Source: Chryseobacterium sp. FH1
Lineage (GTDB): Bacteria; Bacteroidota; Bacteroidia; Flavobacteriales; Weeksellaceae
Length of the DNA: 64,000 nt
Reading direction: 5' to 3'
Assembly (NCBI RefSeq): GCF_000735135.1
Contig: NZ_JPLZ01000006.1
Coordinates: forward strand, 1,736,001 to 1,800,000
The translations under genes and the position numbers were made by a program. Under the pieces are notes generated by a model, which was not told where the DNA came from, searched no databases, and was given only the letters and a program-made list of their open reading frames with translations. How positions within the stretch are numbered: the first letter of the stretch is position 1; each line of letters starts with the position of its first letter. Below, in pieces: positions 1 to 64,000 of the stretch.

Positions 1-30
1 TGGATTCGATCATATTTTATTGATATGGGT

Positions 31-1437
31 TTACCTCAAAAAATTCTCATTCAACCATTTGAGCTTATTATAGCTTTGGAGGAATTTCGTTTTAAGTTCA
101 AGGTTTTTTTCCTTTGCTTCCAGTAGTTTATTTTCTCTTGAATTAATTAAAAACAAAGAACTTTCACCATTGCTGAATCTCATTTCTTCAGCATCCAAAA
201 GACGTTGATAATTATTGAGGTTTCTACTCATAATATCAATCTGCGTGAAATAATTACTGACCTCGTTTTTGTAAGATTCTATTTTAGTACTGACCTCACG
301 CGTTTTGAATTGGAAATCCTGCTGGTTCTGGGAAATCTTCAGCTTTGCAATTTCGTAATCTGCTCTTGCTTGCCTCAGGAAAATCGGAATTTCGAGCTTC
401 AAACCGTATTGGAAATTGTTGTCAAATAATGGAAGATAATTGGGCTGATAATTTTCTTTGTTGAAAAAATTGTAGGTGAAATCCAACTTGGGAAGGAAAC
501 TCTGCCATTTCAACCGCCGCTCACTTTCCAAAATGTTTTGTTTTTGGAAATAATATTCCAGCGAAGCGTGATTTTCCAATTGTCTATCGGAAACATTTTG
601 AACCAAAAATTCATAGTCCGAATATCCGGAATGCTCATCAAGATTGGAAGATGGAAAAATAAGCTGTGAGATCTCAAAAAGTTCCTGATTGTCTTGCCAT
701 AGAAACATCTGCAAATCCTGCGTACTTTTCACAAATTTCAGATAAGCATCACGCTCCTGAAGTTCAAAATTTTGCAATTGAGACAAGACTTCTACAGTGT
801 CAATTGCTGGTCTTTCTCCGTATTCGTAGGTCTTTCTGGTAAGTTCAAGACGTTCTTTGTTGATGTCCACTGCAGATTTTTGGAGCTTGTAGATTTCATA
901 ATTTTTCACCCATTCCCAAAATGTATTTTCAGCATCAAGCAACAGTTCATTTGTTAACACGATCTGTTCAGCTTCGGTCATTCTCAATCCGAACCTGGCT
1001 TGGTCCAGCAAACCTCTTCTTTTGTCGTATAAAAGGTTTTTGGCTAATGGAACGGTAATTCCAAATTGATAAAGTCCACCTGGCGTTTCACTGCTATTTA
1101 GCTTCTGTCCATCAAGGTAATTGTAGCTTCCCGTGATGTCGATGCCGTACCAAGTCGGGATTCCAAGTTCGATGTTTTTCTGCTCGTAGTATTTGGTGCC
1201 GTCAATATTTTTTTCACCAAGTTTTCCCGCGATCACGGGATCAAAGTTCCCCCTTGCTCGGGTAATTTCTGCATTTGCAATTTGATTTTGAAGTTGATAT
1301 TTGAAAGCCAAAGGATGATAAGTCTTTACAACATTCAAAAATTCCTGATGCGAAAGTTTCAAAGAATCCTGCGCAAAAGAGAACTGCAGACAAAACAGCA
1401 TCAAAACCAGCGATAATCTATCTTTTAGCTTTACCAT
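31..1437 (-). CDS. TolC-family outer membrane efflux protein
   Basis: Outer-membrane channel component of a tripartite export system. The 468-residue product starts with a clear signal peptide (hydrophobic stretch, then FSFAQ near residue 23) and is otherwise a long helical protein with two OEP-type halves, the usual length for TolC-like factors. It is the last gene of the set TetR, ABC exporter, HlyD adaptor, TolC. Its ATG lies inside the end of the HlyD gene (20-nt overlap), which indicates translational coupling. Together with the adaptor and ABC protein it should form a trans-envelope exporter. The substrate cannot be read from the sequence. Confidence 0.9.
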   Translation of the reverse strand: MVKLKDRLSLVLMLFCLQFSFAQDSLKLSHQEFLNVVKTYHPLAFKYQLQNQIANAEITRARGNFDPVIAGKLGEKNIDGTKYYEQKNIELGIPTWYGIDITGSYNYLDGQKLNSSETPGGLYQFGITVPLAKNLLYDKRRGLLDQARFGLRMTEAEQIVLTNELLLDAENTFWEWVKNYEIYKLQKSAVDINKERLELTRKTYEYGERPAIDTVEVLSQLQNFELQERDAYLKFVKSTQDLQMFLWQDNQELFEISQLIFPSSNLDEHSGYSDYEFLVQNVSDRQLENHASLEYYFQKQNILESERRLKWQSFLPKLDFTYNFFNKENYQPNYLPLFDNNFQYGLKLEIPIFLRQARADYEIAKLKISQNQQDFQFKTREVSTKIESYKNEVSNYFTQIDIMSRNLNNYQRLLDAEEMRFSNGESSLFLINSRENKLLEAKEKNLELKTKFLQSYNKLKWLNENFLR

Positions 1438-2737
1438 CTCCTGCAGATTTTTCCGTTGTTTTCACTTCATAATAGTCCGGCGGAAAACCATTGATATTTC
1501 TCCACAGTTCGTACCAAATCGGCACATCGTGCAAAATAGCGATGCCTTGAACGCCGGTTCCCATCTTTATTTTCGGAGGCCATTGTTTCTCATTTTGATC
1601 CTGAATGATTAATGCTTTGAACATTCCATTCATACTGATGTTATTCTCCACCGCAACCACTTTTCCTGCAAAAGTTCCGTAGCTGGAATTAGGCCAACCA
1701 GAAAATACAATCGCTGGAAAACCATCGAAAATACACATCACGCGTTGTCCTTCCTTCACCAAAGGCAAATCGACTGGCTTGATATAAATCTCCACCGCAT
1801 AATCCACTTTTGTTGGAACAATCACGCCGATGCTCTCACCATCTTTCAGGATTTCACCAATTCCCGCTTTATTGATTTGCACAATTTGACCATCTTGAGA
1901 CGCGATCACAAAATACAAACCTTGTCTCGCACGATAATTGGCCACCTGATTTTCAAGCTTGGCAATATCACCATCACTTCCTTCGATTTGTCCCATACTT
2001 TGGAATCGATCACCTTCGGTCTTGCTCAATTTTTCGTTATAATCTTGAATTGTCGCATTTTGTTCGATGCTTACATTCACAATTTCTTGACGGGTTTGAG
2101 CTAATTTATTTTCTGTGGCGGTTTTCTTTGCCAAAGCATTTTGATAGGAAACGCTTCTTTGCTGAAATTGCGTGAGGGAAACCAAGCCTTCATCGTACAT
2201 TTTTTTCTGTCTCTCGTACTGGTCTGATGTCAATCTGAGTTCATTTTCCGCTGCTGCGAGTTCTGCTTCTTCACCTGCCAATTTATTATTAAGCTGACTG
2301 ATCTTTACTTTTAGTTGGCTTAATTTCAAATCTCGTCCAGAATTTAAAGCTTGCATTTGGTCGTTGGTGCTTCCCACTTTAGCTTCGTAATATTTCTGCA
2401 AACCCTTTTTGGCTTCCACCTGTTGTTCGGTTCTTTTGACCAAGAGCGGATCCAGGTAATCATCCTTCACTTCCGAAAGTTGAAGAAGCGTGTCGCCTTT
2501 TTTTACATAATCTCCGTTTTTGACATTCCATTTTATGATTCGTCCCGGTATCGGCGAATTCAATTGTTGCGGACGTTGTTCCTGGTAAAGTGTACTTACA
2601 TTTCCTGTCACCTTGATATTCTGCGTCCACGGTAAAAACAAGATCATAATGCCACCAAACAAGATGAAGAGAAACCATCTTTTCACGTTCGATTTCTTGT
2701 GGATTTGGTATATTTTATTGACTGATTGCAGTTCCAT
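1418..2737 (-). CDS. HlyD-family periplasmic adaptor (membrane fusion) protein
   Basis: Links the inner-membrane ABC exporter to the TolC-type channel. The 439-residue product has a short cytoplasmic N-terminus, one membrane segment at about residues 21-38 (WFLFILFGG onward), a split biotinyl-lipoyl/barrel-sandwich domain (first half with GRIIKWNVKNGDYVKKGDTL, second half with FVIASQDGQIVQINKAG) and a long coiled coil between them. This is the classic HlyD layout. It starts 4 nt after the ABC gene stop and overlaps tolC, so the three genes should be co-transcribed. Confidence 0.9.
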   Translation of the reverse strand: MELQSVNKIYQIHKKSNVKRWFLFILFGGIMILFLPWTQNIKVTGNVSTLYQEQRPQQLNSPIPGRIIKWNVKNGDYVKKGDTLLQLSEVKDDYLDPLLVKRTEQQVEAKKGLQKYYEAKVGSTNDQMQALNSGRDLKLSQLKVKISQLNNKLAGEEAELAAAENELRLTSDQYERQKKMYDEGLVSLTQFQQRSVSYQNALAKKTATENKLAQTRQEIVNVSIEQNATIQDYNEKLSKTEGDRFQSMGQIEGSDGDIAKLENQVANYRARQGLYFVIASQDGQIVQINKAGIGEILKDGESIGVIVPTKVDYAVEIYIKPVDLPLVKEGQRVMCIFDGFPAIVFSGWPNSSYGTFAGKVVAVENNISMNGMFKALIIQDQNEKQWPPKIKMGTGVQGIAILHDVPIWYELWRNINGFPPDYYEVKTTEKSAGDGKAKR

Positions 2738-2741
2738 CTTC

Positions 2742-4412
2742 TTAGTTTTTGTTTAATAATTTTACCGTTTTCTCCTCAATATGAAGATGTCCATCTGCGT
2801 TGTCTATAAGCATTTGGTCTTCCGATACAATGATGATTGTTGTTGTTTCTTTGAGTTTTAGAAGGTATTGTGTCATTTTGGTTTTGAACTCGTCATTCAT
2901 TCCATCCAATGGATCTTCAAGGATCAGAAGTCTTTTTCCACCAACCAAAGCTCTCAGAAGCATGATTTTCTTTTTCGAACTGAAGGAAATCTCAGTATCG
3001 GTTTCGCTGATTTCGGTAAAGAATCCGTTGCTGAATTGGCTGGAGAAATTATCAATTCCAACTTCATCACAAATATCAAGGATCTGTTCTGCGGTCGTGT
3101 TGTTGTTTCCAAGAATGATATTTTCGTAAACTGTTCCCTTGATAATGGTCATATCTTCCAGATACATTCCGATTTGATTTCGCAATGCAATTTTGTCGAT
3201 ATTTTTAAGAGGGATTTTATCAAACATAATACTGCCAGAAGTTGGCTCGTAGAATCCAGTAATCATATTGAGAAGCAAAGATTTTCCAGATCCTAGCTTT
3301 CCAGAAATGATATTAATGGAATTTTCAGCGATTTTGAAATTGATGTTCTCTAAAATTTTCTGATAATCATTAAAGGCAAAGTTGACGTCTTTGAACTCGA
3401 TTGCAAATCCAGTATGCACTTCTTCAAAAGTTATTTCACCCATATTTTCTTCAGGCAGGCCAGTAACTTTGTTAAGCTTTGCCAATGCCGCAATCACATC
3501 ATAATAACTTTCCAAGCTGATGATTAGTTTCTCAACGGCCATCATAATGCTCAAAACTACAATCTCTGTAGCGATAAAAGCACCGATATTCAATTGTTGA
3601 TTCACCAAAAGATAAGTTCCGATCACAAGCATTACCAAAGTAATGATCACTTTGAATGCGATAATAGTTTTGTACTGAATCACCAAAACCTTGAAGTGGG
3701 AAGTTCTGTCATCCAAATAATCAATCACACGTTCATCGGTTCCTCGCAGATGAATTTCTGTTTTTGAGTTGAGTTTGAATGTTTTTATTGATGCCGCAAT
3801 ATCCTCAAGCCAAGATGCCACGATGTATTTTTTGTCACTTTCATCGATACTGGATTTGATGCCACTTTCCATCGTAAATCTAAAAATGAGAATCACGCAA
3901 ATGATAACCAAAGCTCCGAAAACCAAAAACCAAGGATGATAGAATGATAACAAAAGAATTCCAAAAAGAATTTGAATCAAAGCAGTCGGAATCTCAAGTA
4001 AAATCTTGGAAATTCCCTTTTGCAAATTCTGTGTATCAAAAAAACGATTGACCAACTCGGGAAGATAATATTTTCTCGTAGCTGAGAGATTCACTTTCGG
4101 AAGTTTTTCTGCAAAGGCAATTGAAAATTCGACAAAGATCTTTTGCTGAATCTTTTCGATGATTTCCATTACTTTCAGCCTAAAATAGCCAACAAGCCAA
4201 GTTCCTAAAACCACGAAAGCAATAAGAATGTAAATAGAAGTCGCCATTGTTGCGCCCATTACAAAGCTGACAATGGATTGGATTCCGAGTGGAACACTTA
4301 GTTGCACCAAACCGTTGAGAATGGCGTAAAAATAAATATTGGTGACGTCTTTTTTTTCTTTGGTTACATATCTGAAAAGATTGTAACCGTGCTGTTTTGG
4401 AGAAATTTCCAT
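2742..4412 (-). CDS. ABC exporter (fused membrane and ATP-binding domains) with degenerate ATPase motifs
   Basis: Fused half-transporter of 556 residues: a six-helix membrane domain (about 1-310) followed by a nucleotide-binding domain. Walker A is intact (GKLGSGKS). The later motifs are not: the LSGGQ signature position reads ISFSSKKK, the Walker B end reads LLILEDP rather than LLLLDEP, and the H-loop position reads IIIVSED, with Glu where His is expected. No peptidase C39 domain is present. The gene sits between TetR and the HlyD/TolC pair, so it belongs to a type I-like export system. ATP hydrolysis may be weak or altered. Alternatively this is a divergent Bacteroidota subfamily with its own consensus. 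Confidence 0.85.
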   Translation of the reverse strand: MEISPKQHGYNLFRYVTKEKKDVTNIYFYAILNGLVQLSVPLGIQSIVSFVMGATMATSIYILIAFVVLGTWLVGYFRLKVMEIIEKIQQKIFVEFSIAFAEKLPKVNLSATRKYYLPELVNRFFDTQNLQKGISKILLEIPTALIQILFGILLLSFYHPWFLVFGALVIICVILIFRFTMESGIKSSIDESDKKYIVASWLEDIAASIKTFKLNSKTEIHLRGTDERVIDYLDDRTSHFKVLVIQYKTIIAFKVIITLVMLVIGTYLLVNQQLNIGAFIATEIVVLSIMMAVEKLIISLESYYDVIAALAKLNKVTGLPEENMGEITFEEVHTGFAIEFKDVNFAFNDYQKILENINFKIAENSINIISGKLGSGKSLLLNMITGFYEPTSGSIMFDKIPLKNIDKIALRNQIGMYLEDMTIIKGTVYENIILGNNNTTAEQILDICDEVGIDNFSSQFSNGFFTEISETDTEISFSSKKKIMLLRALVGGKRLLILEDPLDGMNDEFKTKMTQYLLKLKETTTIIIVSEDQMLIDNADGHLHIEEKTVKLLNKN

Positions 4413-4419
4413 TTGTGTA

Positions 4420-5100
4420 TTATTCTTTGATCAGATTGAAAGTAATGAAACGCAAATAGTCTAAGACATATTTTTTATGTTCCATTTTTTGTGTGTGATT
4501 ATCGGTAAGTTTCGGTAGATGCTCGCTAAAAAACTGTTGATAGTGAGCAGTTTCCAACAAAGTGCTTGCAAACGATTTAGGATAGGGAAAATCAGGTTTT
4601 GCTTGTGAGATGACCTCACCAAAAAAGTTGCAAAGACTTTTCAATGGACTGAAAACCATATCTTTATTAAAATCATCCACATCTTTTACAAGATAAGATT
4701 TACTGCTTTCTGCAATGACAATACTGTAGAGTTTGGAAAGGTCGTAATCTTCAATCTGGTCATCTGTCTCGTAATTATGCGTGATGATTTCCAAGATTTC
4801 CGACATTTTCTTACAAGGATCTTTGATGCCCTGCAATCTTTGTTTGCAAGTAAACTCGAGGTAGGACCAGTACCAATTGAGAATATAGGTTAAAAGCTTG
4901 TGTTTCGAAGAAAAATATCTGTAGACCGTAGCTTCCGTTGAATGAATTCTTTGAGCCAATTTCTTAAATGTAAAATTCTCAAAGCCAGTCTCATAAATCA
5001 GTTCTATCGCGTTTTTTACGATTGATTTTCCAATCTCGCTATTTTCCGGATCCTTTAGATAAAGATGCGCATTGACCTTAAATTTTAACTGAAACTCCAT
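4420..5100 (-). CDS. TetR/AcrR-family transcriptional regulator
   Basis: DNA-binding repressor of 226 residues, probably controlling the exporter genes that follow 7 nt downstream. The N-terminal helix-turn-helix is typical of TetR proteins (about residues 25-75, with FTFKKLAQRIHSTEATVYRY and then FSSKHKLL). The C-terminal part is a helical ligand-binding domain without family-specific clues. A TAnnTTTG box and a TACTTT/AAAGTA inverted repeat lie directly upstream, which suggests autoregulation. The inducer is unknown. Confidence 0.9.
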   Translation of the reverse strand: MEFQLKFKVNAHLYLKDPENSEIGKSIVKNAIELIYETGFENFTFKKLAQRIHSTEATVYRYFSSKHKLLTYILNWYWSYLEFTCKQRLQGIKDPCKKMSEILEIITHNYETDDQIEDYDLSKLYSIVIAESSKSYLVKDVDDFNKDMVFSPLKSLCNFFGEVISQAKPDFPYPKSFASTLLETAHYQQFFSEHLPKLTDNHTQKMEHKKYVLDYLRFITFNLIKE

Positions 5101-5110
5101 AGTTATCTTT

Positions 5111-5148
5111 TACTTTGTTTTAAAGTAGCAAATTATGCGACAAAGATA
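5111..5148 (-). promoter_or_regulatory. Candidate promoter and TetR operator
   Basis: On the minus strand TATCTTTG (5148-5141) matches the Bacteroidota -7 consensus TAnnTTTG. Just downstream, 5111-5127 is an inverted repeat, TACTTT-N5-AAAGTA, ending 10 bp before the tetR ATG. A palindrome in the leader of a tetR gene is the usual position for autorepression. No clear -33 element was found. Confidence 0.45.
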
Positions 5149-5333
5149 GTTAAATATTATTAATGATAGTATTACTATTATTTAAGGTTATTGTAATGTT
5201 TTGTTAATTATTTGATGTGAAAGCATTATTAATTATGTGTAAAAGTTGATTGCCATAAATTAAATTTCCCTTTAGGGAACGGTTTTTGTAATTATTTGGG
5301 CTGAATATTTCTAATCCAAAATCTCAAAAAATT

Positions 5334-6653
5334 ATGAAAAAATATCTTCTACCTGCCGTTGCAGTGCTGATGATAAGTTGTAAAAAAACAGACACAGATA
5401 GTGCAATCTCCAAGCAGACCGCGGAAGCTCAAACGCAGATCGATACTTTGAAACTACCGCCACCAGACGAAAAAGGTGCGAAAAACAAATTCAGCAATGT
5501 GATCGGATGGCCAAAAGACAAGGCGCCAACAGCTCCAAAAGGTTTTACTGTGACACGCTTTGCAGAAAATATCAAAAGCCCAAGAAATATGATTCAAGGA
5601 GAGAATGGCGATATTTTCGTAGTTCTTTCTAATTCTGAACGCACTGCGACAGAAAAAATAAAAAATGATATCAGCGGAAAAAGTGATGCTGAAGTTGGTG
5701 GCAAGTCTGCCAACAGAATTATTCTTTACCGAGACGCCAACAAAGATGGAATCCCAGAATCTTCCTCAGTTTTTCTGGATAATCTAAACCAACCGTACGG
5801 CATGTTGATTATCAAAGACCAATTTTACGTTGCAAATACTGATGGACTTTGGGTTTATCCTTACAAAGCTGGCGAAACAAAAATCACCAAGCCTGGAAAG
5901 AAGATTGTCAGCCTTCCTGCCGGCGGTTATAACAACCACTGGACTCGAAATTTGACAACCAACAAAGATCAATCTAAAATCTACATCTCTGTCGGTTCTG
6001 GTAGTAATGTCGGCGAAAATGGAATGGAACACGAAGTAAGAAGAGCCAATATTTTGGAAGTGAATCTGGATGGAAGTGGCGAGAAAATCTATGGAGCCGG
6101 ACTCAGGAATCCAGTTGGGATGAGTTGGAATCCTGTAACTGGAGAGCTTTGGACTGTCGTAAACGAGAGAGACGAGTTAGGCGATGAATTGGTTCCAGAT
6201 TATTTGACGAGCGTGAAACCAGATGCCTTCTACGGTTGGCCTTACGCTTATTTTGGTAAAAATGAAGATCCGAGAAGAAGAGGCGAGAAGCCAGATTTGG
6301 TAGCGAAAACAATAGTTCCGGATGTACCTTTGGGAAGCCACACGGCGTCTTTAGGATTAGAATTTTATACGGGCTCGCAGTTTCCGGGAATCTACAAAAA
6401 TGGAGCTTTCATAGGACAGCACGGCTCTTGGAATCGTTCTTCTTTGGTCGGTTATCAGGTAGCTTTTGTCCCTTTCAAAGATGGAAAAGCTTCTGGTTCT
6501 TACCAACCATTCTTGACCGGCTTTATTGCGGACGAAGCAAAAGGTGATGTTTACGGAAGACCAGTTGGCGTTCTTCAGATTGCAGATGGATCGTTGCTAG
6601 TAGCGGATGATGTGAGCGGAATTGTCTGGCGGGTTTCCTACAACAAGAGATAA
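5334..6653 (+). CDS. L-sorbosone dehydrogenase-like beta-propeller lipoprotein
   Basis: Predicted PQQ-type sugar dehydrogenase family member (GDH/sorbosone dehydrogenase fold), 439 residues, anchored outside the cytoplasm. The N-terminus is a lipoprotein signal (KKYLLPAVAVLMISC, lipobox LMISC). The body is a six-bladed propeller with family signatures: GLRNPVGMSWNP in the middle, then DAFYGWPYAYFG, the GLEFYTG segment and GQHGSWNRS near the end, closing with GRPVGVLQIADGSLLVADD. Such proteins oxidise sugars or aldoses in the periplasm. The real substrate and cofactor are unknown. The gene is monocistronic, divergent from tetR, and ends in a strong hairpin terminator. Confidence 0.85.
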   Translation: MKKYLLPAVAVLMISCKKTDTDSAISKQTAEAQTQIDTLKLPPPDEKGAKNKFSNVIGWPKDKAPTAPKGFTVTRFAENIKSPRNMIQGENGDIFVVLSNSERTATEKIKNDISGKSDAEVGGKSANRIILYRDANKDGIPESSSVFLDNLNQPYGMLIIKDQFYVANTDGLWVYPYKAGETKITKPGKKIVSLPAGGYNNHWTRNLTTNKDQSKIYISVGSGSNVGENGMEHEVRRANILEVNLDGSGEKIYGAGLRNPVGMSWNPVTGELWTVVNERDELGDELVPDYLTSVKPDAFYGWPYAYFGKNEDPRRRGEKPDLVAKTIVPDVPLGSHTASLGLEFYTGSQFPGIYKNGAFIGQHGSWNRSSLVGYQVAFVPFKDGKASGSYQPFLTGFIADEAKGDVYGRPVGVLQIADGSLLVADDVSGIVWRVSYNKR

Positions 6654-6662
6654 ATTAGTACT

Positions 6663-6691
6663 AAAAGCAACTTTATAAGTTGCTTTTTTTT
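6663..6691 (+). terminator. Rho-independent terminator after the sorbosone dehydrogenase-like gene
   Basis: Perfect 11-bp hairpin (AAAAGCAACTT, loop TAT, AAGTTGCTTTT) followed by a run of T. It lies between convergent genes and could also serve the minus-strand carotenoid operon. Confidence 0.85.
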
Positions 6692-6726
6692 GTAAGTTTC
6701 TAAAAATTTGGACTTTGATTTATAAT

Positions 6727-7434
6727 TTATGAAGCTGTTTCCGCTTCAACATCTGGTTTTTTAAATTTATAAAAGAAAAACAAATTCCAAAGAATCATCT
6801 CGTAACCGTAGAAGAAATCCTCAATTGGAATCGTCAGCATTCTAAAACCGATGTGATTTTGTGGATTATAATTCACGATGGGAGAGTCCAAACCTGTTCC
6901 AGTAAGAATTCCATTAACCAAAAAAAATCCTGGTGTCAAAATCAAATAGATCATCGAAGCTTTGCCAATCCAATTGATTTTCAAGAAAAAATATAAAATC
7001 AATAAGCTAATTGAAGTTGATAAGAAAGTAACAAAAGTGTAAATTCTATCGTGATAGTAAAGTGCAATTCCCAAAAATATGATTGATGAAATCACAACAA
7101 ATATTTTCTCAGAATTTGGTTTCCAATCGAGTTTGAAAAATTTGTCCAAACAGAAATATGTGAAAACACAGGAAAACGGAATACAAATGAAAAATAATAT
7201 TTCTTCAATTGGCAATTCCGAAATTTTTAGGCCGATTAAATATCGATAATTAAACCACCAAACGCCATTTTTCGTAAACCAAATATCCCAAAGAATAAAC
7301 ACCAAACCAACCAAAACCGAAGCTTTGATAAAGGCGCCAAAGTGTCTGTTGAATTTAATCTTAGGATGAAAAGAAAAAATAAAACAGATGATGACGGTAA
7401 AGAAATTAATCAAGAGATAAGTATATTGAATCAT
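6727..7434 (-). CDS. crtYcd: Lycopene cyclase, fused CrtYc-CrtYd type
   Basis: Cyclises the ends of lycopene to beta-carotene in the membrane. The 235-residue protein has about seven membrane segments and two copies of the cyclase domain signature PxE(E/D)xxF: LPIEEILFF near residue 75 and IPIEDFFYG near residue 203. One chain therefore replaces the CrtYc/CrtYd heterodimer of actinobacteria. It is the last gene of the operon. Its ATG overlaps the crtZ stop by one base (TGATG), so it is translationally coupled to crtZ. Confidence 0.9.
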   Translation of the reverse strand: MIQYTYLLINFFTVIICFIFSFHPKIKFNRHFGAFIKASVLVGLVFILWDIWFTKNGVWWFNYRYLIGLKISELPIEEILFFICIPFSCVFTYFCLDKFFKLDWKPNSEKIFVVISSIIFLGIALYYHDRIYTFVTFLSTSISLLILYFFLKINWIGKASMIYLILTPGFFLVNGILTGTGLDSPIVNYNPQNHIGFRMLTIPIEDFFYGYEMILWNLFFFYKFKKPDVEAETAS

Positions 7435-7892
7435 CAGGCTTTGTCTTTGTTAAAGTACATTTTGAAATATTTAACTGGCACCCAAAGAAATCCAAAACAT
7501 TCGCCATCTTCTTTGTTGATGTGTTTGTGATGTTGCTTGTGAGCGCGTCTAATTGCCAATAGATAAGGGTTTTTCGTGTCCTTCAAAAACTTCACGCGTT
7601 GATGAATGAAAATATCGTGAACGAAAAAATACGACATTCCGTAAAGCGTAATCCCAATCCCGACGTAGAACCAAATGTCAAAATCATTCATCGTTCCAAT
7701 GTACATTAAGGCAATTGCAGGAATCGCAAAAATCACGAAAAAATAATCGTTTTTTTCTAAAGGCGGATCACTGCTATGGTCGTGGTGATCGCGGTGAAGT
7801 GACCACAAAAATCCGTGCATCACATATTTGTGAACGACCCACGTAAAGCCTTCCATCAGGAAAAAAGTTATTAAAATTATTAAGAAATTCAT
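7434..7892 (-). CDS. crtZ: Beta-carotene hydroxylase (CrtZ-type fatty acid hydroxylase)
   Basis: Di-iron membrane hydroxylase that adds 3-hydroxyl groups to beta-carotene, giving zeaxanthin. The 152-residue product has the expected His clusters: HKYVMH (about 21-26), HRDHH (33-37), HDIFIHQR (near 95) and RAHKQHHKH (near 115-123). It overlaps the genes on both sides by one base, typical of a tightly coupled operon. With CrtI, CrtB and CrtYcd it makes zeaxanthin the likely end product. No ketolase or glycosyltransferase is present in the cluster. Confidence 0.92.
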   Translation of the reverse strand: MNFLIILITFFLMEGFTWVVHKYVMHGFLWSLHRDHHDHSSDPPLEKNDYFFVIFAIPAIALMYIGTMNDFDIWFYVGIGITLYGMSYFFVHDIFIHQRVKFLKDTKNPYLLAIRRAHKQHHKHINKEDGECFGFLWVPVKYFKMYFNKDKA

Positions 7893-8368
7893 TATTCTTT
7901 TCTTTTGTTGTTGAACATCACTTCCAAGACTTCGTGGCGGAAATCAAAGATATTTTTAAGTTTGCTTTTCACAAAAAGTTTGTGTGCAATTTCGCCTAAA
8001 ACTCCCATCGGAAGTTCATAGCTTACGGTATCTTTGATCAAAACACCATTATCGTTTTGGATAAATTCGTGGTAATGGTTCCACAATTTGTAAGGTCCTT
8101 TTTGCTGAAAATCCGTGAAACTCTTTTGGAAATCCACTTGCGTGATCTGCGTTTGCCATTTCATTGGGATTTTCAAAATCGGTGAAACTGTGTAATCTAT
8201 CAGCATTCCTTTGTAAATTTCGTCGTTCTCCAATTTCGTCAACACTGTGAAATTCATATCTTTCGGTGTGATGACGGCTAAATTATTGGCGGATGAAAAG
8301 AATTTCCAAGCCGTTTCAATATCGCAGTTTAACTGTTGTTCTCTATAAAGTCTGTGTACCATTTTCAA
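7892..8368 (-). CDS. SRPBCC-family (START-like) protein of the carotenoid operon
   Basis: Small 158-residue hydrophobic-pocket protein of the polyketide cyclase/SRPBCC fold. It has the N-terminal pattern CDIETAWKFFSSANNLAVITP and a C-terminal helix typical of the fold. No catalytic function is visible. It is fixed between crtB and crtZ, overlapping crtZ by one base. By context it may bind or hand over a hydrophobic carotenoid intermediate, which is inference. Similar proteins occur in many flavobacterial crt clusters. Confidence 0.8.
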   Translation of the reverse strand: MKMVHRLYREQQLNCDIETAWKFFSSANNLAVITPKDMNFTVLTKLENDEIYKGMLIDYTVSPILKIPMKWQTQITQVDFQKSFTDFQQKGPYKLWNHYHEFIQNDNGVLIKDTVSYELPMGVLGEIAHKLFVKSKLKNIFDFRHEVLEVMFNNKRKE

Positions 8369-8411
8369 TTTTTAGATTTATTTCAATTTCATTTTACAGA
8401 TCTATAGAATT

Positions 8412-9248
8412 TTAGATCGATAACATTTTATATTCTACGTAACTTCCCATCATCAAGGATATTTTTTTGCTGTTGGAGATTCGGATTCTCTGGTTGATCA
8501 TTTTGGTGGCTGACGTTCGCTTGATTTTTTTGAAGAGCGAAAGATAATATCTGTACGCCAAATAAACGCCGAATCTGGACGAAGTTGGTAATTTTTTAAT
8601 GCCTTCTAATGCCAATTGGAATTCGTGTGCGATTTCCTTTTCGATTTCCGCTTTTACTTGATTGTCAAATGCTTTGATGTCAACATTAGGGAAATAAGTT
8701 CTGCCCAAAACATCATAATCATCTTTCATATCACGCAGGAAATTCACTTTTTGGAAAGCCGATCCCAAGATCATTGCAGAAGGTTTCAGCCTTTCGAATT
8801 CCGCCTTGTCGCCGTTTACAAAAATGTGAAGACACATCAAACCAACCACTTCCGCGGAACCCAAAATATATTCTTTGTAAAGCTCCGAGTTGTAATCAAT
8901 CTTGTGAAGATCCATTTCCATGCTTCTCAGAAATTGCTTGATGAGTTCGTGATCGATCTCGTATTTGCTCACAGTTTCCTGAAAAGATTGCATAATTGGA
9001 TTGAGCGAAATTTGCTCTTCCAAAGCCAAAAAAGTGTCTTCTCGGAAACGGGACAAAAGTTTTTCTTTGTCAAATCCGTGAAAACTGTCCACAATCTCAT
9101 CTGCCAATCTCACGTAACCATAAATGGCGTAAATAGGATTTCGAATTTTGGAAGATAAAGCCAAGATTCCTAGCGAAAAACTTGTGCTGTATTGCTTTGT
9201 CGTCTGTTTGCTGATCTTGAACGAAAGGTCGTCAAATAGTTTTTTCAT
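8412..9248 (-). CDS. crtB: Phytoene synthase
   Basis: Condenses two geranylgeranyl diphosphates to phytoene. The 278-residue protein has both Asp-rich metal-binding motifs of squalene/phytoene synthases: DEIVD (residues 50-54) and the second region LRDMKDDYDVLGRTYFP (about 171-187). The canonical second motif usually reads DxxED, so DMKDD is a conservative variant. Its start overlaps the end of crtI by 17 nt, so the two are probably coupled. Confidence 0.92.
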   Translation of the reverse strand: MKKLFDDLSFKISKQTTKQYSTSFSLGILALSSKIRNPIYAIYGYVRLADEIVDSFHGFDKEKLLSRFREDTFLALEEQISLNPIMQSFQETVSKYEIDHELIKQFLRSMEMDLHKIDYNSELYKEYILGSAEVVGLMCLHIFVNGDKAEFERLKPSAMILGSAFQKVNFLRDMKDDYDVLGRTYFPNVDIKAFDNQVKAEIEKEIAHEFQLALEGIKKLPTSSRFGVYLAYRYYLSLFKKIKRTSATKMINQRIRISNSKKISLMMGSYVEYKMLSI

Positions 9249-10728
9249 AGCTAGATATTATTTGTTTGTTGGCTTCTATGGAGGCAATTTTCCCTGAGAT
9301 AATGCTTGGCGGAACACCTGGTCCTGGCACCGTCAATTGTCCTGTGTAAAAGAGATTTTTTATTTTTTTGTTTCTGAGAGAAGGTTTCAGAACTGCGGTT
9401 TGTGACAATGTGTTTGCCAATCCGTAAGCGTTTCCCTCGAAAGCGTTGTAGTCCTGTTTGAAATCCTCCAGACAGAAACTTCTTTTATATTCTATTTTAA
9501 GAATTAAATTTTCTGTGTTCGTGTGCTTTTCCAATCTGCTCATCATTTCGAGGAAATATTTTTCCCGCATCTGGTCAGAATCTGCAATTCCGGTGGCGAT
9601 TGGCATTAATAAAAATACATTTTCGCAGTTTTCCGGCGCAATGTTTTGATCGGTTTTGGATGGACAACAAACATAGAATAATGGTTTCGATGGCCATTTT
9701 TTATCTTCATAAATTTCTGTTGTATGGAGATCCAAATTGTTTTCGAAGAACAACGTGTGATGTTTCAGATTTGGAATTTTTTCCTTGATTCCCAAATAAA
9801 ATATCAGACAAGAAGGTGCAAAAGTTTTCTTCTTCCAATAATTATCGTCGTAATTTCTGTATTCTTTTGCAAGCATTTTACTTTCCGTATGTTGGTAATC
9901 TGAAGAAGCAATGATGGAATCGAACTCGATTTTTTCGCCGTTGACGATGAGCGCGTTTGCTCTTTTATCATTAACGATAATTTGCTCGACGTTCGCATTG
10001 AAATGAAACTTAACACCTTGTTCCATAGCGATTTCCTGCATCGATTCTATAATCTTGATGAAGCCTCCAATCGGATACCAAGTTCCTAATTTGTAACCGC
10101 CATAATTCATTAAACTGTAAAGTGCCGGAATATCTTTCGGCGAAGCACCAAGAAAAATCACGGGGAATTCCATTAATGTGATCAACTTCGGATTCGAAAA
10201 ATATTTGCGGACAAACTTGCTGAAATCTGTCAACAAATCCAGACTGAAGGCACTTTTCAAAATCTTAAGCGAAACAAACTCAAACCAAGAATTGCAGGGT
10301 TTCGTGACGTAATCTTTCATCCCAACTTCGTACTTGAATTGCGCATCTTTCATAAAATCGTCCAACCGTTTTCCTGCGCCTTTTTCGGTTTCTTCGAAGA
10401 GCGTTTTCATCGCTTCAAAATCTTGTGGAATCGCCATTATTCCATCCGAAAAGACCATTTCGAATTGTGGATCGAGTGGAACCAATTCATAGAAATCGGA
10501 CGCTTGTTTATTAAAATCATTAAAGAAATTTTCGATGATATCTGGCATCCAGTACCAACTTGGTCCCATATCGAAAGTGTAGCCATTGTCTGTCTGGAAA
10601 CTTCGCGCACGTCCGCCAACTGTTGAATTCTTCTCGAAAACGTGAACTTCGTGACCGAGTTTTGCGGAATAGGCGCTGGCCGACAAGCCTGAGAATCCGG
10701 AACCGATGATGGCAATTTTCTTTTTCAT
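9232..10728 (-). CDS. crtI: Phytoene desaturase
   Basis: FAD-dependent desaturase converting phytoene to lycopene. The 498-residue chain starts with the dinucleotide-binding motif GSGFSGLSASAYSAKLG (about 8-24) followed by the Glu of the beta-alpha-beta fold. It has the substrate segment GPSWYWMPD and ends with the carotenoid oxidoreductase signature NLFYTGQLTVPGPGVPPSI. Length fits CrtI. It is the first enzyme gene of the operon, 3 bp after the marR-type regulator, so regulator and pathway share a transcript. Confidence 0.95.
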   Translation of the reverse strand: MKKKIAIIGSGFSGLSASAYSAKLGHEVHVFEKNSTVGGRARSFQTDNGYTFDMGPSWYWMPDIIENFFNDFNKQASDFYELVPLDPQFEMVFSDGIMAIPQDFEAMKTLFEETEKGAGKRLDDFMKDAQFKYEVGMKDYVTKPCNSWFEFVSLKILKSAFSLDLLTDFSKFVRKYFSNPKLITLMEFPVIFLGASPKDIPALYSLMNYGGYKLGTWYPIGGFIKIIESMQEIAMEQGVKFHFNANVEQIIVNDKRANALIVNGEKIEFDSIIASSDYQHTESKMLAKEYRNYDDNYWKKKTFAPSCLIFYLGIKEKIPNLKHHTLFFENNLDLHTTEIYEDKKWPSKPLFYVCCPSKTDQNIAPENCENVFLLMPIATGIADSDQMREKYFLEMMSRLEKHTNTENLILKIEYKRSFCLEDFKQDYNAFEGNAYGLANTLSQTAVLKPSLRNKKIKNLFYTGQLTVPGPGVPPSIISGKIASIEANKQIISSYEKTI

Positions 10729-10731
10729 AAT

Positions 10732-11406
10732 TTAATTTTTCCCGAAAGAATAGTCTTGGTAAACGGTTTCTAGTAATTTTTCGCTGTTGATATTTTTAGA
10801 AAATATGGGCTGATGGAACTTTTCTAATTTGTCGAGGATTCTTATTAATTCCATTTTTTCGGAATGGTTTAGATTTCCGCTGACAATTTGTGTGGCGTTT
10901 CTAATCTTTTCCATTTGATTGTCTAAGGCCAATTTTCCAGCTTCAGTAATGTTAAGAACTTTGGATCGCTTGTCTTCTTGGGAATTGGATTGTTGAATCC
11001 AACCTTGGTTTATTAATCTGTTGATGATCAAGATTCCGGAAGATTTGTCGTGGATATTTTTTTTAATTAATTCCATTTTTGTCATCGATCCAAAAGCTTT
11101 GAGATTGATCAAATAACTGAATTCGTCCTGCGTTTTAAAGTCCGAACCTGCGATGGCGGATTTGGAGTAAGTTTTCGCATAACGATTGAGATGTACTAAC
11201 AAAGTGCTGATAACGCTTTCCGGCGATCGACCTTCCTCTTTTCCTTGCCAAATTTGTTCAGTGGATTCGGAGTTTCTTTTGTCGAGTTCCTTATCTGCGA
11301 TCCAGGATTTGAAACCATTGATGTCATTAGCATAAAAATGATCCTGATTTTGAGAATCAAATTTTTCCGCCAGACCGATGATTTCTTTGATAAAGGTGAA
11401 TTTCAT
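10732..11406 (-). CDS. MarR-family regulator leading the carotenoid operon
   Basis: Winged-helix regulator of 224 residues. The MarR domain lies at about residues 60-190 and includes the recognition helix and wing (SSGILIINRLINQGWIQQ, then SQEDKRSKVLNITEAG). The N-terminal 50 residues are an extension of unknown role. The gene precedes crtI by 3 bp and is co-oriented, so it probably controls its own operon. A perfect inverted repeat 60-92 bp upstream of the ATG is the candidate operator. The ligand is unknown. Confidence 0.88.
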   Translation of the reverse strand: MKFTFIKEIIGLAEKFDSQNQDHFYANDINGFKSWIADKELDKRNSESTEQIWQGKEEGRSPESVISTLLVHLNRYAKTYSKSAIAGSDFKTQDEFSYLINLKAFGSMTKMELIKKNIHDKSSGILIINRLINQGWIQQSNSQEDKRSKVLNITEAGKLALDNQMEKIRNATQIVSGNLNHSEKMELIRILDKLEKFHQPIFSKNINSEKLLETVYQDYSFGKN

Positions 11407-11465
11407 TTGTGCTTTATTTTGTGTTTTTATGTACTAATTATTATGCCAATTGTTCATTAATATCC

Positions 11466-11498
11466 TAAAATTAGACAAAAAATGAGTCTCTAATTTTA
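11466..11498 (-). promoter_or_regulatory. Candidate operator of the carotenoid operon
   Basis: Perfect inverted repeat with 10-bp arms, TAAAATTAGA and TCTAATTTTA, separated by 13 bp. It lies 60 bp upstream of the marR-type ATG in the gap shared with the divergent TPR gene. On the minus strand one arm contains TAATTTTA, close to the -7 box TAnnTTTG. Binding here could block the promoter. Confidence 0.45.
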
Positions 11499-11628
11499 TA
11501 AATCGTAAAAAATCTTAATTACGATCAGATTTATGTTAAGGATTTCTAAAAAAAATTAAAATTTGAAAAGAATAAACATTTATGGAATCGTTATTGTGAC
11601 TTAACTAACAACATTAAAACAAAAAGTT

Positions 11629-12186
11629 ATGAAAACGGAAATGAAAAGTTTAATGTTTGGATTATCACTGGTAGCAGGAAGCTACCTAACAGCCCAAACA
11701 GCACCGACCACGAATGATACTGTAAAAATGGAAACGACTGCAAATGCGAAAACCACAGCAGTTATAAACCCAGCCATAGAAGCCTTGCAAAAGCAAATTG
11801 CGACAAAACCGGATGATACGCAGACTCTGGTAACTTTGGCGACTGCCTACCAAGATGCTGGAGATTGGAACTCCGCCATCGCGACTTGGAACAAGATCAC
11901 AACCATCATTCCAGATTGGGCGCCAGCATATTACAGTATTGGGTATGCAAACCAATCGGCAAAGAATAACCAAGGTGCGAAACAGGCTTATGAGCAATAT
12001 ATTGCAAAAGTAAAACCAGAAGAAGTGGAAGCTTCGAAACAAAATCTGGGTTACGCATATTTCTTTATCGCATTCCAAGATAAAGACACCGATAAGGAAA
12101 AAGCAAAACAATATATCGCAAAATCTTTGCAATACGACAGTTCAAACCAAGATGCGCTCAACTTGAGCAAAAGCTTGATGAACTAA
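11629..12186 (+). CDS. Exported tetratricopeptide-repeat protein
   Basis: Small periplasmic or secreted TPR protein of 185 residues. It has a signal peptide (about 1-22, ending SYLTAQ) and then two to three TPR units (TLATAYQDAGDWNSAIATWN and a second unit from PAYYSIGYANQSAKNNQGAK). TPR proteins are scaffolds and no enzyme motif is seen. The gene is divergent from the carotenoid operon and ends in a terminator shared with the convergent DUF4349 gene. The function is not predictable. Confidence 0.75.
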   Translation: MKTEMKSLMFGLSLVAGSYLTAQTAPTTNDTVKMETTANAKTTAVINPAIEALQKQIATKPDDTQTLVTLATAYQDAGDWNSAIATWNKITTIIPDWAPAYYSIGYANQSAKNNQGAKQAYEQYIAKVKPEEVEASKQNLGYAYFFIAFQDKDTDKEKAKQYIAKSLQYDSSNQDALNLSKSLMN

Positions 12187-12209
12187 TTTTCAATACACTA
12201 TTTATATAA

Positions 12210-12240
12210 AAAAGACGCTTAATTTAAGCGTCTTTTGTTT
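12210..12240. terminator. Bidirectional terminator
   Basis: 11-bp perfect hairpin (AAAAGACGCTT, loop AATTT, AAGCGTCTTTT) with T-rich flanks on both strands, between the convergent TPR and DUF4349 genes. Confidence 0.8.
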
Positions 12241-13178
12241 TATATATTATCTTGCGAATCCTTATTTTCAGGAGGGTTTTGGTTTTTGTTGTTTTTCTTT
12301 TTGTAGAAATAATAACCAATTCCAGCAATCAGGAAAACTGGCCAAAAGGGTAGGAGAAAGAGCAGAATACTTCCGATGACATTCCAGCCAGAGGAAATTG
12401 CGTCCAAAGATTTGGAACCGAAACTTTTGTCATTTTCATTTTCAGTTGGATGGAGTTTGTTGCCGTACAAAGTGATTTCGATGTCGCACATTTTGTTTTG
12501 ATTGTAATCATTTCCGACAATCTCGACATTCTTGTTTTTCACGCTTCCAAGATCTGCCAATTCCTCCACCAGATAATCGAATTTCTGAAGCGGAACTTTT
12601 GCCGTGATGTAGTAAGTTTGGAATTCATCATTGCTGATCAGATTTTCGGTTTTGATGTTTCCATCATATTTTCTGATTTGTTCCTGCACCAGATATTTTC
12701 CCGTTGCAATATCATCCACATTGATTTCTACATAACCTTTCTTCAGAATTGAAGCAGGTTTCGGCTCTGAATTTTGTATTGGTTTGTCTCTGTAAACGAT
12801 TTTGTTTACCGTTTTGGTGACAGGTTTTGGAATTTCTTTTTTGATGGAATTTTTAATTGAATCAATATTAGAATTAATTTTTTTCTCATCGATTTCCTTC
12901 TTGAATTTCTCAACATTCTCACCAATTGAATCGATTTTATTCTTGCTGTTTTCAAAAGCTTTCTCGATTTCCTCTTTTTTTTTGATGAGATCTTTAGCTT
13001 TCAAATTGACAGAATCTACAATCGTGTTGGCAGTAGAATCAAATTTCTCTACACTTTCTGAAACATTATCTACTAGAGAATCTGCACTTGCGATGGTGTT
13101 GTTAGCTTGTTCTAAATCGGACTTCTTACACATTGTCAATGTGCTAAGGACGAACACGGTAAATATTAATTTTTTCAT
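12240..13178 (-). CDS. DUF4349 membrane lipoprotein
   Basis: 312-residue envelope protein. The N-terminus is a lipoprotein signal (LSTLTMC lipobox). A long charged coiled-coil region follows (about 25-120). A DUF4349 domain (about 145-240) carries the typical segments YVEINVDDIATGKYLV, TAKVPLQKFDYLVEEL and DIEITLYG. A C-terminal membrane helix (LLFLLPFWPVFLIAGIGYYFY) is followed by a Lys/Asn-rich tail. The domain is common in Gram-positive and Bacteroidota envelopes and its role is unknown. The gene stands alone. Confidence 0.82.
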   Translation of the reverse strand: MKKLIFTVFVLSTLTMCKKSDLEQANNTIASADSLVDNVSESVEKFDSTANTIVDSVNLKAKDLIKKKEEIEKAFENSKNKIDSIGENVEKFKKEIDEKKINSNIDSIKNSIKKEIPKPVTKTVNKIVYRDKPIQNSEPKPASILKKGYVEINVDDIATGKYLVQEQIRKYDGNIKTENLISNDEFQTYYITAKVPLQKFDYLVEELADLGSVKNKNVEIVGNDYNQNKMCDIEITLYGNKLHPTENENDKSFGSKSLDAISSGWNVIGSILLFLLPFWPVFLIAGIGYYFYKKKNNKNQNPPENKDSQDNI

Positions 13179-13355
13179 TTTGGATAATTTTGTTGATGTA
13201 AAACTACCAAGGCTGTGAAAAATTAATTTGTAAATGAAAGGGAATGTTCTTGTAAGGTTTTAATTGGTTGAAAATGAATAATTTGTGATTGATTTACAAT
13301 TAATTTACAAAGAATAAGACAGATGAAAAGTTATGCTTATTACATTATTCTTTTG

Positions 13356-14029
13356 TTATTTCAAATTTTCTTTAAAAACAATAATAAATTTATGTAGCGG
13401 AAAATAGAAACTTATTAATATCAACCAAATAGTAAGAGTAATTGATGCTTTGGCTAAAAAATTTGATTCTTGCCAATTCTTAATTAAATCTTTCAACAAA
13501 ATAAATTCTAATATAAACGGAGCTAGTGTTAGAATTATAGTTAAGGGAAAAATTAAAATTGCACCTAAACAACCTAAAACTGATTTTCCCTTAAAAGCTA
13601 GATTATTGATTTCAGAGTAAATAGAAAAAGGGAAGATACTTCTGACAAAATCATCCATTTGGATGTGTTCATTTTTTGAATTTTCCTTTTCAATTTTGTA
13701 ATAATATCTACTGTAAAATTCAAGACTTTTATGACTATCTGCTTTATGAGAACTAATTAAACGTATCTAAATATAACAAAAGCAAAAGCTAATGGAAAAA
13801 ATAATTTTATTGTCTCTAAATCATTAATTGTCAAAGGTCCAATCTCAAAATTTTCTAATTTAGAAAAATTTAAAATATAATAAAATAGAAAGCTAATTAC
13901 CATAATAATACCTAAATAATTACTTTCCTTAGCGATCTCTCTAGATTTTTCAACCAAAATATTAATGTGATTAATTATTTTATCATCATTACAGGAACTA
14001 ATAATTTTAATAATATCTTGCTCTTTCAT
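13356..14029 (-). pseudogene. Frameshifted gene for a multi-pass membrane protein
   Basis: Two adjacent reading frames look like halves of one gene. The first starts at the ATG at 14029 (MKEQDIIK) and ends at 13757 with FAFVIFRYV then stop. The second is open from about 13766 down to 13356 and holds residues LISSHKADSHKSLEFYSRYY before its first in-frame Met at 13658. Adding one T to the TTT run near 13759 (minus strand GTTTAA) joins them into a protein of about 223 residues with roughly four membrane helices. The region is more A+T-rich than its neighbours. I do not recognise the family. A sequencing error would explain it equally well. Confidence 0.6.
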
Positions 14030-14080
14030 AAAATTTTGGTGTATATCAAATATAATAATATTTATTTTCAATTTATGATA

Positions 14081-14107
14081 AAAAATTCCGCAGAAAAACT
14101 CCGCGGA
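14081..14107 (-). terminator. Terminator of prfC
   Basis: On the minus strand TCCGCGGA and TCTGCGGA form an 8-bp hairpin with one mismatch, followed by ATTTTTT. It lies 10 bp after the prfC stop. Confidence 0.7.
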
Positions 14108-14116
14108 TCATATATT

Positions 14117-15712
14117 TTACTCTGCCGTAGCAAACTCACTAATGAAATGCAACTTCACATTCGGAAACTTCTCCTGCGTCATCACGATTGTGAAAGATGA
14201 ATCTGCCAGGAAAACCAATTGGTCATATTTATCTCGCGCCAGGAATCTCTGTTTCAATCTTGCAAACTCCTGGAATTCCTCAGATCTTTCATCCGCCTCA
14301 ACCCAACAAGCTTTGTGGATTCCAATTGGTTCATAAGTACATTTTGCACCATATTCGTGCTCCAAACGGTATTGGATGACTTCGTATTGTAGCGCTCCAA
14401 CCGTTCCGATGATCTTTCTGTTGTTCATCGTCAACGTGAAAAGCTGAGCTACACCCTCGTCCATCAATTGGTCGATTCCTTTGGCTAACTGTTTCGCTTT
14501 CAACGGATCATCATTGTTGATGTAACGGAAATGTTCTGGAGAGAAATTCGGAATTCCTTTGAAACTGATCTTTTCACCAGCCGTCAAAGTATCGCCAATC
14601 CTGAAATTTCCTGTATCGTGAAGTCCCACGATATCTCCTGGGAAACTCTCATCCACAACTTCCTTTTTGTCCGCAAAGAAAGCGTTAGGAGAGGAGAACT
14701 TCATTTTTTTGCCTTCTCTTACAAGTAGATAATTCTCATTTCTTTTGAAAGTTCCGGAAACGATCTTCACAAACGCCAAACGGTCTCTGTGCTTCGGATC
14801 CATATTTGCGTGAATCTTGAACACAAATCCAGTAAAATTTTTCTCTTCAGGTTTCACCACTCGCGTCGAACTTTCCTTTGGCTGAGGCTTCGGCGCAATC
14901 TCGATGAAAGCATCCAACAACTCACGAACCCCAAAATTATTTAAGGCAGAACCGAAGAAAACCGGTTGCAGATCTCCTTTCATATAGTCATCTCGGTCAA
15001 ATTCCGGATACACAGATTCCACCAATTCCAATTCCTCCCTAAGTGTCGCCGCCGCTTTTGCCCCAACCAACTCATCGATTTGAGCATCATTGATGTCATC
15101 AAATTTTATCGCCTCACCAACTTTCTGTTTTTTCTCTTCCAAAAACAATTGGATATTCTTTTCCCAAATATTATAGATCCCTTGGAAATCCGCTCCCATA
15201 CCAATTGGCAAAGAAAGTGGCGTCACGCGCAGACCCAATTTTTGCTCCACTTCATCCAGCAGATCGAAGGCATCTTTCCCTTCACGGTCCAACTTGTTGA
15301 TGAAAACCAACATCGGAATATTTCGCATTCTGCAAACCTGGACCAACTTTTCTGTCTGTTCCTCAACACCTTTTGCGACGTCGATCACGACGATCACGGA
15401 GTCAACGGCTGTCAAAGTTCTATAAGTATCTTCAGCAAAATCCTTGTGACCTGGCGTGTCCAAAATATTGATCTTGTGACCTTTATATTCAAAAGCCAAA
15501 ACCGAGGTCGCTACGGAAATTCCTCTCTGGCGCTCGATTTCCATAAAATCGGAGGTTGCCCCTTTTTTGATTTTGTTGGATTTTACCGCGCCCGCTTCCT
15601 GGATCGCTCCTCCAAAAAGAAGAAGTTTCTCTGTAAGCGTCGTTTTTCCCGCATCGGGGTGAGAGATGATCCCGAAAGTTTTTCTCCTGCTGATTTCTTG
15701 TTCTAAAGACAT
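14117..15712 (-). CDS. prfC: Peptide chain release factor 3
   Basis: Translational GTPase that recycles release factors RF1/RF2 from the ribosome. At 531 residues it has the normal length. GTPase motifs are intact: SHPDAGKTT (about 17-25), the DTPGHKDF segment and NKLD. The N-terminal phrase LLLFGGAIQEAGAVK and the RF3 domain II/III regions (FGSALNNFGVRELL, then VGALQYEVIQYRLEHEYG) distinguish it from EF-G. It is monocistronic with its own terminator. Confidence 0.97.
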   Translation of the reverse strand: MSLEQEISRRKTFGIISHPDAGKTTLTEKLLLFGGAIQEAGAVKSNKIKKGATSDFMEIERQRGISVATSVLAFEYKGHKINILDTPGHKDFAEDTYRTLTAVDSVIVVIDVAKGVEEQTEKLVQVCRMRNIPMLVFINKLDREGKDAFDLLDEVEQKLGLRVTPLSLPIGMGADFQGIYNIWEKNIQLFLEEKKQKVGEAIKFDDINDAQIDELVGAKAAATLREELELVESVYPEFDRDDYMKGDLQPVFFGSALNNFGVRELLDAFIEIAPKPQPKESSTRVVKPEEKNFTGFVFKIHANMDPKHRDRLAFVKIVSGTFKRNENYLLVREGKKMKFSSPNAFFADKKEVVDESFPGDIVGLHDTGNFRIGDTLTAGEKISFKGIPNFSPEHFRYINNDDPLKAKQLAKGIDQLMDEGVAQLFTLTMNNRKIIGTVGALQYEVIQYRLEHEYGAKCTYEPIGIHKACWVEADERSEEFQEFARLKQRFLARDKYDQLVFLADSSFTIVMTQEKFPNVKLHFISEFATAE

Positions 15713-15831
15713 AATAAAATTTGAGACTGCAAAAATCGTGTTTTTTATCGAATTCTGAAAATCGAGTTTTCGAGATACTAATTAGGAGCTATCTGACCAA
15801 GTCCAAAAGATATTTTTATTTTTAATTAGGA

Positions 15832-15932
15832 GCTATTTCCCGCTTTCCGTTGCAATCTTTTTTGCAGACGATTTCCCTCTCAATAGAACTTTCAGTAAAC
15901 GCAAAAAAGGATTTCCACTGCAATCGGGGCTA
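15832..15932. repeat. Dispersed flavobacterial repeat A, copy 1
   Basis: Element running from AGGAGCTATTTCCCGC to GCAATCGGGGCTA. Its arms carry AATCTTTTTTGC and GCAAAAAAGGATT, which can pair. A second, diverged copy lies at 36430-36545 and shares the segments AATCTTTTTTGCAGACGA and GCAAAAAAGGATTTCC. A truncated head (TTAGGAGCTAT) lies just upstream at about 15782. Similar elements are abundant between genes in Flavobacteriia. Confidence 0.7.
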
Positions 15933-15994
15933 GGGATTTTGTTTGTAAAAGAAGCTTTCCACTAAAAAAGAAGATTGTCAATCCTAACCCGAAA

Positions 15995-16139
15995 CACTTC
16001 GACTCCGCTCAGTGTGACAAACCCAACTCAGATTTCCAACATCAATCCATTGTCATTCCGAGCGGAGTTGAAGACTTTTCAATCTTATTCAAAGATTTCG
16101 AAAGACATTAGCATTGTCAGTCTGAGCGGAGTCGAAGAC
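15995..16139. repeat. Repeat B cluster (TCTGAGCGGAGTCGAAGAC)
   Basis: Three copies: 15995-16019 in reverse orientation (CACTTCGACTCCGCTCAG), 16050-16080 forward and diverged, and 16114-16139 forward. Reverse and forward copies can form a long stem. A degenerate fourth copy is at 16293-16319, and a further inverted pair is at 41299-41370. Confidence 0.65.
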
Positions 16140-16190
16140 CAAATACTGTAAAAGTATTCTTAAATTTAATAACATAATTATGAATAATAA

Positions 16191-16250
16191 TCTCTCGCAG
16201 ATTTACAGCATAAAAAAATCAGCCTAATCTGCTAAATCAGCGAGAGTTTT
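16191..16250. repeat. Repeat C stem-loop (TCTCGCAGATTT type), copy 1
   Basis: Imperfect inverted repeat from CTCTCGCAGATTTA to TAAATCAGCGAGAG with an A-rich loop. Related copies lie at 26224-26300 and 37603-37677, with a half copy near 48512. Confidence 0.65.
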
Positions 16251-16348
16251 AAAAAATCATACTTGTGAGAAGAAAGAAATTAATTCGTTAGAATTGTCAG
16301 TCTGAGGCTCTCGAAGACATATAAAAACTAAAAATTCATATAAAAAAA

Positions 16349-17875
16349 TCAATCCCTCAAAACTCGATACTCTGGGTCTTCAATAATATTAATAGCCACC
16401 ACATTTTCCGCATTCTTTATCAACCGCAAGCAATCAGAACTCAAATGCTTCAACCGAACAGTTTTCCCTTGACTTAGATAGCGTTCCGTGATTTTATTCA
16501 GAATATCAATCGCAGACATATCCACCACACGACTTTCCTTGAAATCAATAATCACATCTTTCGGGTCATCCATCACATCAAATTTCTCAGCAAAAGTTGT
16601 CGTTGAACCAAAAAACAACGGGCCGAAAATCTCATAATGTTTCACGCCATTATCATCAATATATTTCTTCGCACGGATTCGTTTTGCACTTTCCCAAGCG
16701 AATACCAGAGCGGAAATAATGACACCAATCAAAACTGCCAAAGCCAAATTGTGAAGAAAAACGGTAATCAAGGTCACAACAACCATCACAAAAATATCAG
16801 ACTTCGGAAATCTCTTTATCGCTTTAAAACTTGCCCATTCAAACGTTCCAACAGAAACCATTATCATTACGCCAACCAAAGCAGCGACAGGCATTTTTCC
16901 AATCACAGGCGCTCCGAATAGGATGATAAAAAGAATAACCAAAGCAGCGATAATTCCAGACAATCTGGCTCTCGCGCCAGCCGAAAGATTCACCAAAGTC
17001 TGTGCAATCATCGGACAACCGCCCATTCCGAAAAAGAATCCGTTGAGAATATTGGCGGTTCCTTGTGCAACGCATTCTCTGTTGCTATTTCCTTTGGTAT
17101 TTGTAATTTCATCAACCAAATTTAAAGTCAACAAACCTTCCGTCAATCCAACCGTTGACATTATCAAAGCAAATGGAAAAATGACCTTCAAAACTTCAAA
17201 AGACATCTCGACATTCGGAATGTGAAACGGTGGAAAACCGCCAGCAATATTAGCAATGTCACTTACAGTCTTGGTCTGAATTCCGAAAATCATTACCAAA
17301 GCAAAAGTGACCGCAATCGCCACCAAAGAAGCCGGAATTTTCTTTGTCAATCTTGGAAAAATTAAAATCACCGAAATCGTCAATGCGACCAAACCAAGCA
17401 TTATATACAAAGGACTTCCGAACAACCAACTTTCCGAACCCTGGATTTTAAACTGATTGATTTGTGACATAAAAATGACAATCGCCAAACCATTTACAAA
17501 GCCGTACATCACAGGTTGCGGAACCAGCCGAATGAATTTCCCCAACTTAAAAATCCCCACGAAAATCTGAATGATTCCAGCCAAAACCACGGTCGCAAAA
17601 ATATATTCGATGCCGTGAGAAATCATCAGTGGAATCAAGACAATCACGGTTGCACCAGCGCCACCGGAAATCAAGCCGGGCCGTCCGCCAAAAATTGCTG
17701 TGACCAATCCCATTATGAAAGCGGCATACAAACCTGTCAACGGCGAAAATCCAGCAAGAATGGCAAACGATAAGGATTCCGGAATCATCGTCATTGCAAC
17801 GGTGAGTCCAGCGAAAATTTCGTTTCTGTAATTTACTTTTTGAGAGAAATCAAAAAGGTTGAGAACTTTCTGCAT
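16349..17875 (-). CDS. SulP-family anion transporter with STAS domain
   Basis: Inner-membrane anion (sulfate, bicarbonate or similar) transporter of 508 residues. It has ten or more membrane helices with SulP signatures (MIPESLSFAILAGFSPLTGLYAAF near residues 32-55 and GGAGATVIVL near 72) and a C-terminal STAS domain (about 415-500, with VIIDFKESRVVDMSAIDIL). The conserved Ser/Asp patch of STAS is present. No carbonic anhydrase or sulfur-assimilation gene is adjacent, so the substrate is open. It is probably monocistronic. Confidence 0.9.
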   Translation of the reverse strand: MQKVLNLFDFSQKVNYRNEIFAGLTVAMTMIPESLSFAILAGFSPLTGLYAAFIMGLVTAIFGGRPGLISGGAGATVIVLIPLMISHGIEYIFATVVLAGIIQIFVGIFKLGKFIRLVPQPVMYGFVNGLAIVIFMSQINQFKIQGSESWLFGSPLYIMLGLVALTISVILIFPRLTKKIPASLVAIAVTFALVMIFGIQTKTVSDIANIAGGFPPFHIPNVEMSFEVLKVIFPFALIMSTVGLTEGLLTLNLVDEITNTKGNSNRECVAQGTANILNGFFFGMGGCPMIAQTLVNLSAGARARLSGIIAALVILFIILFGAPVIGKMPVAALVGVMIMVSVGTFEWASFKAIKRFPKSDIFVMVVVTLITVFLHNLALAVLIGVIISALVFAWESAKRIRAKKYIDDNGVKHYEIFGPLFFGSTTTFAEKFDVMDDPKDVIIDFKESRVVDMSAIDILNKITERYLSQGKTVRLKHLSSDCLRLIKNAENVVAINIIEDPEYRVLRD

Positions 17876-17920
17876 AAGAATTTGAAAATGCGAAATTAGG
17901 GAGAATTCTGGCGGGAAAAT

Positions 17921-19105
17921 TTATTCAGACAATTTCATCTTCATATAAAAGACCAATCCCAATCCGATCATTACAATCCCAATACTGAATGGGAAAATAT
18001 AATTCAGTCCAAAAGTATCGGCCACACCACCAATCAAAGGACCGGTGATTCCCAACGAAATATCGATGAACAATCCATAACCAGCCAACGCTGAACCTTG
18101 ATTGTAAGATGGAACAGTTTTCATCGCCATCACGCCCAAAGCAGGGAATATCAATGAAAATCCTAATCCAGTGATTCCAGCGCCAATCAATGCAAAATAC
18201 GGATGATAGGACAAACTGATGATTGTCAAACCAAGTGTCTCAACAGCCAAGCACACAATCGCCACATTGATTCCGCCAAATCGGTTGATAGCATTACTGA
18301 AGACCAATCGGCCTGCCACAAACAAGATCCCGAAAACCGACAGACACATTGCGCCGTTTTGCCAGTGGTAATAATCGTAGTAAAGCGTGATAAAGGTAGA
18401 AATGGAAGCAAATCCTAAACCACCCAAAGCCAGACCAAGTCCGTAAGGGGCTACCTTACTCAAAACTTTCCAAAATGAAGTTGGCTCACCTTCTGACAGT
18501 TCTCCGGTTTTATTTTCTTTTGTATTTGCTAGAAAAAATCCTAAAATTCCGAGGATTACAATAAGAATTCCTAAACCATAAAAATTAAAATGCTTCACAA
18601 TGGTCACACCGAGAGAAGCACCCAAAGCCAAAGCGCCATAACAAGCGACGCCATTGTAAGAGATGATGTTCGCGGTATGTTTTTCTCCAAAGGCCATTAT
18701 TGCCCAGTTGATAGGACTTGCACCGATCATTCCTTCGGCACAGCCTGTAAAAAGTCTTGTAATAATTAAAAATGATAAGCTTACAATAGGAGAGAATTTG
18801 AAATAATAGGCCATTATCAATACCAATCCTGTAAAAGCAAAACTCAGCATACTCACAAGCACAGCAGGTTTTGGTCCTTTGCTATCGATGATTTTACCGG
18901 AATAGGCGCGCATCAAAAATGTCATCACATATTGTAAACTGATCACAATCCCTGCAACCAGCATACTGAAACCAAGACCTTTGCTAATAAAAATAGGTAA
19001 AACAGACAATGATAATCCAATGATAAAATAGCCTATAAATGTGAAGAAGACATAGGAAATCAGGGAATAAGAAATATTTTTGCTTTGTTCAATCGTTGCA
19101 TCCAT
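17921..19105 (-). CDS. MFS transporter, YhhS-like
   Basis: Twelve-helix major facilitator of 394 residues. Visible signatures are the helix 2-3 loop RAYSGKIIDSKGPK and the second-half loop GRLVFSNAINRFGG. The overall pattern, including the LFTGCAEGMIGASPINWAI segment, resembles the YhhS/arabinose-efflux type group. It is likely a drug or metabolite exporter with unknown substrate. It is divergent from the methyltransferase gene, with a -7 box close upstream. Confidence 0.85.
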   Translation of the reverse strand: MDATIEQSKNISYSLISYVFFTFIGYFIIGLSLSVLPIFISKGLGFSMLVAGIVISLQYVMTFLMRAYSGKIIDSKGPKPAVLVSMLSFAFTGLVLIMAYYFKFSPIVSLSFLIITRLFTGCAEGMIGASPINWAIMAFGEKHTANIISYNGVACYGALALGASLGVTIVKHFNFYGLGILIVILGILGFFLANTKENKTGELSEGEPTSFWKVLSKVAPYGLGLALGGLGFASISTFITLYYDYYHWQNGAMCLSVFGILFVAGRLVFSNAINRFGGINVAIVCLAVETLGLTIISLSYHPYFALIGAGITGLGFSLIFPALGVMAMKTVPSYNQGSALAGYGLFIDISLGITGPLIGGVADTFGLNYIFPFSIGIVMIGLGLVFYMKMKLSE

Positions 19106-19123
19106 AACTCAAAAATTAATCTG

Positions 19124-19131
19124 CAAAGATA
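19124..19131 (-). promoter_or_regulatory. -7 promoter element of the MFS gene
   Basis: Minus strand TATCTTTG followed by CAG matches TAnnTTTG and lies 18 bp upstream of the MFS ATG, which would give a very short leader. No good -33 element was found. Confidence 0.4.
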
Positions 19132-19285
19132 CCACGGAAATCATTTTTAGAAAATTTTCTGATATTAATAAATGTATAATTTTCGTAGACTGTGAAAACT
19201 ATTTATTTTAATGATTTGCCAAAAATCAGTAACTTTCGGCTTCTAACTCAAATTAGACCATTTTAAAAATTAATTTCCATCATCA

Positions 19286-20086
19286 ATGACGAAGCTTCAG
19301 AAGTTAAAGAACGCTATTCAATACATCATCAAAGAACCAAGTTTGCTCAATATCATTCTCGATTTGAATGATATTAGAAAACAGGAATTTCAAAAAGATT
19401 ATCCTCAATTTTTAAGTCTTCCGGAAGTTTCTTTGGACGAGATTTCAGGCGGGAATTTTGAAGCTGATGTTGATTTGTGCATTTTGGATGGTGGTTCACT
19501 TTCCACGGATTTGGCTTTGTTAAAGACTTTAGCCAAAGGAAAAAAATCCTATTTTGAGATTGGAACCTGGCGAGGCGAAAGTGTTTGGAATGTTGCGAAA
19601 GAAATTGATGATTGTACAACGCTCAACCTTTCCAAAGAAGAAATGGAAGCGATGGGCTGGAACAAAAGATACGCAGAACTTCACGGCATTTTGTCTAAAA
19701 AAAATCCAAAAATCCTCCATCTGGAAGGCAATACCAAAACCTATGATTTTGCTGGACTGAATAAAAAATATGATTTGATTTTCATCGATGGCGACCATTC
19801 TTACGATATGGTAAAACACGATACAGAAAAGGTTTTCCAACATTTGGTTCACGATGAAACTGTAGTGGTTTGGCACGATTACGCGTACAATCCGGAGAAA
19901 ATCCGATATGAAGTTTTCAAGGCGATTTTGGATGCGTTGCCGAAAGAATTGCATCAAAATCTTTATCATCCGCAAAATACAATGTGCGCGATTTTCACCA
20001 AGAAAAAGTATAATACTTCAACGTTTGAAAGTCCGAAAACGCCGGAAGTTTTGTTTGAAGTGAAATTAAAATCGAATAAGTTTTAA
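19286..20086 (+). CDS. Class I SAM-dependent methyltransferase
   Basis: 266-residue methyltransferase of the Methyltransf_24 type. Motif I is FEIGTWRGESVW (about 92-103) and motif IV is DLIFIDGDHSYDMVKHD, followed by VVWHDYAYNPEKIRYEV. This pattern is frequent in surface-glycan clusters, and a glycosyltransferase 2 gene follows 47 bp downstream. It may methylate a sugar or glycolipid, which is inference from context. Confidence 0.82.
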   Translation: MTKLQKLKNAIQYIIKEPSLLNIILDLNDIRKQEFQKDYPQFLSLPEVSLDEISGGNFEADVDLCILDGGSLSTDLALLKTLAKGKKSYFEIGTWRGESVWNVAKEIDDCTTLNLSKEEMEAMGWNKRYAELHGILSKKNPKILHLEGNTKTYDFAGLNKKYDLIFIDGDHSYDMVKHDTEKVFQHLVHDETVVVWHDYAYNPEKIRYEVFKAILDALPKELHQNLYHPQNTMCAIFTKKKYNTSTFESPKTPEVLFEVKLKSNKF

Positions 20087-20133
20087 TATTAATAATTCAA
20101 ACCTTCAAGGTTTATTTAACGTAATCATTTAAT

Positions 20134-21045
20134 TTGAAATTTCTCATCATCATTCCTGCGCACAACGAAGAACAGAGCATTGCTTTGTGTTTGGAATCTT
20201 TGCAAAAGCAGAGTTTTCAGAACTTTACCTGTGTGGTGGTGAATGATGGTTCAACGGACAAGACCAAAGAAATCGTAGAAAACTTCCAGCTCCAAACTTT
20301 CAATTTCCAACTTTCAAATCTCCAAACTTCTGAGCATCAGCCTGGTGCAAAAGTGGTGCGGACTTTTAAGAAAGGTTTGGAATCTGTGGATTGGAAAGGT
20401 TTCGATGTGATTTGCAAGTACGATGCAGACATTGTTTTTCCCAGAGATTATCTTGAAAAAGTGAATCAAGTTTTTGAGGAAAATCCTAAGGCTGGATTGC
20501 TTTCCGGCTTGGTTTACATTAGAAATTACAAACAAAATCCACAAATTAAAAATCTGAAATTGCCGAGCGCAAATCTCTTCGATTTCAGTAATAAAAATCA
20601 CGATTGGGTTTTCGAAAATCTATCATCCAAAAATCACGTTCGTGGTCCTATAAAAGCTTATAGAAAGGAATGTTTTGTAGCGATGGATGGACTTCGACCA
20701 GTTTTGGGTTGGGATAATCTGGATGTTTTGTTGGCGAAAAAACACGGCTGGGAAGTGGTGACCATTAAAAATATTTGGGTCAAACATTTGCGCCCAACGG
20801 CTTACAAATACAAAGACCAGAAAGCGGAAAAACTTGGACAGTATTTTTACAATATTGGTTTGAGTTTGCCTTTGGCGATGATTTCTTCAGCTAAATCTTC
20901 TTTTAAAAATCGTTCTGCGAAAGAGTTTCTCACAACGATTAATTCTTTTTTGAAACAAAATAAAAAACGGGAATTGAGCAAGGAGGAAATTAATTTTATC
21001 CGAAATCTGCGTTGGAAAGAGTTTTTCAAAAACTTCGGATTATGA
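20134..21045 (+). CDS. Family 2 glycosyltransferase
   Basis: GT-A fold glycosyltransferase of 303 residues. It begins at a TTG codon directly before KFLIIIPAHNEEQSIALCLE, because no ATG fits the conserved N-terminus. Motifs are the nucleotide-binding VVNDGSTDKT and the DxD-like CKYDADIVFP. The C-terminal third is basic with no clear membrane helix. The gene is followed by the next reading frame with an ATGA overlap, so the two are translationally coupled. The acceptor is unknown. Confidence 0.85.
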   Translation: MKFLIIIPAHNEEQSIALCLESLQKQSFQNFTCVVVNDGSTDKTKEIVENFQLQTFNFQLSNLQTSEHQPGAKVVRTFKKGLESVDWKGFDVICKYDADIVFPRDYLEKVNQVFEENPKAGLLSGLVYIRNYKQNPQIKNLKLPSANLFDFSNKNHDWVFENLSSKNHVRGPIKAYRKECFVAMDGLRPVLGWDNLDVLLAKKHGWEVVTIKNIWVKHLRPTAYKYKDQKAEKLGQYFYNIGLSLPLAMISSAKSSFKNRSAKEFLTTINSFLKQNKKRELSKEEINFIRNLRWKEFFKNFGL

Positions 21046-22085
21046 AGAAAATCGCTTACATAGAACTCGATACACACGCCGAACTGGCCAATAATTTCTT
21101 TGAATTAACTAAAGATTCAAGTAAGTTTTCTGTTGATTTTTATTTTTCGGAGAAGATTTACAAATTGTTGAAATTGGAGGGCGGAAATATCTTTTTGACA
21201 GATTATTCTGAGTTTTTGGAAGTCCTGAAAAAGAAAAACTATGATTTGATTATCATTGGAACGGTTCATCGGCATTTTAATTTTTATAAAGCGATTGTTA
21301 AGAATTATAGAACTGCGATTGTAGTTCATAATCTGAACTTTACAAAAGCTTCGAGATGGGAATTATTAAAAAGTATTTTCAGAAAAGACCAACAATATAG
21401 ACTCAAATTATTCTTGAAAGAGGGACTTTTGGAATCATCTAAAGTTTATCAAAGAGCAAAATATCTTTTTGGTATTGACGACTTGATGTCGAAACAAAAT
21501 CATCTGAAATTTCTGCCAATTTATTTTAATCAATTTAATTCTGAAAATTCAGAAAAAGATTTAATTAGAATTGTCGTTCCCGGTGCAGTTTCGCAAGATA
21601 GGAGAGATTATTATTCGTTCTTTGAAAAGTTTAAAATCTTCAAAGATGTTAATCTAAATTACGAAATTATTTTTCTTGGAAAAGCTTCTGGAGAAGAATT
21701 AGAATATTTAAAGCAAATTTCAAATAAAATCCATCAATTTGTTAAAATTCAATACTTTGAAGAAAAATTAGAGCAGGAAATGTTTGATGAATTGATGGTG
21801 AAAGCGGACGTTTTATATTGTCCAATTCAAACCAAAACTGAATTCTTTTCAGTCAAGGAAATTTATGGAAAAACTAAAATCAGCGGAAATATCGGAGATT
21901 CTATTAAATATGGAAAACCGGCAATTTTTCCTACAACTTATCATTCTGATTTAGAATTTATTATTGAAGAGAAAAAAGTTTTGCAATCACAGTTTTCTGA
22001 ATTAAAAAACCTTAAATTTGATTTCAGCGATTATTCAAAAGAAACAGTTTCTAAAAAACTTAACTTACTTCTTGAAAATCTTTAA
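21042..22085 (+). CDS. Putative glycosyltransferase-like protein
   Basis: 347 residues counted from the ATG at 21042, which overlaps the stop of the previous gene (ATGA). An upstream alternative start would lie inside the GT2 gene. The fold looks GT-B-like: an N-terminal Rossmann-type half (KKIAYIELDTHAELANNFFEL, then YDLIIIGTVHRHFNFYKAI) and a C-terminal half with RIVVPGAVSQDRRDYYSFF and an acidic GDSIKYGKPAIFPT segment typical of nucleotide-sugar binding. I do not recognise the exact family. Context supports a role in glycan assembly. Confidence 0.65.
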   Translation: MKKIAYIELDTHAELANNFFELTKDSSKFSVDFYFSEKIYKLLKLEGGNIFLTDYSEFLEVLKKKNYDLIIIGTVHRHFNFYKAIVKNYRTAIVVHNLNFTKASRWELLKSIFRKDQQYRLKLFLKEGLLESSKVYQRAKYLFGIDDLMSKQNHLKFLPIYFNQFNSENSEKDLIRIVVPGAVSQDRRDYYSFFEKFKIFKDVNLNYEIIFLGKASGEELEYLKQISNKIHQFVKIQYFEEKLEQEMFDELMVKADVLYCPIQTKTEFFSVKEIYGKTKISGNIGDSIKYGKPAIFPTTYHSDLEFIIEEKKVLQSQFSELKNLKFDFSDYSKETVSKKLNLLLENL

Positions 22086-22099
22086 TTGAAATAACATTG

Positions 22100-22282
22100 A
22101 TGAAAAATTACACTTTAATAGCAGTTGTTTCCCTAATCACCTTGACTTTAATTCAATTGGCGTATATGTTCCAGCGCTATGGCTTTTCGGAAAATGTCTA
22201 TCTGGTAACCAATATTTTACAGATTTTGGCCTACGCAGGACTTACTTCTTTTTTCATCAAACTGTACCAAAAACAGAAATGA
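22100..22282 (+). CDS. Small two-helix membrane protein
   Basis: 60-residue hydrophobic protein (KNYTLIAVVSLITLTLIQLA, then a second helix before the Lys-rich end). The start is set at the ATG at 22100. A TTG 3 nt upstream is possible but unnecessary. It sits between the glycosyltransferase-like gene and another small membrane protein gene, which begins 1 nt after its stop. The function is unknown. Confidence 0.6.
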   Translation: MKNYTLIAVVSLITLTLIQLAYMFQRYGFSENVYLVTNILQILAYAGLTSFFIKLYQKQK

Positions 22283-22283
22283 T

Positions 22284-22637
22284 ATGAACGAAGAATTTAA
22301 TGAATTGTTCGATATCAAGGAAGATAAAAAAGAGGTTTCAAATCTTCCCGTTCCAAAGCAAAACGTGTTGGTTCACAGTATTATAAGAGTCGTGATTCTA
22401 ATCATTGCGTCGGTTCTGACGCTTGGGATTTTGTTTGTCGCTGCGCTAGGTGGGGAAATTGGTTTTGCTATTCTAGCGCTTGCGATTGTGATTGCGTGGT
22501 TTGGAATTATGATTGCGGAGGCAAAAAACTTAAGAAAGCAAAACAAAAATAACTTGGCCGATGCTAATAATTTAATAATATTTCTCGCAGTTGTAACGGT
22601 TTTGTGTCTTTTCGCTTACATTGCTACGATGCATTAA
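22284..22637 (+). CDS. Small membrane protein of unknown function
   Basis: 117 residues with an acidic soluble N-terminus (about 1-30) and three membrane helices (about 32-52, 54-75 and 95-114). It starts one base after the preceding gene, so the two are co-translated. No family is recognised. It converges on the FUSC gene with only 3 bp between stops. Confidence 0.65.
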   Translation: MNEEFNELFDIKEDKKEVSNLPVPKQNVLVHSIIRVVILIIASVLTLGILFVAALGGEIGFAILALAIVIAWFGIMIAEAKNLRKQNKNNLADANNLIIFLAVVTVLCLFAYIATMH

Positions 22638-22640
22638 AGC

Positions 22641-23726
22641 TTATTTCGCTCTCTGGAAACTCTTTCTCAAAACCACTTTTGACCTTCTCAAATGTTTGAT
22701 TGAATTGAATCTGATTCTTTCATTATACAAAAACCATCCACCAATGCAACCAATTGCGCTTCCAATTAAAATTTCTAAAAACCTCATTTGCAATAAGTAA
22801 TCGGGTTCAAGTGAAGTAGAACTTCCGGTTTCGGCGAGTAGAATTCCCATTGGTGTGAGAAACATCACGGCCAAAGCGTAATGTCTTGTAATTAATATTT
22901 CCACGATAATTTGAAGCGTGATGATACAAATGCAAATCCATAAAGGAGATGTGACGTAAGAGAAAATCAACCAAGCAATTCCAAGTCCGATGGTTGTCCC
23001 GATAATCCTGTGCAAACCGCGTTTCCAGATGTGATAGCTATTTACGCCTTGCAAAACTGCCAAACTGGAAATCGGAATCCAATACGGATAATCAAGATTG
23101 AAAAACTTTCCGACAAAAACTGAAACCAACATACAAATCCCGATGATAAAGGATTCTACGAGATTGACATAAGGGTTGATGTTAAAAGTGGTAACATTTT
23201 TATTTAATTCCTTTTTTGAAATCAACAAACTATAAATCAAACAAATAAGGCAAGCGCTCAAAGTCCCAATTGTGAAAATACCAACGCGTTTTGGAATCAA
23301 TTCAGGCGCGTGTGGAAGTCCGATTGCCATTGAGGCCATCATTATAAAGAAAAAACTTCCAGGTGGTTTTAAATTAAAATATCTGGCAACAAAGTAAGCA
23401 ACCGTCGATAAAATCCCGAAAACCAGAGATGCAATCCAAAGATTAAAACTAAACGCCAAGCCCAGACTGTACGAAATAATCATCCCAAACGAGCAGACAA
23501 ACATCTTCATCATCGTCTCGATAAATCCACTGTTGCTGGGAATATAAATGATGACCAATCCTGCAAGACTCGCTGTGAGTGCTGACCTGACGTCGCCCAA
23601 AAAGTAGCCAAACATCAACGGTATTCCAACCGCAAGTCCCGCAAGAAAAGGAATGTGCCAGCTTCTCGGTGAAGGTTTTAATTTGAAAAAGGAGAGGAGT
23701 TCGTTTTTAAGATAGTCGGATTTCAA
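22641..23726 (-). CDS. FUSC-family membrane protein
   Basis: 361-residue protein with two clusters of membrane helices, matching the fusaric-acid-resistance/aromatic exporter (FUSC, YccS-like) family. The second cluster has the family segment YWIPISSLAVLQ, then the motif RIIGTTIGLGIAWLIF. It is about half the length of YccS and lacks the large cytoplasmic domain. It may export weak organic acids, though the substrate is unknown. A well-formed promoter lies upstream. Confidence 0.8.
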   Translation of the reverse strand: MKSDYLKNELLSFFKLKPSPRSWHIPFLAGLAVGIPLMFGYFLGDVRSALTASLAGLVIIYIPSNSGFIETMMKMFVCSFGMIISYSLGLAFSFNLWIASLVFGILSTVAYFVARYFNLKPPGSFFFIMMASMAIGLPHAPELIPKRVGIFTIGTLSACLICLIYSLLISKKELNKNVTTFNINPYVNLVESFIIGICMLVSVFVGKFFNLDYPYWIPISSLAVLQGVNSYHIWKRGLHRIIGTTIGLGIAWLIFSYVTSPLWICICIITLQIIVEILITRHYALAVMFLTPMGILLAETGSSTSLEPDYLLQMRFLEILIGSAIGCIGGWFLYNERIRFNSIKHLRRSKVVLRKSFQRAK

Positions 23727-23779
23727 GTTTTGGTTTTATTAGATTTGATGGTGGTTTGGGAATTCATTTTTTACAAGTG

Positions 23780-23809
23780 CAAAATTACCCATAATCGACC
23801 AAAATCAAA
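23780..23809 (-). promoter_or_regulatory. Promoter of the FUSC gene
   Basis: On the minus strand TTTG (23809-23806), 18 bp, then TAATTTTG (23787-23780) followed by CA. This matches the Bacteroidota -33 TTTG / -7 TAnnTTTG consensus and spacing, and lies about 55 bp before the ATG. Confidence 0.6.
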
Positions 23810-23842
23810 TGATAATGGACTGGAAAATTGCATAAAAAACGC

Positions 23843-23850
23843 TATTTTTG
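23843..23850 (+). promoter_or_regulatory. -7 element of the helicase gene
   Basis: TATTTTTG matches TAnnTTTG and lies 25 bp before the helicase ATG. The nearest TTG upstream is only 12 bp away, shorter than the usual spacing, so the -33 assignment is open. Confidence 0.4.
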
Positions 23851-23874
23851 TTATCTTAAAATTTCGAGAATAGA

Positions 23875-26202
23875 ATGGATTATCTGAAAGGATTGAATGA
23901 GCCTCAGCTAGAGGCAGTTACCACATTACAAGGACCGTTGATGGTTTTGGCAGGCGCAGGTTCTGGCAAGACCCGAGTTCTCACGATGCGGATTGCCCAT
24001 CTGATAAAAAATGGAGTAGACCCTTTCAATATTTTGTCGTTGACGTTTACCAACAAAGCGGCGAAGGAAATGAAGGAGCGTATCGCAAAAGTCGTTGGTC
24101 CCAGTGATGCAAAGTCGCTTTGGATGGGAACTTTTCACTCGGTTTTTGCAAGGATTTTGAGAAGCGAGGGTCACCATCTCGGTTATCCGTCCAACTTCAC
24201 GATTTACGATATGCAGGACGCGCTGAATGTGATGAAGAAGGTCATCAAAGACTTGAACATCGATTCTGATATTTATAAAGCGAAGAAAGTGCTTTCGAGA
24301 ATTTCTCAGTATAAAAACAATCTCATCACGGTTAACGCTTATTTCAACAATCCGGAATTGATGGAAGCCGACGAAAAGGCGAATATGAAATTGATTGGCG
24401 AGATTTATAAAAAATATGTCGAAGCTTGTTTCCGAAATGGTGCAATGGATTTTGATGATTTATTGTTGAAAACCAATGAATTATTGACGAGATTTCCAGA
24501 AGTTTTAGCAAAATATCAAGACCGATTCCGATACATTTTGGTGGATGAGTACCAAGATACGAATCATTCTCAGTATTTGATTGTCAAAGCTTTGGCTTCA
24601 AAATTCGAAAATATTTGTGTGGTTGGAGACGATGCACAGTCCATTTACTCTTTCCGTGGCGCAAATATTTACAACATCTTGAATTTCAAAAAAGATTATC
24701 CCGATGCAGTCACGGTTTCATTGGAACAAAATTACCGTTCGACGCAAAATATCGTGGACGCGGCGAATGTTGTGATTTCAAAAAACTTACAGCAATTCAA
24801 GAAAAATGTTTTCAGTGAGAATGAAGTCGGGGAAAAGATAAAAGTTTACCGAAGTCTTTCTGATGCGGACGAAGCCAACTTTGTCTCCGCCAATATTTTC
24901 GAGAAACACAATACGCAACAGCGTCATTTTTCCGATTTTGCGATTCTTTATAGAACCAATTCTCAAACCAGAGCTTTTGAAGATGCGTTGAGAAAAAAGA
25001 ATATTCCCTACCGAGTTTACGGTGGATTGTCTTTCTACCAAAGGAAAGAAGTGAAAGATTTGTTGGCTTACTTAAGACTTTTGGTCAATGAAAATGACTC
25101 TGAAGCTTTGGCGAGAATTATCAATTTTCCAGCGAGAGGAATCGGTGAAACGACTCAAAATAAATTAATTGTTTTTGCAGATTCTCAGAATGTTCCGACA
25201 ACGCAGGTTTTGGATAATCTTGGATTCTACGCGCCACAATTAGGCTTGAATAATGGAATTCTAACAAAACTTGGAGATTTCTGGGCGATGATAAAAGCTT
25301 TCCAAGTGATGTTGAAAACTGATAACGTTTATGATGTCGCAATGGAAGTCGCGAAACGAAGCGGACTCATCAAATTATTGAAAGAAGACCAAACGCCTGA
25401 AGGCATTTCGAGAGTCGAGAATATTCAGGAATTGCTGAACTCGATGCAAGGTTTTATCGAGGAACAAATTCAGATAGAAGATGGCGACCCAAGTTTGTCC
25501 AATTTTATGGAAAATATTGCGTTGTCTTCTGATACTCAAAATGATAAAGACGACGATACGAATAAAGTTTCATTGATGACCATCCACTTGTCCAAAGGTT
25601 TGGAATTCCCTGTGGTTCACTTGGTTGGATTGGAAGAAAATCTTTTCCCGAGTTTTATGAGTTCTTCCACGAGAGAAGAATTGGAGGAAGAAAGACGTCT
25701 GTTCTACGTTGCTTTGACGAGAGCCGAGAAGGAAGTTTTCTTCACGTACGCCGTTTCCAGATTCCAATGGGGAAAAATTACCGATGCAGAACCATCAAGA
25801 TTCTTGAGCGAAATCGATTCAAAATATATTGAATTAATCAATCCTTTGAATGAGTTGAAATTCATCAACCGTTCCGGAATCGACTCCAATATCTTCGATG
25901 ACACGCCTTCCGAACCTCGATTTTTCAAAAAGAAAGAGGAAAAGAAAACGCTGGAAAGAAATATCAATGCTCCAGTTCCAAAACAGTTGAAACCGATTGC
26001 AACGGCGAAAATCATCAATCCTGCTGGACAATCTTCGCAAGATATTGAAGTTGGCGATTTGGTAAGACACGACCGTTTCGGTGTTGGAGAAGTGAAATTC
26101 CTGGACGGAACTGACCCTCAAAACATCAAAGCAAAAGTAATTTTCAAAAATGAAGGCGAGAAAAATCTTATCCTGAAATTTGCTAAATTGACGAAGATTT
26201 AA
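23875..26202 (+). CDS. pcrA: UvrD/PcrA-type superfamily 1 DNA helicase
   Basis: 3'-5' DNA helicase for repair and removal of protein roadblocks, 775 residues. Helicase motifs in order: Q-motif LNEPQLEAV (about 6-14), Walker A LAGAGSGKTRVL (about 24-35), LTFTNKAAKEM, the motif II box LVDEYQDTNHSQY, GDDAQSIYSFRGAN, the motif IV region QNYRSTQNIV, then MTIHLSKGLEFPVV and FYVALTRAE. The C-terminus carries the PcrA/UvrD Tudor-like domain (GDLVRHDRFGVGEVKFLDG). Length and tail fit PcrA rather than Rep. Confidence 0.95.
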   Translation: MDYLKGLNEPQLEAVTTLQGPLMVLAGAGSGKTRVLTMRIAHLIKNGVDPFNILSLTFTNKAAKEMKERIAKVVGPSDAKSLWMGTFHSVFARILRSEGHHLGYPSNFTIYDMQDALNVMKKVIKDLNIDSDIYKAKKVLSRISQYKNNLITVNAYFNNPELMEADEKANMKLIGEIYKKYVEACFRNGAMDFDDLLLKTNELLTRFPEVLAKYQDRFRYILVDEYQDTNHSQYLIVKALASKFENICVVGDDAQSIYSFRGANIYNILNFKKDYPDAVTVSLEQNYRSTQNIVDAANVVISKNLQQFKKNVFSENEVGEKIKVYRSLSDADEANFVSANIFEKHNTQQRHFSDFAILYRTNSQTRAFEDALRKKNIPYRVYGGLSFYQRKEVKDLLAYLRLLVNENDSEALARIINFPARGIGETTQNKLIVFADSQNVPTTQVLDNLGFYAPQLGLNNGILTKLGDFWAMIKAFQVMLKTDNVYDVAMEVAKRSGLIKLLKEDQTPEGISRVENIQELLNSMQGFIEEQIQIEDGDPSLSNFMENIALSSDTQNDKDDDTNKVSLMTIHLSKGLEFPVVHLVGLEENLFPSFMSSSTREELEEERRLFYVALTRAEKEVFFTYAVSRFQWGKITDAEPSRFLSEIDSKYIELINPLNELKFINRSGIDSNIFDDTPSEPRFFKKKEEKKTLERNINAPVPKQLKPIATAKIINPAGQSSQDIEVGDLVRHDRFGVGEVKFLDGTDPQNIKAKVIFKNEGEKNLILKFAKLTKI

Positions 26203-26223
26203 GAAACAAGAGAATAAGTTTGA

Positions 26224-26300
26224 TTTCTCGCAGATTTGGCAAATCAAGCAGATTTTAATTAAAAAAAATCCTATAGAATCTGCTAAATTAGCGAGAGAAA
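26224..26300. repeat. Repeat C stem-loop, copy 2
   Basis: Begins TTTCTCGCAGATTTGGC and ends CTGCTAAATTAGCGAGAGAAA. The arms pair imperfectly around an A-rich loop. It lies between the helicase and the ABC ATPase genes. Confidence 0.65.
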
Positions 26301-26349
26301 TAAAAAAATAAAAGCTAAAAGCAATTTGCCGGAAGCCAAAAGCAATACT

Positions 26350-27018
26350 ATGATTCGAGCAAAAAACATACATAAATTCTACGGAACTCTGGAAGTTCTG
26401 AAAGGCGTTGATATCACGATAAAAGCGGGAGAAGTCGTTTCCATCGTTGGAGAATCGGGCGCGGGAAAATCTACGCTTCTTCAAATTTTGGGCACTTTGG
26501 ACAATCCTTCCGACCCAGATAAATATGGAACCGACATCGCTTTGGACGGCAATAGTTTTCTGAAAATGAAAGACCGTGAATTGTCAAAATTCAGGAACAA
26601 GAATATTGGTTTTGTGTTTCAGAATCACCAGTTGTTGCCAGAATTTACAGCTTTGGAAAATGTTCTTTTGCCATCCAGAATTGGCGGAATTGCAGAGAAA
26701 GAAGTTTTGGAAAAAGCACATTCATTATTTGAAGATTTGAATATTGCGAGCCGATTGCACCACAAACCATCTCAACTTTCAGGCGGTGAATCTCAGCGAG
26801 TTGCGGTTGCGAGAGCTTTGATTAATTCTCCAAAAATCATCTACGCAGACGAGCCAACTGGAAACTTGGATTCCAAAAATGCTGATGCGCTTCATCAATT
26901 ATTTTTTGATTTGAGGGACAAATATCATCAGACTTTTGTGATTGTAACGCACAACTCCGTTTTGGCGGAAAGTACAGATAGGAAGTTGGTGATGAAGGAT
27001 GGGCAGATTGTTTTGTAG
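26350..27018 (+). CDS. LolD-like ABC transporter ATP-binding protein
   Basis: 222-residue ATPase of the MacB/LolD type, which drives lipoprotein release or similar mechanotransmission complexes. The start is the ATG at 26350 (MIRAKNIHKFYG); upstream alternatives add non-conserved residues. Motifs: Walker A GESGAGKST (about 37-45), Q-loop FQNHQLLPEFTALENVLLP, signature LSGGESQRVAVARAL, Walker B IIYADEPTGNLDS, H-loop VTHN. No permease gene is adjacent, so its membrane partner must be encoded elsewhere. Confidence 0.9.
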   Translation: MIRAKNIHKFYGTLEVLKGVDITIKAGEVVSIVGESGAGKSTLLQILGTLDNPSDPDKYGTDIALDGNSFLKMKDRELSKFRNKNIGFVFQNHQLLPEFTALENVLLPSRIGGIAEKEVLEKAHSLFEDLNIASRLHHKPSQLSGGESQRVAVARALINSPKIIYADEPTGNLDSKNADALHQLFFDLRDKYHQTFVIVTHNSVLAESTDRKLVMKDGQIVL

Positions 27019-27077
27019 ATTTTTTGAAATATTTGATTTAAAATAAATCCAACCTTAAAGTGCGTAAAATTCATTTT

Positions 27078-27132
27078 AAATTTCATCAAATTAATTTCCC
27101 CAACCCTAAAGGGAGTTAATTTGATGAAATTT
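27078..27132. repeat. Long intergenic inverted repeat
   Basis: Perfect 17-bp arms, AAATTTCATCAAATTAA (27078-27094) and its complement (27116-27132), enclosing TCCC and GGGA. The whole forms an extended hairpin between the ABC ATPase and the L,D-transpeptidase genes. It has no T-run, so it is probably a dispersed palindromic element rather than a terminator. Confidence 0.65.
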
Positions 27133-27191
27133 GAAGTTGTTTTAATATTATTTATTCTAATTATTTCGTTTTAATTGCAAACTAATATTCT

Positions 27192-27791
27192 TTGAAACCA
27201 TTTCTATTCTTCATGTTTTCATTGTTAATAATTTCCTGCGACGTAAAATCCCAGGAAAATCAATCTATTCAATTTGCAAGTCCTGAAGCAAAAATCTCTC
27301 AGAAAATAGCTGATTTAAAGGCCTTTATTAAAGAATCAAATTACAATTCGGATAAAGCTTTTCTAATTGATTTCTCAATCTCATCTTCAAAATTTAGATT
27401 TTTTGTGGTGGATTTGAAGTCAGGGAAAATTATCCAAAAAGCTTTGGTGGCGCACGGCGACGGTTCGGAAGATGGAAAAGTAAATGGAATTTTAAAGTTC
27501 AGCAACAAAGATGGTTCGCATTGTTCATCTCTAGGAAAATATATTATTGAGGAAAAATACAAAGGAAAATTCGGGATGTCTTACCGGCTGACCGGACTTG
27601 ATGAAACCAACAGCAATGCGAGGAGTAGAGCCATTGTTTTGCACAGATTGAGTTGTGTTCCTGATGTAGAGCAGAAAGACGAGATTTGTTTAAGTTTCGG
27701 TTGCCCGATGGTTTCTGATAATTTCTTTAAAATTTTGGAGCAACATATTGATAAATCTGATAAAAAATTGATAATTTACGCCTACAATTAA
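27192..27791 (+). CDS. Murein L,D-transpeptidase-like lipoprotein
   Basis: Predicted peptidoglycan cross-linking or related enzyme of 199 residues (YkuD_2-type catalytic domain). The TTG at 27192 is preferred because it gives a proper lipoprotein signal (KPFLFFMFSLLIISC); the later ATG at 27213 would leave only eight residues before the Cys. The catalytic block is near the C-terminus: IVLHRLSCVPDVEQ, then LSFGCPMVSDNFF, with the Cys of the SxGC signature. It acts in the periplasm. The gene precedes radC by 24 bp. Confidence 0.8.
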   Translation: MKPFLFFMFSLLIISCDVKSQENQSIQFASPEAKISQKIADLKAFIKESNYNSDKAFLIDFSISSSKFRFFVVDLKSGKIIQKALVAHGDGSEDGKVNGILKFSNKDGSHCSSLGKYIIEEKYKGKFGMSYRLTGLDETNSNARSRAIVLHRLSCVPDVEQKDEICLSFGCPMVSDNFFKILEQHIDKSDKKLIIYAYN

Positions 27792-27815
27792 TTTTCAAAC
27801 TCAGAACCCAAAACC

Positions 27816-28493
27816 TTGAACCTAAAATCCCTTGCGGAAGACGACCGCCCAAGAGAAAAATTCCTGTTAAAAGGAAAGTCTGCAGTTTCGGATTCGGAGC
27901 TGTTGGCCATCATTATGGGAAGTGGAAATCGGGATGAATCTGCAGTGGAATTGGCAAGAAGGATTTTAAATTCCGTAGAAAACAATTGGCATCGGCTCAG
28001 TCAATTATCAATCAAGGACTTGACAAAGTTCAAAGGTGTAGGCGAGGCGAAAGCCATTTCTATTGCCACAGCTTTGGAAATCGGGAATCGTAAATCTCAG
28101 CAGGAAGTTTTGGAAAGACAGCAAATCAGCAGTAGCAAAGATGCCTTCGAGATTTTACAACCCCATCTGTCGGACTTGCAGACGGAAGAATTTTGGGCGA
28201 TTTTCCTTAATCATCAAAACAAAATCTTGTACAAAACGTGCCTTTTCCGAGGCGGAATTGCGAGTTCTGTTGCAGATGTGCGCGTGGTTTTCAAAACGGC
28301 TTTGGAACATTTTTCCACACAAATTATCGTGGCTCACAACCATCCGGCTGGCAGTTTGAAACCGAGCAAAGAAGATATCAACATCACGCAAAAAATAAAA
28401 GACGCTGGAAAATTATTGGACATCGATTTGCTGGACCATTTGATTCTGACGCAGAATAATTATTATAGTTTTAAAGACGAAGGGATTTTATAA
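27816..28493 (+). CDS. radC: RadC-family JAB/MPN domain protein
   Basis: 225-residue protein of the RadC family, with a helix-hairpin-helix at about 60-80 (LTKFKGVGEAKAISIATALE) and a C-terminal MPN domain with the JAMM zinc motif AHNHPAGSLKPSKED. The start is a TTG, chosen because the conserved RadC beginning (LAEDDRPREKFL) follows directly and no ATG fits. The historic DNA-repair role is doubtful and the biochemical role is unsettled. Its stop overlaps the next ATG (TAATG), which suggests coupling. Confidence 0.92.
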   Translation: MNLKSLAEDDRPREKFLLKGKSAVSDSELLAIIMGSGNRDESAVELARRILNSVENNWHRLSQLSIKDLTKFKGVGEAKAISIATALEIGNRKSQQEVLERQQISSSKDAFEILQPHLSDLQTEEFWAIFLNHQNKILYKTCLFRGGIASSVADVRVVFKTALEHFSTQIIVAHNHPAGSLKPSKEDINITQKIKDAGKLLDIDLLDHLILTQNNYYSFKDEGIL

Positions 28494-29374
28494 TGATAGA
28501 AAGAGTTAAGTATCAAGATATTGATTTTCAAAAATATAACACTTGCATAGAAAATTCGGCTCAGAAAAATTTCTACTGTGAAAAAGAAACACTCGATTTT
28601 TTGAGTAAAAACTGGGAACTTTTGGTTTTTGGTGATTACGAAGCTGTGATGCCGATTCCGTTTGTGAAAAAGACTTTTTTCAAAGTAGTTTTGATGCCTT
28701 TGTTCTGTCAGCAATTGGGGATTTTCGGGAAGTCTGATAAAATAATCAATGAAAAATTCCTAAAGTTTTTAAAGACGAGTTATAATGTCATCAATTATAG
28801 TTTCAATTTCCACAATGACTTTGAAACCAAACTCGTTACAAAGAAAAATTTCTTTGTCCCAGTTCAGGAATACGCTTTTCTAAGACGCAAAAAATATTTT
28901 AAAGGGAGAAAATCAACTGTGAAAACCGCGCAATATCTTGAGTTCAGAGAAGTATTCGCGCAGAAAGATATTTTGGAATTTATTAAAAACAATTTCAAAG
29001 GATTGGAAAAGGAGAGTGATATGGATTTTTTCATTCAATATCTTCTGTTTCTAGACGCGAAAAAGCAACTGAAAATGTTTGGAAGTTATTATGAAGAAAA
29101 TTTAACAAACGTTGCCGTGTTAATTGATAATGAAAACTATTTCTCGCTTCTCGGACTTTTGAATAACGAAGAACTGAAAAATCACAATGGCGCATCTTTC
29201 TTGATAGACAGGATTTTAGATTTGAATATCGAAACCAAAGCCTTCAACTTTATGGGCGGAAGCATCCGCGGCATCGAGGTTTTTTTCAAAAGTTTTGGCT
29301 CCGATTTGCAGGAATATCATGTGATTCAAAATTCAAAAAAAGATTTGATCAAAAATTGGCTAAAATTTTCTTAA
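28493..29374 (+). CDS. GNAT/FemAB-like acyltransferase-fold protein of unknown function
   Basis: 293 residues with no catalytic motif that I recognise with certainty. The arrangement suggests a tandem GNAT-type fold. The N-terminal half has WELLVFGDYEAVMPIPFVKK. The C-terminal half has ENLTNVAVLIDNENYFSLLG, then the closing FMGGSIRGIEVFFKSFGS, a pattern seen in FemAB/GNAT-like hypothetical proteins of Bacteroidota. It is translationally coupled to radC by a one-base overlap. The substrate is unknown. Confidence 0.65.
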   Translation: MIERVKYQDIDFQKYNTCIENSAQKNFYCEKETLDFLSKNWELLVFGDYEAVMPIPFVKKTFFKVVLMPLFCQQLGIFGKSDKIINEKFLKFLKTSYNVINYSFNFHNDFETKLVTKKNFFVPVQEYAFLRRKKYFKGRKSTVKTAQYLEFREVFAQKDILEFIKNNFKGLEKESDMDFFIQYLLFLDAKKQLKMFGSYYEENLTNVAVLIDNENYFSLLGLLNNEELKNHNGASFLIDRILDLNIETKAFNFMGGSIRGIEVFFKSFGSDLQEYHVIQNSKKDLIKNWLKFS

Positions 29375-29395
29375 TTTTGCAGTCCGATTTCAAAT

Positions 29396-29905
29396 ATGTT
29401 TGATTCAGATTATTTCCCTTACGCTGTAGCCGTTATCATCGCATTGCCCTTTTTGGTTTTTGCGAAACAGTTCGTGAACAGCTTTGTCAGGCTAAAAAAA
29501 CAGGAAATTAATTTCTTGGCAACCAAAACCAATAGCGAGATCAAACTTCAGGCTTTGGAAAGAATGACTTTGTTTTTGGAACGTTTAAAACCATCAAATC
29601 TCGTGATGAAATTCGATAAAAACCTCCAGCCCCACGAGTTTGTTTTCCTTACAGAGAAGAACATCATCGAAGAATTCGAGTACAATGCTTCCCAGCAATT
29701 GTATATCTCGAAATCATCTTGGCAAGACATTATCACAAGCAAAAACAACATTCTGCAAAGCCTTCGCAAAACCTACGAAGAAATGAATGAGAACTCAAAA
29801 CTGGAAGATTTCAAAACCGTTTTCCTGATGAGCTATCTTAACTCGGAAGACTATATTTCCGACACCATCGAGAATCTGAGACAAGAACTAAACAAAATAA
29901 TATAA
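29396..29905 (+). CDS. Bacteroidota membrane-anchored protein of unknown function
   Basis: 169 residues with one N-terminal membrane helix (about 8-27, YAVAVIIALPFLVFAKQFV) and a cytoplasmic helical domain. No enzyme motif is visible. A possible -7 element TAATTTTG lies at 29372-29379, inside the end of the preceding gene. It sits directly before the pyrophosphatase gene. It resembles conserved hypothetical proteins of flavobacteria. Confidence 0.65.
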   Translation: MFDSDYFPYAVAVIIALPFLVFAKQFVNSFVRLKKQEINFLATKTNSEIKLQALERMTLFLERLKPSNLVMKFDKNLQPHEFVFLTEKNIIEEFEYNASQQLYISKSSWQDIITSKNNILQSLRKTYEEMNENSKLEDFKTVFLMSYLNSEDYISDTIENLRQELNKII

Positions 29906-29920
29906 ATACTAAGATAATAA

Positions 29921-30541
29921 ATGATTCCAAATTTTAAAGCCCATCCGTGGCACGGGATTTCAGCTGGAGACAATGCTCCAGAAGTTGTGACAGTTTTTGT
30001 AGAGATCGTTCCTACAGATACTATTAAGTATGAAATTGACAAAGAAAGTGGTTATTTGAAAGTAGATCGCCCGCAAAAATTTTCCAACATCATCCCAGCA
30101 ATGTACGGTTTTGTTCCAAGAACATATTGCGAAGAAGAAGTGAAAAATCTTGCTGTAGCGACCGGTGCTACAGACGTTACAGAAGGCGATCACGATCCTT
30201 TGGATATTTGTGTTCTTAGCTCGCACAATTTCACTTCAGGAAACATTATTTTGCAAGCAATTCCAATCGGAGGTTTCCAAATGATAGACAAAGGTGAGGC
30301 AGATGACAAGATCATCGCTGTATTGGTGGAAGACCAGGTTTATGGCCACATCAGAGACATTTCTGAGCTACCATCTGCAGAGGTCAACCGTCTTTTGCAT
30401 TACTTCTTGAGCTATAAAAACTTACCAACAGAGCCTGCAAAAGTAAAAATCGATTTGATCTACGGCGCAGACCAAGCGAAAAAAGTAATCGTAGCGTCAC
30501 AAAAGGATTACACAGACAATTTCGTCGACAAATTGAAGTAA
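29921..30541 (+). CDS. ppa: Inorganic pyrophosphatase (family I)
   Basis: Hydrolyses pyrophosphate in the cytoplasm, pulling biosynthetic reactions forward. The 206-residue product has the family I active-site core EGDHDPLDICV (canonical D-x-D-P-x-D) and the upstream segment IPAMYGFVPRTYC. The second metal region DKGEADDKIIAVL is present. It is slightly longer than the E. coli enzyme, as is usual in Bacteroidota. The gene ends in a strong terminator. Confidence 0.95.
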   Translation: MIPNFKAHPWHGISAGDNAPEVVTVFVEIVPTDTIKYEIDKESGYLKVDRPQKFSNIIPAMYGFVPRTYCEEEVKNLAVATGATDVTEGDHDPLDICVLSSHNFTSGNIILQAIPIGGFQMIDKGEADDKIIAVLVEDQVYGHIRDISELPSAEVNRLLHYFLSYKNLPTEPAKVKIDLIYGADQAKKVIVASQKDYTDNFVDKLK

Positions 30542-30552
30542 AATAAAAGCCT

Positions 30553-30583
30553 AATGCCATCTTGAAAAAGATGGCATTTTTAA
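30553..30583 (+). terminator. Terminator of the pyrophosphatase gene
   Basis: Perfect 11-bp hairpin (AATGCCATCTT, loop GAAA, AAGATGGCATT) followed by TTTTAATT. Confidence 0.85.
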
Positions 30584-30592
30584 TTAAATGAC

Positions 30593-31345
30593 CTACCAGC
30601 TAACCAAGCCGTTTTCTAAAGCTTTGGTATAAATTTCTTCGTCAAAAGAATACAGATCAGGAGCTTTATGGGCGCCTCCTTTTCTTTGTTCATCCAATTT
30701 TTTGAGGATTCCCATATTCTTTATTTTTCTGTAAAAATTTCCTCTGTTCAGTTCCTTGCCAAGAATGGCTTCATATAATTTTTGAAGTTCGGATAAGGTG
30801 AATTTGTCCGGTAAAAGATTAAAACCAATCGGTTTGATCGAAATTTTTTCTCTTAATGTCAACAATGCTTTCTCTACAATTTCTTTGTGATCCATTGCCA
30901 TTTCAATGTCAGGAAGTTGGCCTACGTTGATCCATTCACAACTCTCGCTGTATTCGTCTTTTGTAAGATCAATGATTGAAGGATTGTATAAAGCGTAATA
31001 ACCAATGGTGATGAATCTTTGCTTGTGAAATAAGGTCTCATCGAAATCTTCAAAATAAGCTTCACTTCTGTTAGTTTTACCGAATACTGCAAATTCTTCA
31101 AGATAAGAAACAGCATTTACACCAGCTCTTTCTCTCAGAATTCTAAGAACTGCATCATCCAGATCCTCATCTCGTTTCACATATCCGCCAGGCAGAAACC
31201 ATTGGTGTCTGTAATTCATCTTTAAGAGCAATACTTTCAGTTCATTTTGATCAAATCCAAAGATGACAGGATCTGCCGATAAATTGGGTAAGAAAATCTC
31301 TTTTGCTTCATTCGATCTTTGTAAAATTAATTCTTTCGAGTCCAT
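30593..31345 (-). CDS. NrtR/AraR-type Nudix-domain transcriptional regulator
   Basis: Regulator with a Nudix-fold ligand domain (about 20-150) and a C-terminal winged helix (about 155-230, FTLSELQKLYEAILGKELNR, then KNMGILKKL). The Nudix box is degenerate: GGYVKRDEDLDDAVLRILRE, where canonical RExxEE reads RILRER. This fits a sensor rather than a hydrolase. In Bacteroides a member of this group (AraR) controls pentose use. Here the divergent neighbours are sugar-utilisation genes. The start is set at the ATG at 31345 (MDSKELIL); an upstream ATG at 31366 adds seven non-conserved residues. Confidence 0.85.
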   Translation of the reverse strand: MDSKELILQRSNEAKEIFLPNLSADPVIFGFDQNELKVLLLKMNYRHQWFLPGGYVKRDEDLDDAVLRILRERAGVNAVSYLEEFAVFGKTNRSEAYFEDFDETLFHKQRFITIGYYALYNPSIIDLTKDEYSESCEWINVGQLPDIEMAMDHKEIVEKALLTLREKISIKPIGFNLLPDKFTLSELQKLYEAILGKELNRGNFYRKIKNMGILKKLDEQRKGGAHKAPDLYSFDEEIYTKALENGLVSW

Positions 31346-31449
31346 TATGTGAGTTTCTAAAGTCAATGTTACAAAAAAATTAAATAAAAAATTCCCGTCT
31401 TAACGAATTTTAATATTTCAGCACTCATTTTGGAGAATATTTAAGCATC

Positions 31450-31486
31450 ATATTTTCATTGATTCTCTAAGAATCAATGAAAATAT
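31450..31486. promoter_or_regulatory. 37-bp perfect palindrome, candidate operator
   Basis: Arms of 17 bp (ATATTTTCATTGATTCT and its exact complement) around the spacer CTA. It lies 105 bp upstream of the Nudix-type regulator ATG, inside the gap shared with the divergent beta-glucoside locus. There is no T-run after either arm that would favour a terminator. The position fits a regulator binding site. Confidence 0.55.
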
Positions 31487-31591
31487 TTATTAAATTAAAA
31501 TTTAAATACCTGAATTATAGCTATTTAAATTCAATGTTAATTTTTATTAATATTTATTTGTTCAGTTAAAATAAAGAATGTACTATTGTAA

Positions 31592-31608
31592 TGCTTCTTA
31601 GTGAAGCA
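31592..31608 (+). other. Leader hairpin upstream of the barrel gene
   Basis: TGCTTC-N5-GAAGCA hairpin in the long gap before the outer-membrane protein gene. The rest of the 440-bp gap (31346-31785) is A+T-rich and holds no convincing gene. Confidence 0.3.
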
Positions 31609-31785
31609 ATGTGTTTTTGTTTCATCGGACTAATTAATCCATTATAATTTTAATTCAAAACAACAAGAGAATTCGCAAATAACACTACAAAATTATCTGC
31701 CTCAAGAAATTCAAAGTTGTCTAAGGTCTGTATCGAAATTGTCTTAAAGAACGAAAAGAATTATTAGAAATATATATAAATTGAA

Positions 31786-34050
31786 ATGAGAAAATCGTTA
31801 ATTAAAATTTCAGCTTTAGGACTAATGCTTTCCTTTGCTTCGGTTTTTGGACAAGAAAAAACTGATACGCTGGCTGTTAAAAATGCGCTGAAAGCTACCA
31901 AGATAGATGATGGCGTAAAGACTGTTGCCACATCTTCCAAAGAAGATAACAATAGAAACGTAATGTTGAACGCCGCCAACAATACAAGTCCACGAGACGT
32001 AAACATTGGTTTGCCATCAACAGTTGGTGGAATTACCATTCTTGAAAATGATCTTCCTGTAGTTTACTTTTTCTGGCCAGAGCTTCCAAACAAAACCTGG
32101 AGACAAAGTGTAGGTTTAGAAAAAACTGGGCTTTTGAAAATGGATCAATTGGCAAACACGATGGGTGATCTTGGTTTTGCAGTCAATTCCTATTCTCAGA
32201 TTGGAACCAAAGATTTAAAAGTGAAAGGAAAATTCACGACCAGTACATTTGGTTGGTTACAAGGTGATGTAAACGTTTCCGGTCCTATTTCTAAAAATGG
32301 TTGGACCTACACAGCTGGAGCTTTTATGAATTATGATCCAAGCACTTTCAAGTTGGGTTTTGCAAGAAATGTGGATGAAACGAAGATTTTCAGAGCTGGC
32401 GTAACCAAATATTTTAATGATGATAAAGGTAAAATCTCAATTCTTTACAAATATTCAGATTCTTATAATGTAGGAAACTATGCGGTTTTTCAGTACGGGG
32501 AGAACGGAAAAGTAACTGAACTGGATAATTTTAAAATCGGTAGAGATTCTTATGTTGTGAATGATGGAATGATCAAGATGAAAGATATTTTATCAGGTCA
32601 AAGTTATTGGGCGTCGATGAGTGGAAATGATAACAGATCAAGTGCTCATAACATCGATATTTTTGGTAACTATCTTTTTAATAACGGGTGGAATTTCAAA
32701 TTCTCTACAAGAGCGCACTTCTCGAAAGCGAAAATGTCAACCATTATCCCTTTGAGTATTTTCAATGCTGATGCATCTGCGGGTTACACTTTGGCTTCAA
32801 ATGGTCAGGCTTACAGTGGCGCAGTTGGAACTCAGTTGGCAATGCACACACCAGAAACGCCGATCACAAATATTGCAGGCCGTTTTACTTTGGGCAAACA
32901 ATTGGGAAATCACAATGTTACATTTGGTGTTTTAGAGCAATATTATAATGTGGACAAATTCACATCCAACAGATCATTTTTCTTCCAGACAGTTGGTGCT
33001 CAACCACAAAGATTGATTGGGCCAACCACAGATTCTGACGGATTTTATAATTACAATGCTGGTGGAGAATTCCATAGTGGAACCGAAAATAAAATCTCCG
33101 TTTACGGAACAGACGAATGGAGAATTTCAGATGATTTTAACTTGAGCTACGGTTTGCATTTGAAAAATCACAGCATAGACGGCGAGTTTTCTTTGACACC
33201 AAGAACTGTTGGTTTCAATTTTACAGACCCAAGTCAGTTTGATCAGATCAATAAAAGCTTTTTCCAGATTGCAGGAAGTTTGAACGCAACTTACAACATC
33301 AGCAAAAATTTTGGAGTGATCGCCAACTTCCTCTATACTGAGGAAAATAGAAGATTGGAAAGTTATTCCCAAGCTTTCGATCCCAATACAAACAAAATCA
33401 AAAGTCCTCTTGGAGCGTTGGGTGTTTTCTGGAATACAGATTATATCCAATTGATTTCTCAGGCAACTTATCTTAAAAAGAACAATAATCTTAACAGATA
33501 CAACTTGGTAAATCCTGCAAATACTTCTCAGGCGCAGAATACAACAGTGTATTACGATATCCAGACTTTGGGATGGACAACTGACTTTGTTGTAAAACCT
33601 TTCAAAGGATTCAACCTTCATTATTTGATCACTTTCCAAAATCCGGTTTACAAGAAATTCAATTTTGATGCATTCGGAACGGCTTACGATTATAATGACA
33701 ATAATGTATTGGGCGTTGCAAAAACTTTGATGGAGATCGACCCGAGTTATTCAATTGATAAATGGAGATTCTGGGCAAGTTTCAGATATTTTTCCAAACA
33801 ATATGCGAATCTTACCAACGCCTTATATTTCGCTCCAAGATGGGAAACTTTCGGTGGGGTAAGCTATACGGTGAACAAAAACATCAACCTTGGCGCAACT
33901 GTTATCAACTTCCTGAATCAAAGAGGAGCGAGCGGAACCATCAATGGTGCTGAATTGATTACCGATGCGAGTCCATATTACGGAAGACTGCTGACTGGAA
34001 CTTATATTATGCCATTGACAGGTCAGTTTTCTGTGAGCTTTAATTTCTAA
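31786..34050 (+). CDS. TonB-dependent receptor-like outer membrane beta-barrel protein
   Basis: Predicted outer-membrane sugar transporter of 754 residues. It has a signal peptide (about 1-22, ending ASVFGQ), then a region related to the end of a plug domain (about 65-180, including VNIGLPSTVGGITILENDLP), then many amphipathic strands, ending in FSVSFNF with the C-terminal aromatic typical of barrel proteins. The usual carboxypeptidase-like domain and a TonB box are not evident, so the N-terminal part is shortened. No SusD partner follows. The next gene is a GH3 10 bp downstream, so it probably takes up a beta-glucoside or its products. Confidence 0.75.
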   Translation: MRKSLIKISALGLMLSFASVFGQEKTDTLAVKNALKATKIDDGVKTVATSSKEDNNRNVMLNAANNTSPRDVNIGLPSTVGGITILENDLPVVYFFWPELPNKTWRQSVGLEKTGLLKMDQLANTMGDLGFAVNSYSQIGTKDLKVKGKFTTSTFGWLQGDVNVSGPISKNGWTYTAGAFMNYDPSTFKLGFARNVDETKIFRAGVTKYFNDDKGKISILYKYSDSYNVGNYAVFQYGENGKVTELDNFKIGRDSYVVNDGMIKMKDILSGQSYWASMSGNDNRSSAHNIDIFGNYLFNNGWNFKFSTRAHFSKAKMSTIIPLSIFNADASAGYTLASNGQAYSGAVGTQLAMHTPETPITNIAGRFTLGKQLGNHNVTFGVLEQYYNVDKFTSNRSFFFQTVGAQPQRLIGPTTDSDGFYNYNAGGEFHSGTENKISVYGTDEWRISDDFNLSYGLHLKNHSIDGEFSLTPRTVGFNFTDPSQFDQINKSFFQIAGSLNATYNISKNFGVIANFLYTEENRRLESYSQAFDPNTNKIKSPLGALGVFWNTDYIQLISQATYLKKNNNLNRYNLVNPANTSQAQNTTVYYDIQTLGWTTDFVVKPFKGFNLHYLITFQNPVYKKFNFDAFGTAYDYNDNNVLGVAKTLMEIDPSYSIDKWRFWASFRYFSKQYANLTNALYFAPRWETFGGVSYTVNKNINLGATVINFLNQRGASGTINGAELITDASPYYGRLLTGTYIMPLTGQFSVSFNF

Positions 34051-34060
34051 ACCTTAAACA

Positions 34061-36355
34061 ATGAAAAAATCAGTATTCAACATCGCCGCTTTATTTTTGG
34101 GCGTCACTGCTTTTTCTCAAAATATCCAAACCGTGACCAATTCCAAAGGTCCGGTTTTGGGGTATTCTGCAGATTCTGGCGTTAAAATCCTTACGGTTGG
34201 AGGAAATAAATTCAAAGATTTAAACCGAAACGGAAAACTTGATAAATATGAAGACTGGAGACTTCCGGTTGACGAAAGAGCCAAAGATCTAGCTTCAAAA
34301 ATGTCGGTTGAACAGATTGCAGGATTAATGTTGTACAGCGGTCATCAATCTGTTCCGGCTCCTGCAGAAGGTTTCAGAGCAGGCAAATACAACGGAATGT
34401 TCTACAAAGAAAGCGGTGCCAAAGCTTTTGACTTAACAGACCAGCAGAAGAAATTTCTGAAGGAAGACAATCTTCGTCACGTTTTGGTAACGACAGTGGA
34501 ATCTCCGGAAATTGCAGCAAAATGGAGCAATAATATTCAGGCATACATCGAAGGTTTAGGATTGGGAATTCCTGCCAATAACAGTACAGACCCGAGACAT
34601 TCTGCAACCGTAACGGCAGAATTCAATGAAGGAGCAGGCGGACAAATCTCCCTGTGGCCAGATGGTTTGGCAATGGGCGCAACTTTCGACCCGGAATTGG
34701 TGAAGAAATTCGGAAACATCGCCGCGCAGGAATACAGAGCCTTGGGAATTTCAACCGCTTTATCTCCTCAAATCGATTTGGGAACAGAACCTCGCTGGTA
34801 CAGAATTGCTTATGTTTTCTCGGAAAGTCCTGAGTTGACCGCAGATTTGGGAAGAGGTTACATCGACGGATTCCAGACAACTATCGGAAGCAAAAATGGT
34901 TGGGGAATTAAAAGCGTAAACGCAATGGTGAAACACTGGCCGGGCGGCGGACCTGAAGAAGGCGGTCGAGATGGTCACTGGGCGATGGGAAAATACGCAG
35001 TTTATCCTGGAAATAATTTCCATAATCACGTAAAACCTTTTACGGAAGGTGCCTTTAAACTGAATGGCGGAACCAAAGAAGCTTCTGCGGTAATGCCTTA
35101 TTATACAATTAGTTTCAATCAGGATACGAAAAACGGAGAAAACGTTGGAAACGGTTACAGCAAATATCTAATCACCGATTTACTGCGTGGAAAATACAAA
35201 TACGACGGTGTAGTTTGCACCGATTGGCTTATCACTGCAGACGAACCGAAATCTCCGGGAGGATTTGCAGGAAAACCTTGGGGCGCAGAGAAATTATCCA
35301 TCGCCGAGCGTCATTACAAAGTTTTGGAAGCGGGCGTTGACCAGTTTGGAGGAAACAACGACAAAGCGCCTGTTCTAGAAGCCTATCAAATGGGTGTAAA
35401 AGAACACGGCGAAAAAGCCTACCGTGCAAAATTTGAGCAGTCTGCCGTTCGTCTGTTGAGAAATTTCTTCAGAACCGGATTGTTCGAAAACCCTTATGTA
35501 AACACAGACGAAACCAAGAAAATCGTTGGAAATCCTGAATTTATGAAAGCGGGTTACGAAGCTCAGGTAAAATCCATCGTGATGCTGAAAAACAAAGCCA
35601 ATATTCTTCCAATCAAAGAAAGAAAAACGGCTTACATTCCGAAGCGATATTCTCCGGCAACGTTCAACTGGTGGGGAATTTACACGGGACCATCTTTGGA
35701 ATATCCTGTGGATATCGAAAAAGTGAAGCAGCATTTTAATGTGACCGATGACCCTGCGAAAGCTGATTTTGCCTTGGTTTTCGTGAAAAGTCCGCACAGT
35801 GAAGAAGGCGGTTACAGCGATGTTGATGCCAAAGAAGGCGGAAACGGTTATGTCCCGATTTCTCTTCAATACCAAACGTACACAGCAACCGAAGCCCGTG
35901 AAAAAAGTATCGCAGCAGGAGACCCTGTTGTTGCACCGAATGTACACGACAGAACCTTCAAAAACAAAACTTCTACAGCGACCAACTTTACCGATTTGTT
36001 AGCTATAGAAAACGCGTACAAAGCAATGAACGGAAAACCGGTTATCGTTTCTATCACAGCTTCCAAGCCGATGATTTTTAATGAATTCGAAAAACACGCA
36101 GACGCAATTCTGATGAATTTCAACGTGTCAAATCAGGCAGTTGTGGATATTGTGACCGGAAAATACGAACCTTCAGGATTGCTTCCACTTCAGATGCCTG
36201 CGAATATGGCGACAGTTGAAAAGCAGAAAGAAGATGTTCCTTACGATATGGAAACGCACAAAGATTCCGAAGGTCACAACTACGATTTCGGGTACGGAAT
36301 GAACTGGTCTGGTGTGATTAAAGATGCCAGAACTCAAAAATATTATAAGCAATAG
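34061..36355 (+). CDS. Glycoside hydrolase family 3 protein
   Basis: Exported beta-glycosidase of 764 residues with a signal peptide (about 1-19, GVTAFSQ). An EF-hand-like calcium loop follows (FKDLNRNGKLDKYEDWR, about 52-68), then the GH3 barrel with the substrate-binding KHWPGGGPEEGGRDGHW and the nucleophile segment GVVCTDWLITADEP, then the alpha/beta sandwich domain. The motif set is closer to ExoP-like GH3 enzymes than to BglX. It is first in a series of hydrolase genes and is likely to release glucose from beta-glucans or beta-glucosides. Confidence 0.9.
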   Translation: MKKSVFNIAALFLGVTAFSQNIQTVTNSKGPVLGYSADSGVKILTVGGNKFKDLNRNGKLDKYEDWRLPVDERAKDLASKMSVEQIAGLMLYSGHQSVPAPAEGFRAGKYNGMFYKESGAKAFDLTDQQKKFLKEDNLRHVLVTTVESPEIAAKWSNNIQAYIEGLGLGIPANNSTDPRHSATVTAEFNEGAGGQISLWPDGLAMGATFDPELVKKFGNIAAQEYRALGISTALSPQIDLGTEPRWYRIAYVFSESPELTADLGRGYIDGFQTTIGSKNGWGIKSVNAMVKHWPGGGPEEGGRDGHWAMGKYAVYPGNNFHNHVKPFTEGAFKLNGGTKEASAVMPYYTISFNQDTKNGENVGNGYSKYLITDLLRGKYKYDGVVCTDWLITADEPKSPGGFAGKPWGAEKLSIAERHYKVLEAGVDQFGGNNDKAPVLEAYQMGVKEHGEKAYRAKFEQSAVRLLRNFFRTGLFENPYVNTDETKKIVGNPEFMKAGYEAQVKSIVMLKNKANILPIKERKTAYIPKRYSPATFNWWGIYTGPSLEYPVDIEKVKQHFNVTDDPAKADFALVFVKSPHSEEGGYSDVDAKEGGNGYVPISLQYQTYTATEAREKSIAAGDPVVAPNVHDRTFKNKTSTATNFTDLLAIENAYKAMNGKPVIVSITASKPMIFNEFEKHADAILMNFNVSNQAVVDIVTGKYEPSGLLPLQMPANMATVEKQKEDVPYDMETHKDSEGHNYDFGYGMNWSGVIKDARTQKYYKQ

Positions 36356-36429
36356 TTCATCATAAATAGGTTAATTGATGTCTTGAGACCGGGCATTATG
36401 TTCGGTCTCATTTCTTTATTAGAATATTT

Positions 36430-36545
36430 TGGGCAGCTTTATCCGCCTTCCACTCCCAATCTTTTTTGCAGACGACTTCTGTCTAAATAGAACTCGAAGA
36501 CAAAGCAAAAAAGGATTTCCGTTCAAGTCGGGCTGCGTGCAATTC
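36430..36545. repeat. Dispersed flavobacterial repeat A, copy 2
   Basis: Diverged copy of the element at 15832-15932. It shares AATCTTTTTTGCAGACGA, the inner AATAGAACT and GCAAAAAAGGATTTCC in the same order and spacing. It occupies most of the 332-bp gap between the GH3 and esterase genes. The rest (36546-36687) shows no feature beyond A+T-rich DNA. Confidence 0.65.
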
Positions 36546-36687
36546 GATGTCAAAGTCAATGACAAACTAACCTGTTATTTAATTGTTTGTCTTTGCTGAG
36601 TGAAACGCCTTTGCGAACGGAAAATTTCCAGAAAAACATTAAAAAAATCTTAGCGCTCTTTGCGTTAAAAATTAATATCAAATCAAA

Positions 36688-37566
36688 ATGAAAAAATTAA
36701 TCATAGCAAGTGCATTCCTTTTAGGATTAAGCACCATCAACGCTCAAAAATCAATTCCATTATACCAAGGAAAAGCGCCGGGAACAGAAAACTGGACGCA
36801 GAAAGAAGCGCAACAATTCAATGAATTGTTCAAAACCGAAGTCGTTTTCAATGTAGTACAACCTTCAATGCTATTGTTCGAAGCGGATAAATCAAAGGCG
36901 AACGGAACTGTCATCGTTGTTGCTCCAGGTGGAGGCTTCCAAAGTTTATCCATCAACCGAGAAGGAATTGATGTCGCCAAAAAATTAGCAGAAAACGGAA
37001 TTACGGCAGTCGTTTTAAAATACAGATTATTGGAAACAAAATCCAACGATCCGGCCAAAGAAATGATGGAAAACATCAAAGACCGAAAAGCTTTTGATGC
37101 AAATACAGCTCCTATCAAAGTAATGGCAGGCGAGGACATCAAAACTGCAATCTCTTATATCAGAAACCACGCAAAAGAACTGAACATCAATCCTGAAAAA
37201 CTAGGTGTTATCGGATTTTCTGCTGGGGCAAGTGTGATTTTGGAAAGCGTTCTTCACAGCAAAGATTCTTCAACGTTACCGAATTTCGCAGCTTCGATTT
37301 ATGGCGGACCAAGTCAGGAAATTTTAGATACTGAAATTCCAAAAGCATCTCTTCCAATGTTCATTTGTGCTGCAAGTGATGACCAATTAAAACTCGCTCC
37401 GAAATCAGTTTTATTATATAATAAGTGGTTGCAAGCAGGACAGCCCACCGAACTTCACATCTACGAAAAAGGCGGTCACGGTTTCGGAATGGGAAAACAG
37501 AATCTTCCTGTTGACAAGTGGTCGGATGTCTATCTGGACTGGTTGAGATTCCACAAATTTTTATAA
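36688..37566 (+). CDS. Exported alpha/beta hydrolase (acetyl xylan esterase-like)
   Basis: 292-residue esterase with a signal peptide (about 1-19, STINAQ). The oxyanion segment is VIVVAPGGGFQSL (about 73-85), the nucleophile elbow is GFSAGAS and the C-terminal His lies in EKGGHGFGMG. This order matches BD-FAE/acetyl-esterase proteins that remove acyl groups from polysaccharides. It lies inside the glycosidase locus, supporting a role in trimming decorated glycans. Exact specificity is unknown. Confidence 0.82.
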   Translation: MKKLIIASAFLLGLSTINAQKSIPLYQGKAPGTENWTQKEAQQFNELFKTEVVFNVVQPSMLLFEADKSKANGTVIVVAPGGGFQSLSINREGIDVAKKLAENGITAVVLKYRLLETKSNDPAKEMMENIKDRKAFDANTAPIKVMAGEDIKTAISYIRNHAKELNINPEKLGVIGFSAGASVILESVLHSKDSSTLPNFAASIYGGPSQEILDTEIPKASLPMFICAASDDQLKLAPKSVLLYNKWLQAGQPTELHIYEKGGHGFGMGKQNLPVDKWSDVYLDWLRFHKFL

Positions 37567-37602
37567 TGTTTGCTTAAATCATAAAGATTGCCTTGAATTT
37601 AA

Positions 37603-37677
37603 TCTCTCACAGAATTAGCAAATTTCGCAGATGATTGAATTAAAAATCTGTTTAATCTTAAAAATCTGCGAGAGATT
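37603..37677. repeat. Repeat C stem-loop, copy 3
   Basis: Begins TCTCTCACAGAATTAGCAAA and ends AAAATCTGCGAGAGATTC, with imperfect pairing around an A+T-rich loop, between the esterase and nucleoside-hydrolase-like genes. Confidence 0.6.
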
Positions 37678-37785
37678 CAAAATACCATTTTGTACAGTCC
37701 CAAAGGGACGATTTACTAGAAGATAGGATAAAATCCTATCAGAAAACAATCAATAACTATTAGCGGTTAATTCAAAACCAAAGCA

Positions 37786-38814
37786 ATGAAATCAATTTTT
37801 AATATCGTTTCTTTTTTCTCGGCAATGGCTGTGTCCGCACAATCTTCTCCCGTGATTTCAGAAATGGACAAATACGTAAAACCCCGCTATCGTGTCATTG
37901 TTGATAACGATTTTGGTGGCGATCCGGATGGTTTATTTCAACTGGTTCATCAAATCCTTTCGCCTTCTACAGAAATAAAAGGAATTATCGGTTCTCATTT
38001 AAAACCAGGCGACCCGTTTGATAAATCTAATGTTACCGCTGAAAATGCCGTGAAGAAAGTCAACGAAACTTTGGAGGTAATGAATTTGAAAAATAGATTC
38101 AATGTTTTACAAGGTTCCAATGACCCATTGAAAGACTTGAAAACGCCAAACATTTCCGAAGGTGCAAAAGCCATCGTTGCAGAAGCGATGAAAGCAGATG
38201 AAAAGAATCCTTTGTTTGTCGTTTGCGGTGCAGGTTTGACGGAAGTGGCGAGTGCCTATTTAATGGAACCAAAAATCGCCGACAAAATCATTGTTGTTTG
38301 GATTGGAGGTCCGGAATATCAAGATTTGGCAACGCCACCTCCAGGCTACACACCTTTAGAATACAATCTCGGAATCGACATTAAAGCGGCGCAGGTTGTT
38401 TTCAATGAATCGAATTTAAACATTTGGCAGATTCCGAGGAATGCCTATCGACAAACTTTGATGTCTTACGCAGAACTCGTAACGAAAGTGAAACCTGATG
38501 GAAAAACCGGGGCTTATTTAACCAAAAAGATTGAAGACTTGATGGAAATGGTTCAGAAATTCAATCTGAAAATCGGGGAGACTTACATTATGGGAGATTC
38601 CCCTTTGGTTTTGCTGACGGCTTTACAGTCTTCATTTGAAGCAGACCCGTCATCAAGTTCTTACGTTATCAAAAATGCTCCGAAAATCAGTGATAGCGGA
38701 CTGTATGAAGACAATCCGAATGGTAGAAACATCAGAGTGTACACCCAACTCGACACTCGACTGATGTTCGAAGATTTCTACTCAAAACTAAAATTATTAA
38801 GTAACAAAAAGTAA
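37786..38814 (+). CDS. Exported nucleoside hydrolase-like protein
   Basis: 342-residue protein of the inosine-uridine nucleoside hydrolase fold with a signal peptide (about 1-18, AMAVSAQ). The N-terminal metal-binding signature is VDNDFGGDPDGL (DxDxGxDD-like; the last Asp pair is PDG). Members in polysaccharide loci are thought to act on glycosides rather than nucleosides. It is followed by the second GH3 gene after 14 bp, so it belongs to the same transcript. The reaction is uncertain. Confidence 0.78.
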   Translation: MKSIFNIVSFFSAMAVSAQSSPVISEMDKYVKPRYRVIVDNDFGGDPDGLFQLVHQILSPSTEIKGIIGSHLKPGDPFDKSNVTAENAVKKVNETLEVMNLKNRFNVLQGSNDPLKDLKTPNISEGAKAIVAEAMKADEKNPLFVVCGAGLTEVASAYLMEPKIADKIIVVWIGGPEYQDLATPPPGYTPLEYNLGIDIKAAQVVFNESNLNIWQIPRNAYRQTLMSYAELVTKVKPDGKTGAYLTKKIEDLMEMVQKFNLKIGETYIMGDSPLVLLTALQSSFEADPSSSSYVIKNAPKISDSGLYEDNPNGRNIRVYTQLDTRLMFEDFYSKLKLLSNKK

Positions 38815-38828
38815 AAAAATATAGAATT

Positions 38829-41288
38829 ATGCAGAAGAATATATCAACGCTGATAGGACTTTCTCAGAAAGCAAAATATTCAGGATTATTCCTGGCTTTA
38901 TTGGTGGCATCGCCGTTTGCGAATGCTCAGACTAAAAATGCAACGGTAACGGTTGACGGAAAAACATTTAAAGATTCCAACAACAACGGAAAATTGGATG
39001 TTTGGGAAGACACAAGACTTTCTGTTGACAAAAGAATCGACGCCATCATCAAGCAAATGACCAACGAAGAAAAAGTAAACCTTCTAATCGGAACCGGAAT
39101 GCCAGGAATTGAAGTTCTGACAGGACCTGTTGGTGATTCAAAACAAGGTTTGGTTCCCGGAGCTGCCGGTGGAACAGATTCTTTCGACAGATTCGGAATT
39201 CCGGCGACGATTGTTGCCGATGGACCGGCTGGTTTGAGAATTCAGCCAACGAGAGATAACGACTCAAAAACATACTATGCAACAGCATTTCCTGTGGGAA
39301 CTGCTCTGGCATCGACCTGGAATAAGGATTTGCTGGAAAAAGTTGGAAAAGCAATGGGAAATGAAGTTAAGGAGTATGGAGTAGATGTACTTTTAGCTCC
39401 GGCTCTCAACATTCAGAGAAATCCATTAAACGGAAGAAACTTCGAATATTACTCTGAAGACCCTTTAATTTCAGGGAAAACTGCGGCTGCGATTGTGAAC
39501 GGAATTCAGTCTCAAGGTGTTGGGACATCAATCAAACATTTCGCTGCGAACAATGAGGAAACCAACCGTTTAACCATCAATGCTCACGTTTCCGAAAGAG
39601 CAATGAGAGAACTGTATCTGAGAAATTTTGAAATTACGGTGAAAGAATCTCAGCCCTGGACGGTAATGTCGTCTTACAACAAACTGAACGGCGTTTACAC
39701 ATCAGATTCTAAAGATTTACTGACTCAGGTTTTGAGAAATGAATGGGGTTTCAAAGGAATCGTTATGACCGATTGGTTCGGAGGTTTCCCAGGATTTGAA
39801 TCCATTAAAGACGGCGGACTTTCTGATGTCGTTAAACAAATGAATGCAGGAAATGACCTGTTAATGCCAGGAATTCCAGCACAAAAAAAAGTATTGTTGG
39901 AAGCTTTAAATTCTGGTAAGTTGTCTCAGGAAGTAGCAAACTTGAATGCGAAAAGAATTTTGGAATATATTTTCAAAACGCCAACTTTTGCGCAATACAA
40001 ATACAGCGACAAACCTAACTTAGCTCAAAATGCTGAAGTGACCAGAAATGCTGCCACAGAAGGTATGGTTTTGCTTAAAAACCAACAAAATGCTTTGCCT
40101 TTTGCCAACAAACAGAAAGAAGTTTCGTTATTCGGAGTGACTTCTTACTCTTGGATTACAGGTGGAACGGGGAGCGGAAGTGTGAACAATAAACACACGG
40201 TTTCTTTGTTGGAAGGTTTAAATTCTGCAGGCTACAAATTAGATAAAGAATTGGTTGATTTATATAAACCATTTGCAGAAAAAGAAGCAACTGTCGAAAA
40301 AGAAAATAGAAAAAAGAGAGGGATTTTAGCTTTGCCGGAAAGACTTCCTGAAATGAAATTAGACGACGCTTTCTATGCTAAAAAAGCAGCAACTTCTGAA
40401 ATCGCTTTTGTAACTTTAGGAAGAAACTCAGGTGAAGGTGGCGATAGAGTAGTGAATGAAGATTTCAACATGGCAACGGAAGAAATTGAAATGCTGGACA
40501 AAATCTCCAAAGCGTTCCACGCAAAAGGGAAAAAAGTGGTGGTGATTTTAAATATCGGTGGTGTTATTGAAACCGATTCCTGGAAAGACAAAGTGGATGC
40601 GATTCTTTTAGCTTGGCAGCCGGGTCAGGAAGGCGGACATTCTGTAGCTGACGTTGTTTCCGGAAAAGTAAATCCTTCAGGAAAACTAACGATGACTTTC
40701 CCTGTGAATTATACAGACCATGCTTCTGCAAAGAATTTCCCTGGAATTCCTGCAGATAATCCAAAAGAAGTGACGTACGAAGAAGGCGTTTATGTGGGTT
40801 ATCGTTATTTCAATACTTTCAATGTTAAACCGTCTTATGAATTTGGTTTCGGTAAATCTTACACTGACTTTGCTTACAGCAATTTAAAACTGAATTCTAA
40901 AACTTTCAATAACAAATTAGAAGTTACAGTTGACATTAAAAACACCGGAAAAGTAGCTGGAAAAGAAGTGGTAGAATTATACCTTTCTGCACCCAACCAA
41001 TCCATCGACAAACCAAAATCTGAGTTGAAAGCTTACGCTAAAACCAAAGATTTGAAACCGGGAGAATCTCAAACCATCACTCTGACTTTGAATCCGAAAG
41101 ATTTGGCTTCTTACATCACCGCAAAATCCGCTTGGGTTGCAGAAGCAGGAAATTATAAAGTGTCTGTAGGAGCATCGTCATTGGACATCAAACAAACTGC
41201 AGATTTCTCGCTTCCAAAAGAATTGGTGGTTGAAAAAGTGCAACACGTTTTCCCTGCAGACAAACAGTTTGATGATTTGAAACCTTAG
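38829..41288 (+). CDS. Beta-glucosidase, glycoside hydrolase family 3 with Fn3-like domain
   Basis: Exported GH3 enzyme of 819 residues. Order: signal peptide (about 1-34, ending ASPFANAQ), an EF-hand-like loop (FKDSNNNGKLDVWEDTRL), the barrel domain with KHFAANNEETNR and the nucleophile segment GIVMTDWFGGFPG, the sandwich domain, and a C-terminal fibronectin type III-like domain (from about 690, VTVDIKNTGKVAGKEVVELYL). This is the usual BglX/BglB type layout. The N-terminal calcium-loop signature is shared with the other GH3 of the locus. Predicted to release glucose from short beta-glucosides. Confidence 0.92.
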   Translation: MQKNISTLIGLSQKAKYSGLFLALLVASPFANAQTKNATVTVDGKTFKDSNNNGKLDVWEDTRLSVDKRIDAIIKQMTNEEKVNLLIGTGMPGIEVLTGPVGDSKQGLVPGAAGGTDSFDRFGIPATIVADGPAGLRIQPTRDNDSKTYYATAFPVGTALASTWNKDLLEKVGKAMGNEVKEYGVDVLLAPALNIQRNPLNGRNFEYYSEDPLISGKTAAAIVNGIQSQGVGTSIKHFAANNEETNRLTINAHVSERAMRELYLRNFEITVKESQPWTVMSSYNKLNGVYTSDSKDLLTQVLRNEWGFKGIVMTDWFGGFPGFESIKDGGLSDVVKQMNAGNDLLMPGIPAQKKVLLEALNSGKLSQEVANLNAKRILEYIFKTPTFAQYKYSDKPNLAQNAEVTRNAATEGMVLLKNQQNALPFANKQKEVSLFGVTSYSWITGGTGSGSVNNKHTVSLLEGLNSAGYKLDKELVDLYKPFAEKEATVEKENRKKRGILALPERLPEMKLDDAFYAKKAATSEIAFVTLGRNSGEGGDRVVNEDFNMATEEIEMLDKISKAFHAKGKKVVVILNIGGVIETDSWKDKVDAILLAWQPGQEGGHSVADVVSGKVNPSGKLTMTFPVNYTDHASAKNFPGIPADNPKEVTYEEGVYVGYRYFNTFNVKPSYEFGFGKSYTDFAYSNLKLNSKTFNNKLEVTVDIKNTGKVAGKEVVELYLSAPNQSIDKPKSELKAYAKTKDLKPGESQTITLTLNPKDLASYITAKSAWVAEAGNYKVSVGASSLDIKQTADFSLPKELVVEKVQHVFPADKQFDDLKP

Positions 41289-41298
41289 GAATAAAACA

Positions 41299-41370
41299 CT
41301 TCGACTCCGCTCAGTGTGTGAGGGCAAGTGCTAATTTTTTTTAGAGATGTCAGTCTGAGCGGAGTCGAAG
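41299..41370. repeat. Repeat B inverted pair
   Basis: CTTCGACTCCGCTCAG (41299-41314) and its exact complement (41355-41370) form a 16-bp stem with a 40-nt loop, directly after the GH3 gene. Same family as 15995-16139. Confidence 0.7.
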
Positions 41371-41440
41371 ACTTTTGACAAATATTATTAAAGCTTTTTT
41401 AACAATAAATTTATTGTCTCAAAATAAGTAAATATCAACA

Positions 41441-41466
41441 AAAGAGGCTATCTTTAGCCTCTTTTT
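41441..41466 (+). terminator. Terminator or attenuator hairpin before the sugar transporter gene
   Basis: Perfect 10-bp hairpin (AAAGAGGCTA, loop TCTT, TAGCCTCTTT) plus TT. It ends only 15 bp before the transporter ATG, so it either closes the GH3 transcript or sits in the transporter leader. Confidence 0.65.
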
Positions 41467-41480
41467 AAATTAAAAAAAAT

Positions 41481-42902
41481 ATGATAAGTAATGAAGTTGG
41501 ATCCAAGCGGAATTATACTGTTCCTCTGATCACGATTACCCTTTTGTTCTTTATGTGGGGATTCATCACGTGTATGAATGACATCCTTATCCCTTATCTG
41601 AAACAGCTTTTCAATCTTACATTTTTCCAATCGATGTTGGTGCAGTTCTGTTTCTTTGGCGCTTATTTTATAGGCTCCTTGATTTACTTTTTAATTTCCA
41701 CTACGCAAGGCGACCCGATTGATAAAGTAGGTTACAAGAAAGGAATTCTTTTCGGAATTTTTTTGGCGGCATTTGGTTGCGTTTTGTTTTTTCCTGCAGC
41801 AAGTTTTTCTTCTTATCCGTTGTTCTTAGGCGCTTTGTTTATTCTAGGCTTAGGTTTTACAGTTCTCCAAATTACAGCGAATGCTTACGTTTCGCTGTTA
41901 GGTCCGGAAGATTCTGCATCCAGCCGACTGAATATGACCCAGGCTTTCAACGCCTTCGGGACAACCATTGCACCGGTTTTGGGTGGCCATTTGATCTTTG
42001 AATTTTTCTCTGCTCCAGATGGATCTTTCAGTGCCGAAGCAACGAAGATTCCATATCTGATCTTTGCAGGAATCCTATTGTTGGTGGCATTATTAATTTC
42101 AAGAGTGAAGCTTCCAGACTTTCAAATCAAAGGTGAAGAGATCGTAAAAGGTTACGGCGCTTTGAAGTACAATCACCTGAAATTTGGTGTTTTCGCAATG
42201 TTCTGCTATGTCGGTGGAGAAGTGGCGGTAGGAAGTTTTATCATCAGCTTTTTGGAGCAACCTCAGGTGATGAATCTTTCCGAGTCTGTAAGTAAAAACT
42301 ACCTTTCTCTGTATTGGGGCGGTGCGATGATCGGGCGTTTCCTTGGGGCAATCTCTCTGAATCATTCCATCAGTCAAGGCAAAAAAGCCATCTATATGTT
42401 GGGCGCGGCGATTGCAGTTTTCTTGGTTATTTTTAGTATTGTTGATCTGACGTTTGCTCAAATTAGTTTTTTCCTTGTATTCATTGCATTGAATTTCGTT
42501 GCGTTCTTCATTGGGAAATCTGCTCCGGCAAGAACGCTTTCTATATTTGCTGGGATCAACGTTCTGTTATTGATCTCAGCCATGTTGAATCACGGCGAAC
42601 TGGCGATGTACAGCATTTTGGGAATCGGTATTTTCAACTCGATCATGTTCTCTAATATTTATACATTGGCAATTTCCGGCTTAGGAAAATATACGAGCCA
42701 AGGTTCCTCTTTGGTTGTCATGGCCATCTTAGGAGGCGCGATCGTTCCGATTTTTCAAGGTTATTTGGCAGATCAGTTTGGCGTTCAGCATTCCTTTGTG
42801 ATCCCTGTATTCTGTTACTTGTTTATCCTGGTCTTCGGAGCATATTGCACCAAATATCTGGGGCATGTGAAACAGGATGCGGATGCAAAATCCGGACATT
42901 AA
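41481..42902 (+). CDS. FucP-type sugar:proton MFS transporter
   Basis: 473-residue inner-membrane sugar importer of the FucP/glucose-galactose group. N-terminal signature: ITLLFFMWGFITCMNDILIP (about 18-37), then QFCFFGAYFIGSLIYF. Conserved loop QITANAYVSLLGPEDSASSR. It is longer than FucP because of extra helices in the middle. It lies downstream of two GH3 genes and a receptor, so it likely takes up the released monosaccharide. Confidence 0.9.
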   Translation: MISNEVGSKRNYTVPLITITLLFFMWGFITCMNDILIPYLKQLFNLTFFQSMLVQFCFFGAYFIGSLIYFLISTTQGDPIDKVGYKKGILFGIFLAAFGCVLFFPAASFSSYPLFLGALFILGLGFTVLQITANAYVSLLGPEDSASSRLNMTQAFNAFGTTIAPVLGGHLIFEFFSAPDGSFSAEATKIPYLIFAGILLLVALLISRVKLPDFQIKGEEIVKGYGALKYNHLKFGVFAMFCYVGGEVAVGSFIISFLEQPQVMNLSESVSKNYLSLYWGGAMIGRFLGAISLNHSISQGKKAIYMLGAAIAVFLVIFSIVDLTFAQISFFLVFIALNFVAFFIGKSAPARTLSIFAGINVLLLISAMLNHGELAMYSILGIGIFNSIMFSNIYTLAISGLGKYTSQGSSLVVMAILGGAIVPIFQGYLADQFGVQHSFVIPVFCYLFILVFGAYCTKYLGHVKQDADAKSGH

Positions 42903-42923
42903 GATCTTTAAATTTTAAAATGT

Positions 42924-42949
42924 AAAACCTGCTATTGAGCAGGTTTTTT
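42924..42949 (+). terminator. Terminator of the sugar transporter gene
   Basis: 10-bp hairpin (AAAACCTGCT, loop ATTG, AGCAGGTTTT) continuing into T. Confidence 0.85.
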
Positions 42950-43084
42950 GCTTTAATTTTATCCTTTTTTGATTTACAAATAAGCTAAAAAAATATTTGG
43001 TTGACAAAACACTTAGAGGACATTTTGCAATGGAAATTCTAAAAATGTGATAAAATCATATTGAGCATATATAAATTGAAACAT

Positions 43085-43113
43085 AAAAATGGTCGGAATT
43101 ATTTTCTGACCAT
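43085..43113 (-). terminator. Terminator of the acyl-CoA ligase gene
   Basis: On the minus strand ATGGTCAGAA and TTCCGACCAT form a hairpin with one mismatch followed by TTTTT. Confidence 0.7.
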
Positions 43114-43141
43114 AAACTATCCTATTAGAAAACTTTAAATT

Positions 43142-44908
43142 TTATTTGTAAAGATTGTCATATAAATCTTGGAATTCTGCCTTGATGGCTTTCCTTTTCA
43201 GTTTTAGGGTTGGTGTTAGAAGTCCGTCATCTATGGTCCAGACCTTCGGCGTCAATTCAATCTTTTTGATTTGTTCCCATTTGCCAAGATGCTGGTTCAT
43301 TTTTTCGATTTCTTGTTCTATTCTCGACTTGATTGCTGGATCTGCCGCAATTGCTTTATGAGATTCAGCCACTTTCACATTATGTAGATCTGCCCAGTTT
43401 TTGGCGTATGCAAAATCAGGCTGTACCAGTGCACAAGGCATTTTTTCGCCATCACCAACTACCATGATCTGTTCAATGAATTTCGATGCTTTTGCCAGAT
43501 TTTCAATCACTTGAGGTGCGATGAATTTTCCACCGGAAGTTTTGAACATTTCTTTTTTTCTATCTGTTATGAATAGAAAGTTATCCTCGTCTAAATGTCC
43601 AATATCGCCTGTTCTGAAATAACCGTCAGATGTAAATGCCTCTTTGGTTTTTTCCTCATCTTTATAATAACCTTCGAAAATTGAAGGACCTTTCACCACT
43701 ATTTCGCCATCAGATTCTATTTTAACCGTCAAGTTTTCCAATGGAATTCCAACAGATCCAGATTTCACTTTTCCAAAACTATTTACGGAGATTACAGGCG
43801 AAGTTTCGGTAAGTCCATAGCCTTCAAGAATCGGGATTCCTGCAGCGTGAAACATCACGTTTAGTCTTTTAGATAATGCCGCAGAGCCAGAAACCAAAGT
43901 TATCAGATTGCCTCCCAAACCTTCTCTCCATTTTTTGAAAACCAATTTGTCCGCAATCGTGTGCATAAATGATTTTGGTTGGCCGATTTCATATTTCTCA
44001 GCAATGCCTAATGACCAAAGGAAAATTTTAGATTTCAATCCTCCAGCCGCGGTTCCTTTGTTGTAGATAGAATCATAAACTTTTTCTACCAATCTTGGAA
44101 CAACCGTCATGTATTGTGGTTTCACTTCTTTTACATTTTCCCCAATTTTTTCGATGCTTTCGGCAAAATAAAGAGAGATTCCATTACTCATATAAATGTA
44201 GAAAATCATCCGTTCGAAAACGTGACAGATGGGAAGAAAACTCAGGGCTCTCAAGTCTTTATAATCCAAACTTTTATCTTTCGGAACTCTCGGATTACTA
44301 GCTATAACATTTGAAACCAAATTGTTATGAGTCAAAGGAACGCCTTTTGGTTTTCCAGTCGTTCCAGACGTATAAATAATGGTTGCAAGGTCTTCAGGAT
44401 TAATGGCTTTAGCTAAGTCATCCACTTCATCTTGTGTCAAATCATTTTCTCCAAGGTCAAGGATTTCGTTCCAATTTGGAGCGCCATCAACTTCATCAAA
44501 CGTGAAAACGCCAACCAGAGATGGAATGTTTGGTTTTGCATTAAGTAATTTTTTATAAAGATCTTTATCGGAAACAAAACAGTATTTGATCTCAGAATTA
44601 TTGAAGATGTAAATATAATCTTCCTCAGAAATCGTAGGATAAACCGGAACTGTCACAACACCGATTTGAGAAATTCCCAAATCCATAATTGCCCATTCTG
44701 TTCTGTTGTTTGTCGTAATGAGTCCAATTTTGTCACCAGGTTTGATGCCCAGTTTCAAAAGTCCACGGGATATTTTGTTCCCTTGATTTACAAATTCGAG
44801 GGTTGAAGTTTTAATCCAATTTCCATTTTTCTTGGTGACAAGACAGTCTTCTTTGGGGAATTTTTCCAAGGCCAGCGCAGAAAAATCAAATATTCTTTTA
44901 ACGTTCAT
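43142..44908 (-). CDS. Long-chain acyl-CoA synthetase (AMP-forming)
   Basis: Activates fatty acids to acyl-CoA via an acyl-adenylate. The 588-residue chain has the P-loop-like motif IIYTSGTTGKPKG (about 177-189), the A5 motif EGYGLTETSPV and the A8 region DGYFRTGDIGHLDEDNFLFI, then TDRKKEMFKTSGGK. This pattern and length fit the ACSL-like group (FadD15 type) rather than E. coli FadD. It diverges from an acyl-CoA dehydrogenase gene and shares a 13-bp element with it, so both are probably co-regulated in fatty-acid breakdown. Confidence 0.92.
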   Translation of the reverse strand: MNVKRIFDFSALALEKFPKEDCLVTKKNGNWIKTSTLEFVNQGNKISRGLLKLGIKPGDKIGLITTNNRTEWAIMDLGISQIGVVTVPVYPTISEEDYIYIFNNSEIKYCFVSDKDLYKKLLNAKPNIPSLVGVFTFDEVDGAPNWNEILDLGENDLTQDEVDDLAKAINPEDLATIIYTSGTTGKPKGVPLTHNNLVSNVIASNPRVPKDKSLDYKDLRALSFLPICHVFERMIFYIYMSNGISLYFAESIEKIGENVKEVKPQYMTVVPRLVEKVYDSIYNKGTAAGGLKSKIFLWSLGIAEKYEIGQPKSFMHTIADKLVFKKWREGLGGNLITLVSGSAALSKRLNVMFHAAGIPILEGYGLTETSPVISVNSFGKVKSGSVGIPLENLTVKIESDGEIVVKGPSIFEGYYKDEEKTKEAFTSDGYFRTGDIGHLDEDNFLFITDRKKEMFKTSGGKFIAPQVIENLAKASKFIEQIMVVGDGEKMPCALVQPDFAYAKNWADLHNVKVAESHKAIAADPAIKSRIEQEIEKMNQHLGKWEQIKKIELTPKVWTIDDGLLTPTLKLKRKAIKAEFQDLYDNLYK

Positions 44909-44950
44909 ATAATATCTTTATTAATATATAATTAAAATTCAGTTTACATT

Positions 44951-45033
44951 ATCGTAAATATAATTTTTTTTTATGGAATGACAAAATGCCATTATTTACT
45001 TTGATTTTTTGCTAAAAAGTTTATATTTACGAT
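44951..45033. promoter_or_regulatory. Divergent promoter region with an inverted 13-bp element
   Basis: TTATATTTACGAT occurs at 45021-45033 on the plus strand, before the dehydrogenase gene, and as an exact copy on the minus strand at 44963-44951, before the ligase gene. Each contains TATATTTA, which could be a -7 box variant. Alternatively the pair is a regulator site. Distances to the ATGs are 21 and 42 bp. Confidence 0.5.
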
Positions 45034-45054
45034 TGAAAATATAATAAAAAATAT

Positions 45055-46197
45055 ATGAACTTCAATTTAACAGAAGAACAGCAAATGATCCAGCAAGCAG
45101 CGAGAGATTTTGCTCAGGCAGAGCTTTTGCAAGGCGTTATCGAAAGAGACAACGAGCAGAAATTTCCTCACGACGCCGTTAAAAAGATGGGAGAGATGGG
45201 ATTTTTGGGGATGATGGTAGACCCAAAATATGGTGGAGCAGGTTTGGATAGCATTTCTTACGTTCTGGCAATGGAAGAGATTGCAAAAGTGGATGCATCC
45301 GCTGCAGTTGTAATGTCTGTGAACAATTCTCTGGTTTGCGCGGGAATAGAAAAGTTTGCAAGCGAAGAACAAAAAATGAAATATCTAGTACCACTTGCAA
45401 GTGGCGAAGTAATCGGGGCTTTTGCACTATCAGAACCGGAAGCGGGCTCTGACGCAACTTCACAGTCAACCACTGCAGAAGACAAAGGTGATTATTACTT
45501 ATTAAACGGAACCAAAAACTGGATCACGAATGGCGGAAACGCAACTTACTATGTTGTGATCGCACAAACTGATCCCGAGAAAAAACACAAAGGCATCAAC
45601 GCTTTCATCGTAGAAAGAGGTTGGGAAGGTTTCCAGGTTGGAAAGAAAGAAGATAAATTAGGAATCCGCGGAAGTGATACGCACTCTTTGATGTTCACAG
45701 ACGTGAAAGTGCCTAAGGAAAATAGAATTGGCGAAGACGGTTTCGGATTTGCGTTTGCAATGGCTGTGCTTAATGGCGGTAGAATCGGGATTGCTTCTCA
45801 AGCTTTGGGAATTGCTTCCGGCGCTTATGAATTGTCACTTAAATATGCTAAGGAAAGAAAATCTTTCGGTACAGAGATTATCAATCATCAGGCGATTGCT
45901 TTCAAATTGGCAGATATGCACGTGAATATTATGGCGGCGAGAATGTTGATTTACAAGGCGGCAACTGAAAAAGATGAAGGAAAAGACATCTCAGAAAGTG
46001 GTGCGATGGCAAAATTGTACGCTTCTCAAGTAGCGATGGACACGACGATTGAAGCCGTTCAAATCCACGGCGGTTATGGTTATGTGAAGGAATATCACGT
46101 GGAAAGAATGATGCGTGATGCGAAGATCACTCAGATCTATGAAGGAACTTCCGAAATCCAAAAGATTGTGATCTCCAGAGCGATTTCTAAGAAATAA
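45055..46197 (+). CDS. Acyl-CoA dehydrogenase
   Basis: FAD enzyme for the first step of beta-oxidation, 380 residues, the usual length of short/medium-chain members. The N-terminus is NFNLTEEQQMIQQAARDFA. FAD/substrate signatures are GAFALSEPEAGSD (about 122-134) and the NGTKNWITNGG segment. The catalytic Glu region near the C-terminus is IYEGTSEIQKIVISR, with QIHGGYGYVKEYHVERMMRD before it. It closely resembles BCD/SCAD-type enzymes. Chain length is not predictable. Confidence 0.94.
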   Translation: MNFNLTEEQQMIQQAARDFAQAELLQGVIERDNEQKFPHDAVKKMGEMGFLGMMVDPKYGGAGLDSISYVLAMEEIAKVDASAAVVMSVNNSLVCAGIEKFASEEQKMKYLVPLASGEVIGAFALSEPEAGSDATSQSTTAEDKGDYYLLNGTKNWITNGGNATYYVVIAQTDPEKKHKGINAFIVERGWEGFQVGKKEDKLGIRGSDTHSLMFTDVKVPKENRIGEDGFGFAFAMAVLNGGRIGIASQALGIASGAYELSLKYAKERKSFGTEIINHQAIAFKLADMHVNIMAARMLIYKAATEKDEGKDISESGAMAKLYASQVAMDTTIEAVQIHGGYGYVKEYHVERMMRDAKITQIYEGTSEIQKIVISRAISKK

Positions 46198-46218
46198 GGA
46201 TTTCATCAAATAAACTTT

Positions 46219-46248
46219 AAACCTTTCTATTTTTAGAGAGGTTTTTTT
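46219..46248 (+). terminator. Terminator of the acyl-CoA dehydrogenase gene
   Basis: AAACCTTTCT and AGAGAGGTTT form a 10-bp stem with one G-U pair, then TTTTT. Confidence 0.75.
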
Positions 46249-46341
46249 GTTGAGTTGAGATAAAAATTTCTGTGACATTCTTCGAATTGCTAAATTTGTT
46301 TTTGAAATCATTTATCATTAATCAATTATCGATTATAAATA

Positions 46342-46947
46342 ATGTCAGAATTAAAAAAAATACGGGAAGAAAAGAATCTCACGCAGGAAGAACTGGCGGA
46401 GAAGTCGGGAATTTCCGTGAGAACTATTCAACGAATTGAAGCCGGAACAGAACCGAAAGGTTACACACTGAAAACCTTGGCTTCAACACTTGACATTTCT
46501 GAAAAAGAATTATTAATTCCAATTATTCAATCGGAAGAAATTAAAATTGAAGAACCTATTTTAATTAATGAATTTGAAACTAAAAAACAAATTTCAATGG
46601 TAGAAGGAGTTGAAATTTTCAATTCAACTTTGATCAAAATCATCAATCTTTCTTCACTTCCTTTTGCGTGGTTTCCGATTGCCAATTTTCTACCACCTTT
46701 ATTAATTATGATTTTTACTAAAGAGAAATCCCAAATCGCCAAAGAAATCATTTCGCTTCAAATATTTTTAGCCATTGTTTCGCCCATTATTTTTCTGATT
46801 GTTGCTTTTTTAAAACTCGGTTCTGCATCTGTAATGATGACGATGGTCGGCTTAACACTCACAAACGTTTTCATTATTTTGAGGAATGCTTACGAAATCG
46901 ATAAGAGACAAGGTCTTCGCTATAAGCTCAATTTCAGCATCATATAA
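46342..46947 (+). CDS. XRE-type HTH protein with a membrane domain
   Basis: 201 residues with an N-terminal helix-turn-helix (about 3-58, LTQEELAEKSGISVRTIQRI then EAGTEPKGYTLKTLA), an acidic linker and a C-terminal region with three membrane helices (from about 110) like the DUF4870 group. This would be a membrane-bound DNA-binding protein. Such HTH/DUF4870 fusions are common in flavobacteria. Its targets are unknown. A hairpin with a T-run follows its stop. Confidence 0.82.
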   Translation: MSELKKIREEKNLTQEELAEKSGISVRTIQRIEAGTEPKGYTLKTLASTLDISEKELLIPIIQSEEIKIEEPILINEFETKKQISMVEGVEIFNSTLIKIINLSSLPFAWFPIANFLPPLLIMIFTKEKSQIAKEIISLQIFLAIVSPIIFLIVAFLKLGSASVMMTMVGLTLTNVFIILRNAYEIDKRQGLRYKLNFSII

Positions 46948-46953
46948 ATCTAA

Positions 46954-46975
46954 CCGACGATTGTCGGGTTTTTGT
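46954..46975 (+). terminator. Terminator after the HTH membrane protein gene
   Basis: CCGAC-GATT-GTCGG hairpin followed by GTTTTTG. A second GTCGGG and T-run follow at once, so an alternative pairing is possible. Confidence 0.6.
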
Positions 46976-47034
46976 CGGGTTGTTTTTTTGAATTTAATTC
47001 TACAAATTCTGAATCTTTGTCAAAAATAATTTCA

Positions 47035-48504
47035 ATGACAACAAGGTTCTACTTCAGCATTTTCATTCTCTTCTTTTCTCTGGGAAATCTACAAGCTCAG
47101 ATTGATAAAAATTCCCCATTATTTTTAGAACTCAAGAAACAAGACAGCCTGTTTTTCGAACGTGGTTTTAATAATTGCGACATCGCTTATCTGGAAAAAA
47201 CGATTGACGAAAATCTGAAATTCTACCACGATAATGGCGGTTTCCAAGACAAGAAATTGTTTATGGAACGAACGAAACAAAACATTTGCGGAAATCCAAA
47301 CCAAAAGCCGATTCGCAAAGTGATTGAGAGCAGTTTAGAAGTTTTTCCGTTGTATAATAATGGCGAATTGTACGGCGCGATTCAAACCGGAGAACATCAG
47401 TTTTTTATCCGTGAAAAGGGTAAAGATGATGTTTTGGGCGGACAAGCAAAATTCACGTCAGTCTGGACGAAGGAAAACGGAAATTGGTTGATGAGTGACG
47501 TTCTCAGCTATGACCACGGCAATCCTAATCAAACAAAATTGACAGACAATTTAGAAAAATTAATCAAAGACAACCACATTCCAACCTTGGGTTTGGGTGT
47601 AATCGAAGATGGAAAATTGACTCAAGTAAAAGTTTACGGGAAATTAAATGATAAAACTTCAGCTTCCTATAATTCACTTTTCAATGTAGCGTCATTAACA
47701 AAACCTGTGACCGCAATGACGGTTTTACGTTTGGTAAGTCTCGGAAAATGGAGTCTGGATGAACCGCTTTACAAATATTTTACAGATCCAGATATCGCGA
47801 ATGATCCTCGAAATAAAAAGTTGACTGCAAGATTGGTTTTGAGTCATCAAACCGGTTTCCCCAATTGGCGTTCGATGAATAAGGACAACAAACTCAATTT
47901 TGAATTTGAACCCGGAACGAAATATCAATATTCTGGTGAAGGTTTTGAATATTTAAGGAAAGCGATTGAGAAAAAATTTAATAAAAACTTGGAACAATTA
48001 GCCAAAGAATATGTCTTTCAACCTTTGAATATGAATGATACAAGTTACATTTGGAATGAGAAAAAAATGGCAGACAGAATCGTCATTGGTTACGACAAAA
48101 ACGGAAAACCGTATGATATTGTCAAAAATAAAACAGCCAGCTCAGCAGATGATTTGATGACGTCGGTAGAAGATTACAGTAAATTTTTGATCGGCGTGAT
48201 GAAAAACGAATTGCTTTCCCCCGAAGTTTTCGAAGCGATGAAAACCAAACAGGTTGAAACCAAAAAGAACAAATATTTCGGGCTTGGTTTTGAGATCTAT
48301 GACTTGGGGAATAACGAGATAGCTTTATCACACGGAGGTTCCGACAAAGGTGTAAATACATTTGCCATCATTTTACCCAAAACCAAACAAGGTCTTGTGA
48401 TTTTCACGAATGTTGATGATGGTTACAAAATTTACGAATCGATTCTTGATCAATATCTTGGGGAAAAAGGAAAGAAGATTGTCGAGATTGAAACTAAACA
48501 ATAG
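47035..48504 (+). CDS. Exported serine hydrolase (beta-lactamase/DD-peptidase fold) with N-terminal DUF4440-like domain
   Basis: 489 residues counted from the ATG at 47035, where a clean signal peptide begins (TTRFYFSIFILFFSLGNLQA). An upstream TTG at 46972 would bury this signal. Residues about 35-165 form an NTF2/DUF4440-like domain (LTKENGNWLMSD-type end, here WTKENGNWLMSDVLSYDH). The rest is a class C beta-lactamase-like domain: SLTK (SxxK), YSGEG (YxN position) and HGGSDKG (KTG position). Probably an esterase or peptidase in the periplasm, not necessarily a resistance enzyme. Confidence 0.85.
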   Translation: MTTRFYFSIFILFFSLGNLQAQIDKNSPLFLELKKQDSLFFERGFNNCDIAYLEKTIDENLKFYHDNGGFQDKKLFMERTKQNICGNPNQKPIRKVIESSLEVFPLYNNGELYGAIQTGEHQFFIREKGKDDVLGGQAKFTSVWTKENGNWLMSDVLSYDHGNPNQTKLTDNLEKLIKDNHIPTLGLGVIEDGKLTQVKVYGKLNDKTSASYNSLFNVASLTKPVTAMTVLRLVSLGKWSLDEPLYKYFTDPDIANDPRNKKLTARLVLSHQTGFPNWRSMNKDNKLNFEFEPGTKYQYSGEGFEYLRKAIEKKFNKNLEQLAKEYVFQPLNMNDTSYIWNEKKMADRIVIGYDKNGKPYDIVKNKTASSADDLMTSVEDYSKFLIGVMKNELLSPEVFEAMKTKQVETKKNKYFGLGFEIYDLGNNEIALSHGGSDKGVNTFAIILPKTKQGLVIFTNVDDGYKIYESILDQYLGEKGKKIVEIETKQ

Positions 48505-48511
48505 TTAATTT

Positions 48512-48550
48512 TCTCTCGCAGTTTAAGTTGATTGTACAGATTTTATTAAC
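48512..48550. repeat. Partial copy of repeat C
   Basis: TCTCTCGCAGTTTAAGTTGA resembles the left arm of the repeat C stem-loop. The right arm is missing. It lies right after the serine hydrolase gene. Confidence 0.35.
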
Positions 48551-48572
48551 TAATTTAAAAGAAGCTTAAATG

Positions 48573-48609
48573 AATAATTACAGTTAAGAAAAATTTAACT
48601 GTAATTATT
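48573..48609. repeat. Inverted repeat upstream of the Rrf2-family gene
   Basis: Perfect 15-bp arms (AATAATTACAGTTAA and its complement) with spacer GAAAAAT, followed by TTTTTG. It may act as a weak terminator for the upstream gene or as part of the Rrf2 control region, because its right arm overlaps the TGTAA half-site at 48600. Confidence 0.6.
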
Positions 48610-48618
48610 TTTGTTACA
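48600..48618 (+). promoter_or_regulatory. Candidate Rrf2 operator 1
   Basis: TGTAA-N9-TTACA, 29 bp before the rrf2-type ATG. The identical pattern recurs before the next gene (49076-49094). Confidence 0.55.
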
Positions 48619-48647
48619 TTTAATAATGTTTATAAATTTGCATTATT

Positions 48648-49058
48648 ATGAGCAACACAAGATTTGCAACCGCCATCCATATTATGACCCTTCTTGCGAA
48701 AGATCCGCAGGAATGGCTGACGTCCGATTGGTTGGCAGGAAGCATCAATGTGAATCCTGTGGTCATTCGTAAAGAATTGGGAAATCTGAAAAAATCTGGT
48801 CTCGTGGAAAGCCGACAAGGAAAAGATGGAGGCGTAAGGATTGCTAAAAATCCCGAAGAAGTCAACGTAGCGCAAATCTATGAAGCAATAAAAAATTCTG
48901 AAGTTCTTGGCAAAAAAAATCAAAATCCAAATCCACTTTGTAGCGTGGGGAAGGACATTAATAAAAATCTAAATCAATTATTTACTGAGACAGATGATTT
49001 GGTTTTTCAGTTTTTGGAGGGTAAGAAATTGTCAGATTTTACCTATCAATTTGATTAA
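48648..49058 (+). CDS. Rrf2-family transcriptional regulator
   Basis: 136-residue winged-helix repressor. The Rrf2 core begins RFATAIHIMTLLAKDPQEW. The recognition helix is NVNPVVIRKELGNLKKSGLV and the wing is SRQGKDGGVRIAK. Only one Cys is present (PLCSVG), so it lacks the Cys triad that binds Fe-S in IscR/NsrR. It pairs with an NmrA-like oxidoreductase gene 57 bp downstream, the same pairing as ywnA-ywnB in Bacillus. Matching palindromes before both genes suggest local control. Confidence 0.9.
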   Translation: MSNTRFATAIHIMTLLAKDPQEWLTSDWLAGSINVNPVVIRKELGNLKKSGLVESRQGKDGGVRIAKNPEEVNVAQIYEAIKNSEVLGKKNQNPNPLCSVGKDINKNLNQLFTETDDLVFQFLEGKKLSDFTYQFD

Positions 49059-49075
49059 AAAATTTTGAAATAAAA

Positions 49076-49094
49076 TGTAACAAATAATATTACA
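49076..49094 (+). promoter_or_regulatory. Candidate Rrf2 operator 2
   Basis: TGTAA-N9-TTACA, 21 bp before the NmrA-like ATG. Same spacing and half-sites as at 48600-48618. Confidence 0.55.
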
Positions 49095-49115
49095 ATTAAT
49101 TTAAATTTAAAAATT

Positions 49116-49769
49116 ATGAGCAAACAAGTAGCAGTGATCGGAGCAACAGGCTTCGTAGGGAAACAAGTCGTAAACGAGTTGTCGAACAGAGGTTATGTGG
49201 TAAACGCCATCGCAAGAGACAGTTCAAAAGTGGAGGAGAAGGACAACGTGAGTGCTATCAGCGCAGACGTCAACAATGTGGAAGAATTGGCGAAAGTTCT
49301 GGAAGGGAATGATGCTGTGATCAATACTTTCAATCCTGGATGGACCAATCCCAATCTTTATAATGACTTTTTGAATGGTTCTAAAAACATTGAAAGTGCA
49401 GTTGAAAAATCAGGCGTGAAGAGATTCATCACAGTTGGTGGGGCTGGAAGTTTGTACATTGATGGAAATCAATTGGTGGATGGTCCAGATTTCCCTGCAG
49501 ACATCAAACCAGGTGCGACGGCAGCCAGAGATTATCTGAATGAAATTAAGAAAAACGAAACTTTGGATTGGACATTTTTCTCTCCAGCAATCGAAATGCA
49601 TCAGGGAACAGCTGGCGTAAGAACGGGAACTTACAGAACGGCTTTGGAAAATCCAGTCTTCGATGCGGATGGAAGAAGTATTTTGTCCGTTGAAGATGTT
49701 GCCGTGGCTTTGGTGGATGAATTGGAGCAGAATAACTTTGTGAAACAGCGTTTTACAGCCGCTTATTAA
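49116..49769 (+). CDS. NAD(P)-binding NmrA/YwnB-like oxidoreductase
   Basis: 217-residue atypical short-chain dehydrogenase with an N-terminal GATGFVGKQVV dinucleotide motif (about 8-18) and the segments VINTFNPGW and FITVGGAGSLYIDG. It lacks the YxxxK catalytic pair of classical SDRs, like other NmrA/YwnB/YtfG proteins. It is probably under control of the Rrf2 regulator just upstream and may take part in redox or electrophile stress response. The substrate is unknown. Confidence 0.85.
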   Translation: MSKQVAVIGATGFVGKQVVNELSNRGYVVNAIARDSSKVEEKDNVSAISADVNNVEELAKVLEGNDAVINTFNPGWTNPNLYNDFLNGSKNIESAVEKSGVKRFITVGGAGSLYIDGNQLVDGPDFPADIKPGATAARDYLNEIKKNETLDWTFFSPAIEMHQGTAGVRTGTYRTALENPVFDADGRSILSVEDVAVALVDELEQNNFVKQRFTAAY

Positions 49770-49791
49770 TATCTATATTATATCAAAAATA

Positions 49792-49826
49792 AACCCCTTC
49801 AGAGTTCAAAACTTTGAAGGGGTTAA
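49792..49826 (+). terminator. Terminator of the NmrA-like gene
   Basis: AACCCCTTCA and TGAAGGGGTT form a 10-bp stem, with the inner AGTT/AACT also able to pair. The T-run is weak (TTAACTGTT). Confidence 0.65.
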
Positions 49827-49879
49827 CTGTTGAGATGAAAGTCTTTCATCTATCAGTCTATTGTCTTCAAATCTACATC

Positions 49880-51235
49880 CTATTTCTCAAAAACCAAATA
49901 GCCATAAGCATTCAGGCTTACGTCAGAACCTTTGGTGAATTCAGCTTTGGATTTGGAGAAGACATTCTTGTAACTTCCGATAGAATGGTCGTCCTCCAAT
50001 TTGAAATTGACAGGATCTTTGCTCGTGTTGATCAAAACCAAAACTTCCCTGTCTCCATTTTTTCTTAGGTAAGCCAAGATTTTATCGTTCGCTGTGGTGT
50101 TTACCCAGAACGTCGTTACCGCTGGATCGCCACCTCGCAGTGCAGGATTTTCGGATTTTAGATTTAATAATATTTTATAAAAATCTTCCATCGCAAATTT
50201 TTCTGTCCACGGAATCGGATCTTTTTCAAAGAATTCCAGACGCTTGGTTTTCATCGGCAATTCCTGTCCGTTGTACAAAAGTGGAACGCCGTTCCAAGTT
50301 GCTGAGAAAACGGCCAAAGCTGGTGCGAGATCTCCGTACTTTTCATATTCGGTTCCGTTCCAAGAGTTCTCGTCGTGATTGCTCGTAAACCAAGCTCTCA
50401 TTGAGTTGTCTCCAATTTTTGAATATTGCTCCAAAAGGTTTTTCAAATCTGAAAGTGGCAAATGTTTTTGATAGAAGTCTTTGGTCAGGTGCATCCATTT
50501 CCAACTGTAGCTTGCATCGAAAACCTTTCCATATTCGGGTGATTCCAACTCATCAAATTCTCCTAGGAAGAACATTGGTTTCAGTTTTTCCACTTCTGGT
50601 CTTGCTTGTTGCCAAAAGTCTACTTCTACCCAGCTTGCAAGATCACAACGGAAGCCGTCGATATTGGTTTCTTTCACCCAATATTTCATTGCCTCGATCA
50701 TTTCCAGACGCATTTCTTTGTTGGTGAAGTCCAGCTCAATAATGTCATCCATTCCGCTTGCTTTGTGGAAACTTCCGTCTTCGTCCTTCAAATAATATTC
50801 TGGATGAGATTTGGTCCAAACGTGATCCCAACCTGTATGGTTTGCTACCCAATCTATAATTACTTTGAAACCCATTTTGTGAGCTTCATCCACCAAATGT
50901 TTGAAGTTGTCCAAGGTTCCGAACTCAGGATTGATGGATGTGTAATCATAAGCCGCATATTGGCTTCCCAAAGTTCCTTTTTTGTTGAGTTGCGCAATGG
51001 GTGTGATTGGCATAAACCAAAGTGTCTTCACGCCCATTTTTTTGAGTCTTGGCAAATGTTTTTCAAAAGCTTCGAAAGTGCCTTCCTGCGTATATTGTCT
51101 TACATTGACTTCATAGATATTCGTCGTTCGTTTCCAGTCTTGCGGTTGTTCCATAGTTGTATTTTCGGTAGGTTTCAATGTTTTACACGATACTAATAAT
51201 GCGGCGATTGCCGGAATAAGAATCAGTTTTTTCAT
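49880..51235 (-). CDS. GH13 alpha-amylase-family lipoprotein
   Basis: Surface or periplasmic glucan hydrolase of 451 residues with a lipoprotein signal (LIPAIAALLVSC). The GH13 regions are complete: region I DWVANHTGWDHVW, region II GFRCDLASWV with the nucleophile Asp, region III FFLGEFDE with the acid/base Glu, and region IV FTSNHDENSW. A C-terminal beta domain follows. It is a minimal single-domain amylase, monocistronic, divergent from the SDR gene. Probable substrate: starch-like alpha-glucans or maltodextrins. Confidence 0.93.
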   Translation of the reverse strand: MKKLILIPAIAALLVSCKTLKPTENTTMEQPQDWKRTTNIYEVNVRQYTQEGTFEAFEKHLPRLKKMGVKTLWFMPITPIAQLNKKGTLGSQYAAYDYTSINPEFGTLDNFKHLVDEAHKMGFKVIIDWVANHTGWDHVWTKSHPEYYLKDEDGSFHKASGMDDIIELDFTNKEMRLEMIEAMKYWVKETNIDGFRCDLASWVEVDFWQQARPEVEKLKPMFFLGEFDELESPEYGKVFDASYSWKWMHLTKDFYQKHLPLSDLKNLLEQYSKIGDNSMRAWFTSNHDENSWNGTEYEKYGDLAPALAVFSATWNGVPLLYNGQELPMKTKRLEFFEKDPIPWTEKFAMEDFYKILLNLKSENPALRGGDPAVTTFWVNTTANDKILAYLRKNGDREVLVLINTSKDPVNFKLEDDHSIGSYKNVFSKSKAEFTKGSDVSLNAYGYLVFEK

Positions 51236-51464
51236 TCTAAAATAATTTCTCTTGATTTTATGAATTCTTTTTGTCTATTCTGTAAATGTAATAAAAATAA
51301 AAAAGCCCGGGAAATTAGGCTTTGTTAATGTTTGATAAAAGTATTGCTTGGTATTTCTCAACTCAATTCATTAGAGTAAAATTTAGCAAAACTTTAAGAT
51401 TTCTTAAAAATAGATAGGTATCAATGTTGCATAATGAAGCAATGAAATATTAATTATTAAAATT

Positions 51465-52256
51465 ATGTCAAACTTTAAAGGAAAAACAATCATAGTGACA
51501 GGTGCAGCAATGGGATTAGGTCTCGCGGCTGCGGAATCTTTAGCTTCCAAAGGTGCTAACCTAACTTTAGTCGATTACAATGAAGAAGCGTTGAATAAAG
51601 CTAAATCAGAATTAGAATCCAAATACCCTGAGAGCAAATTTCTAACAGTGAAGGCTGATGTTTCTGTAGAGGAACAAGTTAAAAATTATGTAGATGAGAC
51701 GGTGAAAGAATTCGGGAAAGTGGATGGGCTTTACAATAATGCAGGAATCGAAGGGAAGCAGGCGCCACTGGTAGATTACGATATCGAGGTCTTCAAAAAA
51801 GTTATTGATATCAATCTTCTTGGTGTTTATTATGGAATGAAATACATCATCCCGGAACTTAAGAAAAACGGAGGCGGAAGAATCGTAAATGTTGCTTCAG
51901 TTGGTGGGATCCGTGGTGTTGCAAATCAAACGGCTTATGTCGCTACAAAACATGCTGTAGCTGGAATGACGAAAAACGCCGCTTTGGAATATGGAAAATA
52001 TAATATCCTCACCAATGCAATTGCACCTGGAGCTATTTTGACTCCGATGGTTGCAGAAGCTTTCAATCAAGTAAATCCACAGGACCCAAAAGCGGCGGAA
52101 GCAGAATACGCATCCAGAAACCCAACTAGAAAATTGGGTGATCCAAAAGATGTTGGAAATCTCGTAGCATATCTTTTAAGTGATGAAAACGGATACGTTT
52201 CCGGTCAAGTTATCGCAATTGACGGAGGTGAATCTAATATGTATGGTAATCCTTAG
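51465..52256 (+). CDS. Short-chain dehydrogenase/reductase
   Basis: Classical SDR of 263 residues: cofactor motif TGAAMGLGLA (about 12-21), NNAG (near 90) and the catalytic Ser with YVATK (YxxxK). The C-terminus is VSGQVIAIDGG. It resembles 3-oxoacyl reductase or cyclohexanol/glucose dehydrogenase-like enzymes. The acidic residue after the second strand (DYNEEA) suggests NAD(H). It is monocistronic with its own terminator. Confidence 0.92.
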   Translation: MSNFKGKTIIVTGAAMGLGLAAAESLASKGANLTLVDYNEEALNKAKSELESKYPESKFLTVKADVSVEEQVKNYVDETVKEFGKVDGLYNNAGIEGKQAPLVDYDIEVFKKVIDINLLGVYYGMKYIIPELKKNGGGRIVNVASVGGIRGVANQTAYVATKHAVAGMTKNAALEYGKYNILTNAIAPGAILTPMVAEAFNQVNPQDPKAAEAEYASRNPTRKLGDPKDVGNLVAYLLSDENGYVSGQVIAIDGGESNMYGNP

Positions 52257-52335
52257 AATGGCTTTCAACTTTAATCTAAATATGATGTCTGCAGAATGTG
52301 GGCATCTTTGTTTGAAGTAGATCTTTATCAAACAA

Positions 52336-52366
52336 AAAAAGTCACGGATTTTAATCCGTGACTTTA
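52336..52366 (+). terminator. Terminator of the SDR gene
   Basis: AAAGTCACGGAT and ATCCGTGACTTT form a 12-bp hairpin around TTTA-type loop bases, with A and T runs on both sides. Confidence 0.8.
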
Positions 52367-52393
52367 TATTAATTCATAAAGCAGTTTTACAAC

Positions 52394-52489
52394 TCACTTA
52401 GTTTTTTTGATTTGTATTCCGTAGTAAACAATAAGAATAATGGCGGAAACAAATAATGCAAGATCGACTTCTGCTAATTGTACCAACAT
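52394..52489 (-). CDS. 31-residue single-helix membrane peptide
   Basis: Short open frame, ATG at 52489 and TGA at 52394. The product has a polar start (LVQLAEVD), one hydrophobic helix (ALFVSAIILIVYYGIQI) and a basic end (KKTK). This is the arrangement of a real membrane miniprotein. It starts 20 nt after the stop of the ice-binding protein gene on the same strand and could be its downstream partner. No homologue is recognised. Expression is not shown by the sequence. Confidence 0.45.
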   Translation of the reverse strand: MLVQLAEVDLALFVSAIILIVYYGIQIKKTK

Positions 52490-52509
52490 CGTTTGCTTAA
52501 GTCTGCTTT

Positions 52510-54114
52510 CTATGGTTTAGCTATAAGTTTACCAGTCTGTTGTTTACCATTTTTACCCTTCAATTGGTAGAAATAAGTTCCTGCAGGCAGTTTTGTCTGT
52601 ATTGAATTTGTCTTACCAGTTAACTGCTTTTGTAAAACTATCGACCCGACTCCGTTATATATTGTCAAAGTAGAACCAGTTTCCATATCATTAGTATTGA
52701 TATTCAGGACGGATGAGAATGGATTTGGATAAAAATTAGCTTGCTTGTTCGTACTAGAAGAACCAACTGCTAAGGTTGCTGGGTCACATCCTGCAGTCAT
52801 AGTTGCATTGATGCTTGCCGTTGCCACAGCTCCAGTTGTGCTAAGAACACGACCTTCTATCACTGTACCTGTGTTAAGATTGATTGCGCCATTATTGCCA
52901 ATTATAGTTCCTTTGAAACTTGCATAATCATTAAGACTGATAGCACCATCTACTTTCCAGAAGACATTTTTCGCAAGAGCACCGTTTATCAATTCAACAG
53001 AAGCGTAAGTGCTGGTTGATAATGCACCAACAATTTTGATTACAAACACTGCATCTGCATTTCCTTGAGCATCCAATATTACTTTTCCGTTTAGAACTGT
53101 TGCAGCATTTAAAAGATAAGTATGTGGTGTAAGCACAAGGTCTTGTCCGAATGCTGCTGGATAAAGCAACTCAATATCCGTAGGTAAGGTATTAAGATAA
53201 GTATAAACCGTGTTAAGGTCTAGTGCACATACTGCTGTCGCCTGATCTGGATTTGAGTGAATTGTTCCAGTCACGTTAAGCGCTTGAAAGCCAGTCGTCA
53301 ATCCTACGTTAGATCCAATATCGCCTACAACCGTAGATACTCCGGTGTTTGTTACTGTGCCACTTCCGGTGAAAATGGTGAAACAGGCTACAGATCCCAG
53401 TGCTGGTGCTACTGGACCTGTTAATTCAGGAGATCCGCATCCAATTGGTTTTCTTATAGTCACACCAGAAACTGTCACTGCGCCAGTTGTTGAAAATGCA
53501 CGCCCTTCCAGAGATACACCACTGTTTAGGACTATTGCTGCATTATTTGCGATTACAGTCCCCTTCATTTCTGTATTGGTTGCAAGATCTACAAGACCTT
53601 CTATTTTCCAAAAGACGTTACATGCGACTGCTCCGTTTGTAAGAATCACCTTTGATCCGGAAGTAGAGGAGAACGCACCTTGAATTTGGAAGATAAATAC
53701 GGCATTTGGATTTCCTTGACCATCAAGTGTCAGCGTGTTGTCAAGTGAAGCGCCTTGTCCGATAGAGTAGGTTCCCGCCGTAAGTGTTTGCCCATTCCCC
53801 AAAAGCGGCGCGGGGAAAAAATTGGGTATCGCAGCGTTAAGTTGATTATAAGCGATGGTCAGCGCGGCGGCCGCACTTGCAGTTGAGCCATTAGCATCAT
53901 TCATTACGCCATCTACATTTCCAAAATTGGTACTGGAGCCGTTGTTTGTCCCCACGTTTCCAGTGATGTGAGATAATCCGGTGTTGCTAACAGCGCCATT
54001 TGAGGAGAAAATTGCAAATTCGGATGACACTCCTAGTACAGGCGCTTGTGCTGTAAGTTGCGAAGTGAAAAAAATCGAGGTAGACATAACTACCATGCGT
54101 AAAAGTTTTTGCAT
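52510..54114 (-). CDS. Ice-binding-like protein with two DUF3494 domains and a T9SS sorting domain
   Basis: Secreted protein of 534 residues: signal peptide (about 1-22, LTAQA), first DUF3494 domain (about 28-228, from FAIFSSNGAVSNTGLSHITG), second DUF3494 domain (about 240-440, from FTIFTGSGTVTNTGVSTVVG) and a C-terminal type A sorting domain (about 455-534, FYPNPFSSVLNI then LPAGTYFYQLKGK). Each DUF3494 domain is a beta-helix seen in ice-binding proteins and in some adhesins. The T9SS tail directs it across the outer membrane. Antifreeze activity is not proven by the fold alone. Confidence 0.88.
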   Translation of the reverse strand: MQKLLRMVVMSTSIFFTSQLTAQAPVLGVSSEFAIFSSNGAVSNTGLSHITGNVGTNNGSSTNFGNVDGVMNDANGSTASAAAALTIAYNQLNAAIPNFFPAPLLGNGQTLTAGTYSIGQGASLDNTLTLDGQGNPNAVFIFQIQGAFSSTSGSKVILTNGAVACNVFWKIEGLVDLATNTEMKGTVIANNAAIVLNSGVSLEGRAFSTTGAVTVSGVTIRKPIGCGSPELTGPVAPALGSVACFTIFTGSGTVTNTGVSTVVGDIGSNVGLTTGFQALNVTGTIHSNPDQATAVCALDLNTVYTYLNTLPTDIELLYPAAFGQDLVLTPHTYLLNAATVLNGKVILDAQGNADAVFVIKIVGALSTSTYASVELINGALAKNVFWKVDGAISLNDYASFKGTIIGNNGAINLNTGTVIEGRVLSTTGAVATASINATMTAGCDPATLAVGSSSTNKQANFYPNPFSSVLNINTNDMETGSTLTIYNGVGSIVLQKQLTGKTNSIQTKLPAGTYFYQLKGKNGKQQTGKLIAKP

Positions 54115-54430
54115 AAAAACATTATTTAGATATAAAATTTAATTATTTCATATTTAAATTACTATGTTATAATCGTGCCAATATATTTTTATTGTTATTT
54201 TATTTGTAAGTAAATATGTTAATTGTTTGGTATAATTAATAGGAAATGTGTTTATTTTTACAAATAATTAAAATAAAATATCTGTTTAATTATTTAAATT
54301 TGTTAAATAAATTCAAATATTTATATAAATTTTTAAAAAAAAATGATATTAATGAGTGGTAGTCAATTTCTTACTGAAGTTTTCTCGCACGTTTTTTGTT
54401 ATCTAGGATAATTATGTAGTATTCAATTTT
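54115..54430. other. A+T-rich divergent intergenic region
   Basis: 316 bp of very A+T-rich DNA between the ice-binding protein gene (minus) and a lipoprotein gene (plus). No open frame, tRNA or strong hairpin was seen. It must hold both promoters, but no box fits the consensus convincingly. Confidence 0.5.
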
Positions 54431-55069
54431 ATGAAAAAACTGATTTTAATGTGTGGTCTGTCTATCACTTTTTCCTGCCAAAAGGAGATCGATAAAAAAA
54501 CGGATGTATCTTCGGATCTCATTACTTCGAAAGTCAATTCACATTCACTTAATTTAAATAAGGATTTATCAACGGTTGATGGTATCAAGCAAGAATATAA
54601 TTTGGTCAATGCTCAACTGCTGGAGAGAAAGCTAGATTCTGTAGGTTTCAAATATGAATGCGCAGAGAAATCTGGCAGTGTGGTTTATTATTCTGAAAAA
54701 GGAAATTTGAAATTGATCAAGCATTTCCAAGCGGACAGCCATTTTTCTTCTACGGAGAATTATTTTATTAATGATGAGAAGCCTTATTTTATTTTCAAAG
54801 ATGAAACAGTTTGGAGTTTTGCTGGCGGAACTGCCGATAAACCAGACACGAAAGATGATGTGACGGAAAAGCGTTTTTATCTTGTCGATAATAAAGCCAT
54901 CCAATGTCTTGATAAAAAATATACTTTGAGATCCAATTCTTCAGACAATCCAAAATCAGAAAATGTTCCGAATAGGGAAATGAAAAATTGCTCAATTGCT
55001 GATTTGCAGAAAACTTTTGATTTGTTGGTGAAAAATAAGGATAAGAGAGGTGTTGGGAAATGTCTATGA
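54431..55069 (+). CDS. Lipoprotein of unknown function
   Basis: 212 residues beginning with a lipoprotein signal (KKLILMCGLSITFSC). The remainder is a soluble domain with a middle part rich in aromatic and charged residues (VVYYSEKGNLKLIKHFQ, then YFINDEKPYFIFKDET) that looks like a beta-rich repeat. A Cys-Lys pattern near the end (MKNCSIADLQKTFDLLVK) may form a disulfide. No family is recognised. Confidence 0.7.
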   Translation: MKKLILMCGLSITFSCQKEIDKKTDVSSDLITSKVNSHSLNLNKDLSTVDGIKQEYNLVNAQLLERKLDSVGFKYECAEKSGSVVYYSEKGNLKLIKHFQADSHFSSTENYFINDEKPYFIFKDETVWSFAGGTADKPDTKDDVTEKRFYLVDNKAIQCLDKKYTLRSNSSDNPKSENVPNREMKNCSIADLQKTFDLLVKNKDKRGVGKCL

Positions 55070-55176
55070 GTAATTATCTCAAAAATTAATATTAATTTAA
55101 GATTAAATGGGTGAAATAACTAAGCAGTCTTGGGAAAGAGCAAAAAAATAATTCAACATTACTGCTATTCCTCATA

Positions 55177-55722
55177 TTATTTTACCTTTTCCAATAGATA
55201 GAGCTTGCCTCCAGAGAAGGCTTGCTTTGGCATCAAACTGCCCTCCAAAACCATTGTTTTGCTATTGATGTCGATGATGGAAATGTAGTTGCTGGAGTTG
55301 AACTCGAGGTAGTTTTCTTTTTCTTTGGTCAAAGGATTTTTACCAAATTCGAAATCATATTTTTCCCAACTTTCTTTTTCTGTGTTGCAATGCACTGGCT
55401 TGTATTTGGATCGTTTGGAGTTGAAGATGATCTGGTCAAAACCGTCCACACAGTCACTATTGAAAGAGCTTTCGGGATTCTGATCCTGACTGAACTGTTC
55501 GAAAGAGCCATGATAAACGCCCACAATCTTCCAGGTACCATCTATTCTGTCCTTATCTATTTTTCCGTTGGCCTTGCTTACCGCCCAACTCACACCTTTT
55601 ACAGTTCCCTTCACGGCTTTGTAACCCAATTTTGCAACGCCTGTCACAGCTTTTGTAGCAGTTGTGACGATACAGGATTGCAGAACAACTACAGCACAAA
55701 CAGAAACTATTATTTTTCTCAT
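55177..55722 (-). CDS. Lipocalin-like lipoprotein
   Basis: 181 residues counted from the ATG at 55722 (MRKIIVSV). The earlier in-frame ATG at 55791 would place 23 odd residues before the lipoprotein signal (VCAVVVLQSC). An amphipathic linker is followed by a domain starting DGTWKIVGVYHG, which is like the GxW start of lipocalins, and ending YISIIDINSKTMVLEGSL. The likeness to lipocalins is moderate. The ligand is unknown. It is convergent with the preceding lipoprotein gene. Confidence 0.65.
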   Translation of the reverse strand: MRKIIVSVCAVVVLQSCIVTTATKAVTGVAKLGYKAVKGTVKGVSWAVSKANGKIDKDRIDGTWKIVGVYHGSFEQFSQDQNPESSFNSDCVDGFDQIIFNSKRSKYKPVHCNTEKESWEKYDFEFGKNPLTKEKENYLEFNSSNYISIIDINSKTMVLEGSLMPKQAFSGGKLYLLEKVK

Positions 55723-55915
55723 AACATCAGCTTTTATGGTACGAATATAAGGTTTTAATTGGATTTTCAATACTAAATAATGAAGCGACAATGCTGATTT
55801 TCTTTAGCTTATGATGCATTTTAGTTTTTGCTTCACTCATTTTTTAGTAATAGTATTATCAACCTTTGAATCAGCTGGATACAACCCAAATTATCAAAAT
55901 TATAAAAACTTGTAT

Positions 55916-55923
55916 TATCTTTG
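55916..55923 (+). promoter_or_regulatory. -7 element of the 55.9-kb RNA unit
   Basis: TATCTTTG followed by CGCC fits TAnnTTTG. Transcription would begin near 55930. No clear -33 element. Confidence 0.5.
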
Positions 55924-55929
55924 CGCCAG

Positions 55930-56122
55930 TAAAATTATGACAATACACAGCACACATATCAATTCAAATCTATGCGACAGCCCTTCAGCAAAGGGACTAT
56001 TTGGTCGTGAATTGATAATCTGGAATGAGTGAAAGGTGCTTGCTTTGAAAATTATTTACTGTAAACTCGTAAAAATTTATTCAAAATAATGCAGAAACGC
56101 CTCGATTATCGAGGCGTTTTTT
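55930..56122 (+). ncRNA. Candidate structured small RNA (or very short gene), unit 1
   Basis: About 190 nt between a -7 box and a strong terminator. Nested helices: TATCAATTC (55957-55965) with GAATTGATA (56009-56017), CGAC (55975-55978) with GTCG (56004-56007), and CCCTT (55981-55985) with AAGGG (55991-55995). It ends TGAAAGGTGCTT before the terminator region. A 31-codon open frame from ATG 55938 to TGA 56033 overlaps it, so a small peptide cannot be excluded. No known RNA family is recognised. Confidence 0.45.
56095..56122 (+). terminator. Strong terminator of RNA unit 1
   Basis: AAACGCCTCGA and TCGAGGCGTTT form an 11-bp stem around TTA, then TTTTTTG. No protein gene ends nearby on the plus strand. 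Confidence 0.85.
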
Positions 56123-56387
56123 GTGTTTTTAAAGCGGAATTATTTAGAATAAAAAAAAATAACTAAAGAATTGAAAATAATTTAATCAACAATGAAACAA
56201 TAAGTAGATAATTAAGCGTGATAGGAAAACCAATGAGAGACAGTCATTTAGGGAATCAAGTATCTGTAGAATATTACGGACAGGAATTCTTTGTTCTAAA
56301 ACTAAAATATAAGATGCTTATTATCAATAACTTAATAAAAAAATAAATTTGCGAGTTCAAAAAAAACATAATTACTTTGCAACCGAA

Positions 56388-56626
56388 AATTAAAAGCAAC
56401 TGGTTTTTAAGATTCAACAAAAATATTAGTAAAACAAGAATAATAAAATGAAATATTCACAACACATATCTGATCAGTTTTCAAGACTACACGGACAAGA
56501 TCCGAAAGGATGCGAATGTCTTCTTGCGAACGGGACTGTGGAGAAAAGGTGCTTATATCAATGGGTCAGCTAATGAACTGACACGTCAAAATATATCCAG
56601 CGCCTTCCAAAAGAGGTGCTTTTTTT
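56388..56626 (+). ncRNA. Candidate structured small RNA or leader, unit 2
   Basis: Preceded by TTACTTTGCA (56372-56381) and closed by a terminator at 56599-56626. Internal helices: GACA/TGTC (56494 and 56517) enclosing ATCC-GAAA-GGAT (56500-56511, a GNRA tetraloop), and GTCAG/CTGAC (56565-56569, 56578-56582). It shares ACACATATC near its start and AAAGGTGCTT near its end with unit 1. A 39-codon frame from ATG 56448 overlaps it. It lies 220 bp before the metallophosphoesterase ATG. Confidence 0.45.
56599..56626 (+). terminator. Terminator of RNA unit 2
   Basis: AGCGCCT and AGGTGCT form a 7-bp stem with one G-U pair, followed by seven T. Confidence 0.7.
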
Positions 56627-56710
56627 ATGGTCTATAACCACATCTCTTTTATTAGTGAATTTCGACAACTCAAATAACTCAAATGAGATGAGTTCCGAAG
56701 AAAAAACAAC

Positions 56711-56810
56711 AGTCTGTCCAGCGCAGAAGTTCTTTATTTAAAACAAAAATACAGACAGACTTAGTTTTTCTTCATCAAGTTAAATGGAATTAGTTCGCGG
56801 AAATTCCATT
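56711..56810 (+). other. Two consecutive hairpins in the metallophosphoesterase leader
   Basis: AGTCTGTC (56711-56718) pairs perfectly with GACAGACT (56754-56761), followed by TAGTTTTTC. AATGGAATT (56783-56791) pairs perfectly with AATTCCATT (56802-56810). They could be a third small RNA with its terminator, or a structured mRNA leader. Confidence 0.4.
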
Positions 56811-56849
56811 ATTATCTAGTCAAAATTTAAATTAATTAAAATCAAAACA

Positions 56850-57413
56850 ATGAAAACAAATATATTCTTTACTGCAGACCATCATTTCGGTCACGCCAAT
56901 ATTATAAAATTCTCAGAAAGGTCTTTTGAGTCAATCGAGGAAATGAATGAAGAACTCATCAAACGATGGAATGAGAAAATCGGTAAGGATGATACCGTCT
57001 ATCATTTGGGCGATATGAGTTTGGGAAAACCTGATTTCACCAAGGAGATTCTGAATCAAGTCAATGGGAAAATCCATCTGATAAAAGGCAATCACGAATA
57101 TGCCGCACTTCGCGTTCCCGAAAGATTCGAGTGGATCAAGGATTATCACGAGTTGTATGTCGAAGATGAAGATGCGAATCTGGGCAAGCAAAAAATTACG
57201 CTTTTGCATTATGCAATGCGGACCTGGAATGGCTCACATCACGGAACTTGGCAACTCTACGGCCATTCGCACGGTACTTTGCCAGATGATGAATTAAGTT
57301 TGAGTATCGATGTCGGCGTTGATTGCCATAATTTTTATCCGATTTCTTATGAAGAAGTTAAGGAAATTATGAAATGTAAAAAGTGGACTCCGCCATTTGT
57401 ACCGAGACATTAA
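56850..57413 (+). CDS. Calcineurin-like metallophosphoesterase
   Basis: 187-residue phosphoesterase with all metal-binding motifs: DHHFGHAN (DxH, about 10-17), GDMSLG, GNHE and GHSHG. The single-domain layout and the DHHFGH start match small MPE-family proteins that occur in phage and in nucleic-acid-related clusters. It is flanked on both sides by RNA-like sequence and followed by a slipin-like SPFH gene. By context it may process RNA ends, for example 2',3'-cyclic phosphates. That is inference and no substrate is known. Confidence 0.88.
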   Translation: MKTNIFFTADHHFGHANIIKFSERSFESIEEMNEELIKRWNEKIGKDDTVYHLGDMSLGKPDFTKEILNQVNGKIHLIKGNHEYAALRVPERFEWIKDYHELYVEDEDANLGKQKITLLHYAMRTWNGSHHGTWQLYGHSHGTLPDDELSLSIDVGVDCHNFYPISYEEVKEIMKCKKWTPPFVPRH

Positions 57414-57494
57414 TTAAATATTTAAAATAATTTCATCTACGCAAATTGATTGCGCACTACCGCTTTTACTTTGCATCATCAATTAGAAATAATG

Positions 57495-57518
57495 CTAAAA
57501 TCCAGCAACGGATTTTAG
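57495..57518 (+). other. Perfect 9-bp hairpin
   Basis: CTAAAATCC, loop AGCAAC, GGATTTTAG. There is no T-run, so it is not a typical terminator. It would lie near the 5' end of a transcript started at the TTACTTTGCA box. Confidence 0.5.
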
Positions 57519-57644
57519 TCAAAATATCAGACAGGTCACGTTGAGCGTTTCGGTATATCGCCATTGCAGAAGGGTTTGTTGAGAAACATTAGCCATTTCT
57601 GTTCAGCTTGATTTGAAGGTTTTGAAGTTTGCCAAAAAACTTCC

Positions 57645-57720
57645 CATTTTCTATGTATGAAGGTTCGAATCCTTCCTGTTTTTGAACAGTAGCTAAACGG
57701 TATAGCAATAGATTTTTATG
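57645..57720 (+). ncRNA. tRNA-mimic RNA module 1 (YrlA/Y RNA-like, permuted tRNA order)
   Basis: Elements in order: T-arm GAAGG-TTCGAAT-CCTTC (57659-57675) with a canonical T-loop; a capped acceptor-like hairpin CTGTT-TTTG-AACAG (57676-57689); the two linker bases TA; D-arm GCTA-AACGGTA-TAGC (57692-57706). The unit is closed by TCTAT (57650-57654) with ATAGA (57708-57712), and CAT/ATG beyond a T-rich internal loop. No anticodon arm. The 3' half of a tRNA thus precedes the 5' half, as in the tRNA-like domain of bacterial Y RNAs. Confidence 0.55.
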
Positions 57721-57721
57721 C

Positions 57722-57794
57722 GAGGGTTCGATTCCCTCTCTCAATTTAGGTTTGAGATAGCTCAGTTGGTCAGAGCCCTACGCTTTTAACGTAG
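57722..57794 (+). ncRNA. tRNA-mimic RNA module 2 with a Lys(UUU)-type anticodon arm, permuted order
   Basis: T-arm GAGGG-TTCGATT-CCCTC (57722-57738); acceptor-like stem TCTCAA (57739-57744) with TTGAGA (57752-57757), loop TTTAGGT; TA; D-arm GCTC-AGTTGGTCA-GAGC (57760-57776) with the conserved GG and flanking A; C; anticodon-type arm CTACG-CTTTTAA-CGTAG (57778-57794) with anticodon TTT. All arms pair perfectly. A normal tRNA order fails because no T-arm follows the anticodon arm. A third partial acceptor-like ACTCAAA occurs at 57809-57815. Confidence 0.55.
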
Positions 57795-58402
57795 GTTTTT
57801 GGAAATAGACTCAAAATCTGTATCCGACAGTCGAGTTTTTAAATGTTTTCTCATTAATAAAAACATTTACCACAGGAAAGTTCTGAAGTTTTTTCGGTTG
57901 TTAAATCAACAATTTGAAGAAGCTTGCAGGAAAAGATGATTTTGGAAAGACGAAGTTTTAGTTAGATAAACAATCGATTGTTGAATCTATATTTTTAAAC
58001 TGAGATTTTAAAGTGAATAAATAGTTTTCTGCTCTTTAGCATTAATAAAGTTGACACCAAAAATCTGAGAGTTAGAAATCAAATTCAATATCAGGTTTTG
58101 AAGCAAATGAAGTTTTTCTGAACCGCTTTTCTTCCGCCATTTTTTGGATGAGAGAATTTCAGAATTTCCTTTTTTAATTAGAAATTTATAGTATATGAAA
58201 AAAAATAAACGCAAAGATTTAATTTAAAAACTGCACAAATTCAAGCGAGCAAAGACGGATGAATTCTTCATTGATGAAGCTAATAAATGAATTTTTTGAA
58301 ATTCCTGAAATGCATTTAATAATTTCACGCTTCATCAAATCAATTTATTGATTTCTCTTCGCAGGCCTTAATTAAAGAGAGCTTAATTCAGTCTTTGCGT
58401 TT

Positions 58403-58410
58403 TAATTTTG
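58403..58410 (+). promoter_or_regulatory. -7 element of the SPFH gene
   Basis: TAATTTTG followed by CAGC matches TAnnTTTG. It lies 75 bp before the ATG. No -33 element is clear. Confidence 0.5.
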
Positions 58411-58484
58411 CAGCGTAAAAAAAATATTAGTAAGAAATTTCATGCAATAAAATAAAAAAAAATAACACTAAAAAATAAAATGTG

Positions 58485-59582
58485 ATGATAAGAAATGTAC
58501 AAATTAAAGCATACCAAATCGGTTTGGTCTTCAAAAACCGAAACTTGACCGAAATTTTAAAAGAAGGTAACTACTGGATTTTCGGAAACAAATCTGTAGA
58601 GATTTTTGAAATGAAAACTCAGTTTAAAGCAGGAGAAGATTTGAATCTTTTGTTGAAAAATGAAAACTTTGCTTCAATGATTGAAGTCGTAGAAGTGAAA
58701 GACGGCGAAATCGTTTTAGTTTACGAAAACGAAATTTTCAAAGAAGTTTTGAATGTTGGTCAATACGCTTTCTGGAAAGGAATTTTGAACAGAGAATTTC
58801 AAAAAGTGGATTTGACGAAAGTGGAGATTACGGAGAATATTTCTAGAACAATTTTGGAGAATATCAAGTTGAAAACATTTGTCAGAAAGTTTGTCATCAC
58901 CAATCAATACAAAAGTTTGTTGTTGATTGATGGTAAATTGACCCAGGTTTTGGAAGCTGGAACTTACTACTTTTGGAACAACGAAACTTCTGTCGAAGTC
59001 AAAGCCATCGATACGAGAATGCAACAAATGGAAATTGCAGGACAAGAACTTTTGACGAAAGATAAAGCGATGTTGCGAATCAATTTTTACGTGCGTTACC
59101 AAGTGGAAAACGTCGTAAAAGCCTTGATGAACAACAAAGAATACGACAAGCAATTGTATATTTTGATGCAGTTGGCGTTGCGGGAATTCGTTGGAGCCTT
59201 GACTTTGGATGAATTGTTGGTGAAGAAAGATTCTGTCGGCAAGGAAATTTTGGAAAACCTTGGTGCAAAAGCGGACGACTTAGGCTTGAAAGCTTCTGAT
59301 GCGGGAATTCGAGATGTAATTTTGACTGGCGAAATGAAAGAAATCATGAACCAAGTCTTGATTGCCGAGAAAAAAGCACAGGCCAACAGCATTATGCGTC
59401 GTGAAGAAACGGCTTCCACAAGAAGTTTGCTCAACACCGCAAAATTGATGGAGGAAAACGATACATTATGGAAATTAAAAGAAATGGAATACATGGAGAA
59501 AATTGCCGATAAAATCGGTGATATCACAGTTTCCGGAAACAGCAACATCGTTTCTCAGTTGAAGGATATTTTCGCAAGATAG
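58485..59582 (+). CDS. Slipin-like SPFH/Band-7 domain protein
   Basis: 365 residues from the ATG at 58485 (MIRNVQIK); a GTG one codon upstream is less likely. There is no N-terminal membrane helix. An N-terminal part with two similar small beta units (about 5-130) precedes the Band-7 core (about 140-290, including GQELLTKDKAMLRINFYVRYQVENV and the coupled helix ALREFVGALTLDELL). The C-terminal helix (VLIAEKKAQANSIMRREETASTRS) is typical of slipins. In many bacteria cytosolic slipin-like proteins accompany Ro60/TROVE and RtcB RNA-repair genes. Here the neighbours are tRNA mimics and a phosphoesterase. Confidence 0.85.
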   Translation: MIRNVQIKAYQIGLVFKNRNLTEILKEGNYWIFGNKSVEIFEMKTQFKAGEDLNLLLKNENFASMIEVVEVKDGEIVLVYENEIFKEVLNVGQYAFWKGILNREFQKVDLTKVEITENISRTILENIKLKTFVRKFVITNQYKSLLLIDGKLTQVLEAGTYYFWNNETSVEVKAIDTRMQQMEIAGQELLTKDKAMLRINFYVRYQVENVVKALMNNKEYDKQLYILMQLALREFVGALTLDELLVKKDSVGKEILENLGAKADDLGLKASDAGIRDVILTGEMKEIMNQVLIAEKKAQANSIMRREETASTRSLLNTAKLMEENDTLWKLKEMEYMEKIADKIGDITVSGNSNIVSQLKDIFAR

Positions 59583-59782
59583 ATTTGGTGAAAATGTGCA
59601 ATTAATAAATTTAAAGACCAACTCGTCATTGAGTTGGTTTTTTGTTTTTAGCATCAAACTATTTGTGAATAATAGTTGAAAGAAAATAAATATTACAATT
59701 TTTCTCATTTATTAAACTAGTTAAATGTCCAGCATTTTCCATCGTCCTAAATTTGTCATATCAAAATTAAAAAATAGACAAA

Positions 59783-60715
59783 ATGGAAAATAGAATCTTA
59801 GGATTGCACCACATCACAGCAATCGCAAACAATGCAAAAAGTAATCTTGATTTTTACACACAGGTCTTAGGATTGAGACTTGTCAAAAAAACCGTCAACT
59901 TCGATGACCCTGGAACTTATCATTTCTACTTCGGAAACGAAGAAGGAACACCTGGAACAATTTTGACTTTCTTTCCGTGGGAAGGCATCGGAAAAGGAAC
60001 AAACGGTTCCGGTTTGGCAACTCACATCGGATATTCCGTTCCAAAAGGTAGCCTGGAATTTTGGACAAACAGATTGAAACAATTCAATATCAATGTTGAA
60101 GAAAGCGAAATATTTGGTGAAAAATTGATTTCATTCAAAGACCTGGATGGTCTGCAATTACAGTTCATCGAATCTTCGACTCCCGATGACAGAAAGATCT
60201 GGACAACCGATGACATCAAGGATGAAAATGGACTGAAAGGTTTCCATAATGTAACATTGACTCTGAAAAGAGCGGAACCGACTATCAAAGTCTTGACTGA
60301 TATTCTTGGATATGATCTTCAAAAACAAGACGGACAGCGATACAGATTTGCAACTGATGCGATAGAAACCGCAAAACTGATCGATATTATTGAAGATGAC
60401 AAACTTTCTGTAGGTAGAAATGCAGCCGGAACAAATCATCACATTGCTTTTCGTGTAGCAAATGATGAGATCTTGATGGAATATCGTGAAAAAGTAATGT
60501 CAGCTGGACTGAACATCACTCCGAAGATCGACAGAGATTATTTCTACTCTTTATATTTCCGTGAGCCAGGTGGCATTCTATTCGAAATTGCAACTGAAAA
60601 TCCTGGATTTACCGTAGACGAACCATTGAATGAATTGGGGCAAAACCTGAAACTTCCCAAACAATACGAAGCAATTCGAGCAAAAGTAGAAGAAGCGTTA
60701 CCTAAGTTATCATAG
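59783..60715 (+). CDS. VOC-family ring-cleaving dioxygenase-like protein (MhqO-type)
   Basis: 310-residue protein with two VOC (glyoxalase/dioxygenase) domains: domain 1 starts LGLHHITAIANNAKSNLDFY, domain 2 starts KGFHNVTLTLKRAEPTIKVL. Metal ligands are His in HHITA, His in NHHIAFRV and Glu in ILFEIATE. The closest functional parallel is MhqO/MhqA, quinone-detoxifying dioxygenases of Bacillus. It is first in a co-directional set with GNAT, a second VOC gene, a hydrolase and a cupin. Confidence 0.87.
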   Translation: MENRILGLHHITAIANNAKSNLDFYTQVLGLRLVKKTVNFDDPGTYHFYFGNEEGTPGTILTFFPWEGIGKGTNGSGLATHIGYSVPKGSLEFWTNRLKQFNINVEESEIFGEKLISFKDLDGLQLQFIESSTPDDRKIWTTDDIKDENGLKGFHNVTLTLKRAEPTIKVLTDILGYDLQKQDGQRYRFATDAIETAKLIDIIEDDKLSVGRNAAGTNHHIAFRVANDEILMEYREKVMSAGLNITPKIDRDYFYSLYFREPGGILFEIATENPGFTVDEPLNELGQNLKLPKQYEAIRAKVEEALPKLS

Positions 60716-60771
60716 GTCATTACAAAATTTTAAGAAACAAAATATCTTAGCACTAATTAATAAATTATAAT

Positions 60772-61065
60772 ATGGAAACAACGAAAGTGGTCTTAGGAAA
60801 TGCACGAGGGGAGATTCAGCTTTTCTCAGATGGCAACAAAGCCGGGAAAATGGATATTTCGATCATCAAAGATAGATTGACAGTCTACCACACGGAGGTC
60901 GATGATGAATATGCAGGAAATGGTTTTGCAAAACTATTATTGGAAAAACTTGTTTCATACGCAAGAGAAAATGATTTGAAAATTGTGCCCTTATGCCCAT
61001 ATGTTCACGCACAATTCAAACGCAGTCCGGAAGAATACGCCGACGTTTGGTTAAAAGAAAATTAA
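60772..61065 (+). CDS. Small GNAT-type N-acetyltransferase (YjdJ/YidJ-like)
   Basis: 97-residue minimal GNAT domain. The acetyl-CoA region is VDDEYAGNGFAKLLLEKLVSYARE, and the C-terminal HAQF/YADVW pattern (CPYVHAQFKRSPEEYADVW) is the hallmark of the GNAT_acetyltr_2 group (CPYV, then the Tyr end). It is inserted between two VOC genes on the same strand. The substrate is unknown, perhaps small electrophile-modified amines. Confidence 0.85.
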   Translation: METTKVVLGNARGEIQLFSDGNKAGKMDISIIKDRLTVYHTEVDDEYAGNGFAKLLLEKLVSYARENDLKIVPLCPYVHAQFKRSPEEYADVWLKEN

Positions 61066-61091
61066 AACCTTCTAATACAAATAAAAAAATT

Positions 61092-62045
61092 ATGGCACTT
61101 ATCACAGGATTGCATCACGTTACCGCGATCACAGGCGACGCGCAGGAAAATATAGACTTTTACACAGGATTTCTAGGACTTCGATTGATAAAGAAGACCG
61201 TCAACTTTGATAATTCGGATGTATACCATTTTTATTTCGGGGACGAAGTTGGAACTCCCGGAACAATTATGACAACATTCCCTTATGGAAAAGGTTTGGC
61301 GAACGGCAGACACGGCAAAGGAATGCTGAATACTACCGCCTTTTCAATTTCAATGGATGCTTTAGATTATTGGCTGGAACGATTAGACAAATTTAAGATT
61401 CCTTACAAACAAGCACAGCAGAGGTTTTCGGGAGAGGTCTTTATCTATTTGGAAGATTTTGACGGATTGGGTTTGGAATTGGTTTTCAATGAAAAAGACG
61501 ACCGAAAAGGTTATGATAATGGATTTATTCCACAGGATTTTGCCATCAAAGGTTTCCATCACGTTGAGATTTGGGTTGATGCTTATGAAAGAACTGCCGC
61601 ACTTTTGACCACGCAGATGGACCATCAATTAATTGCTGAAAGCTCTGACAGATTCAGATTTGGCACGGAAGACAAACCCGGAAAATATGTCGATTTGCTT
61701 TGCACTCCCAATTCTCTGAAAGGTTTGGCGGGGAGAGGAACGGTGCATCACGTTGCTTTTGCCACTCCCGATGCACAGTCACAATTGGAGATGATTGAAA
61801 GACTAGACAAGTTCGGTTTGCAGCATACGGAAGTTAAGGATCGAAAATATTTCACTTCCATTTATTTCAAAGAGCCCGGCGGTGTTTTGTTTGAAATTGC
61901 TACTTCAGGACCTGGTTTTGACATTGATGAAGAATTGGCTTCATTAGGTGAAGATTTGATGTTGCCGGAACAGTTTGAAGAAAACAGAGGACACTTGATA
62001 AATGTTCTTCCAAAAATTAATTATCCAACAGAAAAATTTAGATAA
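61092..62045 (+). CDS. VOC-family ring-cleaving dioxygenase-like protein, second copy
   Basis: 317 residues from the ATG at 61092 (ALITGLHHVTAITGDAQENI). The longer frame upstream overlaps the GNAT gene and is not conserved. Two VOC domains (LHHVTAITG and KGFHHVEIWVDAYERT) with ligands in LHHVTA, VHHVAFATP and FEIATSG. It is a paralogue of the first VOC gene and of the MhqO group. The hydrolase ATG follows its stop after 1 base, so the two are co-translated. Confidence 0.88.
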   Translation: MALITGLHHVTAITGDAQENIDFYTGFLGLRLIKKTVNFDNSDVYHFYFGDEVGTPGTIMTTFPYGKGLANGRHGKGMLNTTAFSISMDALDYWLERLDKFKIPYKQAQQRFSGEVFIYLEDFDGLGLELVFNEKDDRKGYDNGFIPQDFAIKGFHHVEIWVDAYERTAALLTTQMDHQLIAESSDRFRFGTEDKPGKYVDLLCTPNSLKGLAGRGTVHHVAFATPDAQSQLEMIERLDKFGLQHTEVKDRKYFTSIYFKEPGGVLFEIATSGPGFDIDEELASLGEDLMLPEQFEENRGHLINVLPKINYPTEKFR

Positions 62046-62046
62046 A

Positions 62047-62667
62047 ATGAGTCATACTTTAGATATAAAAACAGGTGGAAAATCATTGAATGAAGTTGAA
62101 AAAGTTTTGATAATGATTCACGGCAGGGGCGGAAGCGCACAGGATATTCTGAGCTTATCTCAACATTTGAATGTAGATGGTTATGCTTTGTTAGTGCCAC
62201 AGGCAACGAATGGAAGTTGGTATCCCTTATCATTCATCGCTCCGGTTGAGCAAAATGAGCCTTGGTTATCATCAGCCATTGAAACAATCGGAAAAACAGT
62301 TAAGACTGCTTTGGATGCAGGAATTAAAGCTGAAAATATTTACTTTTTCGGATTTTCCCAGGGTGCGTGTTTGACATTGGAATTTTTAGCAAGAAATGCT
62401 CAAAGATTTGGTGGGGCAGTGGCAATTATTGGTGGTGTGATTGGCGATAAAATCAACCGTGAAAATTACAAAGGCGATTTTGCTCAAACCCCGATTTTCC
62501 TGGGAACAAGCAATCCTGATTTCCACGTTCCGGTTGAAAGAGTGTATGCAACAGCGAATATTCTGAAAGAAATGAATGCTGATGTCACAGAAAAAGTTTA
62601 CTTAAATTTCGGACATTCCATCAATGAGGAAGAAATTGAATTGGCGAATTCTATTATTTTTAAATAA
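62047..62667 (+). CDS. Alpha/beta hydrolase, phospholipase/carboxylesterase family (MhqD-like)
   Basis: 206 residues from the ATG at 62047. Nucleophile elbow GFSQGACLTLEF (about 101-112), oxyanion region MIHGRGGSAQDIL, acid Asp in GTSNPDFHVP and His in LNFGHSINEEE. It matches MhqD/YodD-like carboxylesterases that work with VOC dioxygenases in quinone detoxification. It starts one base after the VOC stop. Substrate not known. Confidence 0.88.
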   Translation: MSHTLDIKTGGKSLNEVEKVLIMIHGRGGSAQDILSLSQHLNVDGYALLVPQATNGSWYPLSFIAPVEQNEPWLSSAIETIGKTVKTALDAGIKAENIYFFGFSQGACLTLEFLARNAQRFGGAVAIIGGVIGDKINRENYKGDFAQTPIFLGTSNPDFHVPVERVYATANILKEMNADVTEKVYLNFGHSINEEEIELANSIIFK

Positions 62668-62675
62668 TTTATAGA

Positions 62676-62720
62676 CACGAATACACGAATAAAAATTGAA
62701 TAAATATTTGTGCATTCGTG
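62676..62720. repeat. Repeat D, palindromic ATTCGTG element
   Basis: CACGAATACACGAAT (62676-62690) and ATTTGTGCATTCGTG (62706-62720) are inverted with 13 of 15 matches. The element is followed by GGC and an A-run before the cupin ATG. It is typical of dispersed flavobacterial intergenic repeats. Confidence 0.6.
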
Positions 62721-62733
62721 GCAAAAAAAAAGT

Positions 62734-63081
62734 ATGAAAATCACAAAAATATTCAGCGACGAAAACGGCGAATCTCATTTCGAAGACATCGAAATTCCGT
62801 TAATCAATCAAGGCGAAATTGGATTTTTATCCGAAGATATCAATGTCAGAAAACTGCAATTCAGAAAAGTTTCCGCTGATTATGATTACGATTTTCATCA
62901 CGCTCCGCAAAAGCAATATATCATACTTCTGGACGGAGGCGTGGAAATAGAAACTTCACTTGGAGAAATCCGGAAATTCCAGACAGGAGAAATTCTTTTG
63001 GTAGAAGATATTTCAGGAAAAGGCCACAAAACCAAAAACCTTGAAGAAAAGGAAAGAACTTCACTCTTTATACATTTATAA
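62734..63081 (+). CDS. Small cupin-domain protein
   Basis: 115 residues from the ATG at 62734 (MKITKIFSDENGESHF); an earlier GTG gives a non-conserved extension. The cupin core shows DFHHAPQKQYIILLDGGVEI (metal-ligand motif 1) and GEILLVEDISGKGH (motif 2). No enzyme specificity is visible. It lies in the VOC/hydrolase operon after a palindromic repeat. Its stop is the first base set of a heptamer repeat. Confidence 0.85.
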   Translation: MKITKIFSDENGESHFEDIEIPLINQGEIGFLSEDINVRKLQFRKVSADYDYDFHHAPQKQYIILLDGGVEIETSLGEIRKFQTGEILLVEDISGKGHKTKNLEEKERTSLFIHL

Positions 63082-63120
63082 AAGATAAAAGATAAAAGAT
63101 AAAAGATAAAAGATAAAAGA
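63079..63120 (+). repeat. Heptanucleotide tandem repeat (TAAAAGA x 6)
   Basis: Six perfect copies of TAAAAGA begin at the stop codon of the cupin gene and end before TTTTTAG. Such a tract is prone to slippage, which would alter the distance to the antiporter gene but not its reading frame. Confidence 0.9.
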
Positions 63121-63195
63121 TTTTTAGTAATCCCCAATTGGAAAGTCCTACATCCAGCATCTGACACCTGACATTCAACCTCTAAAAAAATAACT

Positions 63196-64000
63196 ATGCA
63201 CGAAGATTTACTACTCATACTTGGACTCCTGTTGGTCGTAATGCTACTGGTAATGCTGGCGCAACGCATCAAAATTGCTTATCCCATATTTTTGGTACTG
63301 GCAGGATTGGGAATCAGCTTAATTCCAGGTGTTCCTGTTTTGAAACTAGATCCGGAAATTATTTTCCTCATCTTTTTACCGCCATTATTATACGAAGCCG
63401 CTTGGTATACCTCTTGGAACGATTTCTGGAAATGGAAACGCACCATCGGATTACTGGCTTTTGGATTGGTTTTCCTGACTTCTATTGTCGTAGCTTTTGC
63501 TTCACAGGCGTTGATTCCGGGATTCACTTTGGCAATGGGATTTTTGTTGGGCGGCATTGTTTCGCCACCAGATGCGATTGCAGCGACCACTGTTTTGAAA
63601 GGTTTGAAAGTTCCCAAGCGAACGATTGCAATGCTGGAAGGCGAAAGTCTCATCAATGATGCTTCGTCACTGATTGTTTTCAGGTTTGCTTTGGCAGCCG
63701 TGATGACCGGCGTATTTTCTATGCAGGAAGCGACGGGACAATTTTTCTTAGTTGCAGGAATGGGTGTTGTGGTCGGAATTGCAGGTGCTCATATTTTCTA
63801 CGCTATCCACAGATTTTTGCCGACAACACCAGCAATTGATGCAGCTTTGACGGTGATGACGCCGTATATTTTATTTCTTTCCGCAGAACATTTTCATTTT
63901 TCAGGAGTAATGGCGGTGGTGAGTGGCGGACTGTTTATGTCGTTCCGTTCGCACGAAATCTTCAAAACAGGAACCACCAGAATCAATATGACGGGCGTCT
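63196..64000 (+). CDS. Na+/H+ antiporter (CPA1/NhaP-type), 5' part only
   Basis: Open from the ATG at 63196 to the window edge, so at least 268 residues and the C-terminus is missing. The sequence has many membrane helices: the N-terminal segment IFLIFLPPLLYEAAW, the ion-binding region SPPDAIAATTVLKGLKVP (SPPDA motif) and EGESLINDASSLIVF, which contains the ND pair of CPA1 exchangers. It exchanges Na+ or K+ for protons across the inner membrane. Upstream lies the heptamer repeat. Confidence 0.9.
   Translation, partial: MHEDLLLILGLLLVVMLLVMLAQRIKIAYPIFLVLAGLGISLIPGVPVLKLDPEIIFLIFLPPLLYEAAWYTSWNDFWKWKRTIGLLAFGLVFLTSIVVAFASQALIPGFTLAMGFLLGGIVSPPDAIAATTVLKGLKVPKRTIAMLEGESLINDASSLIVFRFALAAVMTGVFSMQEATGQFFLVAGMGVVVGIAGAHIFYAIHRFLPTTPAIDAALTVMTPYILFLSAEHFHFSGVMAVVSGGLFMSFRSHEIFKTGTTRINMTGV

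Follow-up and report, generated by a model that had tools for sequence, protein, structure and literature searches.

A candidate RNA-repair regulon RNA with two permuted tRNA mimics, coupled to slipin genes and independent of Ro60, in Chryseobacterium and its relatives

Introduction

The tRNA-like domain of the bacterial Y RNA YrlA is described as a circularly permuted mimic of tRNA (PMC11472068, PMC8394870), and YrlA itself as a tether joining Rsr to PNPase (PMC8394870). In Salmonella, the rsr-yrlBA-rtcBA operon places such an RNA under the same control as RtcB. Hughes et al. suggested that the tRNA-like domain of YrlA might inhibit nucleases, and since no YrlA fragments were detected when tRNAs were cut, YrlA is not a substrate of the Salmonella tRNA-cutting nuclease (PMC7790460). 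A further system with related components is the TrcR regulon of Anabaena, in which a slipin, rtcB and a back-up tRNA operon are reported to rise together without the repressor (PMC10272220).

Here we describe a locus in Chryseobacterium sp. FH1, in a window of 64,000 nucleotides that comprises the whole stretch of DNA analysed (contig NZ_JPLZ01000006.1, positions 1,736,001 to 1,800,000). An initial annotation had noted two tandem tRNA mimics beside a slipin-like gene; the locus is larger than the span so annotated and includes a 5′ domain, a 3′ pseudoknot, an operator, a promoter, coupling to the slipin gene and a link to an RNA-repair regulon (Table 1). Like YrlA (RF02553; structure 6CU1), the proposed RNA carries on a neck a circularly permuted mimic made up of T-arm, capped acceptor and D-arm, and, again like YrlA, it is tied to RNA-repair genes. 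It differs in having two mimics, one of them with an anticodon arm, another 5′ domain, a 3′ pseudoknot and the slipin coupling, in scoring below the YrlA gathering threshold, and in belonging to a genome without Ro60. No description of this RNA was found in the open-access literature searched. Its identity as a Ro60-independent tRNA-mimic RNA of an RNA-repair regulon is well supported, and it probably serves as a bait or docking site; its mechanism and transcription we infer.

Table 1. Features of the tRNA-mimic RNA locus and of the repair genes sharing its operator. Positions are those of the window unless another contig or locus is named.
Feature	Position	Strand	Basis or remark
Metallophosphoesterase gene	56850..57413	+	Pfam Metallophos_2; directly 5′ of the RNA
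Palindromic operator TACGCAAATTGATTGCGCA	57438..57456	+	Sole exact occurrence in the genome
Promoter box TACTTTGC, of the type TAnnTTTG, which we take to be the Bacteroidota promoter consensus	57467..57474	+	The RNA and the two repair-regulon sites have the same TTTTACTTTGCATCATCAA
Proposed structured non-coding RNA (392 nt)	57481..57872	+	Homologues; fold z = -3.65; 5′ end approximate, 3′ end possibly further downstream
5′ hairpin, 10 bp	57494..57519	+	Minimum-energy fold
5′ domain: long closing helix, two enclosed helices and following hairpin (57624..57643)	57523..57649	+	34-sequence alignment
tRNA mimic 1: neck TCTAT/ATAGA, T-arm, capped acceptor, D-arm; without anticodon arm; YrlA-like topology	57650..57712	+	
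Mimic 1 T-arm GAAGG-TTCGAAT-CCTTC	57659..57675		
Mimic 1 capped stem CTGTT/AACAG	57676..57680 with 57685..57689		
Mimic 1 TA, then D-arm	57690..57691, 57692..57706		
tRNA mimic 2: T-arm, capped acceptor, D-arm, anticodon arm with loop CTTTTAA	57722..57795	+	
Mimic 2 T-arm GAGGG-TTCGATT-CCCTC	57722..57738		
Mimic 2 capped stem TCTCAA/TTGAGA	57739..57744 with 57752..57757		
Mimic 2 TA, then D-arm	57758..57759, 57760..57776		
Mimic 2 anticodon arm CCTACG-CTTTTAA-CGTAGG (Lys UUU)	57777..57795		
Further anticodon-like arm, core ATAGA-CTCAAAA-TCTGT	57801..57825	+	Kept in most Chryseobacterium-group loci; in minimum-energy fold
H-type pseudoknot: GAG/CTC and AAATGTTTT/AAAACATTT	57833..57868	+	Comparison of 75 loci
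ACCA directly 3′ of the pseudoknot	57869..57872	+	
Slipin (SPFH/Band 7) gene	58482..59582	+	Pfam Band_7 E 2.5e-26; stomatin relatives in PDB; synteny
RtcB, RlaP, PrrC-family-like AAA_13 and second RlaP genes behind the shared operator	L161 102-5858 = own genome, C6 ~60.1-65.9 kb		

Results and Discussion

Two permuted tRNA mimics

Both modules have the permuted order of T-arm, capped acceptor, TA and D-arm that the initial annotation had given them, at the same place; the anticodon arm that it had read in the second module is present, and the slipin-like neighbour is a genuine member of its family. Judged by its arms, mimic 2 reads as a tRNA that has been circularly permuted, with the break at the variable region. 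The acceptor strands of both mimics are joined by a short loop, and neither therefore has a free acceptor end. The neck of mimic 1 takes the same form as in the window in 27 of 75 loci, the window included, and other versions elsewhere, as read with a permissive scan without a control.

The D-arm of mimic 2 appears by eye to be Leu-like in L050, L053, L063, L064 and L106 and Lys-like in relatives, which suggests that tRNA parts have been exchanged. The segment 9361-9458 of L047, called as tRNA-Ser by ARAGORN, looks by eye like a chain of tRNA-like arms (Leu-like, Ile-like), and this locus seems to hold extra modules.

Homologous loci and capped-stem controls

Homologous loci were sought using the downstream slipin gene as the anchor, which gave a match in 34 of 59 relatives, mostly as weak Band_7 matches. 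A scan of a species-genome collection confirmed at least 509 relatives, and the best 80 of these, near-duplicates included (e.g. L082, L127), were combined with the window, L045 and L047 to give 83 loci. Counting as a module any T-arm outside called tRNAs followed by a capped hairpin with a score of at least 7, two or more modules are present in 75 of the 83 loci (73 with exactly two, 2 with three), one in six and none in two; in four of the six single-module loci (L083, L084, L088, L102) the second module lies inside an ARAGORN call.

Capped hairpins scoring at least 7 follow 158 of the 167 T-arms outside called tRNAs, and 150 of these 158 score at least 9. When strands were swapped between loci, 25.9% reached 7 and 10.7% reached 9, and real tRNAs of the same loci (n = 232) gave 24.6% and 9.9% (23/232), respectively. 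The T-arms inside ARAGORN calls reach 7 in 10 of 32 cases, some of these calls (those in the four loci just named) being mimics themselves. The 158 hairpins comprise 98 different stem sequences. Pairing of the two acceptor-like stems, on which the initial annotation had built its argument, thus exceeds chance across relatives by both the swap and the real-tRNA controls. Pairing of an acceptor in canonical order, scored as a 5′ strand pairing 40-105 nt downstream, was found in 20 of 75 loci (expected 30.1) and 43 of 75 (expected 43.8) and is not above chance. Permuted modules, not intact canonical tRNAs, occupy this place in the loci examined.

Comparison with Rfam models

No canonical cloverleaf with a paired acceptor was found: ARAGORN calls no tRNA in the window, canonical-order pairing stays at chance in the 75 loci, and the Rfam tRNA model passes marginally (57751-57816, 29.8 bits against 29) as the only match at gathering thresholds in the RNA region. 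With relaxed limits, over 471 bases, the YrlA model RF02553 aligned both modules at positions 30-81 of its 114 (29.7 and 28.2 bits, E 1.7e-4 and 4.7e-4; gathering score 69), which bears out their proposed likeness to the YrlA tRNA-like domain. The outer stem of YrlA, made of its 5′ and 3′ ends and binding Ro60/Rsr, is unmatched in the window, where the alignments stop at model positions 30 and 81. All of 20 further RNA loci gave a YrlA match at E ≤ 1, several at E 0.05-0.3 only, with best scores per locus of 26.0-49.1 bits and none at 69. The alignment in L145 extends over the neck (model 17-92), and that in L143 is stretched over model 1-114 with several positions unpaired.

The YrlA model also matches the junction of two real tRNAs in L129 with 33.6 bits, and the Rfam tRNA model reaches at least 29 bits inside the RNA in seven of the 20 loci (L134, L135, L136, L141, L143, L147, L148). 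Because the tRNA model and the L129 junction also match, Rfam scores alone are no proof of permutation, and because they are ambiguous the case for permutation rests on the complementarity controls. The best of the tRNA matches (45.0 bits, L143) reads the D-arm and anticodon arm of mimic 2 and the third arm in canonical order; the 3′ half may carry a second, canonical-order likeness to tRNA. Neither in the window nor in the 20 loci does any one Rfam family span the RNA as a whole. Because the tRNA domain is common with YrlA and the other testable defining features failed, we regard this as a new variant of tRNA-mimic RNA and not as a Y RNA.

Distribution and coupling to slipin

A covariance model, R1, was built from the 5′ domain, the first T-arm and the first capped hairpin. 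Among 395 Flavobacteriales genomes it matched 81 at E ≤ 0.001, of which 32 strongly (119.9-177.2 bits), and in all 32 strong genomes a slipin of this family lies 0.4-0.8 kb downstream on the same strand, albeit with a frame that looks broken in G160. Conversely, R1 matches directly upstream of the slipin gene in 39 of 44 slipin genomes, more weakly in seven of them (29.6-48 bits); R1 found no match in the slipin genomes G094, G143, G193 and G415, and G039 has two modules by the T-arm and capped-hairpin scan. Matches in 42 of the 395 genomes (23.1-34.6 bits) were treated as chance, and none of the 42 has this slipin. A search of 395 Bacteroidota genomes matched 14 of them at E ≤ 1e-6, one (G699) outside Flavobacteriales, with a model trained mainly on Flavobacteriales. 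The RNA 3′ region and the slipin gene are 231-634 nt apart in the 75 loci.

Ro60 is distributed differently. TROVE is present in 36 of the 395 Flavobacteriales genomes and in six of the 32 with a strong RNA match, and it has no match in the genome of the window. The RNA goes with slipin and not with Ro60. A link of this RNA to Ro60, which the initial annotation had named as the partner of YrlA, is accordingly not supported, with TROVE absent from this genome and from 26 of 32 RNA genomes, and with no part of the outer YrlA stem matched.

A mobile origin was considered and set aside: blastn, which sees fairly similar DNA only, gave no match to the 392 bases among 50,697 phage and 72,556 plasmid records.

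The 5′ domain and overall fold

A conserved domain of ~130 nt lies upstream of module 1. In an alignment of 34 sequences it has 35 pairs in 5 helices, T-arm 1 included, and 26 of the 35 are changed on both sides; 96.5% of cells are paired, and no measure was reached in 500 shuffles. Slid versions of the alignment pair at 41-50%, a control in which the structure is favoured by having been taken from the same alignment. Covariation in homologues, proposed earlier as a check, is thus strong, and the conserved modules together with the covarying 5′ domain point to a structured RNA maintained across relatives.

The 392-nt stretch folds at a z-score (Table 1) as low as which none of 100 shuffles came. 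Its minimum-energy fold reproduces module 2 with each of its four arms, as well as the third arm, the 5′ hairpin and the long stem of the pseudoknot; since the arms of module 1, the closing helix of the 5′ domain and the GAG/CTC stem are missing from it, these elements rest on species comparison.

Anticodon-like arms and the 3′ pseudoknot

An anticodon-like hairpin (5 bp, 7-nt loop) follows module 2 in 67 of 75 loci, compared with 6.9 on average, and at most 16, in 200 shuffles. U33 is present in 65 of the 67 loops and a purine at position 37 in 60, with 26 different triplets between them; among 42 distinct stem-plus-loop sequences, U33 is found in 40. These figures come from an unbiased scan, which replaced an earlier one favouring U33, and strict homology between the arms of Flavobacterium loci and those of Chryseobacterium loci is uncertain. 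Most Chryseobacterium-group loci have the further arm as well, with the loop CTCAAAA or similar.

The H-type pseudoknot is found in 63 of 75 loci, and in 5-11 in five shuffles of all 75, by a stricter scan that replaced first scans that were too permissive. Its second stem occurs in 41 versions, and swapped pairings work in 31 of 315 cases. CCA lies within 6 nt of the pseudoknot in 32 of the 63 loci; a looser CCA scan gave 26 of 75 loci versus 0-5 in six shuffles.

Operator, RNA-repair regulon and neighbouring genes

The operator pattern matches its own genome exactly once, at the RNA, and at four further sites with two mismatches; allowing up to 3 mismatches yields 35 matches, versus 5 for a reversed control pattern. 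Two of the two-mismatch copies, at C6:65981 and C6:66456, are each followed by the identical TTTTACTTTGCATCATCAA and precede RtcB and a 133-aa protein; the other two, C9:3835 and C6:748010, fall within reading frames and were not considered further. Beyond RtcB stand RlaP, AAA_13 and RlaP in a row, with a WYL-WCX gene 4.5 kb away. Of the 81 loci that have one module or more, 57 carry a close version of the operator upstream of the RNA. The operator and promoter that the RNA has in common with the RtcB/RlaP sites suggest that it is a component of an RNA-repair regulon.

The AAA_13 protein matches PDC-S06 of PADLOC (603.7 bits) and, weakly, PrrC (41.4 bits); a PDB search with it found nothing. 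The AAA_13 family contains PrrC, and an anticodon nuclease may possibly stand beside the repair enzymes.

Neighbouring genes were scored within ~6.5 kb in the best 80 of at least 509 loci, with clusters named from one representative each, the metallophosphoesterase cluster assigned by likeness to the protein of the window, and some loci cut by contig ends. The counts are RNase_T exonuclease 37, metallophosphoesterase 26, Rnl2-type ligase 17, cREC 15, RtcB 14, RLIG1-like 10, TROVE 8, WYL 8 and RlaP 7. Real tRNA genes lie upstream of the RNA on the same strand in 50 of these best 80 loci. ARAGORN made 246 calls there, most often for Asp, Leu(UAG), Phe, Pro, Tyr, Asn, His, Gln, Arg and Lys; Gly was called 0 times and Ala and Val once each. 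The biased anticodon set of these arrays (50 of L049-L128) is reminiscent of back-up tRNA operons.

The arrangement has parallels in both of the regulons introduced above. In the Anabaena TrcR regulon, a slipin and rtcB are under one control; the repressor there is an RHH protein and a tRNA-mimic RNA is unmentioned in the portion of the paper considered (PMC10272220). The Salmonella operon shares with our locus a tRNA-mimic RNA controlled jointly with RtcB, but its regulator is RtcR (CARF), where here a WYL-WCX gene lies by the shared operator, and it has Rsr and RtcA where the genome of the window has RlaP, AAA_13 and slipin (PMC7790460).

Possible roles of the RNA

We regard it as nearly certain, from sequence comparison, that the locus specifies a non-coding RNA of at least ~390 nt belonging to a Bacteroidota RNA-repair regulon. 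Because the RNA is common to many relatives and tied to RNA-repair genes, it may act as a bait or docking site when tRNAs are attacked. The reading we prefer, a repair-regulon RNA whose capped mimics engage proteins of the tRNA elbow and anticodon loop, has as a whole a probability of roughly 0.45. Cutting of tRNAs would lead the WYL-WCX regulator to free the shared operator, and the RNA would then be produced alongside the repair factors. Its capped mimics would be false tRNAs that cannot be charged, and would engage proteins that recognise the elbow and the anticodon loop of tRNA: mainly anticodon nucleases, as a bait, and perhaps also repair or decay enzymes; the 5′ domain would tie the RNA to a partner, possibly a slipin scaffold. 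Transcription, control by WYL and all protein contacts in this scheme are what we infer.

That bait is the main role of the RNA is a tentative proposal, held at somewhat below even odds. The kept tRNA shape, the unchargeable acceptor and a loop of fixed frame and free triplet would together fit a bait for anticodon-loop enzymes. PrrC targets tRNA-Lys, and the Lys UUU loop of the window counts in favour, as do the PADLOC matches of the AAA_13 protein and the nuclease inhibition suggested for YrlA. Against bait we count the lack of an anticodon arm in mimic 1, loops whose triplets match no usual tRNA, e.g. UCA (4) and AAA (2), the link of AAA_13 to PrrC, which is at family level only, and the Salmonella finding that YrlA is no substrate of the tRNA-cutting nuclease there. 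By analogy with YrlA, mimic 1 without its anticodon arm would fit the docking of an elbow-binding protein, and docking and bait may both apply.

A more elaborate form of the bait reading we consider doubtful. It would make this a Ro60-independent, double-mimic class of evolvable baits, in which the tRNA shape and the U33/purine-37 frame are kept and the triplet, and sometimes whole D-arm or acceptor parts, are swapped to follow the threatening anticodon nucleases, possibly the PrrC-type one of the regulon, and in which the pseudoknotted 3′ domain, often with CCA at its end, mimics an acceptor arm.

If the preferred reading, of mimics engaging tRNA-reading proteins, is true, the permuted tRNA module of Y RNAs works outside Ro60 particles, duplicated, with an anticodon arm and as a companion of slipin. 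The role of tRNA mimicry in RNA repair (bait, sensor or docking), which the Salmonella study leaves open for YrlA, would become testable, and the little-understood slipin family would be linked to tRNA damage.

The RNA could instead be a Ro60-independent tether resembling Y RNAs, in which the mimics dock a tRNA-binding effector (PNPase, RtcB, an RNA ligase or tRNA modification enzymes) and the 5′ domain binds another protein, so as to assemble a repair or decay complex, perhaps at a slipin scaffold. We see this as a live possibility short of probable: the topology of mimic 1, neck included, is that of YrlA, repair enzymes and exonucleases are nearby, slipin always lies downstream in the strong genomes, and YrlA has been described as linking Rsr to PNPase (PMC8394870), but an anticodon arm of varying triplet is not needed for a tether.

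It is unlikely that the RNA is a cis-acting leader or feedback sensor, by which a repair protein or regulator binding the tRNA-like leader controls slipin expression. Threonyl-tRNA synthetase controls its own leader by binding it, and the RNA is always upstream of slipin and on the same strand in the 32 strong genomes; however, hundreds of nucleotides (231-634 in the 75 loci) separate the RNA 3′ region from slipin, and two whole mimics with two further domains exceed the needs of such leaders.

Less likely again is a tRNA-like structure of canonical order in the 3′ half (D-arm, anticodon arm, third arm as T-arm, pseudoknotted acceptor and CCA), maybe processed or charged. The L143 tRNA match and the frequency of pseudoknot and nearby CCA speak for it, and tRNA-like structures of plant viruses (TYMV type) have an anticodon-like arm and a pseudoknotted acceptor ending in CCA. 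The RNA resembles these in that a pseudoknot, often with CCA, follows the arm, but it differs in arm order and CCA is missing in 31 of the 63 pseudoknot loci; moreover, the third arm is absent from many Flavobacterium loci and its loop is anticodon-like and not a T-loop.

A true YrlA-family Y RNA binding Ro60 is scarcely credible. The YrlA model does match and a TROVE gene lies within 6.5 kb in eight of the best 80 of at least 509 loci, but with the outer stem, the score (best 49.1 bits against 69 in the window and 20 other loci) and Ro60 all failing, this reading is refuted here, barring an unrecognised Ro60 in this genome. Decay of an ordinary tRNA array, for which the real tRNA genes further upstream and the likeness by eye of the arms to tRNA-Lys and tRNA-Leu parts might speak, is ruled out by the swap and real-tRNA controls, which reveal rebuilt stems lacking in real tRNAs, by the same order in 75 of 83 loci, by the covarying 5′ domain and by synteny.

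Other features of the locus

Some 200-250 bp between the RNA and slipin, at ~58208-58461, are missing from the related loci L002, L003 and L007. The segment has, by eye, the inverted ends ACGCAAAGA ... TCTTTGCGT and is probably a small insertion of the MITE type. The window also holds a strong match to the Rfam Flavo-1 RNA at 15832-15935 (-), with 74.9 bits, and weak Flavo-1 matches (30.0-36.0 bits; gathering 42) lie 3′ of the RNA in five of the 20 loci (L131, L137, L141, L147, L148).
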